Shown here piece after piece: positions 1 to 64,000 of a stretch of DNA of 64,000 bases. How positions within the stretch are numbered: position 1 is the stretch's first letter; each line of letters opens with the position of its first letter. The DNA lies in the NCBI GenBank assembly GCA_022482925.1, contig JAKVOG010000012.1, forward strand, positions 1-64,000. The letters are read 5' to 3'. The translations under genes were made by a program, and so were the position numbers. This DNA comes from Selenomonas sp. Lineage in GTDB: Bacteria; Bacillota; Negativicutes; Selenomonadales; Selenomonadaceae. The notes under the pieces were generated by a model. That model had not been told where the DNA came from. It made no database searches and saw only the letters and a program-made list of their open reading frames with translations.

Positions 1-90
1 AAGCTGATTGGGTAACAGGTCGTATGCGAAAACATCCCAAGAATCGAGTCCGAAGGGCGAAGATGATTGGCTGATGTTGACCGCTATAGA
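1..90. repeat. Twin-hairpin module upstream of 5S rRNA
   Basis: This stretch is not recognisable 23S rRNA 3' end. Instead it matches positions about 34971-35099 inside the large repeat at 34918-35817: a 19-base identity (GATTGGGTAACAGGTCGTA) is followed, after a 43-base hairpin present only in the other copy, by a second homologous block ending TTGACCGC. The block folds as a hairpin whose outer stem is CATC/GATG here and CGTC/GACG in the other copy, a compensatory change. It begins outside the window. It could also be an assembly junction at a repeat. Confidence 0.6.
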
Positions 91-153
91 ATCTAAATGT
101 TCAATACATAGATTTCTTCTGTATAGTTTTTGAGGGTACATACCTTCATAATA

Positions 154-271
154 TCCAGTGATGATAGCTGAGTGGTTCCACCTGTTCCCATACCGAACAC
201 AGGTAGTTAAGCACTCATACGTCGAAAGTACTTGTCTGGAAACGGGGCTGGGAGGATAGGGCGTTGCCAGT
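154..271 (+). rRNA. rrf: 5S ribosomal RNA
   Basis: A roughly 118-base stretch has the typical bacterial 5S layout: TCCAGTG at the 5' end, the conserved loop segment CCCATACCGAACAC (187-200), the AAGCACTC-type loop and GGGAGGATAGG near the 3' end, with TCCAG-type ends able to pair (154-158 with about 265-271). The 51-base AT-rich leader (about 95-150) is probably a processed spacer. The expected 23S rRNA end is not visible upstream, so its place in an rrn operon is uncertain. Ends are estimated to within a few bases. Confidence 0.88.
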
Positions 272-280
272 TTAGTGAGA

Positions 281-309
281 GAGTTCGTTACGGCGGGCTC
301 TTTTTTTGT
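281..309 (+). terminator. Possible terminator after 5S
   Basis: A short imperfect stem (GAG...CTC with an interrupted middle) runs directly into a run of seven T residues just after the 5S gene. The stem is weak, so this is supported mainly by position and the T-tract. Confidence 0.4.
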
Positions 310-447
310 ACCTTTTTAAAGCTTTGGGTTATGAAGCAGGATTTTTTTATTTTCTGTCGAAATATGGGTAGTATAGATACGTAAGGCGGTATCCCTGACT
401 GTACAGGGACTTCCGGAAAGTAAGTATATTTAGGGAGATGTATAAGG

Positions 448-1290
448 ATGGCTTTTCCAGAAAACATCAAGTCGAATGAAGATGTTTTGGACGCATTCAA
501 GGTAGTGCTTCCATATATCAATCATGTCATTCGCGAGGATCTGGCTGTAGGTGTTACTTCAACCAAGGAATTCCTGGACTATGTGCCAGGGGATAAAGTG
601 AAACTGAATATTACACAGGGGACGCCGGTATCAGGCGGTGTATCAGGGGTAATTTCTTCTGGCAAAGCGGCAGCAGCCGATGTGCCAGAAGAAATTTATG
701 GCATGAGTATCAAATCTTTAGCAACACCGGTGCGTGGGATAGATGGTTCGATAATCGGTGCGTTGACTTCTGGTGTGGATATGGATGCGAATTATAAACT
801 GCTCCATTCTGTTGATGAGGTGTCGAAGACTACAGGAACCGTTTATGAGGCAGTCGAACAGGTTGCAAAGAGTGCTACGGAGCTCGCAGACGCTGGACAG
901 GTGTCGGTGGAACAGGCGGCAGAACTCAAGCGCTGCAATGCAGAGACCATCAAAGTCATCGAATTTATCAACAATATTGCTGGTCAGACGAATCTGCTGG
1001 GGCTTAATGCTGCTATTGAGGCAGCACGTGCTGGTGAGCAAGGGCGTGGATTTGCTGTTGTGGCTGAGGAAGTTCGCAAATTGGCGGAACAATCCAGGGA
1101 GGCTACAGAGAAAATCCAGGCTACCTTGCAGGAAATGAATCTTGCGGTGGCCGAGATCACGAAGTCAATCGAGACGACTGGTGCGATCAGCGAGGAGCAG
1201 GCAGCTTCGACCGAGGAGATCACAGCTAATCTGGCTCGTGTGACAAAGGCAGCGGAGTCACTGGACGCGTTCTCACAATCCTTTAAATAA
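448..1290 (+). CDS. Soluble methyl-accepting chemotaxis-like signalling protein (paralogue 1)
   Basis: 280 residues with no transmembrane segment. Residues 1-130 form a sensor-like domain of unknown ligand that contains a DYVPGD segment. Residues about 130-280 are an MCP signalling domain: the hairpin tip [20 protein letters not shown] is followed by [22 protein letters not shown] and a long coiled coil with EE/QQ methylation-type pairs near ISEEQAAS. MCPs pass ligand signals to the CheA/CheW array. This one should act in the cytoplasm and is far shorter than a classical receptor. A GGGAG ribosome binding site lies upstream of 448. A close paralogue follows at 2583, separated by an IS30 insertion. 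No che genes are nearby. Confidence 0.85.
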
Positions 1291-1342
1291 GGGATGTTTC
1301 AGGTAATTTGATAGTGTATAGTGATTTTTTTAAGGACCTAAA

Positions 1343-2553
1343 TTGCAAGTGCAAGTTGAACAAAATTTTAACTCATAATAATTCTCAATTAGCATAGACT
1401 TTATCGAGGAAGTCATCGAAGAGTTCCTGCGATGTCTGGTAGCCGAGGATACGCCTCGGGCAATGGTTCATGGTGTCGGCAAAATAAAGTACATCCTCTG
1501 CATCGTAGTTCTCAATAGAAGCGCCTTTCGGGATAAACTCCCTCAGCATTCCGTTGTGACGTTCGTTGGAACCGCGCTCCCATGAACTGTAGGGATGAGT
1601 GAAGTAAACGTCGGTACCCCATTCTTCGACGCTGGAAAGGTCCTCAAATTCTGGGCCGTTGTCAGCTGTAATGGTCTTAAAAACCTGGCTGAACTTGTCA
1701 CCATATACCTCGTGTAATTGTTCAATGGCTTCAGCAGCTCCGCAACGATTACGGCCAGAGACCTTTATGGCAATGTAGTTGCGTGTAACGCGCTCTACAA
1801 GCGTGAACACGACAGCTTCCTTACCGTTGCGCTTGCCCACGACCGTATCAGCTTCCCAATGGCCAATCTCCTTGCGCTCAGCAATCTCCTGCGGACGTTC
1901 CTCGATGCTGCGCCCCATCATGCGTTTATTCTTCCTGTTCCAACGTCTATGCTGCTTGCGGCTTAGCACCTGAGGAAGCTCGAAGAGCGAGATAGGAAGC
2001 TGCTGGGAGTGCAGCATGTTGTAGAGCGTTTTGGTACAGACCATGTCTTGGGGAGAGTAGAGCTCTTTGGCCTTGGCGTATCCGGCACAGGCATCCAACG
2101 ACCAATGTTCTTTACGGACTTGGTCGATAGTCCAACGGATGAATGGATCGCAATGTCCATTCATGATTTTGCAAGGCTTGCGGCTATTGGCTCTGTGCAG
2201 TCTCATACGCCTTCTGACCGCGCTTCGCGGCATAGACAGGGGCGCGGCCCTTAGCATGTGTTCTGGCAGGCGTACCGCGTCGCAGCTCATACATGACTGT
2301 GGTGTGGACGCATCCGATGGCCTCGGCTATAGCCCGGAGTGATTTGCCTTCGCGCCGCAAAGCCTGGATTCATGCCACGCTCATCGAGTGTGAGATGCTT
2401 TACCGGATTTACGTGCAGCTTCATTTGTGGTAGAATTTGAGTGTCCATAGTGTGATGACTCCTTTGAATAGTGTGTGTGTGAACTTCTATTCTACCATAA
2501 GTCAATGCACTATGGATATTTTGAATTATTAGGTGTTCAACTTCATTTTACAA
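1343..2553 (-). mobile_element. IS30-family insertion sequence, copy A
   Basis: The ends form imperfect terminal inverted repeats: TTGCAAGTGCAAGTTGAAC at the left and the complement of GTTCAACTTCATTTTACAA at the right (about 15 of 19 match). The same ends bound the related element at 41583-42790. The element lies between two paralogous MCP-like genes, and the second gene's ribosome binding site is only about 15 bases beyond the right end. No clear target duplication is visible. Confidence 0.8.
1385..2448 (-). pseudogene. IS30-family transposase, frameshifted
   Basis: The DDE integrase part (downstream of about 2190) is intact, with IGHWEADTVVG, ITADNGPEFE and NERHNGMLREF motifs closely matching the intact copy at 41612-42688. 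The N-terminal helix-turn-helix part (LTLDERGM... then IAEAIGCVHTTVMYELRRGTP) lies in two other frames, with breaks near 2375 and 2190. Copy A is therefore either inactive or affected by sequence errors, which are common in this window. The start at 2448 (MDTQIL) is chosen by analogy with copy B. Confidence 0.8.
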
Positions 2554-2582
2554 CGAACCATTTTTTTAAGGAGGAAGGAAAC

Positions 2583-3431
2583 ATGGCATTACCAGCAAGT
2601 ATCAAAACGAATGAGGATATACTGAATGCGTTCAAGGTCGTTATTCCTTATATCAATAATATCGTTCGTGAAGACATCGTTATCGGTCTTACCGATACGA
2701 AAGAGTACATTGATTACGTGCCAGGGACAAAGCTGAATATTGATCTGGCAGCAGGAAAACCAATCCAGAATATCCCGACAATCCAGGAGTGCATGCGGCA
2801 GAATAAGAACACTTATGATGATCAGCCGGCAGAGGTCTACGGTGTGCCTATCAAAACAATATTCACGCCGATTCATGGCATCAATGGAGAGGTCATTGGT
2901 ACGTTGAGCACTGGTGTCGATATGGAAAACAATATGAACCTTGTGAAGGCGGTTGAGGAGATTGCATCTTCAACGCAGACGGTCTACCAGGCGGTTGAGC
3001 AGGTCGCTCAGAGTGCTGGGGAACTTGCCAAGGCTGGACAGCAGTCGGTTACGCAGGCCCGGGCGCTTGAAGAGCGGAATGCCGAGACTATCAAGGTTAT
3101 TGATTTCATCAATAATATTGCTGGCCAGACGAATCTTTTAGGCCTCAATGCGGCCATCGAGGCAGCACGTGCTGGTGAGCAGGGGCGTGGCTTCGCGGTC
3201 GTAGCTGAGGAAGTTCGTAAGCTCGCGGAGCAGTCGCGTACAGCAACAGAGAAGATCCAGTCTACACTGACTGAGATGAATAAGGCGGTAGTGGCTATCT
3301 CCAAATCCATCGAGACAACAGGCGCAATCAGCGAGGAGCAGGCCGCATCAACAGAAGAAATCACGGCACATCTGTCCCGTGTAACCAAGGCGGCGGAAGA
3401 ACTGAGTACTTTCGTTGATAATTTCAAATAA
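2583..3431 (+). CDS. Soluble methyl-accepting chemotaxis-like signalling protein (paralogue 2)
   Basis: 282 residues, no membrane segment, very similar to the protein at 448-1290 throughout. The N-terminal sensor region begins [17 protein letters not shown] and contains [10 protein letters not shown]. The MCP signalling tip [20 protein letters not shown] is at about residues 178-197. A strong AAGGAGGAAGG ribosome binding site fixes the start at 2583; upstream in-frame codons run into the IS30 end. The IS separates this gene from whatever promoter it once had, so expression may now depend on the IS or on a new promoter. A terminator follows at 3453. Confidence 0.85.
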
Positions 3432-3452
3432 GACAGGTATCTGCTTGTACGT

Positions 3453-3482
3453 AAAAAGCCTTCCCAGCCGGGAAGGCTTTTC
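3453..3482 (+). terminator. Intrinsic terminator
   Basis: A perfect AAAAGCCTTCCC/GGGAAGGCTTTT hairpin with a short AGCC loop lies 22 bases after the MCP-like stop. Its symmetric A/T flanks let it also serve the convergent gene at 3500-3958. Confidence 0.85.
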
Positions 3483-3499
3483 TAATGTCGTTTCAATGC

Positions 3500-3958
3500 T
3501 TATTGATGATTGCGATGGGCCAGGATACGAATGACCTTGGCACCGGTATTGTGGATCCGGCGTAAAGGTGCGACCTTGGTCTTGACTTTCGGTTTGAGCT
3601 CTTTGGCGGTGCCGAAGTTGCCACGCTTGAGTACGGTGGTCTTGGTTTTATCTGGTTTGAAGAAGCTGCGCATGCACTGGGCCAGTTTGTCTGGTTCGGC
3701 GTTTTCCTGACAGAGGAAGATATCCATGGCTACATATTTGAGCTGGGTGTAGACATGCAGGGTGAGATGGCCCTCGTTAAAAATGACCATGAATATATAG
3801 TGATCCTCATCGAGTTTTTCAGTTGTCAGATCTATCAGCTTCAGCTGCAAATCCGCAAGGGTATCCCGCAGCGTTTCTTTTATAAGGTCGATATCGGTCA
3901 ATTTGCTGTTTTTGCAATTGAACAGGTCGGCAGTCATAAGACGGGCTAAGATTTTCAT
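3500..3958 (-). CDS. S-adenosylmethionine decarboxylase-like protein lacking the pyruvoyl serine
   Basis: 152 residues resembling the SpeD (AdoMet decarboxylase) proenzyme family. SpeD self-cleaves at a Glu-Ser bond to make a pyruvoyl cofactor for polyamine synthesis. The matching segment here reads NEGHLTLHVYTQLKYVAMD: His68 and Cys83 fall exactly where the Thermotoga enzyme has its catalytic His68 and Cys83, but residue 63 is Gly instead of the cleaved Ser. Self-processing should therefore be impossible. The C-terminus is Lys/Arg-rich (KPKVKTKVAPLRR). No spermidine synthase gene is nearby, and MFS gene 4074 is divergent. It may be a pseudoenzyme or have a new function. Confidence 0.7.
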   Translation of the reverse strand: MKILARLMTADLFNCKNSKLTDIDLIKETLRDTLADLQLKLIDLTTEKLDEDHYIFMVIFNEGHLTLHVYTQLKYVAMDIFLCQENAEPDKLAQCMRSFFKPDKTKTTVLKRGNFGTAKELKPKVKTKVAPLRRIHNTGAKVIRILAHRNHQ

Positions 3959-4073
3959 TTAGCGCATTCGCTCCTTCGTTATGGTATAATGACACATATA
4001 CTCATTATTATAGTTGATTCAGGTATGTTTCGTCAAATCGCATGGGCGAAACAGGCGTAAAAGGGTGATAGAA

Positions 4074-5272
4074 ATGAATGGCAGAAGAAATTGGAAACGG
4101 AACACGTTTCTTATGGCTTTCGGGCTGGCGGGGACATCGGCAAGCTATACGATGCTGATCCCGTTTCTGCCATTATATCTTATGGAGCTGGGAACACCGC
4201 AGGAGGATGTGATGTTCTGGTCAGGCGGAGTATTCTCAATTACGTTCTTCATTGCAGCGGTTATGGCGCCAATCTGGGGACGGTTTGCGGATAAGTATGG
4301 CAAGAAACGGATGGCAGTACGGGCTGCCATTGGCCTGATGGCGGCGTATTTTGTTGGTGGCCTGGTTATGAGCCCCGTGCAGCTGCTGGGCATGCGGGTG
4401 CTGCAGGGCTTTGCCAATGGGTTTATGCCGGCGGTTTTGGCAATCACTTCGTCGATTGCACCGAAGAAGCAGATGGGCTACGCACTGGGAATCGTGCAGA
4501 CGGGGCAGATTATCGGTTCGGTGATGGGACCGCTGATGGGCGGATTCATTTCGGATCTGGTGGGGATGCGGATGTCATTCTTTGTTGCCTCGGCGTTCCT
4601 GCTGCTCGTATTACTGCTGGTGGTCTTTTTCGTGGACGATCCGGATCAGGGCAGCCTAAAGCATCTGAATCATCCTCGGCTTCTATTGCGGATGATTTCC
4701 GCTATGCAGCCAGCAATCGGGTAGTGCTTTTGATGCTGGGACTGGGGCTCATGGTTTGCCTGACGAATATGGTCCTGCAGCCGGTGATCAGCCTTTATGT
4801 GGCGCAGCTGCAGCATTCGATGGACAGCGTGGCACTGCATTCAGGAATCATCTTCAGTCTTGGCGGGATTGCCGGTATCCTGTCGACGGCGGCCTGGGGA
4901 ACCTATGGACAGCGCAAAGGATATTTCCGGGCGATGTCGCTGGCCTTCATGGGGGCCGGGGCCTGTATTTTCCTGCAGCATTTCCCGTCGACGCTGCTGG
5001 GATTTGCGGCGCTGCAATTCCTGTTTGGACTGTTCTTTGTCGGAGCAAATCCAGCGATCAGTGCGACACTGGTGGGAGAGACACCGGCTGATTTCCGGGG
5101 CCGGGTTTTCGGTATAGCAACAACTGCCAACCAGACCGGCTCGATGCTGGGGCCGTTGGTTGGCAGTTGTATCAGTACATTTTTCGGGATTCAGGCAGTA
5201 TTCCTGGTCATGGGGCCGGTGCTGCTGCTGATCGGTGTGCTGTTGTGGCAGCGTTATGTGCGTTTGTCATGA
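4074..5272 (+). CDS. MFS drug/metabolite exporter, one apparent frameshift
   Basis: A major facilitator protein of about 398 residues in two frames. The first six helices (residues 10-205) contain the MFS loop motif GRFADKYGKKRM after helix 2 and GPLMGGFISD after helix 5, typical of multidrug exporters. The second half (from ADDFRYAASNRVVLLM) continues in the next frame. The break is near 4650: restoring one G in GATCAGGGCAGCC gives a continuous linker (QPKASESSSASIADD). The start at 4074 follows an AAGGGTGATAG ribosome binding site. The substrate cannot be told from sequence. It may be a true pseudogene, but a deletion error is more likely. Confidence 0.78.
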
Positions 5273-5275
5273 AAG

Positions 5276-5313
5276 TTCTGGCGGGGCTGCGGCTCCGTCA
5301 GTTTTGTTTTTGT
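5276..5313 (+). terminator. Terminator between convergent genes
   Basis: A GC-rich hairpin (CTGGCGG...CCGTCAG, one mismatch) is followed by TTTTGTTTTT. It sits between the MFS stop and overlaps the last codons of the convergent lgt gene. Confidence 0.6.
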
Positions 5314-6093
5314 GCAATCTGGCGGCGCTGATGTATGCCTAAACCGATAAAGAAGGCACCGGCAATCAGGAAGGCAAAGAAGCTTGTGGTCTGAGCGCTG
5401 GTCATGAAGCCGAGTACTTTTTCGGCGTAGTCGCCGCGCAGGAATTCGAGTCCGAAGCGGGCGAGGCTGTAGAGCATGACGTAAAGGGCAAAAGCACTGT
5501 CCTTTGGCATGGTGAGTGCAGCGGAACATGAGCAGCAGGGCAAAGATGACAAGGTCCAGCTGTCCTTCCCAGATTTCGGCCGGCCAGAGTGGCTGGGTGC
5601 CATAGGTGTGGGCGGCGAGGGTGGTTGCAGGATAGATGATACCAAAGGCGCCGCCAGTTGGGGCACCGAAGGCATCACCGTTGAGAAGGTTGGCACAGCG
5701 GCCCAGGGATTGTCCCAGGATGATGGCCGGGGCAAGGACGTCCATGAGGTGGACGGTGTCGAGATGATGATGGCGGCAGTAGAGGATGCCCGTGATGACG
5801 CCAAGGAAGACGCCGCCCTGGATGGCCATGCCACCCTGCCAGACATTCAATAGTTCAGTCAGATGGTGGCTGTAGTAGTCCCAGTCAAAGAAGAAGACGT
5901 CCCAGAGTCTGGCACCAAGAAGCCCGGCAACGCCGCAGTAGATGCCGATGTCGACGATGTGTTTTTCGTAGCCGCGGCCATCGTTTTTGGCGAGGAAGTA
6001 GCCGACACCGGTGGCCAGGATGATGGAGAGCGAGAGTACGAGCCCATAGGCGCGTACAGGAAACTGCCCAATGTAGAACAGATATTGATGCAT
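5298..6093 (-). CDS. lgt: Phosphatidylglycerol-prolipoprotein diacylglyceryl transferase (one frameshift)
   Basis: Lgt attaches diacylglycerol to the lipobox cysteine of prolipoproteins at the inner membrane. The polytopic sequence starts MHQYLFYIGQFPVRAYGL and includes the signature GQSLGRCANLLNGDAFG. The frame breaks near 5520. The C-terminal half resumes as MPKDSAFALYVMLYSLARFGLEF with the conserved LRGDYAE segment and ends IAQKQN at 5298. The combined length (about 264 residues) fits the family. An AGGAGG ribosome binding site precedes the start. Several lipoproteins in this window are its likely substrates. Confidence 0.85.
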
Positions 6094-6186
6094 GAAGAAC
6101 CTCCTGCAGCTGGAAGGCCAGCTGAAATCGAATAGTAGAAATATGTTTCATTATAGCTTAATCATGGAGAAAATAGAAGAGATATT

Positions 6187-6484
6187 GATAAACTGGAAGT
6201 TACAGCTCAATTCATCGAAGAAGCACCAAGGCTAGGTATGAGTAACCCCGCTCAGACAAAGTTCGAAGAACGAGTAAATATAGCGTAGCAAAGGAGCGCT
6301 TAGTTTGAAGAAATTAGACCGCCGCGGGGACAGCACATAGCCAACATTCCGCTTAGGTAACCTGCTAAAGACATTCAGTGGAAGCCAAAAAAATAGTTCC
6401 ACCGAACCCCGTGCTGAACTCCTACCTACTCGTCACCTGTGTCTCACTTCCTGAATCTGTCCTTCAAATTCCAGTTTGTCGATT
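6187..6484. repeat. Non-coding TIR element A (298 bp, internally deleted)
   Basis: The element is bounded by GATAAACTGGAA and its complement TTCCAGTTTGTC. It shares with the elements at 20945 and 34918 the blocks AAAGTTCGAAGAACGAG, CCGCCGCGGGGACAGCACATAGCCAAC (shown here in part) and GTGGAAGCCAAAAAAATAG, in the same order as in the 20945 copy. The roughly 440 bp between CCTGCTA and GACATTCAGTGG present in the longer copies is missing. No reading frame of note is present. It fills the gap between lgt and cobB. Confidence 0.75.
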
Positions 6485-6506
6485 TGATGGCTCAGTCTAT
6501 CCTTGA

Positions 6507-6536
6507 TTGTATCTTTTTTATGGAAAATGGTATAAT
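6507..6536 (+). promoter_or_regulatory. Probable promoter of the cob cluster
   Basis: TTGTAT (6507-6512), an 18-base spacer and a consensus TATAAT (6531-6536) lie just outside repeat A and 38 bases before cobB. No cobalamin riboswitch is recognisable in between. Confidence 0.55.
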
Positions 6537-6573
6537 AGTCACCATACAATAATGTACGGGAGGGCTTCTGATT

Positions 6574-8007
6574 ATGCATACGATTCCTCGTCTGGTCATT
6601 GCGGCGACGCAGTCTGGTTCGGGTAAGACCACTATCGTTACTGGTCTGCTGGCTGCGCTGCGGGCACGCGGGGTCCGGGTCCAGTCTTTTAAGGTCGGCC
6701 CGGACTACATCGATCCTGGCTATCATCAGCTGGCCAGTGGGCGGCCCGGGCATAACCTGGATACCTGGCTGGTGCCAGCGGCTAAGGTGCCGTCTATCTT
6801 TGCGGCGGAGTCTGCCGGGGCGGATGTGGCTATCATTGAGGGAGTCATGGGACTTTTTGATGGTGGACGCAAGGGCATCAGTTCGACGGCGGAACTGGCA
6901 CGGTTGCTGGGGGCACCGGTGCTGCTGGTCATTGATGCCAAATCTATGGGGGCTTCGGCGGCTGCGATTGCGCAGGGGTTCCGTGACTATGATGCGTCAG
7001 TGCAGGTGGCTGGGGTTATCCTGAACCGGCTGGGGTCGGATACGCATGAGGCGATGATACGCGAGGCCATGGCTGGGATCGGTATGCGGGTCTATGGGGC
7101 TCTGCGCCGGGATGAGACGCTGCGGATGCCGGAGCGCCATCTGGGGCTGCTGCCGGTGCAGGAGAATGCAGAGCGGCAGGTCGTGGCGCAGATGGGGGAA
7201 GCGGCAGCTCGCCAGCTGGACATCGAGGGGATACTGGAACTGGCTCATAGGGCGGCTCCGTTGTCGGTGGTGCCTGGGGAAGCCGAGGCGGACGGCCCGG
7301 TTGCTGCGAAGGTGCAGCCGCCTGCTGGTGAGTTCCGGAAATGCCGGATTGGTGTGGCCCGGGATGAGGCATTCTCGTTCTATTATCCGACGAGCCTGCA
7401 GGTGCTGGAGCGGCTTGGGGCGGAGCTGGTGCCATTCAGCCCGCTCCACGATTCGGCCTTGCCAGCGGTTGATGGGCTGATCATTGGCGGGGGGTTCCCG
7501 GAGATGTTTGCGGACAGACTTTCGGCCAATCAGACGATGCGGGCATCCATCCGGGAAGCTGCCGGGCGTGGGATGCCAGTTTATGCGGAGTGTGGCGGCT
7601 ACATGTATCTCATGGAGGCGCTCGTCGATTTTGACGGGCACTCGCATCCGATGGCTGGCGTCTTTGCTGGTCAGGCGGTGATGACGAAGAAATTACAGAT
7701 GGTCGGCTATGTTGAAGCTGAACTGAAAACCTCGTCAGTGCTGGGAATGGCCGGACAGACTTTGCATGGACATGAATTTCATTTCTCGGTAGAAGAGGAA
7801 CCGGCAGGGGAGAATAAAACCGTGCGGCCGTTCCAATTTACGAAGCTGCGTAATGGGCAATGCTATCCTGCTGGGCAGGTACGCCAGCAGGCTCTGGGAA
7901 GTTATCTGCATCTGCATTTTGCTGGCTGCCCGGCAGCCGCGGAGCAGTTTGTCGGTCATTGCCGGAGGTTTCAGAATGGGCAGCAATCCGCTGCGAAGGA
8001 GGATTGA
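6574..8007 (+). CDS. cbiA: Cobyrinate a,c-diamide synthase (CbiA/CobB)
   Basis: 477 residues; ATP- and glutamine-dependent amidation of the a and c side chains of cobyrinate in B12 synthesis. The N-terminal P-loop-like ATPase domain has ATQSGSGKTT (residues 11-20), FKVGPDYIDPGYH and EGVMGLFDG. The C-terminal class I glutamine amidotransferase domain has the nucleophile motif YAECGGYMYL and a late HGHEFH motif. Length is normal for the family. The start lies after an ACGGGAGGG ribosome binding site. The gene runs straight into cobD two bases after its stop, indicating one transcript. Confidence 0.93.
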   Translation: MHTIPRLVIAATQSGSGKTTIVTGLLAALRARGVRVQSFKVGPDYIDPGYHQLASGRPGHNLDTWLVPAAKVPSIFAAESAGADVAIIEGVMGLFDGGRKGISSTAELARLLGAPVLLVIDAKSMGASAAAIAQGFRDYDASVQVAGVILNRLGSDTHEAMIREAMAGIGMRVYGALRRDETLRMPERHLGLLPVQENAERQVVAQMGEAAARQLDIEGILELAHRAAPLSVVPGEAEADGPVAAKVQPPAGEFRKCRIGVARDEAFSFYYPTSLQVLERLGAELVPFSPLHDSALPAVDGLIIGGGFPEMFADRLSANQTMRASIREAAGRGMPVYAECGGYMYLMEALVDFDGHSHPMAGVFAGQAVMTKKLQMVGYVEAELKTSSVLGMAGQTLHGHEFHFSVEEEPAGENKTVRPFQFTKLRNGQCYPAGQVRQQALGSYLHLHFAGCPAAAEQFVGHCRRFQNGQQSAAKED

Positions 8008-8009
8008 CG

Positions 8010-9083
8010 ATGAAGAAGTTCGTACATGGAGGCAATATCTATGAGGAGAAGCCAGCAGGCGGTGACTGGCTGGATTTTTCGGCGAATGTGAATCCGCTGG
8101 GGTTGTCACCTGCCGTGCGTGACGCCATTGCATCCGGGATTGATGAGGTCGTACATTATCCGGACCCTGAGGCCAGAGAGCTGAAGCAGGCGATTGCGCA
8201 GCATTATAACCTGCCAGTAGAACAGATCGTGTTGGGCAATGGAGCCGCAGAGCTTTTCTATCTGTTTTTCCAGACCATCCGGCCGCACCGGGTGCTGCTG
8301 CCTATCCCTTCATTCAGTGAATATGAACGCGCAGCACTTGCGGCGCACTGCAAAGTAAATTATTTTGAACTGGAAAATGAGCAGGATTTCCGTTTGGACT
8401 GGGACAGTCTGATGGGGGCGCTGCCAGTGGCGGATTGTGTTGTACTGGGGAATCCGAACAATCCAACGGGGAGCCTCATTACCCGCAATGAGCTGGTGCA
8501 TCTGTTAGAAGAGCTCAAAGATGGCGCACAGTGGCTGGTCGTTGATGAATCTTTCCTGGATTTTTTGCTTTATGGCACTCGGTATACGGTACGTGATCTT
8601 ACCGTTGAGTACCCGCATCTCTTTGTTGTCCAGTCCCTGACGAAATTCTATGCACTGCCGGGGCTGCGGCTCGGATTCGGTATAGCAGCACCGGAGGTCG
8701 TGACACAACTGGAGGCAGGCAAGGATGTCTGGAACGTGAATATCCTTGCACAGCGTGCCGGCGTGGCGGCTTTATCAGATCTCGACTATCAGCAGGCGAG
8801 CCGGCAGGAGCTTATCGAGTCCGCTCAGCAGCTCTATGCGGGGTTGACCCAGCTTGCCGGTCTTCGTCCGCTGCAGCCGAGTGTGAACTTTATTTTGATC
8901 GATGTACGGGAGACCGGCTGTACGAGTACGGAGCTCACAGCACGTTTGAGGGAGCGGGGAATTCTGGTCCGTGACTGCGCAAATTATCCAGGACTGGACG
9001 GTAAGAGCTTCGTGCGCGTTGCGGTTCGTCGACCAGCAGAGAATGAACAATTATTGAAGGCTTTGGAGGCTGTAATCAAATGA
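8010..9083 (+). CDS. cobD: L-threonine-O-3-phosphate decarboxylase, PLP-dependent
   Basis: 357 residues of the class I/II aminotransferase fold. CobD makes (R)-1-amino-2-propanol phosphate for the B12 nucleotide loop. The sequence starts MKKFVHGGNIYEE and shows the typical N-terminal LDFSANVNPLG, the NPNNPTGSL motif, the DESFLDF motif and the PLP lysine region QSLTKFYALPGLRLGF. The start at 8010 has an AAGGAGG site that overlaps the cbiA 3' end. A longer in-frame extension back to 7860 is inside cbiA and is rejected. HisC-type activity is an alternative, but the neighbours favour CobD. Confidence 0.88.
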   Translation: MKKFVHGGNIYEEKPAGGDWLDFSANVNPLGLSPAVRDAIASGIDEVVHYPDPEARELKQAIAQHYNLPVEQIVLGNGAAELFYLFFQTIRPHRVLLPIPSFSEYERAALAAHCKVNYFELENEQDFRLDWDSLMGALPVADCVVLGNPNNPTGSLITRNELVHLLEELKDGAQWLVVDESFLDFLLYGTRYTVRDLTVEYPHLFVVQSLTKFYALPGLRLGFGIAAPEVVTQLEAGKDVWNVNILAQRAGVAALSDLDYQQASRQELIESAQQLYAGLTQLAGLRPLQPSVNFILIDVRETGCTSTELTARLRERGILVRDCANYPGLDGKSFVRVAVRRPAENEQLLKALEAVIK

Positions 9084-9699
9084 CAAAAGTGGTATTTATC
9101 CGTCATGGACAGACGGAGTGGAATGTGAATGGTCGCTATCAGGGGCAGTCGGATGTACCGCTCTCACCAGCAGGTGAGGAGCAGGCAAGACTGCTCGCGG
9201 CACATTTCCCTGTCGGCCATATCGATGCCGTCTATGCCAGTGATCTGAAACGGGCTATGTTCACGGCACAGGCGGTTGCGGATAAATTCGGGCTGCCGGT
9301 CCAGCAGGAGCCGGCGTTCCGGGAACTGTGCTTTGGCGACTGGGAAGGCCTGACCTATGAGGAGATCACGAGCCAGTGGGCGGATGCCATGAGCCAATTT
9401 CATGAATCATCCGGATATCATGGAAATACCGAATCGGCGAGACCTTTCCTGAGGTGCAGGCACGGGCCATGAAACGGCTCAATGAGATCATTGCCCTGCA
9501 TGAGGGGCAGACCATCGTCATCACAGCGCATGGTGCGGTACTGCGGACCATATTGACGGCAGCACTGCATATGCCCTTGCAATATCTTTGGAGCATTCGT
9601 CAGTTCAATACAGCTATTAACATTGTCCGCTATGATCAGGATGCCAATCCAACCATAGAGCTTTTGAACGGTAATTCTCATCTGGGCGAGTTGCGCTGA
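9080..9699 (+). CDS. cobC: Alpha-ribazole phosphatase / histidine phosphatase family (frameshifted)
   Basis: Overlaps cobD by ATGA. A phosphoglycerate-mutase-like histidine phosphatase with the catalytic motif FIRHGQTEWN (residues 6-15), YASDLKRA, FRELCFGDWEG and, in another frame, ITAHGAVLRT with the second histidine. The frame changes twice near 9395-9435. Reading FMNHPDIMEIPN and then GETFPEVQARAMKRL across those points restores a protein of about 205 residues. In the context of cbiA and cobD it probably dephosphorylates alpha-ribazole-5'-phosphate, although the family is broad. The frameshifts look like two +1 errors. Confidence 0.78.
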
Positions 9700-9740
9700 A
9701 GCGGAATTCGTTTACAGTGTGGCAATTTGATATTTTGAGA

Positions 9741-9789
9741 AGCAGCAGGTTATCGACAGGAACTATGTGGATAACCTGCTGCTTTTTTT
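9741..9789 (+). terminator. Intrinsic terminator of the cob cluster
   Basis: A near-perfect AGCAGCAGGTTATC/GATAACCTGCTGCT stem is followed by a T7 tract. Confidence 0.9.
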
Positions 9790-9809
9790 GCTTAAATTGA
9801 AAAAACAGC

Positions 9810-9838
9810 TTGACTTCCCTGCCTATTTTTATTAAAAT
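9810..9838 (+). promoter_or_regulatory. Promoter of rplM-rpsI
   Basis: TTGACT (9810-9815), 17-base spacer, TAAAAT (9833-9838). It lies directly after the cob terminator and about 108 bases before rplM. Confidence 0.7.
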
Positions 9839-9844
9839 GGCTTT

Positions 9845-9908
9845 ATGTGATGTTACGGACATGGTCTCCATTAGCCCCGGAAGCCGGTCTTGAGAATGTC
9901 ATATCACG
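9845..9908 (+). promoter_or_regulatory. Possible L13 autoregulatory leader
   Basis: In the 5' untranslated region of rplM, nested stems GTGAT/ATCAC (9847-9851 with 9903-9907) and GACAT/ATGTC (9858-9862 with 9896-9900) enclose a GC-rich core (CCCCGGAAGCCGG). Firmicutes rplM leaders are known to bind L13. I see a structured leader but cannot confirm a match to the known consensus. Confidence 0.4.
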
Positions 9909-9945
9909 AATAAATAATATTGAAAATTTTAGGGGGGAAATCGCA

Positions 9946-10386
9946 ATGAAGACAACGTTTATGGCAAATGCATCCAACATCGAGCGTAAATGGTATGTTG
10001 TAGACGCAGAAGGCCAGACGGTCGGCCGTCTCGCAGCCGAGGTTGCTAAAGTTCTTCGCGGTAAAAATAAACCGACTTTTACTCCGCACGTAGATACGGG
10101 TGATTACGTCATCGTCATCAATGCAGAGAAAGTAAAGTTCACGGGAAAGAAACTTATCGACAAGACCTACTTCCGTCATTCTGGATATCAGGGTGGCACG
10201 ACGTTCACGTCGGCAGGTCTGATGCTGGACAAGTTCCCGGAGCGCGTTCTCGAGCATGCTATCAAGGGTATGCTGCCGCATAACCGCCTTGGTGCTCAGA
10301 TGTACCGCAAGCTCAGCGTTTACGTTGGCTCGGAGCATCCGCACGCAGCTCAGCAGCCGGAGAAGCTCGAGCTGAACATTCGCTAA
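9946..10386 (+). CDS. rplM: 50S ribosomal protein L13
   Basis: 146 residues beginning [20 protein letters not shown], with the L13 signatures [46 protein letters not shown] and [13 protein letters not shown] strong AGGGGGGAAA ribosome binding site fixes the start at 9946. L13 is an early 23S rRNA-binding assembly protein. It is co-transcribed with rpsI, 24 bases downstream, the usual arrangement in bacteria. Confidence 0.97.
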
Positions 10387-10410
10387 TCTGGAAAGGGAGG
10401 AACATACTAC

Positions 10411-10803
10411 ATGGCACAAGTAAGCTATTACGGCACTGGCCGCAGAAAGTCTTCCGTTGCCCGTGTTCGTCTGGTTCCAGGCGAAGGCAAAGTCACGATC
10501 AATGGTCGTGAAATGGAAGAATATTTTGGTCTGAAGACTCTCGAACTGATCGTTCGTCAGCCGCTCAACCTTACCGAGACTGTTGACAAGTATGACGTCA
10601 TTGCAAATGTTGCAGGTGGCGGCGTTGCTGGTCAGGCAGGCGCTATCCGTCACGGTATCACCCGTGCACTGATGGAGATGGATGCTGAGCTTCGCCCGGC
10701 ACTCAAGAAAGCTGGTTTCGTTACGCGTGATCCGCGTGAGAAAGAGCGTCGTAAGTACGGCCTCAAGAAAGCCCGCAAGGCTTCCCAGTTCTCCAAGCGT
10801 TAA
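10411..10803 (+). CDS. rpsI: 30S ribosomal protein S9
   Basis: 130 residues starting [21 protein letters not shown], with the [15 protein letters not shown] motif and the characteristic C-terminal tail [14 protein letters not shown], whose last residues contact P-site tRNA. An AAAGGGAGG ribosome binding site precedes it. It is the second gene of the rplM-rpsI operon, with a terminator 26 bases after the stop. Confidence 0.97.
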
Positions 10804-10828
10804 TCCTATCGGTTACAATTGGATATAC

Positions 10829-10862
10829 AAAACCCCGCAATCCCAGTGGTTGCGGGGTTTTC
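10829..10862 (+). terminator. Bidirectional intrinsic terminator
   Basis: AAAACCCCGCAA/TTGCGGGGTTTT hairpin with T/A-rich flanks on both sides. It separates rpsI from the convergent gene at 10875-11171. Confidence 0.9.
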
Positions 10863-10874
10863 TTTATCTGCAGG

Positions 10875-11171
10875 TCAGACCCAAACCTCTGTGGTGCCCA
10901 TACGATCAGCCATCCCTTCACTGTATAGGCATGGAACTTCCTTTCGTAAGCCATCTTTTCTGAGCTGCTTGAATAAGTCGATACGATTATATTCTTTCCC
11001 TTTATAGCTATACATATTGTCATCGAACCATGGTTTCTTCGTTACCGTGATTCCGTATTTCTTGAACTGCTCAGCATCGCCGCGGTCCTGGCAGGATTCA
11101 ATCCAACCGCCGCCGTTTACTTGCTCGAGTTCATTTTCGGTCAGTTTATCTTTAATTGTGTTCTCTTTCAT
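10875..11171 (-). CDS. Double-glycine leader peptide protein (bacteriocin-like precursor)
   Basis: 98 residues starting MKENTIKDK after a GGGAG ribosome binding site (11171 is preferred over an upstream ATG at 11189). The N-terminus has a classic double-glycine leader: LTENELEQVNGG, with hydrophobic/charged spacing like class II bacteriocin precursors cut by C39-peptidase ABC transporters. The roughly 77-residue cargo is hydrophilic, rich in Lys/Asp/Tyr, and contains two cysteines. The cargo is longer than most bacteriocins and has no GxxxG helix, so it could be another exported peptide. No C39 transporter, immunity gene or modification enzyme is in the window. Confidence 0.65.
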   Translation of the reverse strand: MKENTIKDKLTENELEQVNGGGWIESCQDRGDAEQFKKYGITVTKKPWFDDNMYSYKGKEYNRIDLFKQLRKDGLRKEVPCLYSEGMADRMGTTEVWV

Positions 11172-11306
11172 GTTAAACGCTCCCTTCACGTATGTGCCCT
11201 GTTTGTTATCGTCTCTTGTACTTTATACGATGAAGTTTTTCAGATATTACATACTTCCCAAAAATAATTGAAAAATTGGTGGAGGATGCAGGGAGAAAGT
11301 TTTTAT

Positions 11307-11335
11307 TTGAAATCTGTGCGTCTCTATGATACAAT
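11307..11335 (+). promoter_or_regulatory. Promoter of the ileS T-box transcript
   Basis: TTGAAA (11307-11312), 17-base spacer, TACAAT (11330-11335), directly before the leader. Confidence 0.75.
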
Positions 11336-11344
11336 AGGGACTGT

Positions 11345-11592
11345 TAACGTGTAAATGCGTGGATGAAGAGAGTAGTCTGGTGCCAAAGCATAAGCGAACC
11401 GGGGCAGGTGAGAGCCGGGAGCGAGTAGCAACAGTCGAAAATCACTTCGGAGCAGCAGGCTGAACGCTTTGGGGGCAAGTAAGCTGGGCCGGTTTCCGCC
11501 GTTATGGGATAGCGTATGCTGGTACGTGAAAATAGGTGGTTTTGTGTAGGAATATTATCCTGCATCCTGTTTTGGGATGCAGGATTTTTTTG
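11345..11592 (+). promoter_or_regulatory. T-box leader of ileS
   Basis: A roughly 250-base structured leader lies between promoter and ileS. It contains a GAAGAGAGTAG-type stem I start, GGTGAGAGCCGGG, a candidate isoleucine specifier ATC in GAAAATCACTTC, a T-box core TAGGTGGTTTTGTG (11533-11546) with the UGGU bulge able to pair with the tRNA acceptor ACCA, and a terminator hairpin ATCCTGCATCC/GGATGCAGGAT plus T7 (11557-11591). T-box leaders read the charging state of the cognate tRNA. The ACCGCG half of the usual T-box is not conserved here. Confidence 0.78.
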
Positions 11593-11607
11593 ATTGGAGG
11601 AGTCAGT

Positions 11608-14600
11608 TTGTATAGCAAAGTAGACACCAACCTGAATTTCGTGGAGCGTGAAAAAGAGGTCCTGAAGTTCTGGAAAGAGAATAACATCGCCCAGAAAGCA
11701 ATCGACCAGCGTGAAGGCTGTGATACCTTCACGTTCTATGATGGTCCGCCAACGGCCTAACGGCAAGCCGCATATCGGCCATGTGCTGACCCGTGTCATC
11801 AAGGATATGCTGCCGCGCTTCCAGTCCATGAAGGGCAAGAAAGTCCTGCGTAAGGCTGGCTGGGATACGCACGGTCTGCCGGTCGAGCTGGAGGTCGAGA
11901 AGGCCATCGGTATCAACGGCAAGGAGCAGATCGAGAAGTACGGCATTGAGCCGTTCATCAAGAAGTGCCGTGAGTCCGTCTGGACGTATAAAGGCATGTG
12001 GGAAGAATTCTCGGATGTTGTCGGTTTCTGGGCGGATATGGAGCATCCCTATATCACCTATGAGAATAACTTCATCGAGTCCGAGTGGTGGGCACTCAAG
12101 GAAATCTGGAACAAGGGTCTGCTGTATAAGGGCTACAAGGTTGTTCCGTACTGCCCGCGCTGCGGTACGCCGCTGTCTTCCCATGAGGTTGCGCAGGGCT
12201 ATAAGGATGTCAAAGAGCGTTCGGCTATGGTCAAGTTCAAGGTCAAGGACGAGGACGCCTATTTCCTCGCCTGGACGACGACGCCATGGACGCTGCCATC
12301 CAACCTCGGTCTTGTCGTGAATCCGGAAGTCGACTATGTCAAGATCGATGTAGCCGGTACGGTCTACTATCTGGCAGAAGCTCTGGTAGACACGGTCTTT
12401 GCGGATACGGAAGGCGAGCGCAAGGTCCTCGAAAAGATGAAGGGGCAGGCACTCGAGTACAAGGAATATGAGCCGCTTTATGATTATGCGGTCGGCAAGC
12501 TGAAGAAAAAGGCGTTCTACGTCATGTGCGACAGCTATGTCACGACGACCGATGGTACAGGTATCGTCCACACGGCGCCGGCTTTCGGTGAAGACGATAA
12601 CCGTGTCTGCCGCAAGTATGACATGCCGTTCATCCAGTATGTCGATAACAAGGGGCAGCTCACGAAGGATACGGACTGGGCAGGCGTATTCGTCAAGGAT
12701 GCCGATCCGCTGATCCTCGAGGACCTCAAGAAATCCGGCAAGCTGTTCAAGGCACCGAAGTTCGAGCACAGCTATCCGCATTGCTGGCGCTGCGATACGC
12801 CGCTCATCTATTACGCCCGTGAGTCCTGGTTCATCAAGATGACGGATGTCAAAGACGAGCTTATCGCCAACAACAACACGGTCAACTGGATCCCGAAGAC
12901 CATCGGTCAGGGCCGTTTCGGTGACTGGCTCGAGCATCTGCAGGACTGGGGGATCTCCCGCAACCGTTACTGGGGCACGCCGCTGCCGGTATGGGAGTGC
13001 GAGTGCGGCCATCAGCATGCGATCGGCTCCATCGAGGAACTCAAGTCCATGTCGGACAACTGCCCGGATGATATCGAGCTGCACCGTCCGTACATCGACA
13101 AGGTCACCATCAAATGCCCGGAGTGCGGCAAGGAAATGCATCGTGTCTCCGAGGTCATCGACTGCTGGTTCGATTCCGGATCCATGCCGTTCGCGCAGTG
13201 GCACTATCCGTTCGAGAACAAGGACATCTTTGAGAAGCGCTTCCCGGCTGATTTCATCTCCGAGGCAGTCGATCAGACGCGTGGCTGGTTCTACTCGCTG
13301 ATCGCAATCTCGACCTTGCTGTTCCACAAGGCACCGTACAAGAACGTCATCGTGCTTGGACATGTCCAGGATAAGGACGGCCGCAAGATGAGCAAGTCCA
13401 AGGGCAATGCCGTCGATCCGATGAAGGCGCTCGGCCAGCATGGCGCAGATGCGATCCGCTGGTACTTCTATGAGAACAGTGCACCGTGGCTGCCGAACCG
13501 CTTCCACGATGATGCCGTCCAGGAAGGTCAGCGCAAGTTCATGGGCACGTTCTGGAATACCTATGCATTCTTCGTGCTCTATGCGAATATCGACAACTTT
13601 GATGCCACGAAATACACGCTGAACTATGATCAGCTCTGCGTTATGGATAAATGGGTACTGAGCCGTCTGAACACGATGGTGAAGGAAGTCGACAGTGACC
13701 TCTCGAACTACCGTGTCACGGAAGCCGCCAAGGCACTGCAGGCGTTCACGGACGAGCTGTCCAACTGGTATGTCCGCCGCAGCCGCAGCCGCTTCTGGGC
13801 TAAGGGCATGGAGCAGGATAAGATCGATGCCTATATGACGCTCTGGACCGCGCTCGTTACGCTGGCCAAGGCAGCCGCTCCGATGGTGCCGTTCATCACG
13901 GAGTCCATCTATCGCAACCTGGTCTGCAGCATCGACCCGCAGGCACCAGAGTCCGTGCATCTGGCTGACTATCCGGTTGCCAATGAGGCCTGGATCGATA
14001 CGGAGCTCGAGAAAGACATGGAGCTCGTGCTCGAGATTGTTGTGCTCGGCCGCGCGTCCCGCAATGAGACGAACATCAAGAACCGCCAGCCGGTGGCCAA
14101 CATGTACGTCAATGCGGACCATGAGCTCACGGAGTTCTTCAAGGAGATCGTCGAGGATGAGCTCAATGTCAAGGCGGTTACCTTCAAGGATGACATGGAG
14201 GCTTATCTGACCTACAGCTTCAAGCCACAGTTCCGCGTGCTTGGCCCGAAGGTCGGCAAGGCAATCGGCGCCATCAAGGCAGCGCTCGGGAAGGTCAACG
14301 GTCATCAGGCCAAGGCCGAACTCGACCGCGAAGGCGAGCTCAAGCTCAGCTATCAGGGCGGCGAAGTCGTGTTGAAGCCGGAGGATATCGAGGTCTCCAT
14401 GGCCCAGACCGAGGGCTTCAACTGCCAGCGTTACAATGGCGTGACGATCGCGCTCGACACGACGCTGACGGAGGATCTGCTGGAGGAAGGTTTCGTTCGC
14501 GAGATCATCAGCAAGGTTCAGACCATGCGCAAGGAGAATGGCTTCGAGGTCACGGATCATATCAAGGTCAGCCTCAGCGGCAATGAGAAACTGCAGGCGC

Positions 14601-14728
14601 TCGTGAAGAAGAACGAGTCCTATCTCAAGGAGATCACGCTGGCTGACGAAGTGGCCTATGGCACGACCGATGGCGTGGCCAAAGAATGGAACATCAACGG
14701 CGAGACGGTAACGCTGGCCGTGAAATAA
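11608..14728 (+). CDS. ileS: Isoleucyl-tRNA synthetase, long IleS2-type (one frameshift)
   Basis: About 1,039 residues once one extra C near 11757 is removed (the text should read PPTANGKPHIGH). A TTG start at 11608 follows TTGGAGGAG. It has the class I motifs PHIGH and KMSKSKGN (nucleotides about 13387-13410), the editing domain segment GTGIVHTAPAFGEDD, CWRCDTPLIYYARESWF, and the IleS2-like SRNRYWGTPLPVW. The protein is longer than the roughly 930-residue IleS1 type and lacks its C-terminal zinc-finger end. It charges tRNA-Ile and is controlled by the T-box upstream. Codon use is strongly biased, as for highly expressed genes. A long antisense reading frame over it is a shadow of this bias. 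Confidence 0.93.
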
Positions 14729-14738
14729 GTACCCTGGA

Positions 14739-14769
14739 AAGACTTCCTCTCAGGAGGAAGTCTTTTTTT
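14739..14769 (+). terminator. Intrinsic terminator of ileS
   Basis: AAGACTTCCTC/GAGGAAGTCTT hairpin followed by T7. Confidence 0.9.
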
Positions 14770-14847
14770 GAAAATCTTTTCTAATATAGCAGGAAAACAG
14801 GGAATGGAACAAGAATAATACAGCATAAGGATTAAAGGAGGACGCTC

Positions 14848-15255
14848 ATGGGAAGAACGCAGCAATCAGACGCTGTTGAGACGCATAACAAAGGGCATGA
14901 AGCAGACGGTCATGAACCTGTTCATACGCATATCATGGCGGATGGCACGGTCGTAACCCATAGCCACGGGGCTATGGATCATGGCCATCATCATAGCCAT
15001 ACCCAGACGAAGAATGTGCTCAACCGGATGTCCCGTCTCATCGGGCATCTGGAATCCACGAAACGGATGATTGAGGATGGCCGCGACTGCAGCGAGGTGC
15101 TGGTACAGCTCTCTGCTGTCAGGAGTGCAATCAACAGTGTTGGCAAGATTATCCTGAAGGATCATCTCGAGCACTGTGTTGTGGATGCCGTCAGGGATAA
15201 CGATAAAGAAGCGATTGATCAACTGAACAAAGCCATCAATCAATTCATCAAATAG
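14848..15255 (+). CDS. CsoR/RcnR-family metal-sensing repressor with His-rich N-terminus
   Basis: 135 residues. Residues 57-135 are a DUF156 four-helix regulator (RMSRLIGHLESTKRMI). Metal-binding residues Cys81, His106 and Cys110 have the same 25 and 4 spacing as the C-H-C Cu(I) site of CsoR. Residues 10-53 hold about twelve histidines (MDHGHHHSHT and similar), unusual for CsoR and more like nickel/cobalt or metal-storage tails. Family members are DNA-binding repressors released by metal. No metal transporter adjoins it. The HPt gene 36 bases downstream may be co-transcribed. The ligand could be copper, nickel or cobalt. Confidence 0.85.
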   Translation: MGRTQQSDAVETHNKGHEADGHEPVHTHIMADGTVVTHSHGAMDHGHHHSHTQTKNVLNRMSRLIGHLESTKRMIEDGRDCSEVLVQLSAVRSAINSVGKIILKDHLEHCVVDAVRDNDKEAIDQLNKAINQFIK

Positions 15256-15290
15256 GAATCGACGTTCTCCAGGATAAAGGGGGAAGTACT

Positions 15291-15659
15291 ATGGAACAGT
15301 TAGCAATCAAGCAAAGACTCGAACAGGCTGGTACTGAATACGATAAGGGGCTCGAGCGGTTTATGGGTAATGTTGCCTTGTATCATAAGTTTCTGCTGAA
15401 ATTCCTGGCGGATCATTCTTATGAGGAATTCCGGCAGGCATTGGAGCGTGGCGACCTTCCGGTAGCCGAGAAGAGCGTGCATACACTGAAGGGGACAGCT
15501 GGCAATCTGAGTCTCATGGCTTTGTTCCATGCGGCAGATGATACAGTACAGGCCATTCGGGCTGGAAAAAAAGGTGATGAACTGCAGTCTTTCACTCAGG
15601 CTGTCAGGGAGAATTACGATACCGCTTGCGAAGCAATCCGCGACGCATTATCCGAATGA
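15291..15659 (+). CDS. Orphan histidine phosphotransfer (HPt) protein
   Basis: 122 residues, a single HPt four-helix domain with the phospho-acceptor motif HTLKGTAGNLS (His at about residue 64) and a Gly two turns later, as in HPt proteins that shuttle phosphate between hybrid kinases and response regulators. A GGGGGAAG ribosome binding site precedes it. No histidine kinase or receiver is adjacent. It follows the CsoR-type gene by 36 bases and ends before a terminator, so the two may form a small operon. Confidence 0.85.
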   Translation: MEQLAIKQRLEQAGTEYDKGLERFMGNVALYHKFLLKFLADHSYEEFRQALERGDLPVAEKSVHTLKGTAGNLSLMALFHAADDTVQAIRAGKKGDELQSFTQAVRENYDTACEAIRDALSE

Positions 15660-15678
15660 AAGCTGAATAAGCAACAGG

Positions 15679-15704
15679 AGCCTTTCTACAGAGAAAGGCT
15701 TTTT
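15679..15704 (+). terminator. Intrinsic terminator
   Basis: AGCCTTTCT/AGAAAGGCT hairpin followed by TTTTT, 20 bases after the HPt stop. Confidence 0.85.
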
Positions 15705-15872
15705 CCTGTGTGGGGAGAGATTCAGCTACCAGAAAAATTTTGACTGTGATTCATGTTACAGTAAATTTTCTCATTTTCCGGTATGCTTAGACAAGTATTG
15801 GTAAAGTGCGCAAGAATCACTACTATTTTCCGGATAAACGTGCTACAATAAGGATAATATGGGATTAAATGA

Positions 15873-15886
15873 TAAAAGCGCTTACA
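15873..15886 (+). promoter_or_regulatory. Candidate cre (CcpA) site upstream of the thioesterase gene
   Basis: TAAAAGCGCTTACA matches the cre consensus TGWAARCGYTTWCA at 13 of 14 positions. It lies downstream of a TACAAT -10-like box (15844-15849) and 55 bases before the gene, a position fitting repression. The rest of 15705-15940 is AT-rich, with no other feature seen. Confidence 0.45.
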
Positions 15887-15940
15887 TAAAACGGTTTACC
15901 AACGATGGAGACCGCATTCAAGTAGTAGGAGGTTGCTTAG

Positions 15941-16471
15941 ATGGAGCAAAACAAGATTGTAATCAGCCAGGTCATGATGCCTAGCCAGACGAATCCGAAC
16001 GGTAATGTGCATGGTGGCGAAATCATGAAGATGATGGATTCCACGGCCTATGCCGCGGCTCGTAAATATGCCCGTGCCAACGTAGTCACGGCTCGTGTCG
16101 ATGAGCTCGAGTTCCACCTGCCAATCCTCATTGGCGATCTGGTGACCTGCACGGCGGAGATTGTCTTTGTCGGTCACAGTTCGATGGAAGTTGCGGTTAA
16201 TGTCGATGTGGAGGATCTGGATCAGGAAGGTCGCCCGCAGCGTGCGCTGACGGCGTATTTCACGATGGTAGCCCTGGACCGCAATTCGCGTCCGAAGGCT
16301 GTGCCGCCGCTTATTCTCGATACGGATGAGGCAAAATATGCCTTTGAGGATGGCCGCCTGCGTTATGAGGCGCATAAAGAGCGTAAAAAAAAGCAGCGTG
16401 AGCAGGAGAAGATTCGTCAGGCGTCGAAGAAATCTTTACGGGAGCCGGAAGATAACCTCAAGAAGAAATAA
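15941..16471 (+). CDS. Acyl-CoA thioesterase, hotdog fold
   Basis: 176 residues. A single hotdog domain with the signature NPNGNVHGGEIMKMMDSTAYAAARKYA and TARVDELEFHLPILIGDLV resembles the YciA/BFIT acyl-CoA hydrolases that release CoA from acyl-CoAs in the cytoplasm. Residues 140-176 form a highly charged Lys/Arg/Glu tail (HKERKKKQREQEKIRQ). An AGGAGG ribosome binding site sits before 15941. It is transcribed alone. The T-box of the next gene begins within about 60 bases of the stop, and no terminator is seen between them. Confidence 0.88.
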   Translation: MEQNKIVISQVMMPSQTNPNGNVHGGEIMKMMDSTAYAAARKYARANVVTARVDELEFHLPILIGDLVTCTAEIVFVGHSSMEVAVNVDVEDLDQEGRPQRALTAYFTMVALDRNSRPKAVPPLILDTDEAKYAFEDGRLRYEAHKERKKKQREQEKIRQASKKSLREPEDNLKKK

Positions 16472-16502
16472 ATACAAAATGTTACACTTTTACACAAAAA
16501 GC

Positions 16503-16531
16503 TTGCAAAAGACATTTCGATGTGATATTGT
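16503..16531 (+). promoter_or_regulatory. Promoter of the leuA T-box transcript
   Basis: TTGCAA (16503-16508), 17-base spacer, TATTGT (16526-16531). Confidence 0.6.
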
Positions 16532-16544
16532 AGTACTCAACACA

Positions 16545-16817
16545 GAGAAATGCAGTGCAGAGGAATAGTAGTTACCGGGAAACCTTCAGCGAGCTGTCGT
16601 TTGGTGCGAGACAGTGGTGGATTGGTGATGAACTGGCCTTGAAGCAGCCCACTGAACGCGGAGTCGTCCGTTAGTAGGATGGGACGGAGCCTGACCGTTA
16701 GAACAGGAGGACCATATTAAGGTCCTTGAGGTGCCCGTCGTGAGGCGGACGCGAATCAGAGTGGTAACACGTAAGCATAGCCTTCCGTCTCTTGAACAAG
16801 AGATGGAAGGCTTTTTC
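16545..16817 (+). promoter_or_regulatory. T-box leader of leuA
   Basis: A roughly 270-base leader with a T-box core AGAGTGGTAACACG (16758-16771, a variant of AGGGTGGNACCGCG), the UGGU bulge for uncharged tRNA, and a terminator hairpin AGCCTTCC...GGAAGGCT plus T5 (16779-16816). Stem I region 16560-16700 contains a possible leucine specifier CTT in GGCCTTGAAGC. The downstream leuA gene makes leucine the expected effector. I did not fold the stems fully. Confidence 0.8.
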
Positions 16818-16831
16818 TATTTGGAGGGAAG

Positions 16832-18508
16832 ATGCATATGATGAACTATCAGAAGTACAGCAAAGGTTATTTCATGCCACCGGAGATCGATCTTGATTGG
16901 GCAAAGAAGGATGCGCCGGATCATGCACCGGTATGGTGCAGCGTAGATATGCGCGACGGCAATCAGTCCCTGATCATCCCGATGAACCTGGATGAAAAGC
17001 TGGCGTTCTACAAGATGCTCATCAAAGTCGGTTTCAAGGAGATCGAGGTCGGATTCCCGGCTGCATCCGATACGGAGTATGAGTTCCTGCGCCGTCTGGT
17101 AGACGATGACCTGATTCCGGATGATGTGACGATCCAGGTGCTGACACAGGCCCGGGAGCATATCATCCGCAAGACGTTCGAGGCTCTAAAGGGTGTCAAG
17201 AAGGCAATCGTCCATGTCTATAATTCGACGTCGGTTGCCCAGCGCCAGCAGGTGTTCCGCAAGTCTAAAGATGAAATCAAGCAGATGGCTGTCGATGGCG
17301 CGAAGCTCCTGCAGCAGTTGACGGACGAAGCAGGGGCAGACTACCGCTTCGAGTATTCGCCGGAGTCCTTCACGGGCACGGAGCCGGAGTACGCACTGGA
17401 GGTCTGCAATGCAGTTCTCGATGTATGGAAGCCGACTGCTGACCGCAAGGCCATCATCAACCTGCCGGTAACGGTCGAGATGAGCATGCCGCATGTCTAT
17501 GCGATGCAGATTGCCTATATGAGCAAGCATCTCAAGTACCGCGACAATGTCGTGCTTTCGCTGCATCCGCACAATGACCGCGGCTGCGGCGTCGCCGATA
17601 CCGAGATGGGCATTCTTGCCGGCGCGGATCGTGTCGAGGGAACACTGTTCGGCAATGGCGAGCGCACCGGTAACGTCGATATCGTGACCGTTGCAATGAA
17701 TATGTTTGCACTCGGCGTTGATCCGGAGCTGGATTTCTCCAACATGCCGGAGCTCGTCGATACCTATGAGCAGTTGACCCGTATGCAGGTCAGCTATCGT
17801 CAGCCGTATGCCGGCAAGCTGGTCTTTGCCGCCTTCTCCGGCTCGCATCAGGATGCGATTGCCAAGGGCATGAAATGGAAGGACGAGAAGAACCCGGACA
17901 AATGGACGCTGCCGTACCTTTATATCGATCCGAAGGATGTCGGGCGCGAGTACGATGGCGATGTCATCCGCATCAACAGCCAGTCCGGCAAGGGCGGCGT
18001 TGGGTTCATCATGGAGCAGAAATATGGCATCGAGATGCCGAAGAAGATGCGTGAGGACTTTGGCTACTGCGTCAAGGGCGTATCGGATCGCAAGCATCAG
18101 GAGCTCATGCCGGATGAGATTTATCATATCTTCCAGGATGAGTATGTCAATATCTCTGAGCCGTATGAGCTCGTGGATTTTCTGCTCAAGAAGGAGCCGG
18201 ACGGGACCCGTTCCGGTACGGTTGACCTCAAGGTGAACGGCAAGCCGGTAACCTATGTGGCTAGGGGCAATGGTCGTCTGGATGCCGTATCCAATGCACT
18301 GCAGGAAAACCTGCATGTTACTTACAAGGATCTGACGTATAGCGAGCATGCGCTGGAGATCGGGCAGAATTCCCGCGCGATGGCCTACATTGGTATCACG
18401 AGTGAGTCCGGCAAGATCACCTGGGGCGCAGGTATGGATACGGATATCATTACGGCTTCCATTCAGGCACTGGTCAGTGCAATCAACCGCATGAAAGCGG
18501 GAAAATAA
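16832..18508 (+). CDS. leuA: 2-Isopropylmalate synthase, type 2 (yeast/actinobacterial-like)
   Basis: 558 residues; condenses acetyl-CoA with 2-oxoisovalerate, the first step of leucine synthesis. The HMGL-like TIM barrel carries the metal/substrate motif VDMRDGNQSLIIPM (residues about 36-49), VGFPAASDTEYEF, and the HPHNDRGCGVADTEMG histidines. The LeuA dimer regulatory domain is C-terminal (from about residue 430). Length and the YxKYSKGYFMPPEIDL start fit the long LeuA2 family rather than the roughly 510-residue E. coli type. A GGAGGGA ribosome binding site lies before 16832; ATG codons at 16838 and 16841 are possible alternatives. A tRNA-responsive T-box controls it. Confidence 0.93.
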   Translation: MHMMNYQKYSKGYFMPPEIDLDWAKKDAPDHAPVWCSVDMRDGNQSLIIPMNLDEKLAFYKMLIKVGFKEIEVGFPAASDTEYEFLRRLVDDDLIPDDVTIQVLTQAREHIIRKTFEALKGVKKAIVHVYNSTSVAQRQQVFRKSKDEIKQMAVDGAKLLQQLTDEAGADYRFEYSPESFTGTEPEYALEVCNAVLDVWKPTADRKAIINLPVTVEMSMPHVYAMQIAYMSKHLKYRDNVVLSLHPHNDRGCGVADTEMGILAGADRVEGTLFGNGERTGNVDIVTVAMNMFALGVDPELDFSNMPELVDTYEQLTRMQVSYRQPYAGKLVFAAFSGSHQDAIAKGMKWKDEKNPDKWTLPYLYIDPKDVGREYDGDVIRINSQSGKGGVGFIMEQKYGIEMPKKMREDFGYCVKGVSDRKHQELMPDEIYHIFQDEYVNISEPYELVDFLLKKEPDGTRSGTVDLKVNGKPVTYVARGNGRLDAVSNALQENLHVTYKDLTYSEHALEIGQNSRAMAYIGITSESGKITWGAGMDTDIITASIQALVSAINRMKAGK

Positions 18509-18562
18509 CAATATAGCATAGAGCCAACGGGCGATCCTGTTTATGATGAAGGGGGTTATTCC

Positions 18563-19840
18563 ATGAAGGTATCTATTCCCTATGCCAGACAGCGGCTGGC
18601 ACTTGATTTACCAGAAGAACTGGATGTTGAGGTTCTGCGTGCCAAGCCGATATCGGTAGCGGTGGGCAAAACAGCAGATGACCTGGTCTGTGCGGCGATG
18701 GCATCACCCATTGGATCCCCGTCGCTGCAAGAGCTGGCAAAGGGCCGGAAAACGGCAACGATTATTTGCAGCGATCATACCCGGCCAGTGCCAAGCCAGC
18801 ATATCCTGCCACACATGCTGCGTGAGCTGCGGCAGGGAAATCCGGCGATACAGGTGACGCTGCTCATTGCGACCGGTTGTCATCGGCATACGACGAAAGA
18901 GGAACTGATCCATAAGATGGGAGCCGAAATCGTCGCCAATGAAAAGATACTGATCCACGATTGCCTGGATGAGCAGGAAATCGTGGACGTGGGCGTGCTG
19001 CCTTCCGGAGCGAAACTGCGCCTTAACCGGGCGGCAGTGGAGACGGAGCTGCTGGTTGCCGAGGGGTTCATCGAGCCGCATTTCTTTGCCGGCTTTTCTG
19101 GTGGCAGGAAGAGCGTTCTGCCAGGCGTCTGCAGCCGCACGACGGTTCTTGGAAATCATTGTGCGGAATTCATTGCCAGTCCCTATGCCCGGACAGGTGT
19201 GCTGGATGGCAACCCGATTCACCGGGATATGGTGGCAGCGGCGAAGATGGCAAAGCTGCAGTACATCGTCAACGTGATCGTTGATGAGCAGAAACAGACG
19301 GCGGCTGCCTTTGCGGGCGATCCTTTTGCGGCGCATGCGCAGGGATGTGATTACCTGGAACAGCATGCGACGGTTCATCCCCGTCGGCTGGCGGATATCG
19401 TCATTACATCCAACGGAGGTTATCCGCTGGATCAGAATATCTATCAGTCGGTAAAGGGGCTTACGGCGGCGGAAAGTGCTGCGGCCGAGGGGGCAGTAAT
19501 CATTACCTGTGCGTCCTGTCTGGACGGGAATGGCGGCGACGCGTTCTACCAGACGCTGGCCGGATGTGAGAGCCCGGCCAAACTGCAGGCGGATATCCTG
19601 AAGGTGCCGCAGGATGAGACCATCCCGGATCAATGGGAATCTCAGGTACTGGCGCGGATACTGACCGCGCATCATGTGATCTATGTGGCTGATGCGTCGG
19701 TCAAGGATCAGATCCTGGCCATGAAGATGGATTATGCGGCTACGCTGGAAGAAGCCTTCGAAAGGGCGCAGACTGAAAAAGGCTCCAAAGCAAAAATTAC
19801 CGTTATTCCGGATGGAATCTCCGTAATTGTAAAGCACTGA
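18563..19840 (+). CDS. larA: LarA-type nickel-pincer racemase family protein
   Basis: 425 residues of the lactate racemase (LarA) family, which uses a nickel-pincer nucleotide cofactor to racemise 2-hydroxy acids. Visible motifs: SDHTRPVP (70-77), ATGCHRHT with His107, EPHFFAGFSGGRKSVLPG with His173 and Lys183, and GNHC with His199. These match the catalytic/nickel residues His108, His174, Lys184 and His200 of the Lactobacillus enzyme with a one-residue offset. No larB, larC or larE cofactor genes lie in the window. The substrate may be lactate or another hydroxy acid. Confidence 0.88.
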   Translation: MKVSIPYARQRLALDLPEELDVEVLRAKPISVAVGKTADDLVCAAMASPIGSPSLQELAKGRKTATIICSDHTRPVPSQHILPHMLRELRQGNPAIQVTLLIATGCHRHTTKEELIHKMGAEIVANEKILIHDCLDEQEIVDVGVLPSGAKLRLNRAAVETELLVAEGFIEPHFFAGFSGGRKSVLPGVCSRTTVLGNHCAEFIASPYARTGVLDGNPIHRDMVAAAKMAKLQYIVNVIVDEQKQTAAAFAGDPFAAHAQGCDYLEQHATVHPRRLADIVITSNGGYPLDQNIYQSVKGLTAAESAAAEGAVIITCASCLDGNGGDAFYQTLAGCESPAKLQADILKVPQDETIPDQWESQVLARILTAHHVIYVADASVKDQILAMKMDYAATLEEAFERAQTEKGSKAKITVIPDGISVIVKH

Positions 19841-19852
19841 GTGTTTGAAAAA

Positions 19853-19885
19853 GGTCAGGTTCGATAAAAGAGCCTGACTTTTTTT
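19853..19885 (+). terminator. Intrinsic terminator of larA
   Basis: GTCAGGTTC/GAGCCTGAC stem with loop GATAAAA and T7 tract. Confidence 0.85.
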
Positions 19886-19973
19886 GCGCTTGTTATGGAG
19901 ATTTCCTGCTGGAAAATCCAGCGCAATGACGTTATAATGGAATCACGTTTGTATGATGTTGAAAGGTGATTCC

Positions 19974-20936
19974 ATGAAGAAGATTATTCTATCCTGTCTC
20001 CTGACAGCTGTTCTTACGTTGACGGCTGCTACGACGGCGTTCGTCATGGGGGCAGGATATTTTATTGGTAATTATGCGGTCCATTTCGGGCTGGAGCGCG
20101 GGACGGATGATAACCCGCAGGAGCCGCCACGGGCATATGCGCTGCTGATGCCGCCAGAGGCCAGGCATTTCAACAAGCCGGATTTCGTCAATGAGGACTG
20201 GACGCTGACGTCAGCGGATGGGCTCCATCTAAAGGCAACGCATTTCCAACCGGACGAGAAGAGTAATAAGTGGGTTATCGTGGCCCATGGCTATGGTTGT
20301 ACGCAGGAAAATTCATGGTATATTGCGGCAAATTACCTGCTTATGGGCTATCATGTACTGACACCGGATCTCCGGGCATCAGGGGCGAGTGAGGGCCGGT
20401 ATCTCACGATGGGCTATCGGGAAAGTGAGGATGTCGCAGCCTGGGCGCAGCGTATCGCCCAGGAGCATCCCGATGCGAAGATTGTGCTGCATGGCGTATC
20501 AATGGGGGCGGCAACAGTGATGCTGACCGCAGCCCGTGAGGATCTGCCGGCGCAGGTGGTGGCGTGCGTGGAGGACTGCGGTTATACGAGTGCCTATGAT
20601 CTGCTGGTGCATCAGATTACGGAGTCATTTGGTCTGCCGGCGTTCCCCGCTATGAACCTGCTGGACTGGCGCTGTCAGAAGGTAGCCGGGTTCAGTCTGC
20701 ATGAGGCTGTGCCAGGAGTTGCCGTGCAGCATTCGAAGCTGCCTATCCTGTTCATTCACGGCACAAAGGATACGCTGGTGCCGCCAGCCATGGCGGAGAA
20801 GCTCTATGAAGAGGCTAAGGCACCAGGAAAACAGCTGCTGCTGATCGATGGAGCCATACACGCGGCTGCCAGCCAGAAAGATCAGAAGAAATACTTCAAG
20901 GCTGTAGCTGACTTCGTGAAGCCATATATGCAGTGA
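19974..20936 (+). CDS. Membrane-anchored alpha/beta hydrolase
   Basis: 320 residues. An N-terminal hydrophobic segment (residues 3-35) acts as signal anchor. The alpha/beta hydrolase domain has the oxyanion motif VAHGYGCTQEN, nucleophile elbow GVSMGAA, the acid HGTKDTLVPP and the late histidine GAIHAAA. It resembles the Bem46/YqkD-like serine hydrolases whose substrates are mostly unknown. The start at 19974 follows GAAAGGTG; a longer start at 19953 lacks a site. It stands alone, with repeat B immediately after its stop. Confidence 0.82.
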   Translation: MKKIILSCLLTAVLTLTAATTAFVMGAGYFIGNYAVHFGLERGTDDNPQEPPRAYALLMPPEARHFNKPDFVNEDWTLTSADGLHLKATHFQPDEKSNKWVIVAHGYGCTQENSWYIAANYLLMGYHVLTPDLRASGASEGRYLTMGYRESEDVAAWAQRIAQEHPDAKIVLHGVSMGAATVMLTAAREDLPAQVVACVEDCGYTSAYDLLVHQITESFGLPAFPAMNLLDWRCQKVAGFSLHEAVPGVAVQHSKLPILFIHGTKDTLVPPAMAEKLYEEAKAPGKQLLLIDGAIHAAASQKDQKKYFKAVADFVKPYMQ

Positions 20937-20944
20937 AGTATAGA

Positions 20945-21680
20945 TCGACAAACTGGAATTTGCGTCGAGGCTTAGTTCGATAAAATGAGCGGGGCAAAGT
21001 TCGAAGAACGAGCAACGAACATGGTCTAAGGAACGCGAGGTTCGAGAAAATTAGACCGCCGCGGGGGCAGCGCATAGCCAACATTCCGCTGAGGTAACCT
21101 GCTAGAAAAAATTTTAGGCTTTAATTAATCATTGAAAAAGCACTTAAACGCGCTTCGCTTAAACGAAAGTCTTTTTCAAGGAAGGGTGGTAGCCTAAAAT
21201 TTTTTCCTTAACGCAGAACACCAAACGCTCCATTTATGGCTATGCGCTGCCCCCGCGGCTGGGCTCGATGTACCGATGGTTGCTTTCTCTAAATCAGCTA
21301 CATTGCTGGTTCTTCCATTGATGCTAAAATCCCACAAACCTGCTCGAACCGAACTAAGACCTACCGTCAGAAAGAGAACCATTCAGAAGCCGTTACTAAT
21401 CGACGGCGGGCGAGGGGGATACTATTTCTTTTGGCTGGAACGACTGCCGTAGGCTGGCACGCCGTAGGGACCTGCTAGATCCGTCGATTCGTTGCGGCGC
21501 CGTGGTACCGGCGCGTTAGCTAAGTAAATACTACACTTTCAGGGCGGGACATTCAGTGGAAGCCAAAAAAATAGTTCCACCGAACCCCGTGCTGAGCTTG
21601 TGCCGACTCGTCACCTGTAACTTATCTTGCTAACCTCCCTCAACCTACCTCGTTTCCTCTCTGTAACTTCCAGTTTGTTG
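20945..21680. repeat. Non-coding TIR element B (736 bp, highly structured)
   Basis: Ends TCGACAAACTGGAA and TTCCAGTTTGTTG are inverted repeats. Inside, a perfect 23-bp inverted repeat (21058-21080 with 21237-21259, core GCAGCGCATAGCC) encloses a second perfect 16-bp stem GAAAAAATTTTAGGCT/AGCCTAAAATTTTTTC (21105-21120 with 21191-21206), which itself encloses a third hairpin. A GTGGAAGCC...GGTTCCAC-type hairpin lies near the other end. There is no significant reading frame. The element matches 34918-35817 in inverse orientation, and element A in part. Confidence 0.85.
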
Positions 21681-21722
21681 CTAAGTTGATAATATATGTA
21701 TTGAAAGAAAGTTGGTTAATAT

Positions 21723-22163
21723 ATGAAAGCAGTAGTTACGCGTGTCAAAAGTGCTTCGGTCACGATTGATGGGCAGGTGAATGGTTCGATCGGGCAGGGA
21801 TTTCTGGTGCTGCTCGGGGTGGGGCCGGAGGATACGCCTGAAATCTGTGCCCGACTGGCGGAGAAGATCGCTAATGTGCGGGTGTTCTCCGATGAAGCAG
21901 ACAAGATGAACCTGAGCATTGGGCAGGTCGGTGGTGCATTCCTGGTTGTATCGCAGTTTACGCTCTATGCGGATCTCAGGAAGCGGCGCCCTGGATTTTC
22001 CCATGCGGCCCGGCCGGAACTGGCGGAGCCTCTCTATGAGCAGTTCATGCAGGAACTGCGGGCGAAAGGTTTTCTGGTCGAGCACGGCGCATTCGGTGCG
22101 GATATGCAGGTCGAATCCGTCAACGATGGGCCGGTCACCCTGCTTTTTGACAGTGAGGCTTAA
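21723..22163 (+). CDS. dtd: D-aminoacyl-tRNA deacylase
   Basis: 146 residues beginning [17 protein letters not shown], with the two conserved Dtd motifs [17 protein letters not shown] and [11 protein letters not shown]. The Gly-Pro dipeptide in the latter is the chirality filter. The enzyme removes D-amino acids (and Gly from tRNA-Ala). Length is standard. In many Firmicutes dtd follows relA; here repeat B and a hydrolase gene precede it. The 76-base gap to the next gene carries an AAAGGAG site. Confidence 0.95.
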
Positions 22164-22238
22164 AGATGCACTGAGGGCTGTGATTCTACACAAGTGGCCC
22201 TGTTCAAACCTTAATGGATTAAACTAAAGGAGCTTTTT

Positions 22239-23471
22239 ATGAATAACGATTTATTGAAACAATATGCACGGCTGGTTGTGAAGGTCGGGGTGAATCTGCA
22301 GCGGGACCAGATCCTGGTCATCAATTCACCAATCGAATGTGCGGATTTTGCGCGGGTGATGGCGGAGGAAGCTTTTGCGGCCGGGGCGCATGATGTGGTG
22401 GTGAGCTGGGGCGACGAGCTGTTGGCTCATGTCCGCTATGCAGGCGGCAGTCAGGAACTCTTTACGGAGTTTCCGGAGTGGCGGCAGAAGTTTTATACGG
22501 ACTATGCAGAGCAGGGCGCGGCATTTGTCTCGATTGCGGCACATGATCCGGAGATATTCAGGGATATCGATCCGGAGAAGCTGAAGCTGGCGCAGCAGGC
22601 TGCCGGGGCGGCCCTCCTGGAGTACCGCGAACGGCTCATGAATAACCGGAATACATGGTGCGTGGTGTCAGTGCCGACGAGAGGCTGGGCCCGTAAGGTA
22701 TTCCCAAAGATGGACGAGACGGCAGCGGTGAAGCGGCTCTGGCAGGAGATATTCCAGGCGGTGCGTGTCGAGACAGGTAAGGATCCGGTGGCAGCCTGGA
22801 CGGAGCATATCGCTTTCCTGCATCGGGCGGCGAAGTTCATGAATGACCATGCCTTCAGGGAGTTGCACTATACGAATGCATTGGGGACGGATCTCACCAT
22901 TGAGCTGCCGGAGGGGCATATCTGGGCCGGCGGTTCTGAGGATTCGGAGCTTGGCATCCCGTTTGCTGCGAATATGCCGACGGAGGAAGTCTATACGCTG
23001 CCGAAGCGTGATGGTGTCAATGGTACGGTCGTGGCGGCCAAGCCGCTTAACTTCAATGGCAATCTCATCGAGGATTTCCGCCTGACTTTCAAGGACGGCA
23101 AAGTGATCCAATATGCTGCCGGCAAGGGGGAGGCTATCCTCAAGGGGCTGCTGGAAACCGATGAGGGCTCGTCTTTCCTCGGTGAGGTAGCGCTGGTGCC
23201 GTACGATTCGCCGATTTCAAAGAGCGGCATCCTGTTCTACAATACGTTGTTCGATGAGAATGCTTCCTGCCATCTGGCACTGGGCAAGGCTTATCCAACC
23301 TGTATTGCGGGCGGCGAGAAGATGGACAGCGTTACGCTGGCGCAGCATGGCGTCAATGATTCGCTGTTGCATGAGGACTTCATGGTTGGCACCCGTGACC
23401 TTGCAATCGTCGGGACGACGAAGGACGGTCGTCAGGTTCAGGTATTCCAAAATGGTAATTTTGCGTTCTGA
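22239..23471 (+). CDS. M29-family metallo-aminopeptidase (AmpS/PepS-like)
   Basis: 410 residues, normal for thermophilic aminopeptidase family M29. Metal ligands lie in NMPTEEVYT, DEGSSFLGEVALV, ASCHLALGKAYP and LLHEDFMVGT. Cytoplasmic, cobalt/zinc-dependent release of N-terminal residues from peptides. An AAAGGAGC site is upstream. It may share a transcript with dtd, since no terminator is seen between them. Confidence 0.92.
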   Translation: MNNDLLKQYARLVVKVGVNLQRDQILVINSPIECADFARVMAEEAFAAGAHDVVVSWGDELLAHVRYAGGSQELFTEFPEWRQKFYTDYAEQGAAFVSIAAHDPEIFRDIDPEKLKLAQQAAGAALLEYRERLMNNRNTWCVVSVPTRGWARKVFPKMDETAAVKRLWQEIFQAVRVETGKDPVAAWTEHIAFLHRAAKFMNDHAFRELHYTNALGTDLTIELPEGHIWAGGSEDSELGIPFAANMPTEEVYTLPKRDGVNGTVVAAKPLNFNGNLIEDFRLTFKDGKVIQYAAGKGEAILKGLLETDEGSSFLGEVALVPYDSPISKSGILFYNTLFDENASCHLALGKAYPTCIAGGEKMDSVTLAQHGVNDSLLHEDFMVGTRDLAIVGTTKDGRQVQVFQNGNFAF

Positions 23472-23565
23472 TTTTCACGTGATTTTGCATAAAAAACTAT
23501 GGCGGTTTTAAGGAATATCCTGTATAATAGTCCCCGAATAAACGCATTTTACATGGGAGGCTGTT

Positions 23566-24280
23566 ATGGAAACATGTAAGTTACAGGCTGGCGCGCTTAT
23601 CGCGTCAGCTTTCTTTTTTACCCTGCCGATGGGGCTTTCGGTGAACAGTGTTGAGGCTGCCGGAACAGCTACGGTGGGCGGGACTGGCGCTGTGACAGAT
23701 CAGGCTGCGGCATCGAAGACACGTCCGGAGGACTTCATCTGCCGTGGCATCACGATCGGCGCGACCCAGGCTGAGGCGGAGAAGGTGTTCGGGACATCGA
23801 CATTCGAGAAGAACGTTCGCATTCAGGGCGTGCTGGTGAAGGTCTGCGATTATGCGGACGATTTCAAGGTGGGCTATTCAGTCCGCACAGGCAAGGTCGT
23901 CGACATTGTCATCAAGAATCAGAAGTATACGGCCCGGAACGGCGTGCGCTACGGGGCAACGTCAGCCTGGCTGCAGGAGACGTACGGCAAGTCGAAGCGT
24001 GAGCTTATCGCTGGCAGCCTGTTCTACATTTACGCGAATCCGGCGAATGAGCATCAGCATCTGATGCTGGAGACAGATTCTGACGGACGCGTCATCTTAC
24101 CGGTCATGCGTATCACAGGACTGCCGTTGACGGATGCGGAGGCTGATGCGATGTCAGGCTTCTGAGCCGGATCCTCTTCGGCGAGGCAGAGCTGCGTACG
24201 ATCGAGATCGGCGAGAAGATATCGATACCTCATCCCTGCCGGCGACGAAGCAGGTGAAGCTGGGAGGCCTGACGAAATGA
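23566..24280 (+). CDS. Secreted protein of unknown function (probable frameshifts at the 3' end)
   Basis: Signal peptide at residues 1-32 (hydrophobic core IASAFFFTLPMGLS, cleavage after VEAA). The mature part has FICRGITIGATQAEAEKVFG and repeated beta-like segments. The first frame stops at 24165 (199 residues). Coding-like sequence continues in shifted frames (LSRILFGEAELRTIEIGEK, then DIDTSSLPATKQVKLGGLTK) to a stop at 24278-24280 that overlaps the yitT start. I think the true protein is about 237 residues. A TATAAT at 23523-23528 is the likely -10. The IG-x-EAE-VFG pattern recalls the partial protein at the window end. Function unknown. Confidence 0.65.
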
Positions 24281-25189
24281 TTCAGCTGAAGATGCTGGAG
24301 CATCGTCCTGCTCCGCTACCTTGGCATTACGGCCGGCTGCCTGATCGCCAGCTGTTCAATCAATCTGTTCCTCGTGCCGTCCCATCTGCTGACGGGCGGT
24401 GCGACGGGCATTGCAATCATCGTTTATTATCTGGCGCAGCTGCCAATCGGCCTGCAGACCTTTCTCTATAATATTCCGCTTCTGGCGACGGCGTGGAAGA
24501 CATTGGGGAAAGGCTATACCTGTGACATCCTTATCGGTACGGCCATATTCTCGGTCTGTCTGGATATCACGCGGTTTCTCAATGCCTTTGCACCGGTCAA
24601 TGATGTCATGCTCGCAGCCATCTTCGGTGGTGTGTTCAATGGTATCGGCTATGGCCTGGTCTTCCGCATGAATGGCAGTACGGGCGGCTTCGATATCGTG
24701 GGCGCCATCGTGAAGAAATATTACTCACTTAATATGGGCGGTGTCATCTTCGCGTTCAACTGCCTGATCATGGTCGTGGCGGCATTCCTGTTCGGTGTGG
24801 CACCGGCGATGTTCACGCTGATCTGCATGTTCATGAATGCGATGGTGACGGATAAGGTCATTGCTGGCTTTAACAGCCGCAAGGCGGTGCTTATCGTATC
24901 GGATCGAGCGGAGGTCATTGCCGAGGGCATCATGGAGGTCGGGCGCGGGGTCACGTTCTGCATGGGCAGGGGGCCGTTCACGCGCCGTGAGCGCAATGTG
25001 GTGTTTGTCGTGGTTTCGCTGACACAGGTGGCCAAGATCAAACTGATCGCCAATGCCATCGACCGTAATGCGTTCATGATCATCATGGCCGCCAATGAGG
25101 TCATGGGACGCGGGTTCAGCTCGCCGGGGGTACCAATCGATGGCGTGATCCGACGACATACGCAGAATGAGATTGACCGGCAGATCTGA
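24277..25189 (+). CDS. YitT-family membrane protein (frameshift near the start)
   Basis: About 303 residues. Five or six N-terminal helices of the YitT/DUF161 type (LFLVPSHLLTGGATGIAIIVYYL, GSTGGFDIVGAIVKKY) are followed by a cytoplasmic DUF2179 domain (GRGVTFCMGRGPFTRRERNVVFVVV) ending GVIRRHTQNEIDRQI. The frame in which the protein is clear has no start upstream of 24374 that includes helix 1. ATG 24277 with GGGAGG, plus one base shift near 24290, restores it. Family function is unknown; it may be transport-related. The ATGA overlap with the preceding gene suggests coupling. Confidence 0.78.
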
Positions 25190-25265
25190 GTTATTTGTCA
25201 AAATCCTGTGGAACAGGTGGAATAAATTGTAGGACAGTTGAAATCATAGGAGGAAATAAGGTACA

Positions 25266-25843
25266 ATGAAGAAGATGTTAATTATGCTGCTCGCAGCGCT
25301 GACGGTATTCACAGGAGGCTGTCTGGCGGCTGGCGGCAGCACGGATAATGGAGGCAATAAGAAAGTGGCAAATCGTATCGCAGTATTTGAGACCAACAAG
25401 GGTACATTTGAGATTGAACTGTTTGAGGACAAGACGCCGGTCACGACGAAGAATTTCATCGACCTGGCTGAGAAGGGCTTTTACAATGGGGTGATCTTTC
25501 ATCGCGTCATCGATGGCTTCATGATCCAGGGCGGCGACCCGGATGGCACAGGGCATGGGCGGCCCTGGCTACACGATCGAGGATGAGTTCCGCAAAGACC
25601 TGACCTTTGATGGTGAGGGCATCCTGGCTATGGCCAACACGGGCATGCCGCACACGGGTGGCAGCCAGTTCTTCGTGACGCTTGCCAAGACGCCGTGGCT
25701 CAATGGCAAGCACACCATCTTTGGCAAGGTCATCAAGGGCATGGATGTTGTCCGCACGATCGGTCATAGTGAAGTAGATTTCCAGGATCGTCCGCTGGAG
25801 ACCGGTGACGATGAAATCCGTCACCATCAAAGACGCAGAGTAA
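25266..25843 (+). CDS. Peptidyl-prolyl cis-trans isomerase, cyclophilin lipoprotein (two frameshifts)
   Basis: Signal peptide with lipobox FTGGC (Cys at about residue 19) followed by a Gly/Asn-rich linker and a cyclophilin domain: [62 protein letters not shown]. The frame breaks near 25557 (extra G in ACAGGGCATGG) and near 25808. Correcting both gives about 190 residues ending [10 protein letters not shown] at 25843. It is predicted to act outside the inner membrane on folding of exported proteins. The stop overlaps the next start by one base. Confidence 0.85.
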
Positions 25844-26112
25844 TGGCTGAGTCCTACACCTATATTCTGGAGTGTGGGGATGGCAGCCTCTATACCGGCT
25901 GGACCAATGATCTCGAGAAACGGGTGAAGACGCACAATGCCGGGCTGGGAGCGAAGTATACCCGCTCCCGCCTGCCTGTGCGTCTTGTTTATTTCGAGAC
26001 CTTCGAGGACAAGCGTGAGGCCCAGAGCCGGGAGTGGCACATCAAGCAGCTGACCCATGACCAGAAGCGGGCGCTCATTGACAAGGGCCCAGAAAAAATC
26101 TATAATAAATAA
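25843..26112 (+). CDS. GIY-YIG nuclease-domain protein (UPF0213/YhbQ-like)
   Basis: 89 residues: [19 protein letters not shown] is a variant GIY-YIG motif, followed by [17 protein letters not shown] and [23 protein letters not shown] with the conserved Arg and Glu. Stand-alone proteins of this size are widespread and poorly understood, possibly DNA-repair nucleases. The start at 25843 uses the last base of the PPIase stop (TAATG). An apparent longer fusion with the PPIase is an artefact of the frameshift at 25808. Confidence 0.85.
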
Positions 26113-26175
26113 GTTACTATTATAATACTGAAACGATAAGAAAATTCTACTGATTTTGTAAAGGGGCGTTTCTAC

Positions 26176-26654
26176 ATGGCAGATAAGAAGGTCATGCTGA
26201 CCGAGGAAGGCTATAATAAACTCGTCGATAAAGTAAACTATCTCAAAAGCGTACGCCGCATTGAGATTGCTGAGCGTCTGAAAGCTGCTATCGCACTGGG
26301 CGACCTTTCAGAGAACTCCGAGTATGATGATGCAAAGAACGAGCAGGCATTCCTCGAAGGCGAGATCCAGGAACTTGAGGCAAAGATCCGCAACTCCGAT
26401 ATCATCAAGGCTGGTGCCTGGTGATGTGGTCCAGATGGGCTCCAAAGTCACGGTAGTCGACAAAGGAATTTGAGGAAGATGGTCCGGCTACGTTCATGAT
26501 CGTCGGCTCGACTGAGGCTGATCCGGACGAAGGCAAGATCTCCAATGAATCCCCGCTGGGCCAGGCACTGCTGGGTCACAAGGTCGATACGACGGTTGAT
26601 GTCCACGCTCCGGCTGGTGTCATCAAATACGAAATCAAGGAAATCCTGGGCTGA
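26176..26654 (+). CDS. greA: Transcription elongation factor GreA (two frameshifts)
   Basis: The N-terminal coiled coil [23 protein letters not shown]...[27 protein letters not shown] is intact to 26412. Extra T near 26417 and extra G near 26465 break the frame. After correction the FKBP-like C-terminal domain reads [48 protein letters not shown], giving about 158 residues, as expected. GreA rescues backtracked RNA polymerase. The greA-lysS order is common in Firmicutes. Confidence 0.9.
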
Positions 26655-26689
26655 TTCAGGCTCAATACGAAGCTCGATAGATGGGAGTT

Positions 26690-28651
<1,962 letters not shown>

Positions 28652-28686
28652 GCCACTGGCTTAGTAAACCATACACTTAAATAAAG

Positions 28687-28731
28687 TTGACGCTTCCTGT
28701 GAATGCGCTTATAATAGAGTGTGTTTACAGG
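28687..28731 (+). promoter_or_regulatory. Promoter and inverted repeat upstream of bioY
   Basis: TTGACG (28687-28692), 17-base spacer, TATAAT (28710-28715). An imperfect inverted repeat CCTGTGAA/TTTACAGG (28696-28703, 28724-28731) flanks the -10. Its TTTACA half resembles BirA biotin-operator halves, so biotin repression is plausible but the match is partial. Confidence 0.6.
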
Positions 28732-28743
28732 AGGCGTTTTTTT

Positions 28744-29310
28744 ATGGAGAAATCATTTACTATGACGAATACAAATCAGAAGATATCTGCCCGCGACCTC
28801 ACGAAGATGGCACTTTGCATTGCCTTCTGTGCGGTCTCCGCGCTGCTCTCATTCCCTTTGCCGTTTACGCCAGGAATGGTCACAGGACTGACCATTGCCC
28901 TGACCGTGACGGCTTTTGTCCTGCCAGCGCGGCTGACCTTCATCGCGGTAGCCGGCTATGTCTTCATGGGGGCCGTCGGCCTGCCGATTCTGCCGGGTGG
29001 CATGGGCGGCCTGGGACGCATTCTTGGTCCGACTGGCGGCTTCTACATCGGCTGGCCGTTCGTCTGCCTCATTGAGAGCCTGCTCAAGGGAAAAGAGCCG
29101 AATTTTCGCCGCTATGCACTTGTGAGCATTGTGGCCGGCATCCCACTGACCTACGTGGGCGGCATCATCTCGATGATGCTCGTCATGCACCTGGGGCTCT
29201 GGGAGGGGCTGACGATGGCAGCCTTTCCGTTCATTCCCGGTGACATCATGAAAGCACTGCTGGGGTCCTTTATCGCCGTGCGCGTCAATAAGATGCTCGC
29301 AAGCCACTGA
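28744..29310 (+). CDS. bioY: Biotin transporter BioY (ECF S component)
   Basis: 188 residues from MEKSFTMTN (AGGAGG site). Six predicted helices, with the BioY signatures FTPGMVTGLTIALTVTAFVLP, PILPGGMGGLGRILGPTGGFYIGWP and the late FIPGDIMKALL. BioY binds biotin in the membrane and works alone or with the shared ECF ATPase module (not in this window). It is transcribed singly from the promoter above. Confidence 0.92.
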   Translation: MEKSFTMTNTNQKISARDLTKMALCIAFCAVSALLSFPLPFTPGMVTGLTIALTVTAFVLPARLTFIAVAGYVFMGAVGLPILPGGMGGLGRILGPTGGFYIGWPFVCLIESLLKGKEPNFRRYALVSIVAGIPLTYVGGIISMMLVMHLGLWEGLTMAAFPFIPGDIMKALLGSFIAVRVNKMLASH

Positions 29311-29406
29311 GATTCACAGCAAAATATAATCCTATTTCCAATCAATCATAATCTTGTTCTGTTAGACTTTCACTTGGGTTTATGACAAAAATGTCTACAG
29401 GAAGGA

Positions 29407-30048
29407 ATGATTCATTTGAAACAAGGGATTTTGCAGATGCTACGAGGGATTCTGGGGGCAGGAATGCTGGTGAGCATTGTTTGCCTGTCGGCAGGCTGTG
29501 GCTCAGGCAGTGCCAGTACGAGCAGTGCGGGCAATTCAGACAGCGCTGCTCCGGCGAAACCAGCAGTCACGCTGGTGGATAACACGCTTACCGCTTCTGC
29601 TTCCACCCTGCATCTCAAGGCGACGTCGGAGCTGAAGGAAGTCAAAGTGAAGAATGCGAAAAAAGGGGCGGTACTGGACCAGAAAGGCTGGCAGGGTAAG
29701 GGGAATGACGTCAGTGTTACTGCGGGCTGTGTCTCTTACGATCAGGCAAAGCTCGATAAGACGGGCTCGCATCTTTACCTCAATGATCAGGCGGATCATC
29801 AGCAGCAGGCAGTCAGCAGGAACTATGAGAATGCCGCCAATATCACGGTAACGGATACGACGGTTGCAGGTCATGAGGCGAAGAAGATCGAATTTGACTG
29901 TACGAATAAGAAAAAAGATTATCACATGACCATGCTGATCTTTATCGTTGGCAGTGATCAATGGATGGTCGAGACTCTGACTGCCGCCGGCAGTGAGGAA
30001 GCTGCAGCGACAGCGGCTGATGTACTGGGCAGTATCCAGTTGCAGTAA
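29407..30048 (+). CDS. Lipoprotein of unknown function
   Basis: 213 residues. Signal peptide with lipobox LSAGC (Cys about residue 31) followed by a Ser/Gly/Ala-rich spacer. The mature domain (about residues 55-213) has alternating beta-type segments and KIEFDCTNKKKDYHMTMLIFIVGSDQWMVETLTA near the end. It resembles small extracytoplasmic domains of unknown role. The initiation codon may be 29407 or a later ATG at 29437. Its terminator at 30075 is interrupted by the group II intron. Confidence 0.65.
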   Translation: MIHLKQGILQMLRGILGAGMLVSIVCLSAGCGSGSASTSSAGNSDSAAPAKPAVTLVDNTLTASASTLHLKATSELKEVKVKNAKKGAVLDQKGWQGKGNDVSVTAGCVSYDQAKLDKTGSHLYLNDQADHQQQAVSRNYENAANITVTDTTVAGHEAKKIEFDCTNKKKDYHMTMLIFIVGSDQWMVETLTAAGSEEAAATAADVLGSIQLQ

Positions 30049-30074
30049 GCAGAATGTAGACAAAGAGAATAGAG

Positions 30075-30106
30075 ACACCGGAGAAAGAGAGTTTCTCCGG
30101 TGCTTT
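30075..30106 (+). terminator. Intrinsic terminator used as group II intron target
   Basis: The perfect stem CACCGGAGAAA/TTTCTCCGGTG (30076-30102) is followed by CTTT, where the intron begins. Joining the exons restores a longer T-run (CTTTTTAAT). Confidence 0.85.
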
Positions 30107-32009
30107 GTGCGCCCGGCATGGGCGCACTCTAATGGGTGAAAGTCCCTAGACTACCCGGTAGCGGGAAGGTCATAGCTGAACACCAAGGGTGTCCATCGTG
30201 AGGTGGAATCTGAAGGAAGGTGTAAGCAAATCTCTGGTCTGACGAACAGAAATCACATAAGGCTAATTCATGAGGATAAGGCCGCAAACCAGGCCAAAGT
30301 CCAATAGCTACACGGAATCATGGATAGTAAATGTGGCAGACACATGGAGAGAAAGAGTGCGTTCTTACCCGGGGAGGTCTCACGGACATGACCAATGTCA
30401 TATAATATTGGCGGTCATGGTTGAAACAAGATTTACCGTGAGAAGTCAGCTGGGGTCATAGTACGAGGTGGGCTATAGGCCATCTCGGAAGGACCGAACC
30501 TTAGGAGATGTCAATAAATGAATGTAACCAAGCAGAATGACAAAGGCAGAAAACTTCATAATGAGGACTGCCCGCAAAAGGTAGCTGCGGAACAGCAAGG
30601 ATATGCGGGAGTGCCTGTTTCTGTGAGGATTGCTGAATTGAGCGGCATCATTGCAGACTTGCCAACGGACAGTCTGTTGAAGCGGATTATCTCAAGAGAC
30701 AACATGAATGTTGCCTACCAAAAGGTAAAATCCAATCGAGGAGCAGGCGGAATCGACAAGATGAGCGTAGATGAGCTTCTGCCGTATCTTAGAGAGCACC
30801 GCTTGAGCCTCCTTCAGCAGATAAAGGACGGCAAATATAAGCCGAACCCTGTCCGTCGGGTAGAAATACCCAAAGAAGAAAAAGGCAAATACCGAAAACT
30901 GGGAATACCGACAGTAGTAGACAGGGTGATACAACAGGCCATAGCCCAAGTGCTCACCCCTATCTACGAACCGCAATTCTCAGAATCCAGCTTCGGCTTC
31001 AGGCCGGGGCGTGGAGCCCATGACGCCCTACGGCAATGCCAGAAATATGCGAATGAAGGCTATGTCTACGTAGTAGATATGGACTTGGAGAAGTTCTTCG
31101 ATACAGTCTGCCAGAGCAAGCTGATAGAAGTCCTTTCCCGAAGCATAAAAGACGGCAGGGTCATATCGCTGATTCACAAGTATCTCAATGCAGGAGTAAT
31201 CCGGCAGGGAGTCTTTGAACGTAGTGAGCAGGGAGTACCGCAGGGAGGGCCGTTAAGCCCTCTGTTAAGCAACGTCATGTTGAACGAACTGGACAAGGAA
31301 CTGGAAAAGCGTAACCACAAATTTGTGAGATACGCAGATGACTGCATGATACTGTGCAAGAGCAGGAGAAGTGCAGAAAGAACCCTGACCAGCACAATCC
31401 GATTCATAGAAGGGAAACTGTTCCTAAAAGTGAACCGTGAGAAGACCAGCGTGGCACACATTTCCCGAGTGAAGTATCTTGGTTATGGCTTCTACCGTTA
31501 CAAAGGCGAATGCCGTTTCAAGGTACACCAGAAGTCGCTAGTGAAGATGAAGAACCGCCTCCGGGTGCTGACGAACCGGAGGAAGGCTATAAGCAACGAA
31601 GATAGACCGCTTATGCTGAGCAGATTTATAAAAGGCTGGGTAAACTACTTCAAGCTGGCGGACATGAAGGGAATGCTTAAGCAGGTAGATGAATGGCTTC
31701 GCAGAAGGATACGGGCAATCTACTGGAAACAGTGGAAGAAGGTTAGGACAAGGTACCGAATGATTAGGCAGTACAAATTGCCGGAATGGAAGGTACATGA
31801 ACTTGCCAACTGCCGAAAGGGGATATGGAGAGCGGCAGTAATGCTGAACTCAGTCCTCACAAACAAAGAAATAGCCCGACAAGGCTATATAGCCATGTCG
31901 AGCTATTATGAGCAAGTATGTGAAAACTAAGGAACCGCCGTGTACCGAACGGTACGCACGGTGGTGTGAGAGGTCGGCTGGTCAAACAATGGTCAGCCTC
32001 CTACTCGAT
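30107..32009 (+). mobile_element. Group II intron, probably class C
   Basis: 5' end GTGCGCCCGGCATGGGCG and the following GGGTGAAAGTCCC, AACACCAAGGGTGTCC and GAAGGAAGGTGTAAGC segments are group II domain I hallmarks. Domain IV holds the reverse transcriptase gene. After it come a domain V hairpin (GAACCGCCGTGTACC...GGTACGCACGGTGG, about 31931-31970) and a domain VI stem ending CTCGAT at 32009. Insertion just after a terminator stem and the absence of an HNH domain fit class C. Total length about 1.9 kb; it appears intact. Confidence 0.9.
30518..31930 (+). CDS. ltrA: Group II intron reverse transcriptase/maturase
   Basis: 470 residues. RT domains: NRGAGGIDKMSVDELLPYL, RPLGIPT-like KLGIPTVVDRVIQQAI, SSFGFRPGRGAHDAL, the active site VRYADDCMIL, and VKYLGYGF. 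Maturase domain X follows (RFIKGWVNYFKLADM). The protein ends soon after, so there is no HNH endonuclease; mobility would use other primers. It is needed for intron splicing and retrohoming. The start at 30518 follows TAGGAGATG. All catalytic residues are intact. Confidence 0.95.
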   Translation: MNVTKQNDKGRKLHNEDCPQKVAAEQQGYAGVPVSVRIAELSGIIADLPTDSLLKRIISRDNMNVAYQKVKSNRGAGGIDKMSVDELLPYLREHRLSLLQQIKDGKYKPNPVRRVEIPKEEKGKYRKLGIPTVVDRVIQQAIAQVLTPIYEPQFSESSFGFRPGRGAHDALRQCQKYANEGYVYVVDMDLEKFFDTVCQSKLIEVLSRSIKDGRVISLIHKYLNAGVIRQGVFERSEQGVPQGGPLSPLLSNVMLNELDKELEKRNHKFVRYADDCMILCKSRRSAERTLTSTIRFIEGKLFLKVNREKTSVAHISRVKYLGYGFYRYKGECRFKVHQKSLVKMKNRLRVLTNRRKAISNEDRPLMLSRFIKGWVNYFKLADMKGMLKQVDEWLRRRIRAIYWKQWKKVRTRYRMIRQYKLPEWKVHELANCRKGIWRAAVMLNSVLTNKEIARQGYIAMSSYYEQVCEN

Positions 32010-32033
32010 TTAATAATATTATTAAAATATTTG

Positions 32034-32064
32034 TCTATCCTATAAAAACAGGATAGATTTTTTT
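32034..32064 (+). terminator. Intrinsic terminator downstream of the intron
   Basis: TCTATCCT/AGGATAGA stem with a T7 tract. It is a second terminator for upstream transcription and shields the ABC transporter operon, whose -10 TATAAT is at 32077-32082. Confidence 0.8.
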
Positions 32065-32131
32065 AGTGTAACACTGTATAATACTGAGTATCGGTTTATT
32101 TACAAAGTATTAGGGAAAAGGTGTGAGTTCA

Positions 32132-33142
32132 ATGTTTATGTCAAAAAAACTCAAAGCTGTCGTTTTGGGGCTTACGGCTGTCTGTGCTGCCGGATTGATT
32201 GCGGGCTGCGGTGGATCGCAGAGTGCGTCCAGTGGCAGCGGCGATAAGAAGAATGTAAAAGTCGGTATCGTGCAGCTGGTGGAGCATAATGCACTGGATG
32301 CGGCCAATAAGGGCTTCATCGATGGACTCAAGGAGCGCGGCTACGAGGAAGGGAAGAACCTCAGTATCGACCGTCAGAACGCGCAGGCCGATCAGTCCAA
32401 CCTGCAGAATATCTCCCAGCGTTTCGTGAGTGCGAAAATGGATCTGATCTGTGCCATCGCAACACCGGCTGCTCAGACGGTAGCGAATGCGACGAAGGAT
32501 ATCCCAATCGTCGGTACGGCAATCACGGACTATGTCGGTGCGAAACTGGTTGCCTCAAATGAAGCACCGAAGGGTAATGTTACCGGGACAAGCGATATGA
32601 ACCCGGTTAAGGAACAGATCGATCTCATGATGAAGCTGTGCCCGAATGCCAAGACCATCGGCACGATCTACTGCTCCAGTGAGGTGAACTCTGAGGTCCA
32701 GGTCAAGGCCATGAAGGAGTATGCTGAGTCGAAGGGGCTCAAGGTTGAGGTCGCTACGATCTCGACGGTCAATGATATCCAGCAGGCTGCGCAGAGCCTG
32801 GTCGGACAGGTCGATGTATTCTATGAGCCGACCGATAATATCATCGCCTCGGCTATGCCGACGCTTGTTGCAATCACTGACCCGGCCAAGAAGCCAGTCA
32901 TCTGCGGTGAGCCGAATATGGTCAAGGCTGGCGGTTTCGCAACCTATGGCATCGACTACTACAAGCTCGGTGTCCAGACCGGCTACATGGCTGCCGATAT
33001 CCTGGATGGCAAGTCCAAACCGGCCACGATGCCAATCGAGATGGCCAAGGATCTCAAGATCACAATCAACAAGAAATCAGCCGTTGCACTCGGCATCACG
33101 ATTCCTGAGGATGTCCTCAAGGATGCAGATGTCGTCGAGTAA
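32132..33142 (+). CDS. ABC transporter substrate-binding lipoprotein (TrpX/DUF534 type)
   Basis: About 336 residues; signal peptide with lipobox LIAGC. The periplasmic-binding fold of the ABC sugar/amino-acid DUF534 group has VKVGIVQLVEHNALDAANKGFIDGL, QNISQRFVSAKMDLICAIATPAAQ, and VDVFYEPTDNIIASAMPTLV. Relatives in Firmicutes are often linked to tryptophan or tyrosine uptake (TrpXYZ), but the ligand here is not shown. ATG 32132 after AAAAGGTGTG is preferred to GTG 32123. It is the first gene of a three-gene operon. Confidence 0.85.
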   Translation: MFMSKKLKAVVLGLTAVCAAGLIAGCGGSQSASSGSGDKKNVKVGIVQLVEHNALDAANKGFIDGLKERGYEEGKNLSIDRQNAQADQSNLQNISQRFVSAKMDLICAIATPAAQTVANATKDIPIVGTAITDYVGAKLVASNEAPKGNVTGTSDMNPVKEQIDLMMKLCPNAKTIGTIYCSSEVNSEVQVKAMKEYAESKGLKVEVATISTVNDIQQAAQSLVGQVDVFYEPTDNIIASAMPTLVAITDPAKKPVICGEPNMVKAGGFATYGIDYYKLGVQTGYMAADILDGKSKPATMPIEMAKDLKITINKKSAVALGITIPEDVLKDADVVE

Positions 33143-33166
33143 AGCGGGCATTTAGGAGTTTACATT

Positions 33167-34051
33167 ATGGATCTAATCATTCCTACGATATCACAGGGCC
33201 TTTTATGGGCCCTGCTGGCAATCGGTGTCTATCTTACGTTCCGGGTACTGGATATTGCTGACCTTACGGTAGAGGGCAGTTTCCCGCTCGGGGCCGCAAC
33301 AGCGGCTGCCTGCCTGCTGGCCGGCTACAGCCCGCTTTTCTCGATGTTTGCCGCCTTTGTCGCGGGGATGCTCAGTGGCGTCGTGACGGGAATACTCTGC
33401 ACGAAACTCAAGATTCCGGCTCTGCTGGCCGGCATCCTTACGATGATCGCGCTCTATTCGGTAAACCTGCGCATCATGGGCAAGGCCAATCTGCCGATGC
33501 TGCAGACGGATACGGTATTCACGCTCGGCAGCGGCCTGGGGCTGGATAAGCAGCTCACGGTTCTCGTCGTTGGCTTCGTGGTCGTTCTGATCGTCAGTGT
33601 GCTCTGCTACTGGTTCTTCGGAACAGAGATTGGTGCTGCGGTCCGTGCAACGGGCTACAACCCGCATATGATCCGCGCCAATGGCGTCAATACGGATCAT
33701 ACGATCATCCTCGGACTGCTGCTTTCTAATGGGCTGGTGGCCATCTCTGGCGCGCTGGTCGCCCAGAGCAATGGCTTCGCAGATGTCGGCATGGGCGTCG
33801 GCACCATCGTCATCGGTCTGGCATCCGTTATCATCGGTGAGGTGTTGTTCGGAACCCGCAGTTTCCGCAACTGCCTGATCTCGGTTATCCTCGGATCGAT
33901 CGTCTACCGTGCAGTCATCGCCGTGGTCCTGCAGATGGGGATGCCGCCAAACGACCTGAAGCTTTTCACGGCGGTATTGGTGGCACTCGCTCTGAGCCTG
34001 CCGCTGATCCAGAACCGTCTGCGCAAGCAGGCACGAAAGGCGGTGGACTGA
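33167..34051 (+). CDS. ABC transporter permease (TrpY type)
   Basis: 294 residues with about eight hydrophobic helices, of the branched-chain/ribose-type (BPD_transp_2) permease family: GVYLTFRVLDIADLTVEGSF at the N-terminus and GAAVRATGYNPHMIRANGVN before a coupling region. It lies 24 bases after the binding protein and abuts the ATPase start (TGAATG). It forms the membrane channel of the importer. Confidence 0.88.
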   Translation: MDLIIPTISQGLLWALLAIGVYLTFRVLDIADLTVEGSFPLGAATAAACLLAGYSPLFSMFAAFVAGMLSGVVTGILCTKLKIPALLAGILTMIALYSVNLRIMGKANLPMLQTDTVFTLGSGLGLDKQLTVLVVGFVVVLIVSVLCYWFFGTEIGAAVRATGYNPHMIRANGVNTDHTIILGLLLSNGLVAISGALVAQSNGFADVGMGVGTIVIGLASVIIGEVLFGTRSFRNCLISVILGSIVYRAVIAVVLQMGMPPNDLKLFTAVLVALALSLPLIQNRLRKQARKAVD

Positions 34052-34846
34052 ATGCTCAGAATCGAACAGATTTCCAAGACATTCAATCCGGGTACCATCA
34101 CGGAGAAGCTGGCACTGCATCAGGTGTCCCTGCATCTGGAGCCGGGTGATTTCGTCACGGTTATCGGCGGCAACGGAGCGGGCAAGTCCACGCTGATGAA
34201 CTCCATTGCCGGTACGTATCCGGTGGATGAGGGACATATCCTCATTGATGGGACGGATATTACGAAGTGGGCCGAGCACAAGCGGGCCAGATATATCGGT
34301 CGTGTATTCCAGGACCCGATGATGGGGACGGCGGCTGGCATGATGATCGAGGAAAACCTCGCGATTGCATCCCGCCGCGGCAAGATGCCGACGCTGCGTT
34401 GGAGCTCGCCCAAGAGTCAGCGGGAAAGTTTCCGCGAGCAGGTGGCGTCGCTGCACCTCGGGCTGGAGGATCGGCTGGAGTCCAAGGTAGGCCTGCTGTC
34501 CGGCGGCCAGCGCCAGGCGCTGACGCTGTTGATGGCAACGATGGCTAAGCCGAAACTGCTGCTGCTCGATGAGCATACGGCAGCGCTCGACCCGAAGACA
34601 GCGGAGCAGGTCCTGAAGATCACGACGGATATCGTTGCCAGCCAGCATTTGACGACGCTGATGATCACACATAACATGAAGGATGCGCTGCGCTGCGGCA
34701 ATCGCCTGATTATGATGTACGATGGGAAGATCCTGTTCGACATCAAGGGCGAGGAAAAAAAGAATCTCACGGTCAAAGACCTGCTCGCCATGTTCGAGCA
34801 GGCTGCCGGCAGCGAGCTTACGAGCGATAGTCTGCTGTTGAGCTGA
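34052..34846 (+). CDS. ABC transporter ATPase (TrpZ type)
   Basis: 264 residues with Walker A GGNGAGKST (residues about 38-46), Q-loop VFQDPMMGT, signature LSGGQRQAL, Walker B LLLLDEHTAALD and switch His in MITHNM. It completes the importer with the two genes upstream. The start directly follows the permease stop. A terminator lies downstream at 34870. Confidence 0.93.
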   Translation: MLRIEQISKTFNPGTITEKLALHQVSLHLEPGDFVTVIGGNGAGKSTLMNSIAGTYPVDEGHILIDGTDITKWAEHKRARYIGRVFQDPMMGTAAGMMIEENLAIASRRGKMPTLRWSSPKSQRESFREQVASLHLGLEDRLESKVGLLSGGQRQALTLLMATMAKPKLLLLDEHTAALDPKTAEQVLKITTDIVASQHLTTLMITHNMKDALRCGNRLIMMYDGKILFDIKGEEKKNLTVKDLLAMFEQAAGSELTSDSLLLS

Positions 34847-34869
34847 GATACATAAAGAAACGAGAAAAC

Positions 34870-34912
34870 CAGCCATTTCAAGGCCTTTTGCCGAGAGATG
34901 GCTGTTTTTTTA
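34870..34912 (+). terminator. Intrinsic terminator of the ABC operon
   Basis: CAGCCAT...ATGGCTG stem with a longer loop and T8 tract, six bases before repeat C begins. Confidence 0.8.
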
Positions 34913-34917
34913 GTGGA

Positions 34918-35817
34918 TCGATAAAATGGAATACTGACCTGTCCAAGAGATGAACCCGGAGGGTGAAATCGATTGGGTAACAGGTCGTACGCGATAAGCA
35001 GAGAACCACAAGCTTGCTTGTGTGTGAATCGCTTATGCAAAGCTAAACGTCCCAAGAGGTGAGTCCGAAGGACGAAGGCGATTGGCTGACGTTGACCGCA
35101 AAGTGGTTGCTTCTTTAAGTTACAGGTGACGAGTCGGCACAAGCTCAGCACGGGGTTCGGTGGAACTATTTTTTTGGCTTCCACTGAATGTCCCGCCCTG
35201 AGATTGTAGTATTTACTTAGCTGGCGCGCCGGTACCACGGCGCCGCAACGAATCGACGGACCTAGACAGTACCTACGGCGTGCCAGCCTACGGCAGTCGT
35301 TCCAGCCAAAAGAAATAGTTTCCCCTCGCCCTCCGTCGATTAGTGACGGCTTCCGGACAGTTCTCCTTTTGACGGTAGGTCTTGGTTCGATTCGAGCAGG
35401 TTTGTTGAATTCCATCATCGAAGGAAGAACCAGCAATGTAGCTGCTTTAGAGAAAAGCAGACATCGATGCATCGAGCCCAGCCGCGGGGACAGCACATAG
35501 CCATAAGTGGAGCTTTGGTGTTCTGCGTTAAGAAAAAAATTTGGGGCTACCACCCTTCCTTGAAAAAAACTTTCGTTCAAGCGAAGCGCGTTTAAGTTTG
35601 TTTTCAATGATTAATTAAAGCCCAAAATTTTTTTTAGCAGGTTACCTAGGTGGAACGTTGGCTATGTGCTGCCCCCGCGGCGGTCTAATTTCTTCGAACT
35701 AAGCGCTCCTTCGCTGCGTTATGTTTACTCGTTCTTCGAACTTTGTCTGAGCTGGTTTGATTGTACCTAGCCTCGGTGCTTCTTCGAGGAACTGAGTGAC
35801 CTATTCCAGTTTGTCGA
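34918..35817. repeat. Non-coding TIR element C (900 bp, highly structured)
   Basis: Ends TCGATAAAATGGAATA and TATTCCAGTTTGTCGA are inverted repeats with two mismatches. The body matches element B in reverse orientation. Its 23-bp inverted repeat (35481-35503 with 35659-35681) has GCACATAGCC/GGCTATGTGC where B has GCGCATAGCC/GGCTATGCGC, and its inner stem has GGGCT/AGCCC where B has AGGCT/AGCCT. Both are compensatory changes. A 5' twin-hairpin module (about 34935-35099) is absent from B but matches window positions 1-90. No protein-coding frame is convincing. Confidence 0.85.
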
Positions 35818-35836
35818 TGTGATGTTGATGTATATA

Positions 35837-35877
35837 TGAAAAGTACCTGTCCTTGTTTGGGCAGGCACTTTTCATAT
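35837..35877 (-). terminator. Terminator downstream of pbuX
   Basis: A long hairpin ATGAAAAGT(A)CCTGTCC/GGGCAGG(C)ACTTTTCAT lies between repeat C and the 3' end of the leftward permease gene. Confidence 0.65.
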
Positions 35878-35897
35878 GTGCAATGGGAAATTTTGTT

Positions 35898-37242
35898 TTA
35901 GAGGTATTCCCGTGGTTTTATAGTTGAGGTGTCTTTAGCACCGTTCAGGATCAGGTTCAGCACAATGGCGGTCAGACTGCCAATCGTGATGCCGCTGTTG
36001 CAGATGAGCTGGACACTGCTTGGAACTTGCTGTAGAATGCTGGTACACCAATCGGTATCAAGGCGATGGCAATGCTGATGGCGATGACCATCATATTGCT
36101 GTTGCCCTCGAACTCGATACGGGACAGGGTCTTGATTCCGCTGGCAGGCAACCATGCCGAACATTGCAAGTCCGGCACCGCCGAGAACCATGTTCGGGAT
36201 GCAGGCGACGATGGCGGCCAGCTTTCGGCAGCAGACCAAGCAGCATTAGCAGGACACCGCCGGTGGCTACGACGAAGCGACTGCGTACGCCGGTCAGGCT
36301 GACCAGACCGATGTTTTGGGCAAAAGCAGTATACGGGAATGCATTCAGTACACCGCCAAGTGCTGTGGAGAACCCATCGGCACGCAGGGCTTTGGTCAGG
36401 ACGGTCTCATTGACTGGTTTGTCGACAATCTCGCTGACGGCGATGACATCACCCGTGGTTTCTGCCATGGTAACGAGCATGACCAGTGTCATGGCGACGC
36501 AGGCAGCTGGATCGAAAATCGGCATTCCAAAGGCAAATGGTGTCGTGATGCCAAGAAGGGCGGCCTGTCCGACGGCTGAGAAGTTCACATAGCCAAGACC
36601 GGCAGCAATCATGGTGCCAAGAATCAGACCAAGTAAAACGGCAATGTGGCTCAGGAAGCCCGTGAAACAGCGGTAGAAGAATAGGATGATCGCCAGTACG
36701 ATAGCGGCGACCAGAATATAGGAAGGCTCAGCGAAGTCCGGTGCTTCCGGATTTGGGCCGGCAATCCAGCCAATGGCAACTGGCATCAGGGAGAGGCCAA
36801 TGATCGTGATGACGGCCCCTGTCACAACTGGTGGGAAGAAACGCAGCAGTTTGCTGAAGAAATTAGCGACAATAAAGCAGATGATACCGGCTACGATGGC
36901 TGACCCATAGATGACTTGCAGGCCTTCCACGCCGCCACCATGCGAGTTGGCAATGATGATCATCGGCATGACGGCGGTGAATGTACAGCCCTGGACAATT
37001 GGAAGCTTAGAACCAATATAAGGGCCGAAGCTCAGCGTCTGAACCAGGGTCGCAATACCACAGGTAAAAAGATCGGCATTGATCAGATAGATCAGATGCT
37101 GCGTGTCCAGATGAATGGCACCGGCCAGTACCAGTGGCACAGCCACTGCTCCAGAGTACATAGCCAGCACGTGCTGGAATCCATAGAGCAGCTGCCGCAG
37201 AAAGGGCAGCTGCTCATCAACGGGATGGACGGATTGTTCCAA
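35898..37242 (-). CDS. pbuX: Xanthine/uracil permease, NCS2 family (about three frameshifts)
   Basis: A polytopic NCS2 permease: QHVLAMYSGAVAVPLVLAGA, GCTFTAVMPMIIIA, GAVITIIGLSLMPVAI and the signature MAETTGDVIAVSE are in one frame. After LLMLLGLLPK the frame breaks near 36236, 36155 and 36025, and continues as LAAIVACIPNMVLGGAGLAMFGMVA, GIKTLSRIEF and ITIGSLTAIVLNLILNG. A TTG start at 37242 follows AGGAGG. Divergent from xpt, so xanthine is the likely substrate; uric acid or uracil are possible. Confidence 0.82.
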
Positions 37243-37379
37243 GATGATTCCTCCTAATTTATCAAGAAATAGAAACACATAAAGCATCTTTATTATAATA
37301 TAATAAGGCAAAAAAAACTATGGTTTTCCAGTGTAATGATGTATACTGAGAACATATCGAATTTAGGAGGCTTTTATTC

Positions 37380-37952
37380 ATGGAACTTTTGGAACAGCGG
37401 ATACTTGACGAAGGAATTGTTCTTCCGGGTAATGTACTTAAGGTGGATTCATTCCTGAATCATCAGATTGATCCGAAGCTGTCGATGGCAATGGGCAAGG
37501 AGCTGGTTCGGCTTTTTGATGGAACGAAGATCGACCGGGTACTGACGGTGGAAGCATCGGGGATTGCTATCGGTCTGACGACAGCATTCGTTCTCGGGGT
37601 TCCGCTGGTATTTGCGCGCAAGAAAGCGTCGGTGCTCATGACGGAGCCGGTCTATATGGAAAAAGTCTACTCCTATACGAAAAAGGAGAGCGCAGAGATT
37701 ACTGTACTGCAGAAGTTCCTGCCGGCTGGAGAAAACGTATTGCTTGTTGATGACTTCCTGGCTAATGGCGAGGCAGCATTGGGCATGGCTCGTATTGTGG
37801 AGAAGGCTGGCTCTGAAGTAGTTGGCATCGGTATCGCAATTGAGAAGTCCTTCCAGAACGGGCATAAACGCATACTGGATGCGGGTTATCATTTGGAGGC
37901 ATTGGCCAGTGTGGCTTCGCTGGATGACGGCAAGGTAACATTCGTGCGCTGA
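37380..37952 (+). CDS. xpt: Xanthine phosphoribosyltransferase
   Basis: 190 residues starting MELLEQRILDEGIVLPGNVLKVDSF, the standard Xpt N-terminus, with the PRPP-binding loop VLLVDDFLANGEA and the VEASGIAIG region. It salvages xanthine to XMP with PRPP. An AGGAGG site is upstream. It is divergent from the permease, sharing a 137-base intergenic region. I see no purine riboswitch there, unlike in Bacillus. Confidence 0.93.
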   Translation: MELLEQRILDEGIVLPGNVLKVDSFLNHQIDPKLSMAMGKELVRLFDGTKIDRVLTVEASGIAIGLTTAFVLGVPLVFARKKASVLMTEPVYMEKVYSYTKKESAEITVLQKFLPAGENVLLVDDFLANGEAALGMARIVEKAGSEVVGIGIAIEKSFQNGHKRILDAGYHLEALASVASLDDGKVTFVR

Positions 37953-37987
37953 GCTGTAAAAGCGGACAACGGAATAAGATCCTATCA

Positions 37988-38028
37988 TACCGGGACTGAA
38001 TTGTATTCAGCCCCGGTAATTTTTTTGT
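37988..38028 (+). terminator. Intrinsic terminator of xpt
   Basis: TACCGGG(A)CTGAAT/ATTCAG(C)CCCGGTA stem followed by T7. Confidence 0.9.
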
Positions 38029-38051
38029 ATCTGTATGTTTTAGCAAGGCAC

Positions 38052-38108
38052 TTGTGCGATTGCGGTAAAACGTATATAATTACTGTAATGTTTGCTGTCA
38101 TGACAGCA
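38052..38108 (+). promoter_or_regulatory. nadA promoter with palindromic operator
   Basis: TTGTGC (38052-38057), 17-base spacer, TATAAT (38075-38080). The perfect 16-bp palindrome TGCTGTCATGACAGCA (38093-38108) covers the expected transcription start and is well placed for a repressor such as the niacin-responsive NiaR. The GTC.GAC core is compatible with such sites, but identity is inferred. Confidence 0.6.
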
Positions 38109-38145
38109 GTGAATACTATAGATAGTCGGAGGCGGTTGAAAACTG

Positions 38146-39057
38146 ATGGAAGATATAATCGAAGCGATTGAGCGACTCAAAAAAGAGCGGCGGGCTATTA
38201 TTCTGGCGCATGTCTATGAGCCGGATGAGATCCAGGAGATCGCGGATTTCACGGGCGATTCGTTTGCGTTGTCACAGAAGGCGGCGGCTACGGATGCTGA
38301 GGTGATTGTATTCTGTGGTGTGCGGTTTATGGCGGAGACGGCCAATATCCTGTCACCGGATAAGATTACGCTGCTGCCGGCGGCTGATGCGGGCTGTCAG
38401 ATGTTTGATGATACATTGGAGAGCGAGGTGCGCCAGGTGATGGCGGAGCGGCCGGATGCTCTGCTGGTTTCGTATGTGAATACGCCGGCATCCGTCAAGG
38501 CGCTTAGTACGATCTGCTGTACCTCATCGAATGCGGTGCAGGTAGTGAATTCTCTGCCGAAGGACCGGGAGATTGTCTTTGTACCGGATGGCAATCTGGC
38601 TTCGTTTGCGGCGGAGCAGACAGATCGGAAGGTTACCTGCTGGCCGGGTGGGTGCCCTATCCATGGGCGGCTTACGGTGAAGGATATCCGTGCCGCAAAG
38701 GCAGCTCATCCGGGGGCGCTGGTGCTCATGCATCCGGAATGCCAGCCGGCGGTGCGGGCTGAGGCAGATTATGTCGGCAGTACGATGGGAATCATCCGCT
38801 ATGCGCAGCAGAGCCAGGCGGATTCGTTCATTATTGCGACGGAGCAGGGAGTGCTCTATGAACTGACGGAGCGCTGTCTGCAGAAGCATTTTTATCTGGC
38901 TTCGCGGCAGATGCTGTGCGTCAACATGAAGAAGACGACACTGGAAAAGGTAAGAACGGCCCTGACGACACTGGAGCCAAGGGTCATTGTACCAGCAGAG
39001 ATCCGGGATAAGGCCAGAGAGGCTTTGCAGAAGATGCTGGAGATAACAGGACGGTGA
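38146..39057 (+). CDS. nadA: Quinolinate synthase
   Basis: 303 residues. NadA condenses iminoaspartate with dihydroxyacetone phosphate using a [4Fe-4S] cluster. The three triplicated subdomains are visible: VIVFCGVRFMAETA, STICCTSSNAVQV, CWPGGCPIHGRLTVKDI and HPECQPAVRAEADYVGSTMGI. Cysteines in FCGV, the CWPGGC region and HPEC are candidates for the cluster ligands. A GGAGG site is upstream. It is the first gene of nadABC, with four bases to nadB. Confidence 0.95.
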   Translation: MEDIIEAIERLKKERRAIILAHVYEPDEIQEIADFTGDSFALSQKAAATDAEVIVFCGVRFMAETANILSPDKITLLPAADAGCQMFDDTLESEVRQVMAERPDALLVSYVNTPASVKALSTICCTSSNAVQVVNSLPKDREIVFVPDGNLASFAAEQTDRKVTCWPGGCPIHGRLTVKDIRAAKAAHPGALVLMHPECQPAVRAEADYVGSTMGIIRYAQQSQADSFIIATEQGVLYELTERCLQKHFYLASRQMLCVNMKKTTLEKVRTALTTLEPRVIVPAEIRDKAREALQKMLEITGR

Positions 39058-39061
39058 GATC

Positions 39062-40708
39062 ATGCAGCGTTATTTGATGGATTTTTCAACGAAAGATATG
39101 CCGGTGAAGCAGAGCGAGTGTCTGGTCATCGGTTCAGGTGTAGCCGGACTGATGGCAGCCTGGACGGCAGCGAAAGCAGGCCGAAAGGTGCTGCTGGTGG
39201 TGCGTGATACGCTTTGGGACAGTAATACGAATAAAGCACAGGGCGGGATTGCGGCCTCATTTGGGGCTGATGATGAGCCGGAACTGCATGTTCAGGATAC
39301 CCTGACGGCTGGTGCCGGACTGTCGGATGAGCATATCACCCGCATTGTCACGACGGAGGGGCCGCAGGATATCCGGGCTCTTATTGCCCATGGGGCGCAG
39401 TTTGACCGGAATGCGGATGGCACGCTGGCACTGGGGCGCGAAGGCTGTCACAGCCGCAACCGTATTGTCCATGCGAAAGGGGATGCGACGGGCGCTGAGG
39501 TTGCGCGCGCGCTCAATGCGATCGTGGCCCGGGAAGTGGATGTTGAGGTACTGGAGCATTGCTATGTGGTCGATCTCCTGACCAGCAAAGGCATCTGCTA
39601 TGGTGCAACGGCGATGCATGAGGGGGAGAAGCTCTACCTGCGGGCCGGGGCTGTGATTCTCGCCAATGGTGGCTGCGGCCGTCTGTATGCCAAGACAACA
39701 AATCCGGAAGGCGCGGTCGGCAGCGGAATCGCGATGGCCTATCGTGCAGGTGCGGAGGTCATGGATATGGAGTTCGTACAGTTCCATCCGACGGCGCTGG
39801 CCATCAAGGGCTGCCCCAACTTCCTGATCTCGGAGGCGGTACGGGGTGCCGGCGCAGTGCTGCGCAATGCGGCTGGTGTCCGGTTCATGCCGTCGTATCA
39901 TCCGATGGCTGAGCTTGCACCGCGTGATGTGGTGGCCCGTTGTATCTTCAAGGAGATGCAGGCAGCTGATGCCGGCCAGGTCTATCTGGATGCGCGTGAA
40001 ATCGGCCAGGCGGCGGCCAAGTTCCCGATGATTGCGCAGACCTGTCTGGACTATGGCATTGATATCGAGCAGGAGATGATCCCGGTAGCTCCGGCTGCCC
40101 ACTATATGATGGGCGGCGTAAAGACGGATGAATGGGGTCGGACCAATATCCTCGGGCTCTATGTGTGCGGGGAGACAGCCTGTACCGGTTTGCAGGGCGC
40201 GAACAGGCTGGCCAGCAATTCGCTGCTGGAGGGGCTGGTATTCGGACGCCGGGCGGCTGTGCATGCCGATGGTTATCTGTCGGTTCCGGCCGATGGCGAG
40301 AGAGAGGAGTGGATCGGAGAATCCTTGGCGGAGGCCCCGTCTGGCACGGCGGCCGTGACAGCTGGTCTGCAGGCTTTGATGGGACAGTTCCTGGGTATAC
40401 GACGTGATGCAGTAGGGATTCATGAGGCACAGAAATCCATTGGCGCATTGGTCCAGCTTTATGAAGGCACGTTCGCTGAGACGCCGGAATTGCTGGATCT
40501 GCGGGCAAGGCTGGCGGTTTCCAGCCTGATTGCAGGGGCGGCCCTGCGCCGTCAGGAGAGTCGTGGGGCACATTACCGGACGGATTTTCCGGAGAAGAAG
40601 GAAATATGGCGGCAGCATTTTACGGACTGCCGGACAAATGAGATGGATCAGACAGGAGAGATGACAGATGACGTTCGGATTGGACAGACAGTTGCAGGCA
40701 TGGCTTGA
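39062..40708 (+). CDS. nadB: L-aspartate oxidase
   Basis: 548 residues; FAD-dependent oxidation of aspartate to iminoaspartate. The FAD dinucleotide fold is LVIGSGVAGLMAAWTAAKAG (residues about 21-40). Other motifs are AQGGIAASFG, the succinate-dehydrogenase-like EGCHSRNRIVHAKGDATGAEV, EFVQFHPTAL, AAHYMMGGVKTDEWGRTN and GLQGANRLASNSLLEGLVFGRRAA. Length is normal. Its 3' end overlaps nadC by 41 bases, which implies translational coupling and channelled expression. Confidence 0.95.
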   Translation: MQRYLMDFSTKDMPVKQSECLVIGSGVAGLMAAWTAAKAGRKVLLVVRDTLWDSNTNKAQGGIAASFGADDEPELHVQDTLTAGAGLSDEHITRIVTTEGPQDIRALIAHGAQFDRNADGTLALGREGCHSRNRIVHAKGDATGAEVARALNAIVAREVDVEVLEHCYVVDLLTSKGICYGATAMHEGEKLYLRAGAVILANGGCGRLYAKTTNPEGAVGSGIAMAYRAGAEVMDMEFVQFHPTALAIKGCPNFLISEAVRGAGAVLRNAAGVRFMPSYHPMAELAPRDVVARCIFKEMQAADAGQVYLDAREIGQAAAKFPMIAQTCLDYGIDIEQEMIPVAPAAHYMMGGVKTDEWGRTNILGLYVCGETACTGLQGANRLASNSLLEGLVFGRRAAVHADGYLSVPADGEREEWIGESLAEAPSGTAAVTAGLQALMGQFLGIRRDAVGIHEAQKSIGALVQLYEGTFAETPELLDLRARLAVSSLIAGAALRRQESRGAHYRTDFPEKKEIWRQHFTDCRTNEMDQTGEMTDDVRIGQTVAGMA

Positions 40709-41504
40709 GGAAGATGTCGGTTGTGGGGATATTACAACCGAAGCAATTGTGGGAGCGGGAGCACGCACAAAGGCCATTATCCATGCCAAAGCACCGGGCG
40801 TGCTGGCGGGTATGGCTGCGGCAGAGAGAGTATTTGAGCTGCTGTCGGATACTGTGACCTTCCGGGCAAAACTGGCTGATGGCGATCCGTTGACGGCCAC
40901 TTCGGTCATTGCTGAGGTTGAAGGTAGTGCGCGGGCAATCCTCACGGGGGAACGGTTGGCACTCAATCTGCTGCAGCATCTTTCGGGCATTGCGACCCGG
41001 ACAGCTGCTCTGGCGGCTATCGCTGCGCCTTATGGAGCACGGCTGGTGGACACGCGCAAGACAACACCGGGATTGCGTCAGCTGGAGAAGTATGCGGTCC
41101 GTGTCGGCGGTGGCAGTAATCACCGGCTGGGACTCTATGATGCGATGCTGATCAAGGACAATCATATCAAGGTGGCAGGCGGCATTGCGGCTGCAGTGGA
41201 ACTTGGGCGCCGGTATGCATCTCACATGACGAAGATCGAGGTCGAGACTGAGAGCCTGGCGGATGTGCAGGAAGCACTGACAGCAGGGGCGGATGTCATT
41301 ATGCTGGATAATATGAGTCCGGAGCGGATGGCTGAGGCAGTAAAATGCATCAATCATCGTGCCGTTGTCGAGGCATCCGGCGGTATCGACGAGACGACGC
41401 TGGCTGCCGCGGCTGCAGCCGGTGTAGATGTAATTTCAGTCGGGGCCCTGACACACAGTGTGAAAGCACTGGACATCAGTCTGGATATTGGTGACATTAA
41501 ATAG
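40668..41504 (+). CDS. nadC: Nicotinate-nucleotide pyrophosphorylase (quinolinate phosphoribosyltransferase)
   Basis: 278 residues; converts quinolinate plus PRPP to nicotinate mononucleotide. Signatures: EEDVGCGDITTEAI, LLQHLSGIATRTAAL, VDTRKTTPGLRQLEKYAVRVGGGSNHRLGLYD, KDNHIKVAGG, VETESLADVQEAL and VDVISVGALTHSVKALDISLDI. A GGAGAG site precedes 40668 inside nadB. It is the last gene of the operon, ended by the terminator at 41522. Confidence 0.95.
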   Translation: MTFGLDRQLQAWLEEDVGCGDITTEAIVGAGARTKAIIHAKAPGVLAGMAAAERVFELLSDTVTFRAKLADGDPLTATSVIAEVEGSARAILTGERLALNLLQHLSGIATRTAALAAIAAPYGARLVDTRKTTPGLRQLEKYAVRVGGGSNHRLGLYDAMLIKDNHIKVAGGIAAAVELGRRYASHMTKIEVETESLADVQEALTAGADVIMLDNMSPERMAEAVKCINHRAVVEASGGIDETTLAAAAAAGVDVISVGALTHSVKALDISLDIGDIK

Positions 41505-41521
41505 AGAATAAATTGATGTAA

Positions 41522-41568
41522 GAAGCTCCCTATCGGGCAGGACGAAACTGTCTTATGGGGGGCTTTTT
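41522..41568 (+). terminator. Intrinsic terminator of nadABC
   Basis: AGCTCCC...GGGGGGCT-type stem with an internal GGACGAAACTGTC hairpin, followed by T5. Confidence 0.7.
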
Positions 41569-41582
41569 ATATTAATGGTAAA

Positions 41583-42790
41583 TTGCAAGTGCAAATTGAA
41601 CACTAATTTAATCAAGAAACATTATCAATAGTATAAACTTCATCGAGAAAATGGTCGAATAGCTCCGTTGGCGTATGGTAGCCAAGAATGCGACGCGGAC
41701 GCTGGTTCAGCATATCGGCCATGTTCAGGACATCTTCATCGCTGAATGACTCTATCGATTTACCCTTGGGAATGAAATCCCTCAGCAGCCCATTATGACG
41801 CTCGTTTTGAGGGCGCTCCCATGAGCTGTACGGATGCGCGAAATAGATGGCGGTGCCTAGGCTCTCAAACTTGGATAATGTCTCGAATTCCGGGCCGTTG
41901 TCAGCGGTCATCGTCTTAAATACCTGACTAAAACGTTCTTTGCCGTATAGCTCCTGCAGCTTATTCATAGCATCCTCAACACCGGCACTGGTACGTCCGG
42001 AGATACGAATAGCTATGTAGTTGCGCGTTACCTTTTCCACAGCAGTAAAGGCAACTGCCTCACGGCCTTCCCGTTGTCCAACAACCGTATCGATTTCCCA
42101 ATGACCGATCTCGGTTCCTTCGCTGACGATAGCCGGACGATCTTCAATGCTACGGCCTTTCATGCGTTTGTTCTTGCGATTCCATTTTCGGTGCTGCTTA
42201 CGCCCCAGCGCCTGCGGAACATCAAAAAGAGAAAGCGGCAGCTTGCCAGCCCAGAGCATATTGTAGAGCGTTTTGGTGCAGGGAATCTGCTCCGGCTGAA
42301 ACAAGTTTTGCAGCCTGGCATGGCCGACACAGGTATCCAATGACCACCGCTTCTTGCGGACATGTTCCACCATCCATTGGATGAAGGGCTCGCAGTTATC
42401 GCTGTCAAGTTTACAGGGACGTCTAGCATTCCTGCGATGTTCCTTATACGCCTGTTGGCCGCGCTTAGCCGTATACTTTGGCACTCGGCCACGACCGCCT
42501 TTACGCTCTGGTGTTCCACGCCGCAGTTCGTAATGAACGGTAGTGTGAGCACAACCAACCGCAGCAGCAATGCCACGAAGCGAATAGCCCTGTTCATGGA
42601 GTGCCTGAATCATGCCACGCTCATCCAGCGTGAGATGGTGACCCTGTTTACGACTTCTCTCGATTGTGTTAAAATTGGATTGATCCATAGTGATTACTCC
42701 TTTGTTTGTGTTGTTTAGCAAAACCATTTTAACACAGGAAGTCACTATGGATTTTTATTTTTTGATTAACTGTTCAACTTCATTATACAA
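41583..42790 (-). mobile_element. IS30-family insertion sequence, copy B
   Basis: Imperfect terminal inverted repeats TTGCAAGTGCAAATTGAAC and the complement of GTTCAACTTCATTATACAA, the same kind as copy A at 1343-2553. The 1,208-bp element has one intact transposase gene. The two copies have diverged clearly at nucleotide level, so they are separate acquisitions or old duplicates. Confidence 0.85.
41612..42688 (-). CDS. IS30-family transposase
   Basis: 358 residues from MDQSNFNTIERSR. An N-terminal helix-turn-helix region (LTLDERGMIQALHEQGYSLRGIAAAVG) precedes a DDE integrase core with IGHWEIDTVVG, MTADNGPEFE and the final glutamate in NERHNGLLRDF. The intact frame suggests it is active. The same protein is broken in copy A. 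A GGAGTAATC site precedes 42688. Confidence 0.92.
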   Translation of the reverse strand: MDQSNFNTIERSRKQGHHLTLDERGMIQALHEQGYSLRGIAAAVGCAHTTVHYELRRGTPERKGGRGRVPKYTAKRGQQAYKEHRRNARRPCKLDSDNCEPFIQWMVEHVRKKRWSLDTCVGHARLQNLFQPEQIPCTKTLYNMLWAGKLPLSLFDVPQALGRKQHRKWNRKNKRMKGRSIEDRPAIVSEGTEIGHWEIDTVVGQREGREAVAFTAVEKVTRNYIAIRISGRTSAGVEDAMNKLQELYGKERFSQVFKTMTADNGPEFETLSKFESLGTAIYFAHPYSSWERPQNERHNGLLRDFIPKGKSIESFSDEDVLNMADMLNQRPRRILGYHTPTELFDHFLDEVYTIDNVS

Positions 42791-42803
42791 CCGACCATAA
42801 GTT

Positions 42804-42846
42804 GAAAAGCTATCGTCTGAAGAGTATATCACACGATAGCTTTTTA
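42804..42846 (+). terminator. Terminator between IS30-B and metY
   Basis: AAAAGCTATCGT/ACGATAGCTTTT stem with T5 and A-rich flank, able to act in both directions. Confidence 0.8.
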
Positions 42847-42865
42847 TTATTAGCGAGTATTATCC

Positions 42866-42929
42866 TTGCAGGAAAGCAATAAATCCGTTATTATAGTATG
42901 TAATTGTGTAAATATCGTCTTTAGACGAT
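42866..42929 (+). promoter_or_regulatory. metY promoter with small inverted repeat
   Basis: TTGCAG (42866-42871), 17-base spacer, TATTAT (42889-42894), then a perfect ATCGTCT-TT-AGACGAT inverted repeat (42914-42929), a possible operator. No S-box (SAM riboswitch) is recognisable in this short leader. Confidence 0.55.
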
Positions 42930-42960
42930 GCGGTTCTGTAATTAACGGGAGGATTTGTCC

Positions 42961-44229
42961 ATGAAAGATGAAACGAAATGCCTGCACTCCGGTTATACCC
43001 CGAAGAATGGGGAACCGGGTGTGATGCCAATCGTTCAGAGCACGACGTACCGGTTTGATTCGACGGAGCATATCGGAGCTCTTTTTGATAAGCCGATGGA
43101 ATGCATGTATTCGCGCTTCGCGAATCCGACGGTGGATGCGGTTGAGAAGAAGATTGCCGATCTTGAAGGTGGTGTCGGCGCGATGTGCACGACGTCCGGT
43201 CAGGCGGCTACACTGTTCTCAGTCCTGAATCTCTGTAATGCCGGCGATAGCCTGATCTGTTCCTCGGCAGTCTATGGCGGTACAATCAACTTGTTTGCAG
43301 TTACCCTGAAACGCTTCGGCATTGAGTGTATCTTTGTCGATCCGGAGGCCAGTGAGGCTGACATCGATGCAGCTTTCAAGCCGAATACCCGCGCGGTTTT
43401 TGGTGAGACACTGGCGAATCCGGCTCTCATCGTCTGCGATATCGAGAAGTTTGCCAAGGCTGCGCACGCACATGGTGTACCGCTCATCATTGACAATACC
43501 TTTGCGACCCCGATTCTCTGTAAGCCATTCCAGTTCGGTGCGGATATCGTCGTGCATTCGACCACGAAATACATGGATGGACATGCCTTGCAGGGCGGCG
43601 GCGTCATCGTCGACAGCGGGCGCTTCGACTGGACAAACGGACATTTTCCGGAGTTCACGGAGCCGGATGAGTCTTATCATGGTACGATCTACACTAAGGA
43701 ATTCGGTAACATGGCCTATATCGTCAAGGCCCGTATGCAGCTCATGCGTGATTTTGGTGCCTATCCGGCAGCACACTCGGCGTTCCTGCTCAACATCGGT
43801 CTGGAGACGCTGGCTGTGCGCATGCCTCAGTACGTTGAGAACGGCCGTCGGGTGGCAGAGTATCTGCTGCAGCGTACCGACAAGATCGAGTCCGTGGAGT
43901 ATCCGGGACTGCCGGGGGACCGTCAGCATGCGCTGGCTGAAAAATATCTGGGCGGTCATGGCTGTGGTGTCGTGACGCTCGTCATCAAAGGTGGCAAGCA
44001 GAATGCGGTGAGGTTCATGGACAACCTGAAACTGGCGTGCAACGAAGTCCATGTGGCCGACATTCGCACCTGTGTCCTGCATCCGGCCAGCGAGACCCAT
44101 CGTCAGCTTACCGATGAGCAGCTCGTAGCTGCCGGTATCAACCCGGGCATGATTCGCTTCTCGACCGGTCTTGAGAATATCGACGATATCCTTGAGGACA
44201 TCGAGCAGGCACTGGCGCAGGTAGACTGA
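42961..44229 (+). CDS. metY: O-acetylhomoserine sulfhydrylase / Cys-Met metabolism PLP enzyme
   Basis: 422 residues of the Cys/Met gamma-family. Motifs: FDSTEHIGALFDKPMECMYSRFANPTVDAVE, the DNTFATP segment, and the PLP lysine in VVHSTTKYMDGH. The C-terminus has HPASETHRQLTDEQLVAAGI and RFSTGLENIDDI. It probably incorporates sulfide into O-acetylhomoserine to give homocysteine; methionine gamma-lyase activity is the main alternative for this family. A GGGAGG site supports ATG 42961 over TTG 42955. It is transcribed singly. Confidence 0.88.
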   Translation: MKDETKCLHSGYTPKNGEPGVMPIVQSTTYRFDSTEHIGALFDKPMECMYSRFANPTVDAVEKKIADLEGGVGAMCTTSGQAATLFSVLNLCNAGDSLICSSAVYGGTINLFAVTLKRFGIECIFVDPEASEADIDAAFKPNTRAVFGETLANPALIVCDIEKFAKAAHAHGVPLIIDNTFATPILCKPFQFGADIVVHSTTKYMDGHALQGGGVIVDSGRFDWTNGHFPEFTEPDESYHGTIYTKEFGNMAYIVKARMQLMRDFGAYPAAHSAFLLNIGLETLAVRMPQYVENGRRVAEYLLQRTDKIESVEYPGLPGDRQHALAEKYLGGHGCGVVTLVIKGGKQNAVRFMDNLKLACNEVHVADIRTCVLHPASETHRQLTDEQLVAAGINPGMIRFSTGLENIDDILEDIEQALAQVD

Positions 44230-44302
44230 GCTGCTTTCAGCTTCATTATGACATCGGATCATGTCAGGTTATCTGATGCGGCTAAGAATCGAGGCAGGGG
44301 AT

Positions 44303-44476
44303 ATGAGCAGACAGGATGAGATCGGGCGAGCGTACTGGCTGATGTGGGGCTTTGGTGCGGTCGTGACGCGTGAGTGGCGGCAGGCGGCAACGGATGGACT
44401 GGGACATGACTTTTCCGGCCGCCTGTTGGAAGTGCCGGTCGGGACTGATGTGCTTACACTGCCGCTCTATCCCTGA
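44303..44476 (+). pseudogene. N-terminal fragment of a class I SAM methyltransferase
   Basis: 57 residues from MSRQDEIGRAYWLMWGFGAVV. The end GRLLEVPVGTDVLTLPLYP is the SAM-binding motif I of UbiE-like methyltransferases (L-E-V/P-x-G-T-G), with Asp in place of the second glycine. The frame then stops, and the remaining roughly 150 residues expected are not found downstream in any frame. It is a truncated remnant. 44477-44588 shows no other feature. Confidence 0.6.
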
Positions 44477-44588
44477 ATGGATTCCATGTAATTCCCGATA
44501 AAGAAAAAGCTTTTGCAGAGGTCCGGTCGCATCATGCATTGGCAACGTTTATCTGTCGGAAATAGCAGAACACGGGACGGCGGGAAAA

Positions 44589-44652
44589 TCAAAATCTATA
44601 TCACAATAACCGCAACTGTAACAGGCTGCGGTTATTGTGATATAGATTTTGA
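44589..44652. repeat. Perfect 26-bp inverted repeat
   Basis: Arms 44589-44614 and 44627-44652 are perfectly complementary over 26 bases (core ACAATAACCGCA/TGCGGTTATTGT), with a 12-base loop. There is no T-tract right after it, so it is not a standard terminator. It may be a strong bidirectional RNA stop or a mobile-element relic. It sits between the methyltransferase fragment and the flavoprotein gene. Confidence 0.8.
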
Positions 44653-44737
44653 TAGAAAATAGAGAATTATCTGACAGGATTTTTCACCCGGACCGCGAAT
44701 GACTTAATATAAGTGATAAATGAAAGGTTGTAGTGAA

Positions 44738-46216
44738 ATGTATATTCCAATTTCCAGACGTGATTTTGTGCAGTTGACCGGAGCATTGACAGTCGGAGCT
44801 ATGGCCGGCGGATTCCTGTCGGCAGCAGAGGCGGCAGCCAGTTTGGGCTCCTCTGATGGTAAAATGCAATATGCAGGCCGGGATCTTCCGCTGCTCTATG
44901 CTGCGGATTGCTGCGTGGTTGGCGGCGGCCCGTCCGGTACCGCTGCGGCAATCAATGCGGCCCGTCATGGGGCCAAGACCGCGCTGATCGAACGTGGGAC
45001 TGCTCTGGGCGTTTTGCAGACACTTGGCCTGGTGCTGCCGTTCATGCCGACCTATGCCCCCGAGAGTGATACTCCCTATGTGGCTGAAAACAAACAGAAG
45101 ATGCTGGACCATGGCATAAACATGTCCGATGGAGTTACGGATGAGGGCTGGACCAACCCGGAGATCCTGTCGCTTCTCTATGATGGACTCTGTGCGGAGG
45201 CCGGTGTAGAAGTGCTCTATCATACGGTTCTCGTAGATACGATCCTGAAGGATGGGAAAATCCAGTATTGTGTCGTGCAGACCATTGCCGGCCTGGCGGC
45301 GGTGACCGCCAAAGTATTCATCGATGGCTCCGGGGATGCACTGTTGGCGCGGATGGCAGGTGTGCCAGCTGAGAAGGGATCGGACAAGACCGGCCGGAAT
45401 CAGCCGATGAGCTTTCGGTTCGAGATGGGCGGGATTGACATCGAGAAAGTCTACCAATATGATACAGTAGATCTGCAGGATACCTGGTGCAAATCAAAGC
45501 CGCCGTATGTCGAGCTGGCCGAGGCAATGGGACGGAAACAGCGCTATAAGCTTGAATCCTTCTTCCAGCGTGGAGTAGAAGCCGGTGAGCTTCAGCAGGA
45601 GGATGCAAATTATTTCCAGGCTTTCGCGATCATTGGCAAGCCGGGAACGATGTCCATGAATTGTCCGGAACTGCCACATGAATTCAGTGCGACCGATCCG
45701 CTGTCCTATAGCCGTGCGGTGCGTTGTGGGCGCCAGATGATTCATCGGATCAGTCAGTATCTCATCAAGCATATGCCGGGCTTTGAGCATGCCTATATCA
45801 GTCGGGAAGCCACCATGCTTGGCGCAAGAGAATCCTGGCGTATCCGCGGGAAATTCTATATGACCGAGGACGACTATCATAACCGCAGCCGTTTCCCGGA
45901 TGCCGTCGCCCGGACTGCCTATTTTATCGATGCCCATGGGGAACGCGTCGATGAAAAGATTCCGAAAGGGGAGTTCTACGAGATTCCTTACCGGGCGATG
46001 ATCACGGATCAGGTATCGAACCTGCTCGTAGCGGGCCGCTGCATCAGTACCAGCTTCATCCTGCAGGCATCCATGCGCATTCAGCCAACCTGTATGAGCA
46101 TCGGCGAAGCAGCCGGGATTGCTGCGGCCTGGGGACTGAAGCATAATACGGAAGTCAATGCACTGCATTGGGAAGAGATTCCCAAAGAGCAGCGCAGCTA
46201 TTATACTAAAGGGTGA
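44738..46216 (+). CDS. Tat-exported FAD-dependent oxidoreductase
   Basis: 492 residues. A twin-arginine signal ISRRDFVQLTGALTVGAMAGGF (shown in part; residues about 4-30, ending SAAEAAA) precedes an FAD-binding domain CCVVGGGPSGTAAAINAARHGAKTALIERG. The protein continues with VFIDGSGDALLARMAGVP and VAGRCISTSFILQASMRIQPTCMSIGEAAG, typical of the FAD_oxidored family. It should act in the periplasm after folding with FAD. ATG 44738 is chosen because AAAGGTTG lies just upstream. Substrate unknown; nearby PdxA-like and DapA-like genes hint at small-acid metabolism but IS110 separates them. Confidence 0.85.
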   Translation: MYIPISRRDFVQLTGALTVGAMAGGFLSAAEAAASLGSSDGKMQYAGRDLPLLYAADCCVVGGGPSGTAAAINAARHGAKTALIERGTALGVLQTLGLVLPFMPTYAPESDTPYVAENKQKMLDHGINMSDGVTDEGWTNPEILSLLYDGLCAEAGVEVLYHTVLVDTILKDGKIQYCVVQTIAGLAAVTAKVFIDGSGDALLARMAGVPAEKGSDKTGRNQPMSFRFEMGGIDIEKVYQYDTVDLQDTWCKSKPPYVELAEAMGRKQRYKLESFFQRGVEAGELQQEDANYFQAFAIIGKPGTMSMNCPELPHEFSATDPLSYSRAVRCGRQMIHRISQYLIKHMPGFEHAYISREATMLGARESWRIRGKFYMTEDDYHNRSRFPDAVARTAYFIDAHGERVDEKIPKGEFYEIPYRAMITDQVSNLLVAGRCISTSFILQASMRIQPTCMSIGEAAGIAAAWGLKHNTEVNALHWEEIPKEQRSYYTKG

Positions 46217-46440
46217 ACGAGGTCGGAGTTCGTCAGGACAGAATCCATAGTGAGAGTGTCCTGGCCTGAATAGTATTTCGGGAGAGATGAGGAAATATAT
46301 CATTGGGGGCCCAGTGGATGGACACGTATAAGAATCGGGAGAAATGATGGTCAGCGATTCTTTGTCTCAGCTGGTCGAGTAGCTCCAGATTTCGCTGCAT
46401 AAGTTTCGGTATTAATAAGAAAAACAAATAGTAGAGGAAA

Positions 46441-46480
46441 AGCACCTCAGTGCACATTAAATGGATGACACTGAGGTGCT
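46441..46480 (+). terminator. Hairpin terminator after the flavoprotein gene
   Basis: Perfect 12-bp stem AGCACCTCAGTG/CACTGAGGTGCT followed by TTCTGTTT. The preceding 46217-46440 has no recognisable gene. Confidence 0.65.
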
Positions 46481-46508
46481 TCTGTTTGATCGGAATAGAA
46501 GTTTCTAA

Positions 46509-46557
46509 AAAACGCATCAATATGTTGCAATAATCCAACAACATATTGATGCGTTTT
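46509..46557. terminator. Second long hairpin before IS110
   Basis: Perfect 19-bp stem AAAACGCATCAATATGTTG/CAACATATTGATGCGTTTT with an 11-base loop. A/T ends make it a possible bidirectional terminator. From 46558 to 46776 the sequence is AT-rich with no gene seen and probably includes the IS110 edge. Confidence 0.65.
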
Positions 46558-46776
46558 CATGACAAGAATCAAATAAATTCATAAAATTAGCGTAAATACG
46601 GCTTTTCTGAAGTTGGCACGCTAATTGCATTATAAAAGAGTGTAAGAAGGTAATAAGCAATCTGGTAATATGTCAACCCCATAAAAGAAAAGATTTCAAA
46701 AGGATTACCAGAAAATGAGTGCACTTAATAAGACTTTTCTTTCAAATTTCAAAAAAGAAAAGTATGTTCGAAAATA

Positions 46777-48060
46777 TTAAGCTTGGACTACTCTGTCAGA
46801 AGAGTAGAGCTGATGATTGGCCAGCAATCCAAAAATCAGTCGGACAAATTTTCGAGCGGTAAGAGCGAGTGCACGTTTATGCTGATGAATTTTTACTTCA
46901 TCATATTTTTTCTGGTAGAATGCAGCGAATTCGTCGCAGTGATTCTTTACATGGCTGGTCGCTTCAATCAGGTAATACCTGAGATAGGCATTGCCAGCTT
47001 TTGAGAGTGGTGTATCGTCAGCCTGGAAGTTTCCCGACTGATTCTCCCGCCAGACGAGGCCCGCGTATTTTGCCAGTGCCTCCTGGTTCTTGAATGCATC
47101 GATATACCCAATCTCAGACAGGATACCAGCAGCCATGACCGGCCCGATTCCTGGAATGGATAAAAGGCTTTGGTAAGCATTGGGGTCAATCCCCTTGAGC
47201 GTCTTCTCGATGGCCTTATTCACGGCCTTGATCTCAGTTTCATAGGTTGAGATCAGTGTGAAGGATGAAGCGATGGAGACCGTTAACGGCTCATACAAAC
47301 ATTTATCCAGTCGATAGGAGTTGCGGGCTGCCTGCTGAAGCAGGGAGGCTGTTTTTTCCGGATTGGGGAACCGATTATGTCCCTTTTCGCAGATGTAGCT
47401 GATGAGGTCTTCTGTAGGCATTTCAATAATCTCTTCCATCGAGAGAAAGTCGGTTAGTACCGAGGATGCCGTAGCCCCGAAGCTATTGGAAAAGGGCTGA
47501 TCTTCCGCATCGAGCAGCGAAAACTCGCTGAACTTGAGGAAGATATTGGAAAGCATGTAGGCCTTTTCGCGTGTTAGCGCTTTGGCCAGATGCAGGCGAT
47601 GCCTGGTCAGTCTTTGCAGAGCAAGGAACTGACTGCCACGCCAAGGCTTGGTAGTAATCCGGTTGGCACGAGCGAAATCAGCGATGACAAAGGCATCGAC
47701 ATAGTCGTTCTTGCCAAGGTCAATAAAGGACTTTTTGTAGTTCTTGATGGCCTTCGGATTCAAGCAGTATACCGCAGTGTGGAACGGAGCGAGGACATCA
47801 CAGGCTGAAAGATAGTTCGCGACATGTATGCCGTAAAATGACGTAGATTCGAGAGCTACCACAAGTTTAGTAAGGTCCTTACGGGAACGCAGATAATCTG
47901 CAAGCCGATTGGCAAGTTCCACTGCGCCGGGCTGATTATTGCCGACCGCAAAGCTTTGAAGCGTCTTCTGGGATTCAAAATCCAGGAGTGCGACAACGTT
48001 GTTGCGGGAGCTGATGTCAATCCCGACAAAAAGAGTAGAAAGAAGATCCGCCTTCTTCAA
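46777..48060 (-). CDS. IS110-family transposase (DEDD recombinase)
   Basis: 427 residues. The N-terminal DEDD RuvC-like domain has FVGIDISSRNN (first Asp), VVALESTSFYG (Glu) and GKNDYVDAFVIADFAR (Asp pair). The C-terminal transposase_20 domain has SLLSIPGIGPVMAAGILSEIG and PLSKAGNAYLRYYL with the conserved serine. IS110 recombinases use a bridge RNA from their own non-coding end. The frame is intact, so the element may be active. Confidence 0.93.
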   Translation of the reverse strand: MKKADLLSTLFVGIDISSRNNVVALLDFESQKTLQSFAVGNNQPGAVELANRLADYLRSRKDLTKLVVALESTSFYGIHVANYLSACDVLAPFHTAVYCLNPKAIKNYKKSFIDLGKNDYVDAFVIADFARANRITTKPWRGSQFLALQRLTRHRLHLAKALTREKAYMLSNIFLKFSEFSLLDAEDQPFSNSFGATASSVLTDFLSMEEIIEMPTEDLISYICEKGHNRFPNPEKTASLLQQAARNSYRLDKCLYEPLTVSIASSFTLISTYETEIKAVNKAIEKTLKGIDPNAYQSLLSIPGIGPVMAAGILSEIGYIDAFKNQEALAKYAGLVWRENQSGNFQADDTPLSKAGNAYLRYYLIEATSHVKNHCDEFAAFYQKKYDEVKIHQHKRALALTARKFVRLIFGLLANHQLYSSDRVVQA

Positions 48061-48069
48061 AGTAAACCA

Positions 48070-48320
48070 CCACCTTTCCGGCTAAGCGTTGGAAAAGTGA
48101 ACAAGGAATTATCCTGATCTTAATTGCTGACCGCACCCTCGCTAATAAGCATTCACCCGTGAGAGGCAACGTTGCTGGAAACCACTCTCGCCCAGGGACG
48201 CAACATCTGTGTAAGCGGTATTTGACAACTAAGGCAGGCGTCAAGCTTTTCGAGCAGTCACCGATAGGTGCCGCAGGAGGTGAAAGACGTAACCTTGGCC
48301 ACAAATCTCTAAAGTAATTG
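48070..48320 (-). ncRNA. Candidate IS110 bridge RNA region
   Basis: The roughly 260 bases upstream of the transposase (read leftward) carry no reading frame of note and contain several short complementary segments, such as GGCAAC/GTTGCTG (48164-48177) and GAGAGG/CTCTC-type pairs. In IS110-group elements the bridge RNA is made from this 5' non-coding end and holds target- and donor-binding loops. The assignment rests on position; exact ends and loops were not resolved. Confidence 0.45.
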
Positions 48321-48410
48321 TAGCATCAGGAGTTCCATATTAGAAGTTTTTAACTGGTAAGCAAGGCGGAAATCTTGCTTACAAAATATATTATACGAGG
48401 AGGTTGTTTG

Positions 48411-49421
48411 ATGAAGAAACCTGTTTTAGGAATTACGATGGGCGATGCGGCTGGTGTAGGTCCTGAGATCATTGCAAAGGCATTAGCTGATCCACAGATC
48501 TATGAGGTCGCACGTCCCGTTATTTTTGGCGATAAGAAGATTATGGAGCGTGCGGTGCAGATTACCGGACAGGCGCTGAAATGCTGCAGTGTGGCAGAAC
48601 CATCTGCTGGTGGGCTGTCATTTGGCACAATCGATATTGTGGATCTGGATAATCTGCCGGCGGATCTGCCCTTTGCTCAGTTGGATGCACGGGCAGGCAA
48701 GGCAGCCTATGAATATATTGCGGCTGCTGTGGCGTGTGCGATGCGCCAGGAAATCCATGCAATCGTTACAGCGCCGTTGAATAAAGAGGCGCTGCATATG
48801 GGCGGTTGCCCTTATCCTGGGCATACGGAGATTCTTGGTGCACTTACCAATACGAAAGATTATTCCATGATGTTGGTGAGTGGTCCATTGAAAGTTATCC
48901 ATGTGACTACACATGTGTCGATGCGTGAGGCTTGTGATCTGGTCAAAAAGGAACGGGTCGGGACGGTGATCCGGTTAGCTGATGAGACATTGAAACTCAT
49001 GGGCATCGAGAAACCAAGAATCGCGGTAGCGGGTCTTAATGCCCATTGTGGTGAGCATGGGCTCTTTGGCACAGAAGATGATCAGGAAATCGCACCAGCA
49101 GTAAAAGCTGCCCAGGCGCTTGGTATCCAGGCAGAAGGACCGATTCCTCCGGATAGTGTATTCCATAGGGCGGCAAATAAGAAAGAATTTGATATTGTTG
49201 TCTGTATGTATCATGATCAGGGGCATATCCCCATCAAAGTGCTGGGGTTTGAGACTGGAGTCAATGTAACAGTCGGATTGCCCTGTATCCGGACATCAGT
49301 CGATCATGGCACGGCGTTTCCCGTAGCTGGGACAGGCAGGGCAGACAGCCGCAGCATGACAGAATCCTTGATGCTTGGCGCACAGATGGCACGTTCAAAG
49401 TTTGCGAAACAGTTATCTTAA
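48411..49421 (+). CDS. PdxA-family 4-phospho-acid dehydrogenase
   Basis: 336 residues starting MKKPVLGITMGDAAGVGPEI (GAGGAGG site). The family motifs APLNKEALHMGGCPYPGHTEIL, ARAGKAAYEYI, GLNAHCGEHGLFG, CMYHDQGHIPIKVLGF and RTSVDHGTAFPVAGTG carry the metal-binding histidines. PdxA oxidises 4-phosphohydroxythreonine in B6 synthesis. PdxA2 paralogues act on 4-phospho-D-threonate or erythronate in sugar-acid catabolism. Linkage to a DapA-family gene, without pdxJ, favours the catabolic PdxA2 role, by inference. Confidence 0.88.
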   Translation: MKKPVLGITMGDAAGVGPEIIAKALADPQIYEVARPVIFGDKKIMERAVQITGQALKCCSVAEPSAGGLSFGTIDIVDLDNLPADLPFAQLDARAGKAAYEYIAAAVACAMRQEIHAIVTAPLNKEALHMGGCPYPGHTEILGALTNTKDYSMMLVSGPLKVIHVTTHVSMREACDLVKKERVGTVIRLADETLKLMGIEKPRIAVAGLNAHCGEHGLFGTEDDQEIAPAVKAAQALGIQAEGPIPPDSVFHRAANKKEFDIVVCMYHDQGHIPIKVLGFETGVNVTVGLPCIRTSVDHGTAFPVAGTGRADSRSMTESLMLGAQMARSKFAKQLS

Positions 49422-49451
49422 ATTTATTATATATATAAAGGAGCGATTTTT

Positions 49452-50043
49452 ATGTTTAAACCAGAAGGCGTTATTACCCCGGTACTTACTACACTGAATA
49501 AGGATGAAATGTTTGATGCAGGTGCTTATAAGGCCTTTATCGATCATTTGATTGAGGCCGGTGTTCACGGTATTTTTCCATTAGGAACCAATGGAGAGTT
49601 CTATGCATTCTCCAAAGAAGAAAAATTGCAGATTGTTGCGGCAGCTGTCAAAGCTGTAGATGTACGTGTTCCGGTTTATGCAGGGACTGGCTGCGTGACA
49701 ACGAAAGAAACCATCGAGCTCTCCCTGGCGGTAAAGGCCTTGGGCGGTGTGGATTGCCTGTCTGTGATCTCACCTTACTTTGTTGCCGTATCGCAGGATG
49801 ATATCTATCGTCATTACAGCAGCGTTGCCAAGGCGGTCGATCTGCCGATATTGCTCTATAATATTCCGGGACGTACAGGAAATAATATAGACTGGAAGAC
49901 TGTGAAGAGACTGGCTTCCTTTGAGAATATTATCGGTATCAAGGATAGTAGTGGTAACTTCGATAATACCCTGAAATATATTGAGAATACGGATCCGAGC
50001 ATCCAGGTACTGATGGGCAGTGATTCGTTGATTCTTTGGGCAC
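49452..50043 (+). pseudogene. DapA-family aldolase/lyase truncated by IS256
   Basis: About 197 residues of a DHDPS/NAL-superfamily TIM barrel: FKPEGVITPVLTTLNKDEMFD, the GTNGEF phosphate motif, the catalytic tyrosine in LLYNIPGRTGNNI and the Schiff-base lysine in IIGIKDSSGN. The frame enters IS256 after DSLILWA, and the last roughly 95 residues are not found beyond the IS. The barrel is therefore incomplete and the gene probably dead. It is 30 bases from the PdxA-family gene and likely formed a catabolic pair with it. Confidence 0.88.
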
Positions 50044-51409
50044 GGGACTGTCAAGTAAAGTGTGTAAATTAATTTAAAAAGATGCCTGATATTTTTGGAC
50101 CATAGCGCCGACCCGTTCGTCAATAATCAGCTGGTTCATCACCATGGCCCAATTGCGAATCGAGCGCCCTTGCCATTTCTGGTAAAGTTCCTTGATTCGC
50201 AGATAGAACACCTTGAAAACGGCAGTCTCGCTGCTGAAAGAGCCTTTCTTGGTAACTTTACGGAAGCTCGAGTTGACGCTCTCTATCGCATTGGTTGTAT
50301 ACATCACACGACGTACATCGCTGCCGTAATTGAACAGTTGCTCTACGTGTCGGAAGTTGTCCTTCCACACACGGATGGCTCCCGGATACTTACTCCAGGT
50401 ATCACAGAACCGCTCGAACTCAGCCTGGGCTGCTTTCAGATTGACTGCTCCATAGATCTTCTTGAGCTGTGCGGTAAAGGCCTTGTAATCTTTGCTAGGC
50501 ACGTATTTCAGTGAGTTACGGACTAGGTGCACGATGCAGCGTTGCACGACGACATTCTTGAAGATGGACTTCGCTCCATCTTCAAGTCCGCTTACACCAT
50601 CCATCGAAATGAAGCCGATATCCTGAACTCCGCGGGATTTGATTTCATCAAACACCTGCATCCATCGATGCTTGCTTTCTGTATCGCCCATCCACAAACC
50701 AAGGATATCTTTTTTGCCCTTCAAATCGTATCCCAAAATAACGTACACAGCCTGGTCTGAAACACCTTGCTCCGTACGCATGGAAACGTAGATGCAATCA
50801 ACAAACACAAAAGGATAGAATGCCTTCAGTGGCCGATTTTGCCACTCGGTCAGCTCATCCAAAACACAATCCGTGATATTGGAGATCTGACCGGCAGACA
50901 GCTTGAAACCGTAGATGTCGTCAATGGTCGACGAGATATCCCTCTGACTCATACCACGGGCATACATGGCAAGCACCTTGCCCTCAATGGAAGAGACGTC
51001 CTTTTGACGCTTTTGTACGACTTGAGGCTCAAAGGAGCCATCCCGATCACGTGGAACATCGATTGGGACTTCTCCTGCGGACGTCTTGAGCGTCTTATGC
51101 GTATAACCGTTGCGGCGATTGGTCGTTTCTTTTTCATTACGCTCATTAGCCTCATAACCGAGATGATTTTCCATTTCACCATTCAGCATGGCCTCAAACA
51201 TTGGCCCAAAAACATCTTTAAGGGCGTTCTGCATATCTTCAACGGTCTTGGGCTTATATTCACTGATGATAGCCTTAGCCAGGGACTCGCCACGTGTGGG
51301 TTGTTTCTTCGACATAAATTCATTACCTCCGCATGTGTTTGACATCCCCGACAGGGGAGCATAATCTAAACTGCTGGTGTCTTACTTACACAGTTTATTA
51401 TACACTCCC
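50044..51409 (-). mobile_element. IS256-family insertion sequence
   Basis: Left end GGGACTGTCAAGTAAAGTGT and the complement of the right end GGGAGTGTATAATAAACTGT are typical IS256 inverted repeats. The element holds one transposase gene. Flanks (TTTGGGCAC before, AGCAGCTAG after) do not form a target duplication, and the rest of the interrupted dapA-like gene is missing, so an adjacent deletion has probably occurred. Confidence 0.9.
50074..51315 (-). CDS. IS256-family transposase
   Basis: 413 residues from MSKKQPTRGESLAKAI (GCGGAGG site). Mutator-type DDE protein: GEMENHLGYEANERNE, RNGYTHKTLKTSAGEVPIDVPRDR (in part), YARGMSQRDI, the first catalytic Asp in FVDCIYV, the second in ISMDGVSGLE, and MYTTNAIESVNSSFRK with the last Glu. 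Full length and apparently functional. Confidence 0.95.
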   Translation of the reverse strand: MSKKQPTRGESLAKAIISEYKPKTVEDMQNALKDVFGPMFEAMLNGEMENHLGYEANERNEKETTNRRNGYTHKTLKTSAGEVPIDVPRDRDGSFEPQVVQKRQKDVSSIEGKVLAMYARGMSQRDISSTIDDIYGFKLSAGQISNITDCVLDELTEWQNRPLKAFYPFVFVDCIYVSMRTEQGVSDQAVYVILGYDLKGKKDILGLWMGDTESKHRWMQVFDEIKSRGVQDIGFISMDGVSGLEDGAKSIFKNVVVQRCIVHLVRNSLKYVPSKDYKAFTAQLKKIYGAVNLKAAQAEFERFCDTWSKYPGAIRVWKDNFRHVEQLFNYGSDVRRVMYTTNAIESVNSSFRKVTKKGSFSSETAVFKVFYLRIKELYQKWQGRSIRNWAMVMNQLIIDERVGAMVQKYQASF

Positions 51410-51446
51410 AGCAGCTAGCTGGATTTCCTGTAAGGTATACGCTAAT

Positions 51447-51501
51447 CTTCATATTTTCTTCACATTTCCTCTACAACTTCTGCATAGTCCTTTCTTATAA
51501 T
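51447..51501 (+). promoter_or_regulatory. Promoter with 11-bp-spaced direct repeats
   Basis: CTTCATATTTT (51447) and CTTCACATTTC (51458) are direct repeats with an 11-bp period, the spacing used by OmpR-family response regulators. They lie upstream of TATAAT (51496-51501), 40 bases before the membrane protein gene. The adjacent OmpR-type regulator is the likely binder. Confidence 0.5.
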
Positions 51502-51541
51502 CAATGTATAAGAACAAAGGACATGACAGGAGGAAGATAAG

Positions 51542-52123
51542 ATGGTTATGACGAATTATATGGATCTGTTGGCGGCGAATCAGCCCTGGAATCTGATCCT
51601 TTTCATGGTGATCCCCGTGGTATTGGCTGAGGCACTGGTGGCAACGGAGTTTTACATGGTGTATCACAAGGACAAAGCAGGCAGCCGCTGGCAGCAGTGG
51701 AATCGCAGGCTTGGTATTGCGGCTGGTATCTACTTCTCAGGCGTCGTGGTGTATCTGCTCACGCATGTCGTACCGTTCCTGGAGTGGCGGGGGACAGCTG
51801 ATATTGCGGCCGTACTGTTCTACCTGTTGGGCGTGGTTCCACTGTTGGGGATTGCCCTGCTGGAACTGGGATTCTGGGGACGCAGCCTTTCGGTCAGCCG
51901 CCGGACGCACAGTCATTTCATGCTGCTGATCGGTTTCCTGGTCGTGAGCCATCTGGCCATGGTCCTGGGGATGCTCGATCCGCAGGTCACGGGATGGCGG
52001 CCAGCAGAGGCCGCACAGGTGCAGGAGATGACCATGGACGGCACAATGGAGATGCCTGCGCATGGTATGACAGGCAGTTCAGCTGCACACAGCGGACACG
52101 CGGGGATGGATCATTCACGTTGA
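51542..52123 (+). CDS. Membrane protein with Met/His-rich tail (possible copper/silver response)
   Basis: 193 residues with four or five hydrophobic helices (LILFMVIPVVLAEALVATEFYMVYH; GIYFSGVVVYLLTHVVPF; AAVLFYLLGVVPLLGIALL; HFMLLIGFLVVSHLAMVLGM, each partly quoted). The last 45 residues are rich in Met and His (MTMDGTMEMPAHGM, HSGHAGMDH), a pattern of metal-binding tails. An AGGAGGAAG site precedes 51542. It is followed by a terminator and an OmpR/HisKA two-component pair, suggesting a metal- or envelope-stress-regulated gene. Function not recognised. Confidence 0.65.
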   Translation: MVMTNYMDLLAANQPWNLILFMVIPVVLAEALVATEFYMVYHKDKAGSRWQQWNRRLGIAAGIYFSGVVVYLLTHVVPFLEWRGTADIAAVLFYLLGVVPLLGIALLELGFWGRSLSVSRRTHSHFMLLIGFLVVSHLAMVLGMLDPQVTGWRPAEAAQVQEMTMDGTMEMPAHGMTGSSAAHSGHAGMDHSR

Positions 52124-52135
52124 GTCATTGTAGTC

Positions 52136-52177
52136 AAAGACCTTTCCGGGCAATTCACTTGCAGGCAGGGTCTTTTT
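52136..52177 (+). terminator. Intrinsic terminator
   Basis: AAAGACC...GGTCTTT stem with an inner GGGCAATTC...GCAGGC region, ending in TTTTT. Confidence 0.7.
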
Positions 52178-52219
52178 CTATTAGAATGGAGACACATAGA
52201 GTGAAGACGGAGGTGCATC

Positions 52220-52915
52220 ATGGACGCGTATTCGGTGCTGCTGGTAGATGATGATAAGAAACTGCTGGCTGTCCTGCAGGAGTGTTTCCAGCAGGAAAAT
52301 TTCACGGTGTATACGGCGGGGGATGGCCGGGCGGCGCTGGAGGCATTCGAACAGTATGCCCCCAGTATCCTGGTGCTGGATCTCATGCTGCCGGAAATCG
52401 ATGGCCGTGAGGTTTGTCGGCGGATCCGGCAGAACAGTGCGGTGCCTATCCTCATGCTTACAGCCAGGGATGATGAGCTGGATCGTTTATTGGGCTTGGA
52501 AATTGGTGCGGATGACTATGTGACGAAGCCATTCAGTACGCGTGAGGTCGTGGCTCGTGTGCGCGCGATTCTGCGCCGTACTTATGGTGAGTTGGCTGAA
52601 GCACCAAAAGCATTGCAGGTCGGTGAACTGAAGCTGGATCGTGAAGCCCATGCGGTCTGGCGGTCTGGGCAGCTTATCGAGCTCACGCCCATTGAGTTCG
52701 GCATCCTCGAAGTATTGATGAAGAATCCGCGTCGAGTATTCAACCGCCTGCAGTTGATGAAAAATACACATGGTTTTGCGTTTGATGGCTATGAGCGGAC
52801 TATGGATGCCCATATCCGGAATCTGCGGCGTAAGCTGGAGCCTGATCCAAAGAATCCACGTTATATCCAGACCGTCTATGGTGTCGGCTATAAGCTGGGA
52901 GGTGGACAGACATGA
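52220..52915 (+). CDS. OmpR/PhoB-family response regulator
   Basis: 231 residues. The receiver domain has acidic DDDKK at residues 10-14, phospho-acceptor Asp54 in LVLDLMLPEIDG, Thr in LMLTARDDE and Lys in YVTKPFSTRE. The C-terminal winged helix has ELTPIEFGILEVLM and the terminal RNLRRKLEPDPKNPRYIQTVYGVGYKL. A GGAGG site is upstream. It overlaps the kinase gene by ATGA, so they are co-translated. It probably regulates the upstream membrane protein gene through the 11-bp repeats. Confidence 0.95.
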   Translation: MDAYSVLLVDDDKKLLAVLQECFQQENFTVYTAGDGRAALEAFEQYAPSILVLDLMLPEIDGREVCRRIRQNSAVPILMLTARDDELDRLLGLEIGADDYVTKPFSTREVVARVRAILRRTYGELAEAPKALQVGELKLDREAHAVWRSGQLIELTPIEFGILEVLMKNPRRVFNRLQLMKNTHGFAFDGYERTMDAHIRNLRRKLEPDPKNPRYIQTVYGVGYKLGGGQT

Positions 52916-54003
52916 GGAGATTGCGCAGCATACGCTATCGGATCATGTGCATGACATTCTTCCTGGTGCTGCTGACCGTCTGCAGCCTGGTATTGCTGGC
53001 GAACCAGCAGATGGAGCAATTGTTTCAGGAGTATCTGCAGGTGCAGCCATCAGTGATGGCTGATATGACGATGGGGGCGCCGGAGCATCTGTTCCTGATG
53101 TCGGTGCACCGGTCGCTGCTCTGGGTTGGGCTGTTCTTTGTTCTGGTGGGCCTGCTGATGAGTTATTTCCTGGCGCGTAACATCACGATACCGCTGCGTC
53201 AGCTCAGCCAGGCGGCGGATCATATTCGTCAGGGCAGGCTGGGGCAGACCGTCACGGTGCATGCACAGGACGAGGTCGGCCAGCTGGCTGCCGTGTTCAA
53301 TCAGATGTCAGTGGAACTGGCCCGCAACGAGAAGCTTCGGCGGGAATTTCTGGCCAATATCGCCCATGAGCTGCGCACGCCGCTGGCAATCCTGCAGGGC
53401 AATCTGGAGAATATGATCGATGGTGCAGCACAGCCGGATATGGCCCGATTGTTTTCGCTGCAGGAGGAGGTAATGCGACTGAATCGGCTGGTCTCAGACC
53501 TGCGCGACCTTTCCTTAGCCGAAGTGCATCAGCTGGAACTGCATCGCCAACCGACGGACATCAATCAGCTGCTCACTGGTGCGGCTGGGATGCTTGAGCC
53601 GTTGCTGGATGAGAAGAATCTGCATTTCGAATATGATCTGCAGGCCGATCTGCCGCTGGCCACCGTGGATCCCGATCGTATTCGGCAGGTATTTTACAAC
53701 ATTTTGGTGAATGCGGTGCGCTATACTTTCCCGGATACTACGATCCGGCTGCACAGCTGGCTGGAAGATGGCGAGGTATGGATCGAGATACAAGATGAGG
53801 GGCCGGGTGTGGCGGAGGACGATCTTCCCCGGCTGTTTGATCATTTCTATCGCACGGATAAATCCCGGAGCCGTCAGAGCGGCGGCTCCGGGATTGGCCT
53901 GTCGCTGGCCCGTCAGTTTATGGAGGTGCACGGTGGTACGATTGCGGCCAGTAACCGCAGCAGTGGCGGGCTGATTGTTCGTATGGGATTTGGCCCGTTA
54001 TGA
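52912..54003 (+). CDS. Sensor histidine kinase
   Basis: 363 residues. Two membrane helices (about 9-30 and 65-88) flank a short periplasmic loop that contains a Met-rich stretch (VMADMTMGAPEHLFLM), which could bind metal. A HAMP domain follows (about 85-137), then HisKA with His152 in LANIAHELRTPLA and HATPase_c with N (YNILVNAVRYTF), DEGPGV and GGSGIGLSLA. It is the BaeS/CpxA type and partner of the regulator upstream. Confidence 0.95.
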   Translation: MRRLRSIRYRIMCMTFFLVLLTVCSLVLLANQQMEQLFQEYLQVQPSVMADMTMGAPEHLFLMSVHRSLLWVGLFFVLVGLLMSYFLARNITIPLRQLSQAADHIRQGRLGQTVTVHAQDEVGQLAAVFNQMSVELARNEKLRREFLANIAHELRTPLAILQGNLENMIDGAAQPDMARLFSLQEEVMRLNRLVSDLRDLSLAEVHQLELHRQPTDINQLLTGAAGMLEPLLDEKNLHFEYDLQADLPLATVDPDRIRQVFYNILVNAVRYTFPDTTIRLHSWLEDGEVWIEIQDEGPGVAEDDLPRLFDHFYRTDKSRSRQSGGSGIGLSLARQFMEVHGGTIAASNRSSGGLIVRMGFGPL

Positions 54004-54043
54004 GCAATTTTGCCGTGATTGTCTGATATATGAGGTGTTTAAA

Positions 54044-54325
54044 ATGGAATCATTATTTGCGTTACTGATTATTATTCTGGTTCTTATTGCGCTGGGTATT
54101 CCGTTGACGGTTGCCGTAGCAGTAGCTTTTGTGGCATCTGTGCTGGTACTGGCACTCTGGGTAGGGGTAGCTTTGTTTAAGGTTGTTCTGCTCCTGATAC
54201 CGACTGCTATTGTTGGTATTATCGTGGCTCGTGTTGCCGAGCGCCTGGGGATGCCCAGGCGCAAAGCCGAGAACGTGGGGCTGGCTGCGACCCTGCCCTG
54301 TCTGTATTATTTTTTCTTCAGCTGA
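54044..54325 (+). CDS. Small two-helix membrane protein of unknown function
   Basis: 93 residues from MESLFALLIIILVLIALGIP. Two or three hydrophobic stretches with short basic turn RVAERLGMPRRKAENVG. A GAGGTG site precedes it. The C-terminus is ambiguous: losing one base in the T6 run near 54310 would extend the protein through ADRIEWNRHGRGYAICQVVGLIVGGGKYKAGSWL (in part) to 54425. Not recognised; it follows the kinase by 40 bases and may be co-transcribed. Confidence 0.5.
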   Translation: MESLFALLIIILVLIALGIPLTVAVAVAFVASVLVLALWVGVALFKVVLLLIPTAIVGIIVARVAERLGMPRRKAENVGLAATLPCLYYFFFS

Positions 54326-54486
54326 TCGTATTGAGTGGAACCGACACGGGAGAGGATATGCGATATGTCAGGTGGTGGGGCTGATTGTTGGTGGTGGCAA
54401 ATACAAAGCCGGTTCCTGGCTATGAATCGGACGCGAATCTAGTGCATGTCATCCATGAAACTGATAAATTTAAGGAGATTATCAAA

Positions 54487-54963
54487 ATGGGAAAGTATTG
54501 TTCAAAATGTGGAACTGTGTTGGAAGAAGGAAATAAATTTTGTACAAAGTGTGGTGCAGCAGCACCAGTTATCATAGAGCAACCGGTTGCTAATCCTTAT
54601 CAGGATACATTGCCATATATAGATGATCAAGGGGTAGTGGAGATGTTTTTCCGTAGTGATGGCCGCATCAATCGAAAACGATTTTTGATACGATCTGTTG
54701 TAGTTTTTATAAGCTGGCTCGTTTCTTTGTTTGTAATAGAAGCAACTATAGATGTGCTGATTGCCTTAGGGGGAGTATTACTGTTGGTTAGCTTAGTATC
54801 GGGATGGATGTTGAGCATTCGACGTTGTCATGATCTGGGATTATCTGGTTGGGCGTCTCTGTTGTTGCTGATACCCCTGCTGTCTTTTTTTTTCGTACTG
54901 ATTTTATTATGTAAATCGGGGAAAAATGGTCCCAATGGCTATGGAGCGGATCCTTTGAGTTAA
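54487..54963 (+). CDS. Zinc-ribbon DUF805 membrane protein
   Basis: 158 residues. An N-terminal zinc ribbon MGKYCSKCGTVLEEGNKFCTKCG (CxxC pairs at residues 5-8 and 20-23, partly quoted) is followed by a DUF805 module: GRINRKRFLIRSVV, three helices, and SIRRCHDLGLSGWASLLLL, ending GKNGPNGYGADPLS. The role of DUF805 proteins is unknown. An AAGGAGATT site supports 54487. Base composition becomes visibly AT-richer here than in the preceding genes, as in the cluster that follows. Confidence 0.85.
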   Translation: MGKYCSKCGTVLEEGNKFCTKCGAAAPVIIEQPVANPYQDTLPYIDDQGVVEMFFRSDGRINRKRFLIRSVVVFISWLVSLFVIEATIDVLIALGGVLLLVSLVSGWMLSIRRCHDLGLSGWASLLLLIPLLSFFFVLILLCKSGKNGPNGYGADPLS

Positions 54964-55196
54964 AGTTGCTGCTCTTTTTTTATGTTTTATGTAAACCTGT
55001 ATAGTTTAGAAGTCGCTACAATTTAGAACCCCAAAATACAATTTAATCTTTAGAAAAATAAAATTGAGTGGCAGGATTTCTATTTTTCGTGTAGAATAAA
55101 AATACACTGTGAATTTGATTAAAATGGCATTAGAGGCGCAGGCAGGGATGTCCGCCGGAAATTGGGGTTGAAGGTGATGGTGAATGGTTGAAGGCT

Positions 55197-55240
55197 GGTT
55201 CTGTTATTTTTGGAAGAAATAGCAGGGACCAGTTTTTTAG
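55197..55240 (+). promoter_or_regulatory. Leader hairpin with T-tract upstream of the FtsZ-like/Hsp70-like cluster
   Basis: CTGGTTCTGTTATT/AATAGCAGGGACCAG forms an imperfect 14-bp stem followed by T6, ending 38 bases before the first gene. Since no gene lies between 54963 and 55279, it would act on a leader transcript as an attenuator or terminator. Upstream 55130-55196 is purine-rich (GGCGCAGGCAGGG, TGAAGGTGATGGTGAATGG), with possible pairing. 54964-55130 is AT-rich, with no other feature seen. Confidence 0.5.
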
Positions 55241-55278
55241 GTTGCGTGAAGCAGATCATGCTGGGGAGGACTTAACAA

Positions 55279-56568
55279 ATGAGATGGACTTCGTATATAG
55301 GCGTACTTTTCTTGCTTGCGGGGGTGGTGTGTGTATCTGGATGTGGATCTGATGAGTCAGGTGATGCGGCAATTCCTAGTTTTTTTGTGCAGCAGGAAGC
55401 TTCATCAGAAAAAACAGACGTTGATGTGTATTGGGATGCAACGTATTCCATGCAGGGGTATACAACCATACCGGAGGGGAATGTGTATCGCAATCTGCCT
55501 GATGGGCTGGAAGATGTCGGTAATTCGATGGGAAATACCAAATTTTTCCGTTTTGGTGAGCAGGTTCAGCCATTAGAAGGGCGTGAGCATCGCCATTTCA
55601 GTGAGGTCGGTTTTTATGATGAGACAATAACAGCGATTCATACGGTAGTGGATACCGCTGATACCAATCATTTGTCTATTATTGTAACAGATTTATTTGA
55701 AAGTGATGCAGATTGGAGTAATGTTGCCAAGAAGATCAAGGATAAGTATTTTGCTTCACACCTGGCGGTCGCTGTTATTGGTATAAAGAATCCATTTAAT
55801 GGGGATATCTTTGATGTAGGCGTAGATAACGCGAAATTTAATTACAATAGTGGTAACAATCCAGAGCGATACCGTCCGTTTTATATGTTGATTATGGGAC
55901 ATGAAGGTCAAGTCAGAGAGTTCCTGCAGCGTTGGAAGGATAAGAATCCTGGCGGAAATGAGATGCAGTATATGCTGCTGTCGGGGAACCTGATGGAGAA
56001 GGCTCCAGACTTGTCAAATATGGAAATACAGGATAGCAAGAACATATTTGCTGATGAGAAACTCAATGTAACGGATAAACGGGTGAAGGAATTCGGTATT
56101 AATGATGGTGATGAATCTGTCGAATTAAAGACGGCGTTCCATTATCAGCCTTTGCCGAATGGATGCTCAGTAGACATCAGCAAGAGTAAGCCTGTCGTGC
56201 ATGTTTATTCTCTGCAGGATGGCGAATGGAAGGATTCCGGTAAAGATGGGGATGCAGTTTTTAACATTCAGGAAAATGGATCCCAAACGGGCGATTATCA
56301 GTTGAGTTTGAAATTTACACCGGATAAGACGCTTAATAAGGATCAGATCAATCTGGTTTATGCAGCAGTCGAACCAGGTTATAACGGACTGGTATTACCA
56401 GCCTGGGTAAAACAGTGGAATATGGATAATCCGGCAGGGGTAACACCAGAGAACTTTGATGGTTCCAAGACGATTAATTTCATGCATTTGGTAGAGTCAC
56501 TGAAAGATTCAGTGTTGGATGCGGCGAAACCGGCATTGGCTAATATGACCCTATTAATTAAATATTAA
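55279..56568 (+). CDS. Lipoprotein with vWA-like MIDAS motif
   Basis: 429 residues. Signal peptide with lipobox VSGC (Cys22). VDVYWDATYSMQGYT holds Asp53-x-Thr55-x-Ser57, close to the vWA metal-site motif DxSxS, and HLSIIVTDLFESD (about 132-145) looks like the vWA beta-strand with the distal TD. The region from residue 270 is a separate beta-rich domain. It would sit outside the inner membrane and bind partners through a divalent ion. It is the first gene of the cluster, 28 bases before the next start. The vWA call is by motif only. Confidence 0.68.
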   Translation: MRWTSYIGVLFLLAGVVCVSGCGSDESGDAAIPSFFVQQEASSEKTDVDVYWDATYSMQGYTTIPEGNVYRNLPDGLEDVGNSMGNTKFFRFGEQVQPLEGREHRHFSEVGFYDETITAIHTVVDTADTNHLSIIVTDLFESDADWSNVAKKIKDKYFASHLAVAVIGIKNPFNGDIFDVGVDNAKFNYNSGNNPERYRPFYMLIMGHEGQVREFLQRWKDKNPGGNEMQYMLLSGNLMEKAPDLSNMEIQDSKNIFADEKLNVTDKRVKEFGINDGDESVELKTAFHYQPLPNGCSVDISKSKPVVHVYSLQDGEWKDSGKDGDAVFNIQENGSQTGDYQLSLKFTPDKTLNKDQINLVYAAVEPGYNGLVLPAWVKQWNMDNPAGVTPENFDGSKTINFMHLVESLKDSVLDAAKPALANMTLLIKY

Positions 56569-56596
56569 TCATCCAGATGTGGGGAGGAGTAGATTT

Positions 56597-57106
56597 ATGG
56601 ATAGAACGAAAAAAACGGTTGTGGAGATTTTGGGCATTATACTGGCATTTTGTTTGTTGGTAATTATTGTCTATTATGCAGGTTCAGGAATTTCCAAGAC
56701 ATTTTTAAAGGCCGGAGAAGTTACGCATGCGGTATGGACTAAGCATTATATGGGGTTAGTCCGGGTACTGGGAATCGTAACGTGTATTCTTACACTGGCA
56801 TGGTATTTTTTTGCCAGATTCTTTTTCAAAATCACAAATCCGTTCGGCGTGGGAAAAAGAACGATATGGGTGATCATCGGTGTAGTCAATTTGCTGGCTT
56901 GTATAGTAGTTCCTATGCTTTATGTGCATAATGATACGGTAGTCAAACTTGGAGCACCATTATATGTTTTATTCCTGCTGTTATTTGGTGTGATTGGCTA
57001 TTATTCCTGCAGCTTATTGGCAACCCCGGCGAGCTATAAATATACACCAATTGGTGCGGAAAAACTGTGGAGAGGGATGCTGAGGAAAAGGAGAACGAAG
57101 GAATGA
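56597..57106 (+). CDS. Four-helix membrane protein of the FtsZ-like cluster
   Basis: 169 residues from MDRTKKTVVEILGI (GGAGGAG site). Four predicted helices: about 8-30, 53-78, 88-110 and 118-143, with a basic C-terminal tail KLWRGMLRKRRTKE facing the cytoplasm. No known domain recognised. The last codons overlap the FtsZ-like start (ATGA), so the two are translationally coupled. It is a likely membrane anchor for the downstream cytoplasmic proteins. Confidence 0.7.
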   Translation: MDRTKKTVVEILGIILAFCLLVIIVYYAGSGISKTFLKAGEVTHAVWTKHYMGLVRVLGIVTCILTLAWYFFARFFFKITNPFGVGKRTIWVIIGVVNLLACIVVPMLYVHNDTVVKLGAPLYVLFLLLFGVIGYYSCSLLATPASYKYTPIGAEKLWRGMLRKRRTKE

Positions 57107-58605
57107 GCTATTATTTTATTTCAATTGGTGGTTCGGGAGCAAAGGTAATGGAAGCTGTTACGCATTTATGTGCTGCGGGAATGCTTCCAACAGAAGAAAA
57201 ATTATATATCATGTCAATTGATCCGGATGTGGGAAACGGTAATCTGGCACGCAGCAGTGCAGCGCTGCATTGCTATAATAGCTTCCAGTTGTTTAAGACC
57301 GGTGCGGATACACCATTGTTCAAGAATAAGGTGGAACTGGCGAATCCTTTCGTTTGGAATCCGACTGAGCATGATAAATGCCTGGATGATGTAATGTCTT
57401 ATCAGGCGTATAGGGGGACGCCAATTGGTGATCTTTATGAAGTCCTTTATACCAAGAAAGAGCGCAGTACGCTGTTAAATGAAGGCTTCCGTGGTCATCC
57501 ATCCATTGGTGCTGCCGTCATGGCAAAGAAGGTAGCTATGGATAAAGATACGGCAGAACTGAGCAGTGATGATGAACCGTGGAAACGGTTTAAGATGCTG
57601 GTCAATCAGGATGCAAAGTCGGGATCGGTTGCTCGTATATTTTTAGCTGGTTCTGTGTTCGGTGGTACAGGAGCTGCTGGTATGCCGACAATTGCGAAAC
57701 TTTTGCAGCAGACCTTTAAGACGCTTTATGATGAGGGGAAGGTACTGCTTGGTGGTGCACTTATCCTGCCATATTTCTCATTCTCACCAACGCGTACTGA
57801 TTCACTTACTGGACAGGTTTATGCGTCTTCGGAGAACTTTTTGACGAATACGCAGGCTGCGTTGAAATACTATTCGGTGAAGAATAAAGATGAGGATATT
57901 TATCATTCTATGTATTTCATTGGGGATAATATATTAGCTCCAGTACAGAAATTCAGTGTAGGATCCTCCAGCCAGGAAAACGATGCACATGTGGTGGATC
58001 TCTATGGTGCGCTTGCTGCCATAGATTTCTTCCAGACTGATGTGACTAAGTTAAAGAAATGTTCGTATATTACGCATGCGGACGATAATCGTTTCAGCTG
58101 GAGTGATTTCCCTAATCTGGTTTTCAAGGATTTGAATGGGAATGAAGAGTCAATTCCGTTGAAGGATCGATTTGCGCAGTATATCCGGTTTATTTTTGCA
58201 TATGTGCATCTGGTTAAGCCGGTGCTGAAGGATTTGAGTGCAGGTCATCTGAAAGATTATCAGTATCCGTGGTTTATCGATTATCTGGAGGACCTGAATA
58301 TTGATACGCTGGAAGTAAAGAATTTTGAGGAGTATACAGAGTGCTTTGTTCGTTGGTTGCTGCAGTTGGAAGGCAAGGAGCAGCATACGCGCAATATAGA
58401 GCTGGTTCACCCAATGGTTATTGCCGGTCTTAATCCGGCAAGTATTCATGGAGAGCTTTTTGCGAATTGTGTGATTGGCGAGGATAGTAAGATTACGATT
58501 CATGAGTTATGGTACCGGTTGACGGAAAGTGACTGTCGCGATGAGTATGCAGATGGATTTGGCCGATTCCTGCGTGTATTATATGATTGCTGTGAGAAGA
58601 GATAA
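57103..58605 (+). CDS. Tubulin/FtsZ-like GTPase (Tubulin_2/FtsZl-type)
   Basis: 500 residues. The N-terminal GGSGAKVMEAVTHL (residues 9-22) matches the FtsZ/tubulin nucleotide-loop start. LYIMSIDPDVGNGN fits the second loop. IFLAGSVFGGTGAAGMPTIAKLL (about 178-200, partly quoted) is the tubulin signature GGTG-G/A-x-G. ALILPYFSFSP follows, as in FtsZ strand S6. It lacks the FtsZ C-terminal tail and is longer than FtsZ. The family has been reported next to vWA proteins and proposed to remodel membranes. Coupled to the membrane gene before it. Confidence 0.78.
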   Translation: MSYYFISIGGSGAKVMEAVTHLCAAGMLPTEEKLYIMSIDPDVGNGNLARSSAALHCYNSFQLFKTGADTPLFKNKVELANPFVWNPTEHDKCLDDVMSYQAYRGTPIGDLYEVLYTKKERSTLLNEGFRGHPSIGAAVMAKKVAMDKDTAELSSDDEPWKRFKMLVNQDAKSGSVARIFLAGSVFGGTGAAGMPTIAKLLQQTFKTLYDEGKVLLGGALILPYFSFSPTRTDSLTGQVYASSENFLTNTQAALKYYSVKNKDEDIYHSMYFIGDNILAPVQKFSVGSSSQENDAHVVDLYGALAAIDFFQTDVTKLKKCSYITHADDNRFSWSDFPNLVFKDLNGNEESIPLKDRFAQYIRFIFAYVHLVKPVLKDLSAGHLKDYQYPWFIDYLEDLNIDTLEVKNFEEYTECFVRWLLQLEGKEQHTRNIELVHPMVIAGLNPASIHGELFANCVIGEDSKITIHELWYRLTESDCRDEYADGFGRFLRVLYDCCEKR

Positions 58606-58619
58606 GGAGGCAGGAAAGA

Positions 58620-61600
58620 ATGGCAAATCAATATTATCCATTATTACCGAAACTGAAGGAGAATTCAGCAGTTACTCCGGATAAAGTCAGCATCTGGGAA
58701 GATGAGACTTATGATTTTTTGGACAGCCTGATCAAGAGCCTGGCTGTTAGTGGTGATATCACGGATATGGGAAGTATCGATTCTATTCCAGATGTGTGGG
58801 CGCGTCCGCTGTTGTTTGAGATGGCTTTATTTGATAAACAGAATACAGCTGAGCAGCAGTTCGTGCAGGGATTGCATAAGCGAGTTGTTGGCGAATGGCG
58901 CAGCTTGCTGGCAATGCTGGCATTGAATGATATCAAGCATTTGAACTTACGGGCACAGGAAGTTCGTATTGACGGTGGCAATAATGCCAGCAGCATTGAA
59001 CGTATTCTGAAAAATCTGGCACCGGGCAAAGCCATTAGCGACGATACTGGCTGGGATGTAGTTTATGTTATTTTTTATCGCGAGGTGCCGATCGCGATGA
59101 CTTCACCAACGACGTTGGTTTCAGCTGCTGCGGATTATATGAATGCATTCGCGGGGGATTTACCTCAACCATGGAGTGATAATGGCAGTTATCTGGTCGA
59201 CCCGATTCCATATTTGACAGACGAAGATTTGAGCTGTTTGTATGCCTGGTTGCAGAAACTGCGAGAGAATTTGAATGCGTATGTACGGAATAAGGATGAT
59301 AATGAGGCCTATCTTATGACGCAGGAACGGATTGAGGATTACTGCCGTGCGATAGAGCAGCAGTATCGTGGCCGGCAATTACAGGGCAGCTATAAATTCA
59401 ATGAGGGCTGGCTGAAGATAAATGCGGGCTTGTTCCGTTCACTCGATCTTTCTATTCAGGCGAAGGAAGCAACCGCTGAAGATTCGGCTGTACGCATTAA
59501 GCCGTCGCGGGAGTCTACAACGGGTAAGGATATCCTGCTGATTTCACCGGATATGCTGAGCGAAGTTGCTGCTGCCTGGAATATTCCTATGACGCAATTG
59601 GTAGTATGGCAGGGAATCACGGCTAATGATATTCGTGAAGACAGCTTGTATAACGGAGCGGGACAGATTGGCTCCGTTATACTGAAGAATGCGGAATATC
59701 GCCGCCCGGAAGAATTCTTTACCGAGTCGATGGCCGTTATGGAGCCGCGGAATGCTTTGAAGGGAACGATGAAGGTCCGGGGGGAGGAACTGCTGGCCTC
59801 AGAGAATCTCAGCATCGTTTTACCGATACGGCAGGAACTGCTGGAGTATTTTACGACAGAAGATATTGCGGATCGGGTAAGTATCGAGAATACACCAGAA
59901 GAGATCCTGGTTCATTTTGCGTTCCCACTATCTGGGACTGGTATGAATTATCGTGATTACGATTATGTCAAACATTATTCCAAGAAAGAGCTGGTCTATC
60001 TACAGAAGAACGTGCCGGTTATTGAGATCTGGCCAAATATCCGGCGGGATGGCTGGAAGAAGTACTATCTGTACTATGAGAATTCGGAAGCACAGAACAA
60101 GGAAAGCTTTGAAGCCGGTAAGGATTTCTTTTATGTGACACCATGGACTTATGGCGTAGAAAATTCTGCTGATGTGCCAGAAAATGGACTGGCAAATCAG
60201 TATACTGCCCGGTTGCAGGATTTTCCGGAAGTCCTGCGCTGTACGGTCAACAGCTCGGTTCAGGGAAATGTGCGCAGTATGACTGTGGATATTGGCATGC
60301 TGTTGCTTGATCGTCCCAAACAGGCAGTAGTCAATGCATTGACGAAATGGCAAGTAGGTATTGATTTTGGTACATCCAGTACGATGCTCTATTATAAAGA
60401 CAATACACAGGAACCAAAACCACTGGCTTTTGAACCGAATTTGTTCCAGGTTACAGAGAGTGGTGCAGCACGCAACAATACCTGGTACACCTTTATTCCG
60501 GCGGCATCAATTCAGGAAGACGGATCGTTCTTAAGTATTTTCCATCTTTTGAATACGAAGAAGGTCCATGATGTGATCCGGCCATTGCAGGACGGACATA
60601 TCTTTGCATTGAGCAAGAAGCTTATGGATGCGAATCGTACGGATCCAGGCACGATTGATGCAAATCTCAAGTGGCAGTCGGATGATACAGGCCGGTATAA
60701 GGCTACGGCTTATCTTGAGCAGATCTGCATGCAGAGTGCTGTAGAAGCAGCACTGGCAGGTGCTGCAGAAGTGAAGTGGAATTTCTCTTATCCAGCAGCA
60801 TTCTCCGATGAGGAGCGGGAGTCATTCCGGAAGATGTGCCTGAAGGCAATCATGAATGCAGATGAGGATACTTGCTTCAAGGGAACGCCGAATTTCCTGG
60901 ATACACAACTGGAAAGTGTAGCTACGGCATTGCATTTCAATAAGCTGAATAATAGTGATACGAATTTCGGTGATGGCGCGATTTGTCTGGATATCGGTGC
61001 CGGGACGACAGACATTTCAGTGATCAGTGGACGTCCGGGACGGATTGTCTATCATTCGTCTATCCGCTTTGCCGGGCGGTATTTGTTTGGCCCGGTATAT
61101 CGTTATAAATATGACGTGAAGGACTTGAAGTACGATCGCGAGCTTACTGGAATCGGCTTTGCTGAATATGATGCCGATATGCGTGAGAATAGCGAGAGCT
61201 ATCTTGAGAAACTGGCCAATGATACAGGCAGCGACAAGACGAAAGAGATGTTGCAGAAATCACAGTTCGGCATGGCGGGAATCTTCTATTATGTCGGAAA
61301 GATACTGGCTAAGCTTCATGAGAAGGGTATCTATGGGGAAGACCATGTTCCAGACATCTATGTGGGCGGAAATGGTTCTCGTGCTTTTTATTGGCTTACT
61401 GGTGGCGGAATATTTGACAGCAACAGTGTAAGGATGCGTGTGCTGAAAAAAATGCTGGAAGAAGCTTCTGGATTAGATAATAGCTATGCGTTTGATATTT
61501 ATCTCAGTGATAAACCAAAAATTGAAGTGGCAAGCGGTATGATTGAAGAAAGACCGCGCCATCGTTTGTTTGACGAAGAAGAGATGCAGCAGAATCTCTT

Positions 61601-61952
61601 CGGAGATACAGAGGATGAATATGTCTTTAGCTCGGTCCTTTGTGGTGAAGACTACAAGCTTAATGGGGAAATACATGACAAGGACTCCTTCATATCAGCC
61701 AGAGATATTTCTGCCGGTATTGAGATTGAGGAACTACTGGAGTTCCAGGGTTTTCTTGAGAAATTCAACAAAAATCGTAAGAGTGATTGGTTGAATGGTA
61801 TTCTCCTTACGGATGACCAGTTGCGAGAGGTTCGGAAACGTGTTTATAACTACTATATTGCAGAGAAGGGGAAAGATATCAAGGAGATTCATGTTGAGCC
61901 GGTATTCATATTGGCCTTGAAGAAATTAATGGAGATGTTGATCAATGACTGA
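58620..61952 (+). CDS. Large protein with C-terminal Hsp70/actin-like ATPase domain
   Basis: 1,110 residues. Residues 1-575 have no recognised domain. Residues about 577-1000 form an actin/Hsp70-type ATPase: phosphate-1 WQVGIDFGTSSTMLYY (577-592), phosphate-2 CLDIGAGTTDISVISG (789-804) and adenosine motif DIYVGGNGSRAFYWLTGGG (912-930). No Hsp70 substrate-binding domain follows. GGAGGCAGG site; start 58620. Cytoplasmic by sequence. It may be a filament or switch partner of the tubulin-like protein. Eight-base overlap with the next gene. Confidence 0.8.
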   Translation: MANQYYPLLPKLKENSAVTPDKVSIWEDETYDFLDSLIKSLAVSGDITDMGSIDSIPDVWARPLLFEMALFDKQNTAEQQFVQGLHKRVVGEWRSLLAMLALNDIKHLNLRAQEVRIDGGNNASSIERILKNLAPGKAISDDTGWDVVYVIFYREVPIAMTSPTTLVSAAADYMNAFAGDLPQPWSDNGSYLVDPIPYLTDEDLSCLYAWLQKLRENLNAYVRNKDDNEAYLMTQERIEDYCRAIEQQYRGRQLQGSYKFNEGWLKINAGLFRSLDLSIQAKEATAEDSAVRIKPSRESTTGKDILLISPDMLSEVAAAWNIPMTQLVVWQGITANDIREDSLYNGAGQIGSVILKNAEYRRPEEFFTESMAVMEPRNALKGTMKVRGEELLASENLSIVLPIRQELLEYFTTEDIADRVSIENTPEEILVHFAFPLSGTGMNYRDYDYVKHYSKKELVYLQKNVPVIEIWPNIRRDGWKKYYLYYENSEAQNKESFEAGKDFFYVTPWTYGVENSADVPENGLANQYTARLQDFPEVLRCTVNSSVQGNVRSMTVDIGMLLLDRPKQAVVNALTKWQVGIDFGTSSTMLYYKDNTQEPKPLAFEPNLFQVTESGAARNNTWYTFIPAASIQEDGSFLSIFHLLNTKKVHDVIRPLQDGHIFALSKKLMDANRTDPGTIDANLKWQSDDTGRYKATAYLEQICMQSAVEAALAGAAEVKWNFSYPAAFSDEERESFRKMCLKAIMNADEDTCFKGTPNFLDTQLESVATALHFNKLNNSDTNFGDGAICLDIGAGTTDISVISGRPGRIVYHSSIRFAGRYLFGPVYRYKYDVKDLKYDRELTGIGFAEYDADMRENSESYLEKLANDTGSDKTKEMLQKSQFGMAGIFYYVGKILAKLHEKGIYGEDHVPDIYVGGNGSRAFYWLTGGGIFDSNSVRMRVLKKMLEEASGLDNSYAFDIYLSDKPKIEVASGMIEERPRHRLFDEEEMQQNLFGDTEDEYVFSSVLCGEDYKLNGEIHDKDSFISARDISAGIEIEELLEFQGFLEKFNKNRKSDWLNGILLTDDQLREVRKRVYNYYIAEKGKDIKEIHVEPVFILALKKLMEMLIND

Positions 61953-62898
61953 AAATAGATGGAGGCGTCAACTGCTGGCAATCAGTACATTGAGTGCTGG
62001 TTGCTTGTGGCAGGGAATGGATTTAGCGGTGGCAGCAGGTAATCAACTGGATGAGCCGGATTTTGCACCAGCCCCACATGGCGGTCCGGACTTGCCACCG
62101 GATATGACCGGGATTTTTGGTGGATTGATGACTACGGATCTTGTTCTATGTGCGGTCGCAGGAGTTTTCTTGTTTTTGTGCCTTATTCTGTTTGTATTGT
62201 ATTTACGGCAAAGTAGTTCCATCAAGCGGTTGCATGATGAACAACGGAAAATGCGTAGGGAACTGGATGATTTGCATAATAAACTGACTCAGATGCATAA
62301 CGCGTCCAGACAGGACCAGTATATGGCTGATAAAAGCTATGATCCGGATGATAGGGTGGCGATTATTGCTGGAGGACATAGGGTTCAGCAGGCACGTCAA
62401 TATGAACAGGCTTCGTTGGCTTCAGACACGACTAATCGTCCACCAATGCCATCGGCTGTTGGCAGACCGGCTCCAGCTGCTGTTGTTGAGGATTTTCTGG
62501 CTGAGTATAATCGGTTCATGAATCAGTCACTGACGGGGCTGGCGATGAAACAGGCTAGAGAAGCTTTGATTGCTAAGTACCGGGTAAGAACGTTTTCTTG
62601 CCAGAATGCCGCTGAGCGTGCGTACCAGCCAACGATGGCGCCGGATTATCAGAGTGTAGAGACCGGCGGAGATTATTGGGCTGTTCAGATCAGTGAACGA
62701 GAGGGCTGTTATGTCGTTCCCAATCCAAAGGTGACTTATGAATCACAGATTCATGGTGCTGGTGGCATGAAAGAGGCATTTGCTTCTAATTATCATGGCG
62801 GTTCTTTTGGGCATATAAAAGTCATTATTCCGGCTCGTTTTACTTGTGTCAATAATCATTGGACTGTACTTGCACCAGGAAAAATCGAAGTGTATTAA
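61945..62898 (+). CDS. Membrane coiled-coil protein of the FtsZ-like cluster
   Basis: 317 residues. The N-terminus RWRRQLLAISTLSAGC resembles a signal peptide with a lipobox-like end (Cys20). A Pro-rich segment (PAPHGGPDLPPDM) and a membrane helix (64-87) follow, then a short coiled coil (about 90-120, KRLHDEQRKMRRELDDLHNK) and a disordered Pro/Ala linker. The C-terminal domain (about 180-317) has FLAEYNRFMNQSLTGLAMKQ and ends in a beta-rich region. It overlaps the preceding gene by eight bases. Not recognised; topology suggests it links envelope and cytoplasm. Confidence 0.7.
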   Translation: MTENRWRRQLLAISTLSAGCLWQGMDLAVAAGNQLDEPDFAPAPHGGPDLPPDMTGIFGGLMTTDLVLCAVAGVFLFLCLILFVLYLRQSSSIKRLHDEQRKMRRELDDLHNKLTQMHNASRQDQYMADKSYDPDDRVAIIAGGHRVQQARQYEQASLASDTTNRPPMPSAVGRPAPAAVVEDFLAEYNRFMNQSLTGLAMKQAREALIAKYRVRTFSCQNAAERAYQPTMAPDYQSVETGGDYWAVQISEREGCYVVPNPKVTYESQIHGAGGMKEAFASNYHGGSFGHIKVIIPARFTCVNNHWTVLAPGKIEVY

Positions 62899-62922
62899 GC
62901 ATTCAGAGAGAGGATTTATTTT

Positions 62923-64000
62923 ATGGAGGAGAATAAGGTGCGTTCAGTTCGGGATATATTCCGCCAAATTCTGGATGAAGATAGGAATTTGTTGAACAGT
63001 CGGGATGAATTGAGTAAGAAACTGGAGCAGGAAGTACCGGCCGCATTGACGCGGGATATGAAACCAATCCAGACGGCGCTTCAGCAGAATATAGGAGAGC
63101 TGTTTCTTGCGACTCCGTCAGACGATGCTGAAAAACAAGCCGCGGTTTGTCAACAGGCAGAAGAACTGCTACAGCAGGATGGTATGTTGCAAAATCGGGC
63201 GGCTGATGTTGTTAGTACATTTGCTTATGCAATGGGCTGGAATGATGAGCCTGAGGTAGTACGCACAGAAGAAGATCCGGGTGATCCGCTTCAGGATGAG
63301 GTGCCGAAAGAAGCTGAGGTACAGTTGGTACCGGCTTCATGGACTTGTGCCTGTGGCACAGAGAATACAGGCCGTTTTTGTACCTCCTGTGGAGCACCTC
63401 AAGCCGGTATAGAGGATACGCCAGATCCTGGTCAGACAGGCTGGACTTGTACCTGCGGACAGCAGAATACGGGCCGGTTTTGTATTTCTTGCGGAAGTGT
63501 GCAGCCTGGCGTGGCGGATACAGGGCAGAGCAGCGCGATGACTACGTTAGCTATGCAACCGATTGATCCGGTTAATGCATATCCCAATTCCTCAATCGGG
63601 CTCCAGCCGCCCATGTATCAGGCGCCACCGAAAGACAATAAAGCAAAGATCCTGTTGGTTGCGGCTATTGTTGCTTTGTCGGCTGTATTAGTCTTTTTTG
63701 TCGTGCGTGGTATTGGCAGCTCTGCAACAGGGGATTCATCCTATAGTTCAGTGGGGAAAACTGCAGGTGATAAGAAAACACCAACGGTTGATTCGGATCT
63801 TTCATTGGGGGGGGTATCTATTGGTTATAGTGTAGATAAACTTCATGAAGTGCTGGGAAATGAAAAAGAGCAGCGTAAGGGGGATTATGGAACTACCGTA
63901 TACGTTTATACTGGCATCAAAGTGGCAGTGAAAGATGGCCTGATTGTAGGACTGACTTCCGATGGTACTGATGTCAAGACTAAACGGGATCTACATGAAG
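62923..64000 (+). CDS. Double zinc-ribbon membrane protein, partial at window end
   Basis: An open frame of at least 359 codons from ATG 62923 runs off the window. Residues 1-110 are helical (KKLEQEVPAALTRDMKP). Two zinc ribbons follow: WTCACGTENTGRFCTSCG and WTCTCGQQNTGRFCISCG (about 140-195). A membrane helix KILLVAAIVALSAVLVFFVV is at about 241-262. The extracytoplasmic end has LSLGGVSIGYSVDKLHEVLG, a pattern similar to IGATQAEAEKVFG in the secreted protein at 23566. The zinc ribbons are predicted to be cytoplasmic. It lies 24 bases after the previous gene, in the same operon. Confidence 0.8.
   Translation, partial: MEENKVRSVRDIFRQILDEDRNLLNSRDELSKKLEQEVPAALTRDMKPIQTALQQNIGELFLATPSDDAEKQAAVCQQAEELLQQDGMLQNRAADVVSTFAYAMGWNDEPEVVRTEEDPGDPLQDEVPKEAEVQLVPASWTCACGTENTGRFCTSCGAPQAGIEDTPDPGQTGWTCTCGQQNTGRFCISCGSVQPGVADTGQSSAMTTLAMQPIDPVNAYPNSSIGLQPPMYQAPPKDNKAKILLVAAIVALSAVLVFFVVRGIGSSATGDSSYSSVGKTAGDKKTPTVDSDLSLGGVSIGYSVDKLHEVLGNEKEQRKGDYGTTVYVYTGIKVAVKDGLIVGLTSDGTDVKTKRDLHE

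Follow-up and report, generated by a model that had tools for sequence, protein, structure and literature searches.

A probably mobile gene cluster pairing a putative tubulin-superfamily GTPase with a putative actin/Hsp70-superfamily ATPase in Selenomonas

The six-gene operon at the end of the window analysed here, a 64,000-nucleotide stretch of a Selenomonas sp. contig, is in our judgement somewhat more probably than otherwise a single copy of a membrane-tethered machine that moves horizontally and has at its core a near-obligate pair of NTPases, the putative GTPase Tub and the putative ATPase Act. The best reading, with a function predicted from sequence, is a mobile, membrane-tethered two-NTPase assembly that would act on the envelope or sense it. 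The genes and their motifs can be read directly, the order Lipo-TM4-Tub-Act recurs, Tub and Act co-occur even where they are unlinked, and Act is found fused to a domain of CC. In bacteria, proteins with an actin fold and those with a tubulin fold have mostly been investigated apart from each other.

The operon (55279-64566) consists of six co-directional genes, all on the + strand, designated Lipo, TM4, Tub, Act, CC and ZnR and separated by 28 (with TM4 taken at its ATG start), -4, 14, -8 and 24 bases; ORF coordinates and motifs bear out the same-strand cluster with short gaps or overlaps described in an earlier note on this DNA. The ZnR frame runs past the window end at 64000 and is complete to 64566 in the contig (L002). 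Further genes, which the note had proposed to look for past 64000, are present, the operon going on with a NagZ-type GH3, a trypsin-like lipoprotein and a DUF805 gene. A zinc-ribbon DUF805 gene (54385..54963, +; Pfam DUF805, 1.3e-18) lies directly upstream and is possibly part of the set. A relative of this upstream gene is found downstream at contig positions 67071-67742. The cluster is AT-richer than the flanking genes, as claimed, with 44.7% GC from Lipo to CC against 52.3% over 1-54003, and the contig's lowest-GC stretch of the same length (44.0%) starts at about 54500, overlapping the Lipo-to-CC segment.

Lipo (55279..56568, +) is a predicted lipoprotein of 429 aa in which motif reading and alignment identify a lipobox (..SGC) and a MIDAS-like DxTxS...T...D pattern, beginning with DATYS. 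The GC of the lipobox, D53, T55, S57, T118 and D138 are invariant in 14/14 aligned homologues; the Gloeothece homologue has DGSGS at the MIDAS-like site and in the Prevotella candidate the initial aspartate of the pattern is missing. As Pfam vWA gave no match for Lipo and the four homologues scanned, the "vWA" label rests on the conserved MIDAS positions; of the vWA-like lipoprotein announced earlier, the lipobox and these positions stood, and a Pfam vWA domain was not found in the five proteins. Regarding TM4 (56597..57106, +), hydropathy predicts four hydrophobic segments, in agreement with the four-helix membrane protein proposed. Its ATG start at 56597 is preceded by GGGGAGGAG, the mechanical GTG start being at 56579. 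TM4 homologues precede Tub in other genera, in a genome of another family (G649) and on two cyanobacterial plasmids.

Tub (57103..58605, +) is a 500-aa Tubulin_2/FtsZl1-like putative GTPase by Pfam, profile comparison and motifs. At E<=0.1, Pfam Tubulin_2 is matched by 20/20 members of the Tub family (best 2e-10) and Pfam Tubulin by 17/20; the window Tub scores 22.2 bits against Tubulin_2 (PF13809), short of the curated 27-bit cut-off, which the homologue from G649 exceeds with 45.2 bits (residues 5-231). The T4-like loop GSVFGGTGAAG (57649..57681, +) is conserved as FGGTGA[AS]G in 12/12 diverse homologues, a variant that departs from GGGTG[ST]G, and the T1 loop GG[ST]G is present; hhalign aligns these loops with those of FtsZl1. 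In hhalign the Tub profile matched FtsZl1 at 85.2% (6e-6), and at 95.6% (1.2e-8) with a wider sequence set. No direct match to FtsZ was obtained over the GTPase domain (0.1% and 0.3%), the FtsZl1 profile itself reaching 80.6% against FtsZ; against the two compact Tubulin_2 proteins from G419 the Tub profile reached just 2.7% (E 0.017), and a PDB sequence search with it returned nothing meaningful. Tub has the tubulin-superfamily GTP-binding loops in common with TubZ and FtsZ and differs from them in its C-terminal half and its partners, the profile comparison having covered FtsZ. Motifs and profiles support the predicted membership of Tub in the tubulin superfamily, nearest to Tubulin_2/FtsZl1.

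Act (58620..61952, +) comprises, by ORF and profiles, 1,110 aa with a unique N-terminal region of about 570 aa followed by an actin/Hsp70-superfamily putative ATPase core, which motifs across 12 diverse homologues place approximately at residues 575-985 (60342..61574, +). The three nucleotide motifs reported for this protein read IDFGTSST (phosphate-1, 60354-60383), DIGAGTTD (phosphate-2, 60984-61013) and GGNGSR (adenosine, 61362-61382), all on the + strand, and are conserved: both phosphate motifs occur in order in 12/12 homologues and the GGN-type adenosine motif in 11/12, Prevotella having SGTGSK. Act shares with MreB, ParM and Hsp70 (ASKHA) motifs of the phosphate-1, connect-1, phosphate-2, adenosine and connect-2 types. 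It differs from these proteins in its length (1,110 aa), its unique N-terminal region (570 aa) and its short C-terminal tail. The Act profile matched MreB at 97.7% (1.6e-12), and at 98.4% (1e-14) in a second comparison, and a PDB sequence search gave only MreB, over about 50-105 positions; the Pfam scan had no match above cut-off along the entire protein. Behind the core there are about 125 aa, Pfam gives no Hsp70 match, and an Hsp70 (DnaK) substrate-binding domain is absent. Act is split into two frames in two copies (G080 and G084). SrfB is an actin-like protein of similar size; no SrfB model matched Act, a literature search gave no link, and this identity was rejected.

AlphaFold models, built from two sequences for Tub and nine for Act, were of low confidence (pLDDT 36.3 and 39.1), and the fold calls therefore rest on motifs and profiles. 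Foldseek of the weak Tub model found nothing at E<=1e-3; the best match, with E 0.35, was a microtubule, and we give this result no weight. Little weight is given to the corresponding Act search, which at E<=1e-3 returned 115 chains, among them MreB, ParM, exopolyphosphatase and Hsp70, with a query TM of 0.10-0.16 in the 50 matches listed. The tubulin and actin/Hsp70 assignments made earlier hence held at superfamily level, and the AlphaFold check gave no confident folds (pLDDT 36 and 39). Support for the predicted folds is good for Tub against FtsZl1, nil directly against FtsZ, and strong for Act, and "cytoskeletal" is a statement on these putative folds, not on behaviour.

The two last genes encode, as described, a membrane protein and a double zinc-ribbon membrane protein, each with one TM segment by hydropathy. 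CC (61945..62898, +) has its TM at residues 66-84, what we read as a coiled coil, and a C-terminal domain (62479..62895, +) present in 28/971 ORFs read; in other genomes this domain occurs as a terminal fusion on unlinked Act genes (BLASTP 8e-23 and 3e-22). This fusion was seen in 8/8 unlinked Act loci read, a count that leaves out a 339-aa MreB-type protein of a Ruminococcaceae locus (L082). ZnR (62923..64000, +, to 64566 in the contig) consists of an N-terminal helical domain, two zinc ribbons visible as CxCGxxNxGxFCxxCG, the TM, a CAP_assoc_N-type segment (Pfam 2.3e-7, 31.1 bits against a 29.3 cut-off) and a tail that is NTF2-like in our reading. Its N-terminal domain (62923..63258, +) recurs in 20/971 ORFs read, from 16 distinct genes, each lying in a locus with Tub and Act, and in other copies it sits on DUF805, TPR and CC-type proteins.

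The earlier note expected Tub and Act to co-occur in other genomes; the opposite result was sought, and both genes were found in 53 of the 55 genomes having either. Among the order's 189 genomes, Tub is present in 54, Act in 54 and both in 53, and the same 12 have Tub and Act among the 99 with a completeness of 90% or more and a contamination of 5% or less. One genome is without Act and one without Tub, both being about 60% complete. In 34 of the 53 genomes Tub and Act lie on different contigs, a separation put down to a contig end in one, perhaps two, of these cases, and the flanks read, around 21 of these Tub genes, contain no Act. Lipo occurs in 50 genomes, none outside the Tub/Act set, and its gene was not found in 5/55. 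Neither shared ancestry nor linkage enters into the hypergeometric value for co-occurrence (9e-45); the real argument for the pairing lies in the unlinked cases and the pairs found across phyla.

Related Tub-Act pairs occur together in three bacterial phyla. The Lipo-TM4-Tub-Act order is shared by other genera and by G649, of a second Negativicutes family. Two cyanobacterial plasmids also have it, one operon-carrying plasmid being typed mobilizable, and a Tub-Act pair is present in Prevotella. Genes after Act in cyanobacteria and Prevotella gave no match to CC or ZnR, nor did the two Prevotella genes before Tub match Lipo or TM4 profiles. The system is rare outside the window's family: Act was found in 5/200 genomes of the class (4 of these in that family), and Tub in 1/59 genomes of G649's family and in 2/398 genomes of the phylum, both of the window's family. 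A phylum-wide Act search (E<=1e-3) hit 165/398 genomes, with two window-family genomes at E 0; the other matches listed (17-25 bits, about 40-125 residues round phosphate-2) were read as MreB-type and dropped. Pfam Tubulin_2 matches occur in 10/249 phylum genomes, and none of five loci read, three of them FtsZl1-type, had an Act match alongside. For 11 taxa, the tree of Tub is correlated with that of Act (Mantel r 0.945; 0/5000 permutations). Each groups G126, from the window's family, with G649, from another (support 1.000); they disagree on Prevotella, L040 and L069. Low GC, patchy presence, plasmid carriage and, for one copy, gene trees against taxonomy support the acquisition that had been suggested.

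In two copies only, G126 and G649, MotA/ExbB- and MotB/OmpA-type genes placed after Act match the PADLOC ZorA (weakly) and ZorB models. The best NCBIfam model for the B protein, under cut-off, is another OmpA-type lipoprotein, so "ZorB" is a resemblance. The window operon has no PADLOC match to ZorA or ZorB, and no ZorC, ZorD or ZorE effector was recognised among the proteins scanned. Exported cell-wall enzymes lie beside some copies (NagZ-type GH3, and LytR-CpsA-Psr in a dispersed copy), which is consistent with action at peptidoglycan; the number of NagZ copies is not specific, as two are also present in G143 and G146, which lack the operon.

The nearest published kinds, from the parts of the sources consulted, are FtsZl1/vWA operons and GAP1-N2 GTPase systems. 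In the former, which the window's Tubulin_2-like Tub with its vWA-like Lipo and membrane proteins resembles, a Tubulin_2-type GTPase adjoins a MIDAS-bearing vWA protein and membrane proteins, with OmpA-family genes in some, and membrane remodelling was proposed (Makarova and Koonin 2010, PMC2875224). Most FtsZl1 proteins, of which the founding member has 1,051 aa, carry a long coiled coil and, at the C-terminus, a helical domain, which the 500-aa Tub lacks. The portion consulted names no actin/Hsp70 partner, and the unnamed associated families listed in the additional files may include Act (PMC2875224). GAP1-N2 systems are likewise membrane-proximal and mobile, with zinc ribbons, TPR and NTF2 parts, and place tubulin with vWA in one theme and HSP70 in another (Kaur et al. 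2020, PMC7159879). The portion consulted calls these themes non-overlapping, whereas here the two folds form a near-obligate pair. The systems are defined by DO-GTPases and GAP1 (PMC7159879), and Pfam revealed neither in those operon proteins that were scanned. The gene pair of two operon copies resembles ZorAB of Zorya as described in part of its source (PMC11890865), and the window copy is without it.

A conflict role has been proposed for GAP1-N2 systems, including the tubulin and HSP70 neighbourhoods (PMC7159879, in the part consulted), and the operon might accordingly be an anti-invader (phage or plasmid) system in which Lipo or a ZorAB-like motor would sense envelope perturbation and an NTP-dependent assembly of Tub and Act would then arrest or kill the infected cell. 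The sporadic, mobile distribution, with 1/59 in G649's family and plasmids including the mobilizable one, and the ZorAB-like genes of two copies fit this reading. Against it, none of the six window operon proteins matched PADLOC at E<=1 and the upstream DUF805 did so weakly (0.011 and 0.13), the operon proteins scanned included no recognisable nuclease, NADase or pore-forming effector, and the dispersed form, found in many species of a single genus (g11), has a domesticated appearance. We regard it as rather unlikely. What we take to be a BREX-like set, from protein starts, lies near the equivalent histidine kinase in G162 and hinted at a defence hotspot; viral contigs and phage records held no relatives, which is neutral for a defence role.

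It is less probable still that Act is an Hsp70-like remodeller with Tub as client or co-factor, serving envelope-complex assembly or quality control with no filaments. The ASKHA motifs of Act and its accompanying zinc ribbons, joined by TPR proteins in G122, would suit a chaperone. However, the nearest Act profile is MreB, no DnaJ or GrpE was among the proteins scanned, and the Hsp70 domain order is absent, since the core follows the 570-aa region with about 125 aa behind it.

Plasmid partition systems use tubulin and actin folds and some operon copies are on plasmids, but partitioning of DNA by a TubZ- or ParM-like filament is very improbable, because the core showed no recognisable DNA-binding adaptor. 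The partners that are conserved encode membrane proteins and a lipoprotein, and some copies have cell-wall enzymes next to them. A coincidental operon of functionally unconnected neighbours can be practically dismissed, because the same order recurs in other genera, another family and cyanobacterial plasmids, and it sits badly with the unlinked co-occurrence, the recurrence across phyla and the Act-CC fusion.

In the preferred reading, a membrane-tethered two-NTPase machine, Act and Tub, both presumably cytoplasmic, would bind each other or co-assemble on the inner face of the membrane, where the CC C-terminal domain, on separate CC or fused to Act, would hold Act. TM4 and the zinc-ribbon adaptors would connect this assembly through the membrane to the exported vWA-like Lipo; in a second form, the pair following Act would be a ZorA/ZorB-like (MotAB-type), proton-driven, peptidoglycan-binding one. 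A metal-dependent periplasmic binding event, or proton-driven force, may then switch NTP-dependent assembly inside, which would remodel or protect the envelope, the order of these signalling steps being a guess. More tentatively, and at odds below even, we propose a widespread mobile machine in which Tub and Act are obligate partners jointly forming one membrane-anchored assembly, coupled in one form to a proton-driven, peptidoglycan-anchored ZorAB/MotAB-type motor, as a force- or damage-gated two-cytoskeleton envelope system.

If true, a mobile near-obligate pair that persists when its genes are scattered over different loci, and that is connected with membrane adaptors, Lipo and sometimes a proton-driven motor, would represent a new coupling of two nucleotide cycles at the envelope. 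The long-predicted, uncharacterised FtsZl1/vWA proteins would gain a small, concrete and testable gene set, of which plasmid-borne versions exist in cultivated cyanobacteria.

The operon extends over positions 55279-64566 of the contig (72,970 bases, within a 2.94-Mb assembly; the window comprises bases 1-64000) and consists of six + strand genes that are spaced by at most 28 bases or overlap. They encode, in order, a vWA-like lipoprotein (Lipo), a four-helix membrane protein (TM4), a 500-residue Tubulin_2/FtsZl1-like GTPase (Tub), a 1,110-residue ATPase of the actin/Hsp70 superfamily (Act), a membrane coiled-coil protein (CC) and a zinc-ribbon membrane protein (ZnR), the last being truncated by the window end at 64000. 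The GC content of the stretch from Lipo to CC is 44.7%, compared with 52.3% in the preceding 54 kb. ZnR is followed by a NagZ-type gene of the GH3 family, a gene for a trypsin-like lipoprotein and a zinc-ribbon DUF805 gene. Related zinc-ribbon DUF805 genes are present on either side of the operon (window 54385-54963 and contig 67071-67742).

We examined 189 genomes from the order, of which 54 yielded Tub, 54 Act and 53 both; the two genomes with a single gene (Tub in G107, Act in G102) are both about 60% complete, and many of the genomes searched are incomplete MAGs. Of the 99 genomes with a completeness of 90% or more and a contamination of 5% or less, the same 12 have Tub and Act, and both genes are confined to the same 9 of 30 genera, although shared ancestry inflates such co-occurrence statistics. 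Lipo was detected in 50 genomes, every one among the 55 with Tub or Act; for two of the five others, the contig stops near TM4 (G122) or starts inside Tub (G126). In 34 of the 53 genomes with both genes, Tub and Act are on different contigs. A contig end accounts for this separation in G016 and possibly in G097, and no Act was seen in the flanks read around 21 of the Tub genes in these 34 genomes. Linkage cannot explain the co-occurrence of the unlinked genes.

The unlinked Act proteins are longer than the linked ones. Among 29 full-length copies encoded on a contig other than that of Tub, 28 have an open frame of at least 1,233 residues (the exception, in G068, has 1,098), compared with 1,101-1,151 residues for the 15 linked copies, G016 counted among them. 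The extra sequence, at the C-terminus, is a homologue of the CC C-terminal domain (8e-23, 3e-22). This domain was found in 28 of the 971 ORFs read around Tub and Act loci: 20 are separate genes at loci with linked Act (18 distinct, since two locus pairs overlap), and eight are fused to Act, in all eight loci read without Tub, one being a fragment on a short contig. Two proteins fused in one lineage are a classical sign of contact. The N-terminal domain of ZnR was present in 20 of the 971 ORFs (16 distinct), exclusively at loci with both Tub and Act, where it shares a protein with zinc ribbons, DUF805, TPR or the CC domain. In G122, four adjacent genes with this domain are found downstream of Tub-Act-CC (L135:741-8440): two encode TPR repeats, combined in one case with DUF805, and a third encodes DUF805. 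An unlinked Act-CC fusion is also carried by the Quinella sp. 2Q5 record (L080). Quinella are rumen bacteria whose cells are reported to be unusually large and oval (PMC9585023, in excerpt); the fusion might conceivably be linked to cell size.

Regarding Tub, all 20 members of the family alignment matched Pfam Tubulin_2 (best 2e-10) and 17 of 20 matched Pfam Tubulin (best 3.6e-6), at E<=0.1. The window protein itself reached 22.2 bits against Tubulin_2, below the curated cut-off of 27 bits, and the homologue of G649, a genome from a second family of Negativicutes, reached 45.2 bits over residues 5-231, above it. Profile-profile comparison with FtsZl1 gave 85.2% (E 6e-6) over residues 4-224, a match in which the two glycine loops align, whereas unrelated pairs stayed at 0.8% or less; a wider sequence set gave 95.6% (E 1.2e-8). 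Direct comparison with FtsZ gave no match (0.1-0.3%), and FtsZl1 itself matched FtsZ at 80.6%. Because of these profile matches, Tub is placed by sequence near FtsZl1 and not near FtsZ. A QxN[DE]xH motif about 100 residues past the T4 loop, conserved in 12 of 12 diverse homologues, may correspond to the T7 loop. Other tubulin-like loci include two adjoining Tubulin_2-like proteins of about 500-550 residues near a ClpB-type AAA gene in G419 (L130:1056-4334), another compact FtsZl1-like arrangement, and a TubZ-like protein in G234 (L131:8113-9450; TubZ-like_C 1.8e-17).

Every one of 12 diverse Act homologues has the phosphate-1 and phosphate-2 motifs, and 11 have the adenosine motif. Act matched MreB in two profile comparisons (97.7%, 1.6e-12; 98.4%, 1e-14). 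Its AlphaFold model, like that of Tub, is poor and of low confidence; among the Foldseek matches listed for it, MreB and ParM come ahead of Hsp70, whose domain order is not present in Act. Residues 1-570 gave no family match above cut-off and contain an IPxxWARP-type motif (IPSPFAQ in Prevotella). Act is split into two frames in G080 and G084 (L067:5645-9005, L068:6134-9398), apparently by decay or assembly error.

The lipobox GC and MIDAS-like positions of Lipo are invariant in the 14 homologues aligned. In Gloeothece the homologue reads DGSGS, in the Prevotella candidate the first aspartate is missing, and the Picosynechococcus homologue was aligned from a start that excludes the MIDAS-like region. 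Four hydrophobic segments are found in TM4 and one each in CC and ZnR; ZnR also matches CAP_assoc_N over cut-off.

Beyond the family, the distribution is sporadic. Act was found in 5 of 200 genomes of the class, one of them (G649) from another family, in which Tub occurs in 1 of 59 genomes; a search of the phylum found Tub in 2 of 398 genomes, both from the window's family. Among 72,556 plasmid records, the G649 Tub matched six, five cyanobacterial plasmids and one Prevotella record, and Act matched the same five cyanobacterial ones. In the three of these six records that were read, an Act homologue immediately follows Tub (profile E 1.9e-163 in Gloeothece, 8.4e-127 in one Picosynechococcus, 4.1e-21 in Prevotella). 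Ahead of Tub, Gloeothece and Picosynechococcus both have genes that match the profiles of Lipo and TM4, with Lipo on the strand opposite to Tub in Gloeothece; the two genes ahead of Tub in Prevotella, one lipoprotein-like and one membrane, match neither. Genes annotated as F-type ATP synthase are found a few kb away from the Picosynechococcus plasmid copy (L201:1-3408). For 11 taxa, the Tub tree correlates with the Act tree (Mantel r 0.945, with 0 of 5000 permutations). Contrary to taxonomy, G126, from the window's family, groups with G649 in each tree, as would be predicted were the unit transferred in one piece. The two trees disagree on Prevotella, L040 and L069. In an operon-free genome, G162, a histidine kinase is 86% identical to that at window 52912-54003; three large genes about 3.5 kb away (L194:1-10424), which we take to resemble BREX PglZ, PglX and BrxC, might mark an insertion hotspot. 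The same genome has a NagZ-type gene between two ZnR-like zinc-ribbon genes (L197:8315-11451), an independent module from whose type the ZnR-NagZ end of the operon may derive.

The sporadic, partly plasmid-borne spread is also what a conflict system, the main rival explanation, would show. Two copies of the operon further recall Zorya: the order is Lipo-TM4 (weak match, 0.004)-Tub-Act-270 aa-ZorA-like-ZorB-like-zinc ribbon in G649 and Tub-Act-367 aa-ZorA-like-ZorB-like in G126. Their A and B proteins match MotA_ExbB and OmpA over cut-off, and in PADLOC the ZorB models (4.8e-16 and 5.6e-18) are stronger than the ZorA models (4.8e-7 and 6.3e-6). In Zorya, according to the part of PMC11890865 consulted, binding to peptidoglycan is important for function, as are the cytoplasmic tail and ion flow. 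However, no effector was recognised among the operon proteins scanned.

The nearest known systems, as far as the excerpted sources describe them, are the FtsZl1/vWA operons, for which a membrane-remodelling role was proposed (PMC2875224), and the GAP1-N2 systems, whose tubulin and HSP70 genes belong to separate themes (PMC7159879); Tubulin_2 proteins are described as divergent and of irregular architecture (PMC9871819). A search of titles and abstract beginnings, of partial coverage and excluding preprints and supplements, found no description of an obligate tubulin/actin-fold operon. The Tub/Act operon therefore differs from, yet belongs with, an already predicted kind of system.

As to its working, two cytoplasmic NTPases, one held at the membrane by the CC domain, would be connected by TM4 and zinc-ribbon adaptors to the vWA-like lipoprotein, which would be exported; one form would add a connection to a proton-driven, peptidoglycan-anchored pair. 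In the sole dispersed Tub neighbourhood scanned (L050), Tub and TM4 adjoin LytR-CpsA-Psr and YrbL-type genes. A second NagZ gene exists outside the operon in G000 and G153, and two operon-free genomes also have two NagZ copies each. The presence of NagZ-type and LytR-CpsA-Psr enzymes next to some copies is in keeping with an envelope role. Judged from sequence, the likeliest function of Tub and Act in these bacteria would be that of an NTP-driven assembly acting on, or watching, the envelope.
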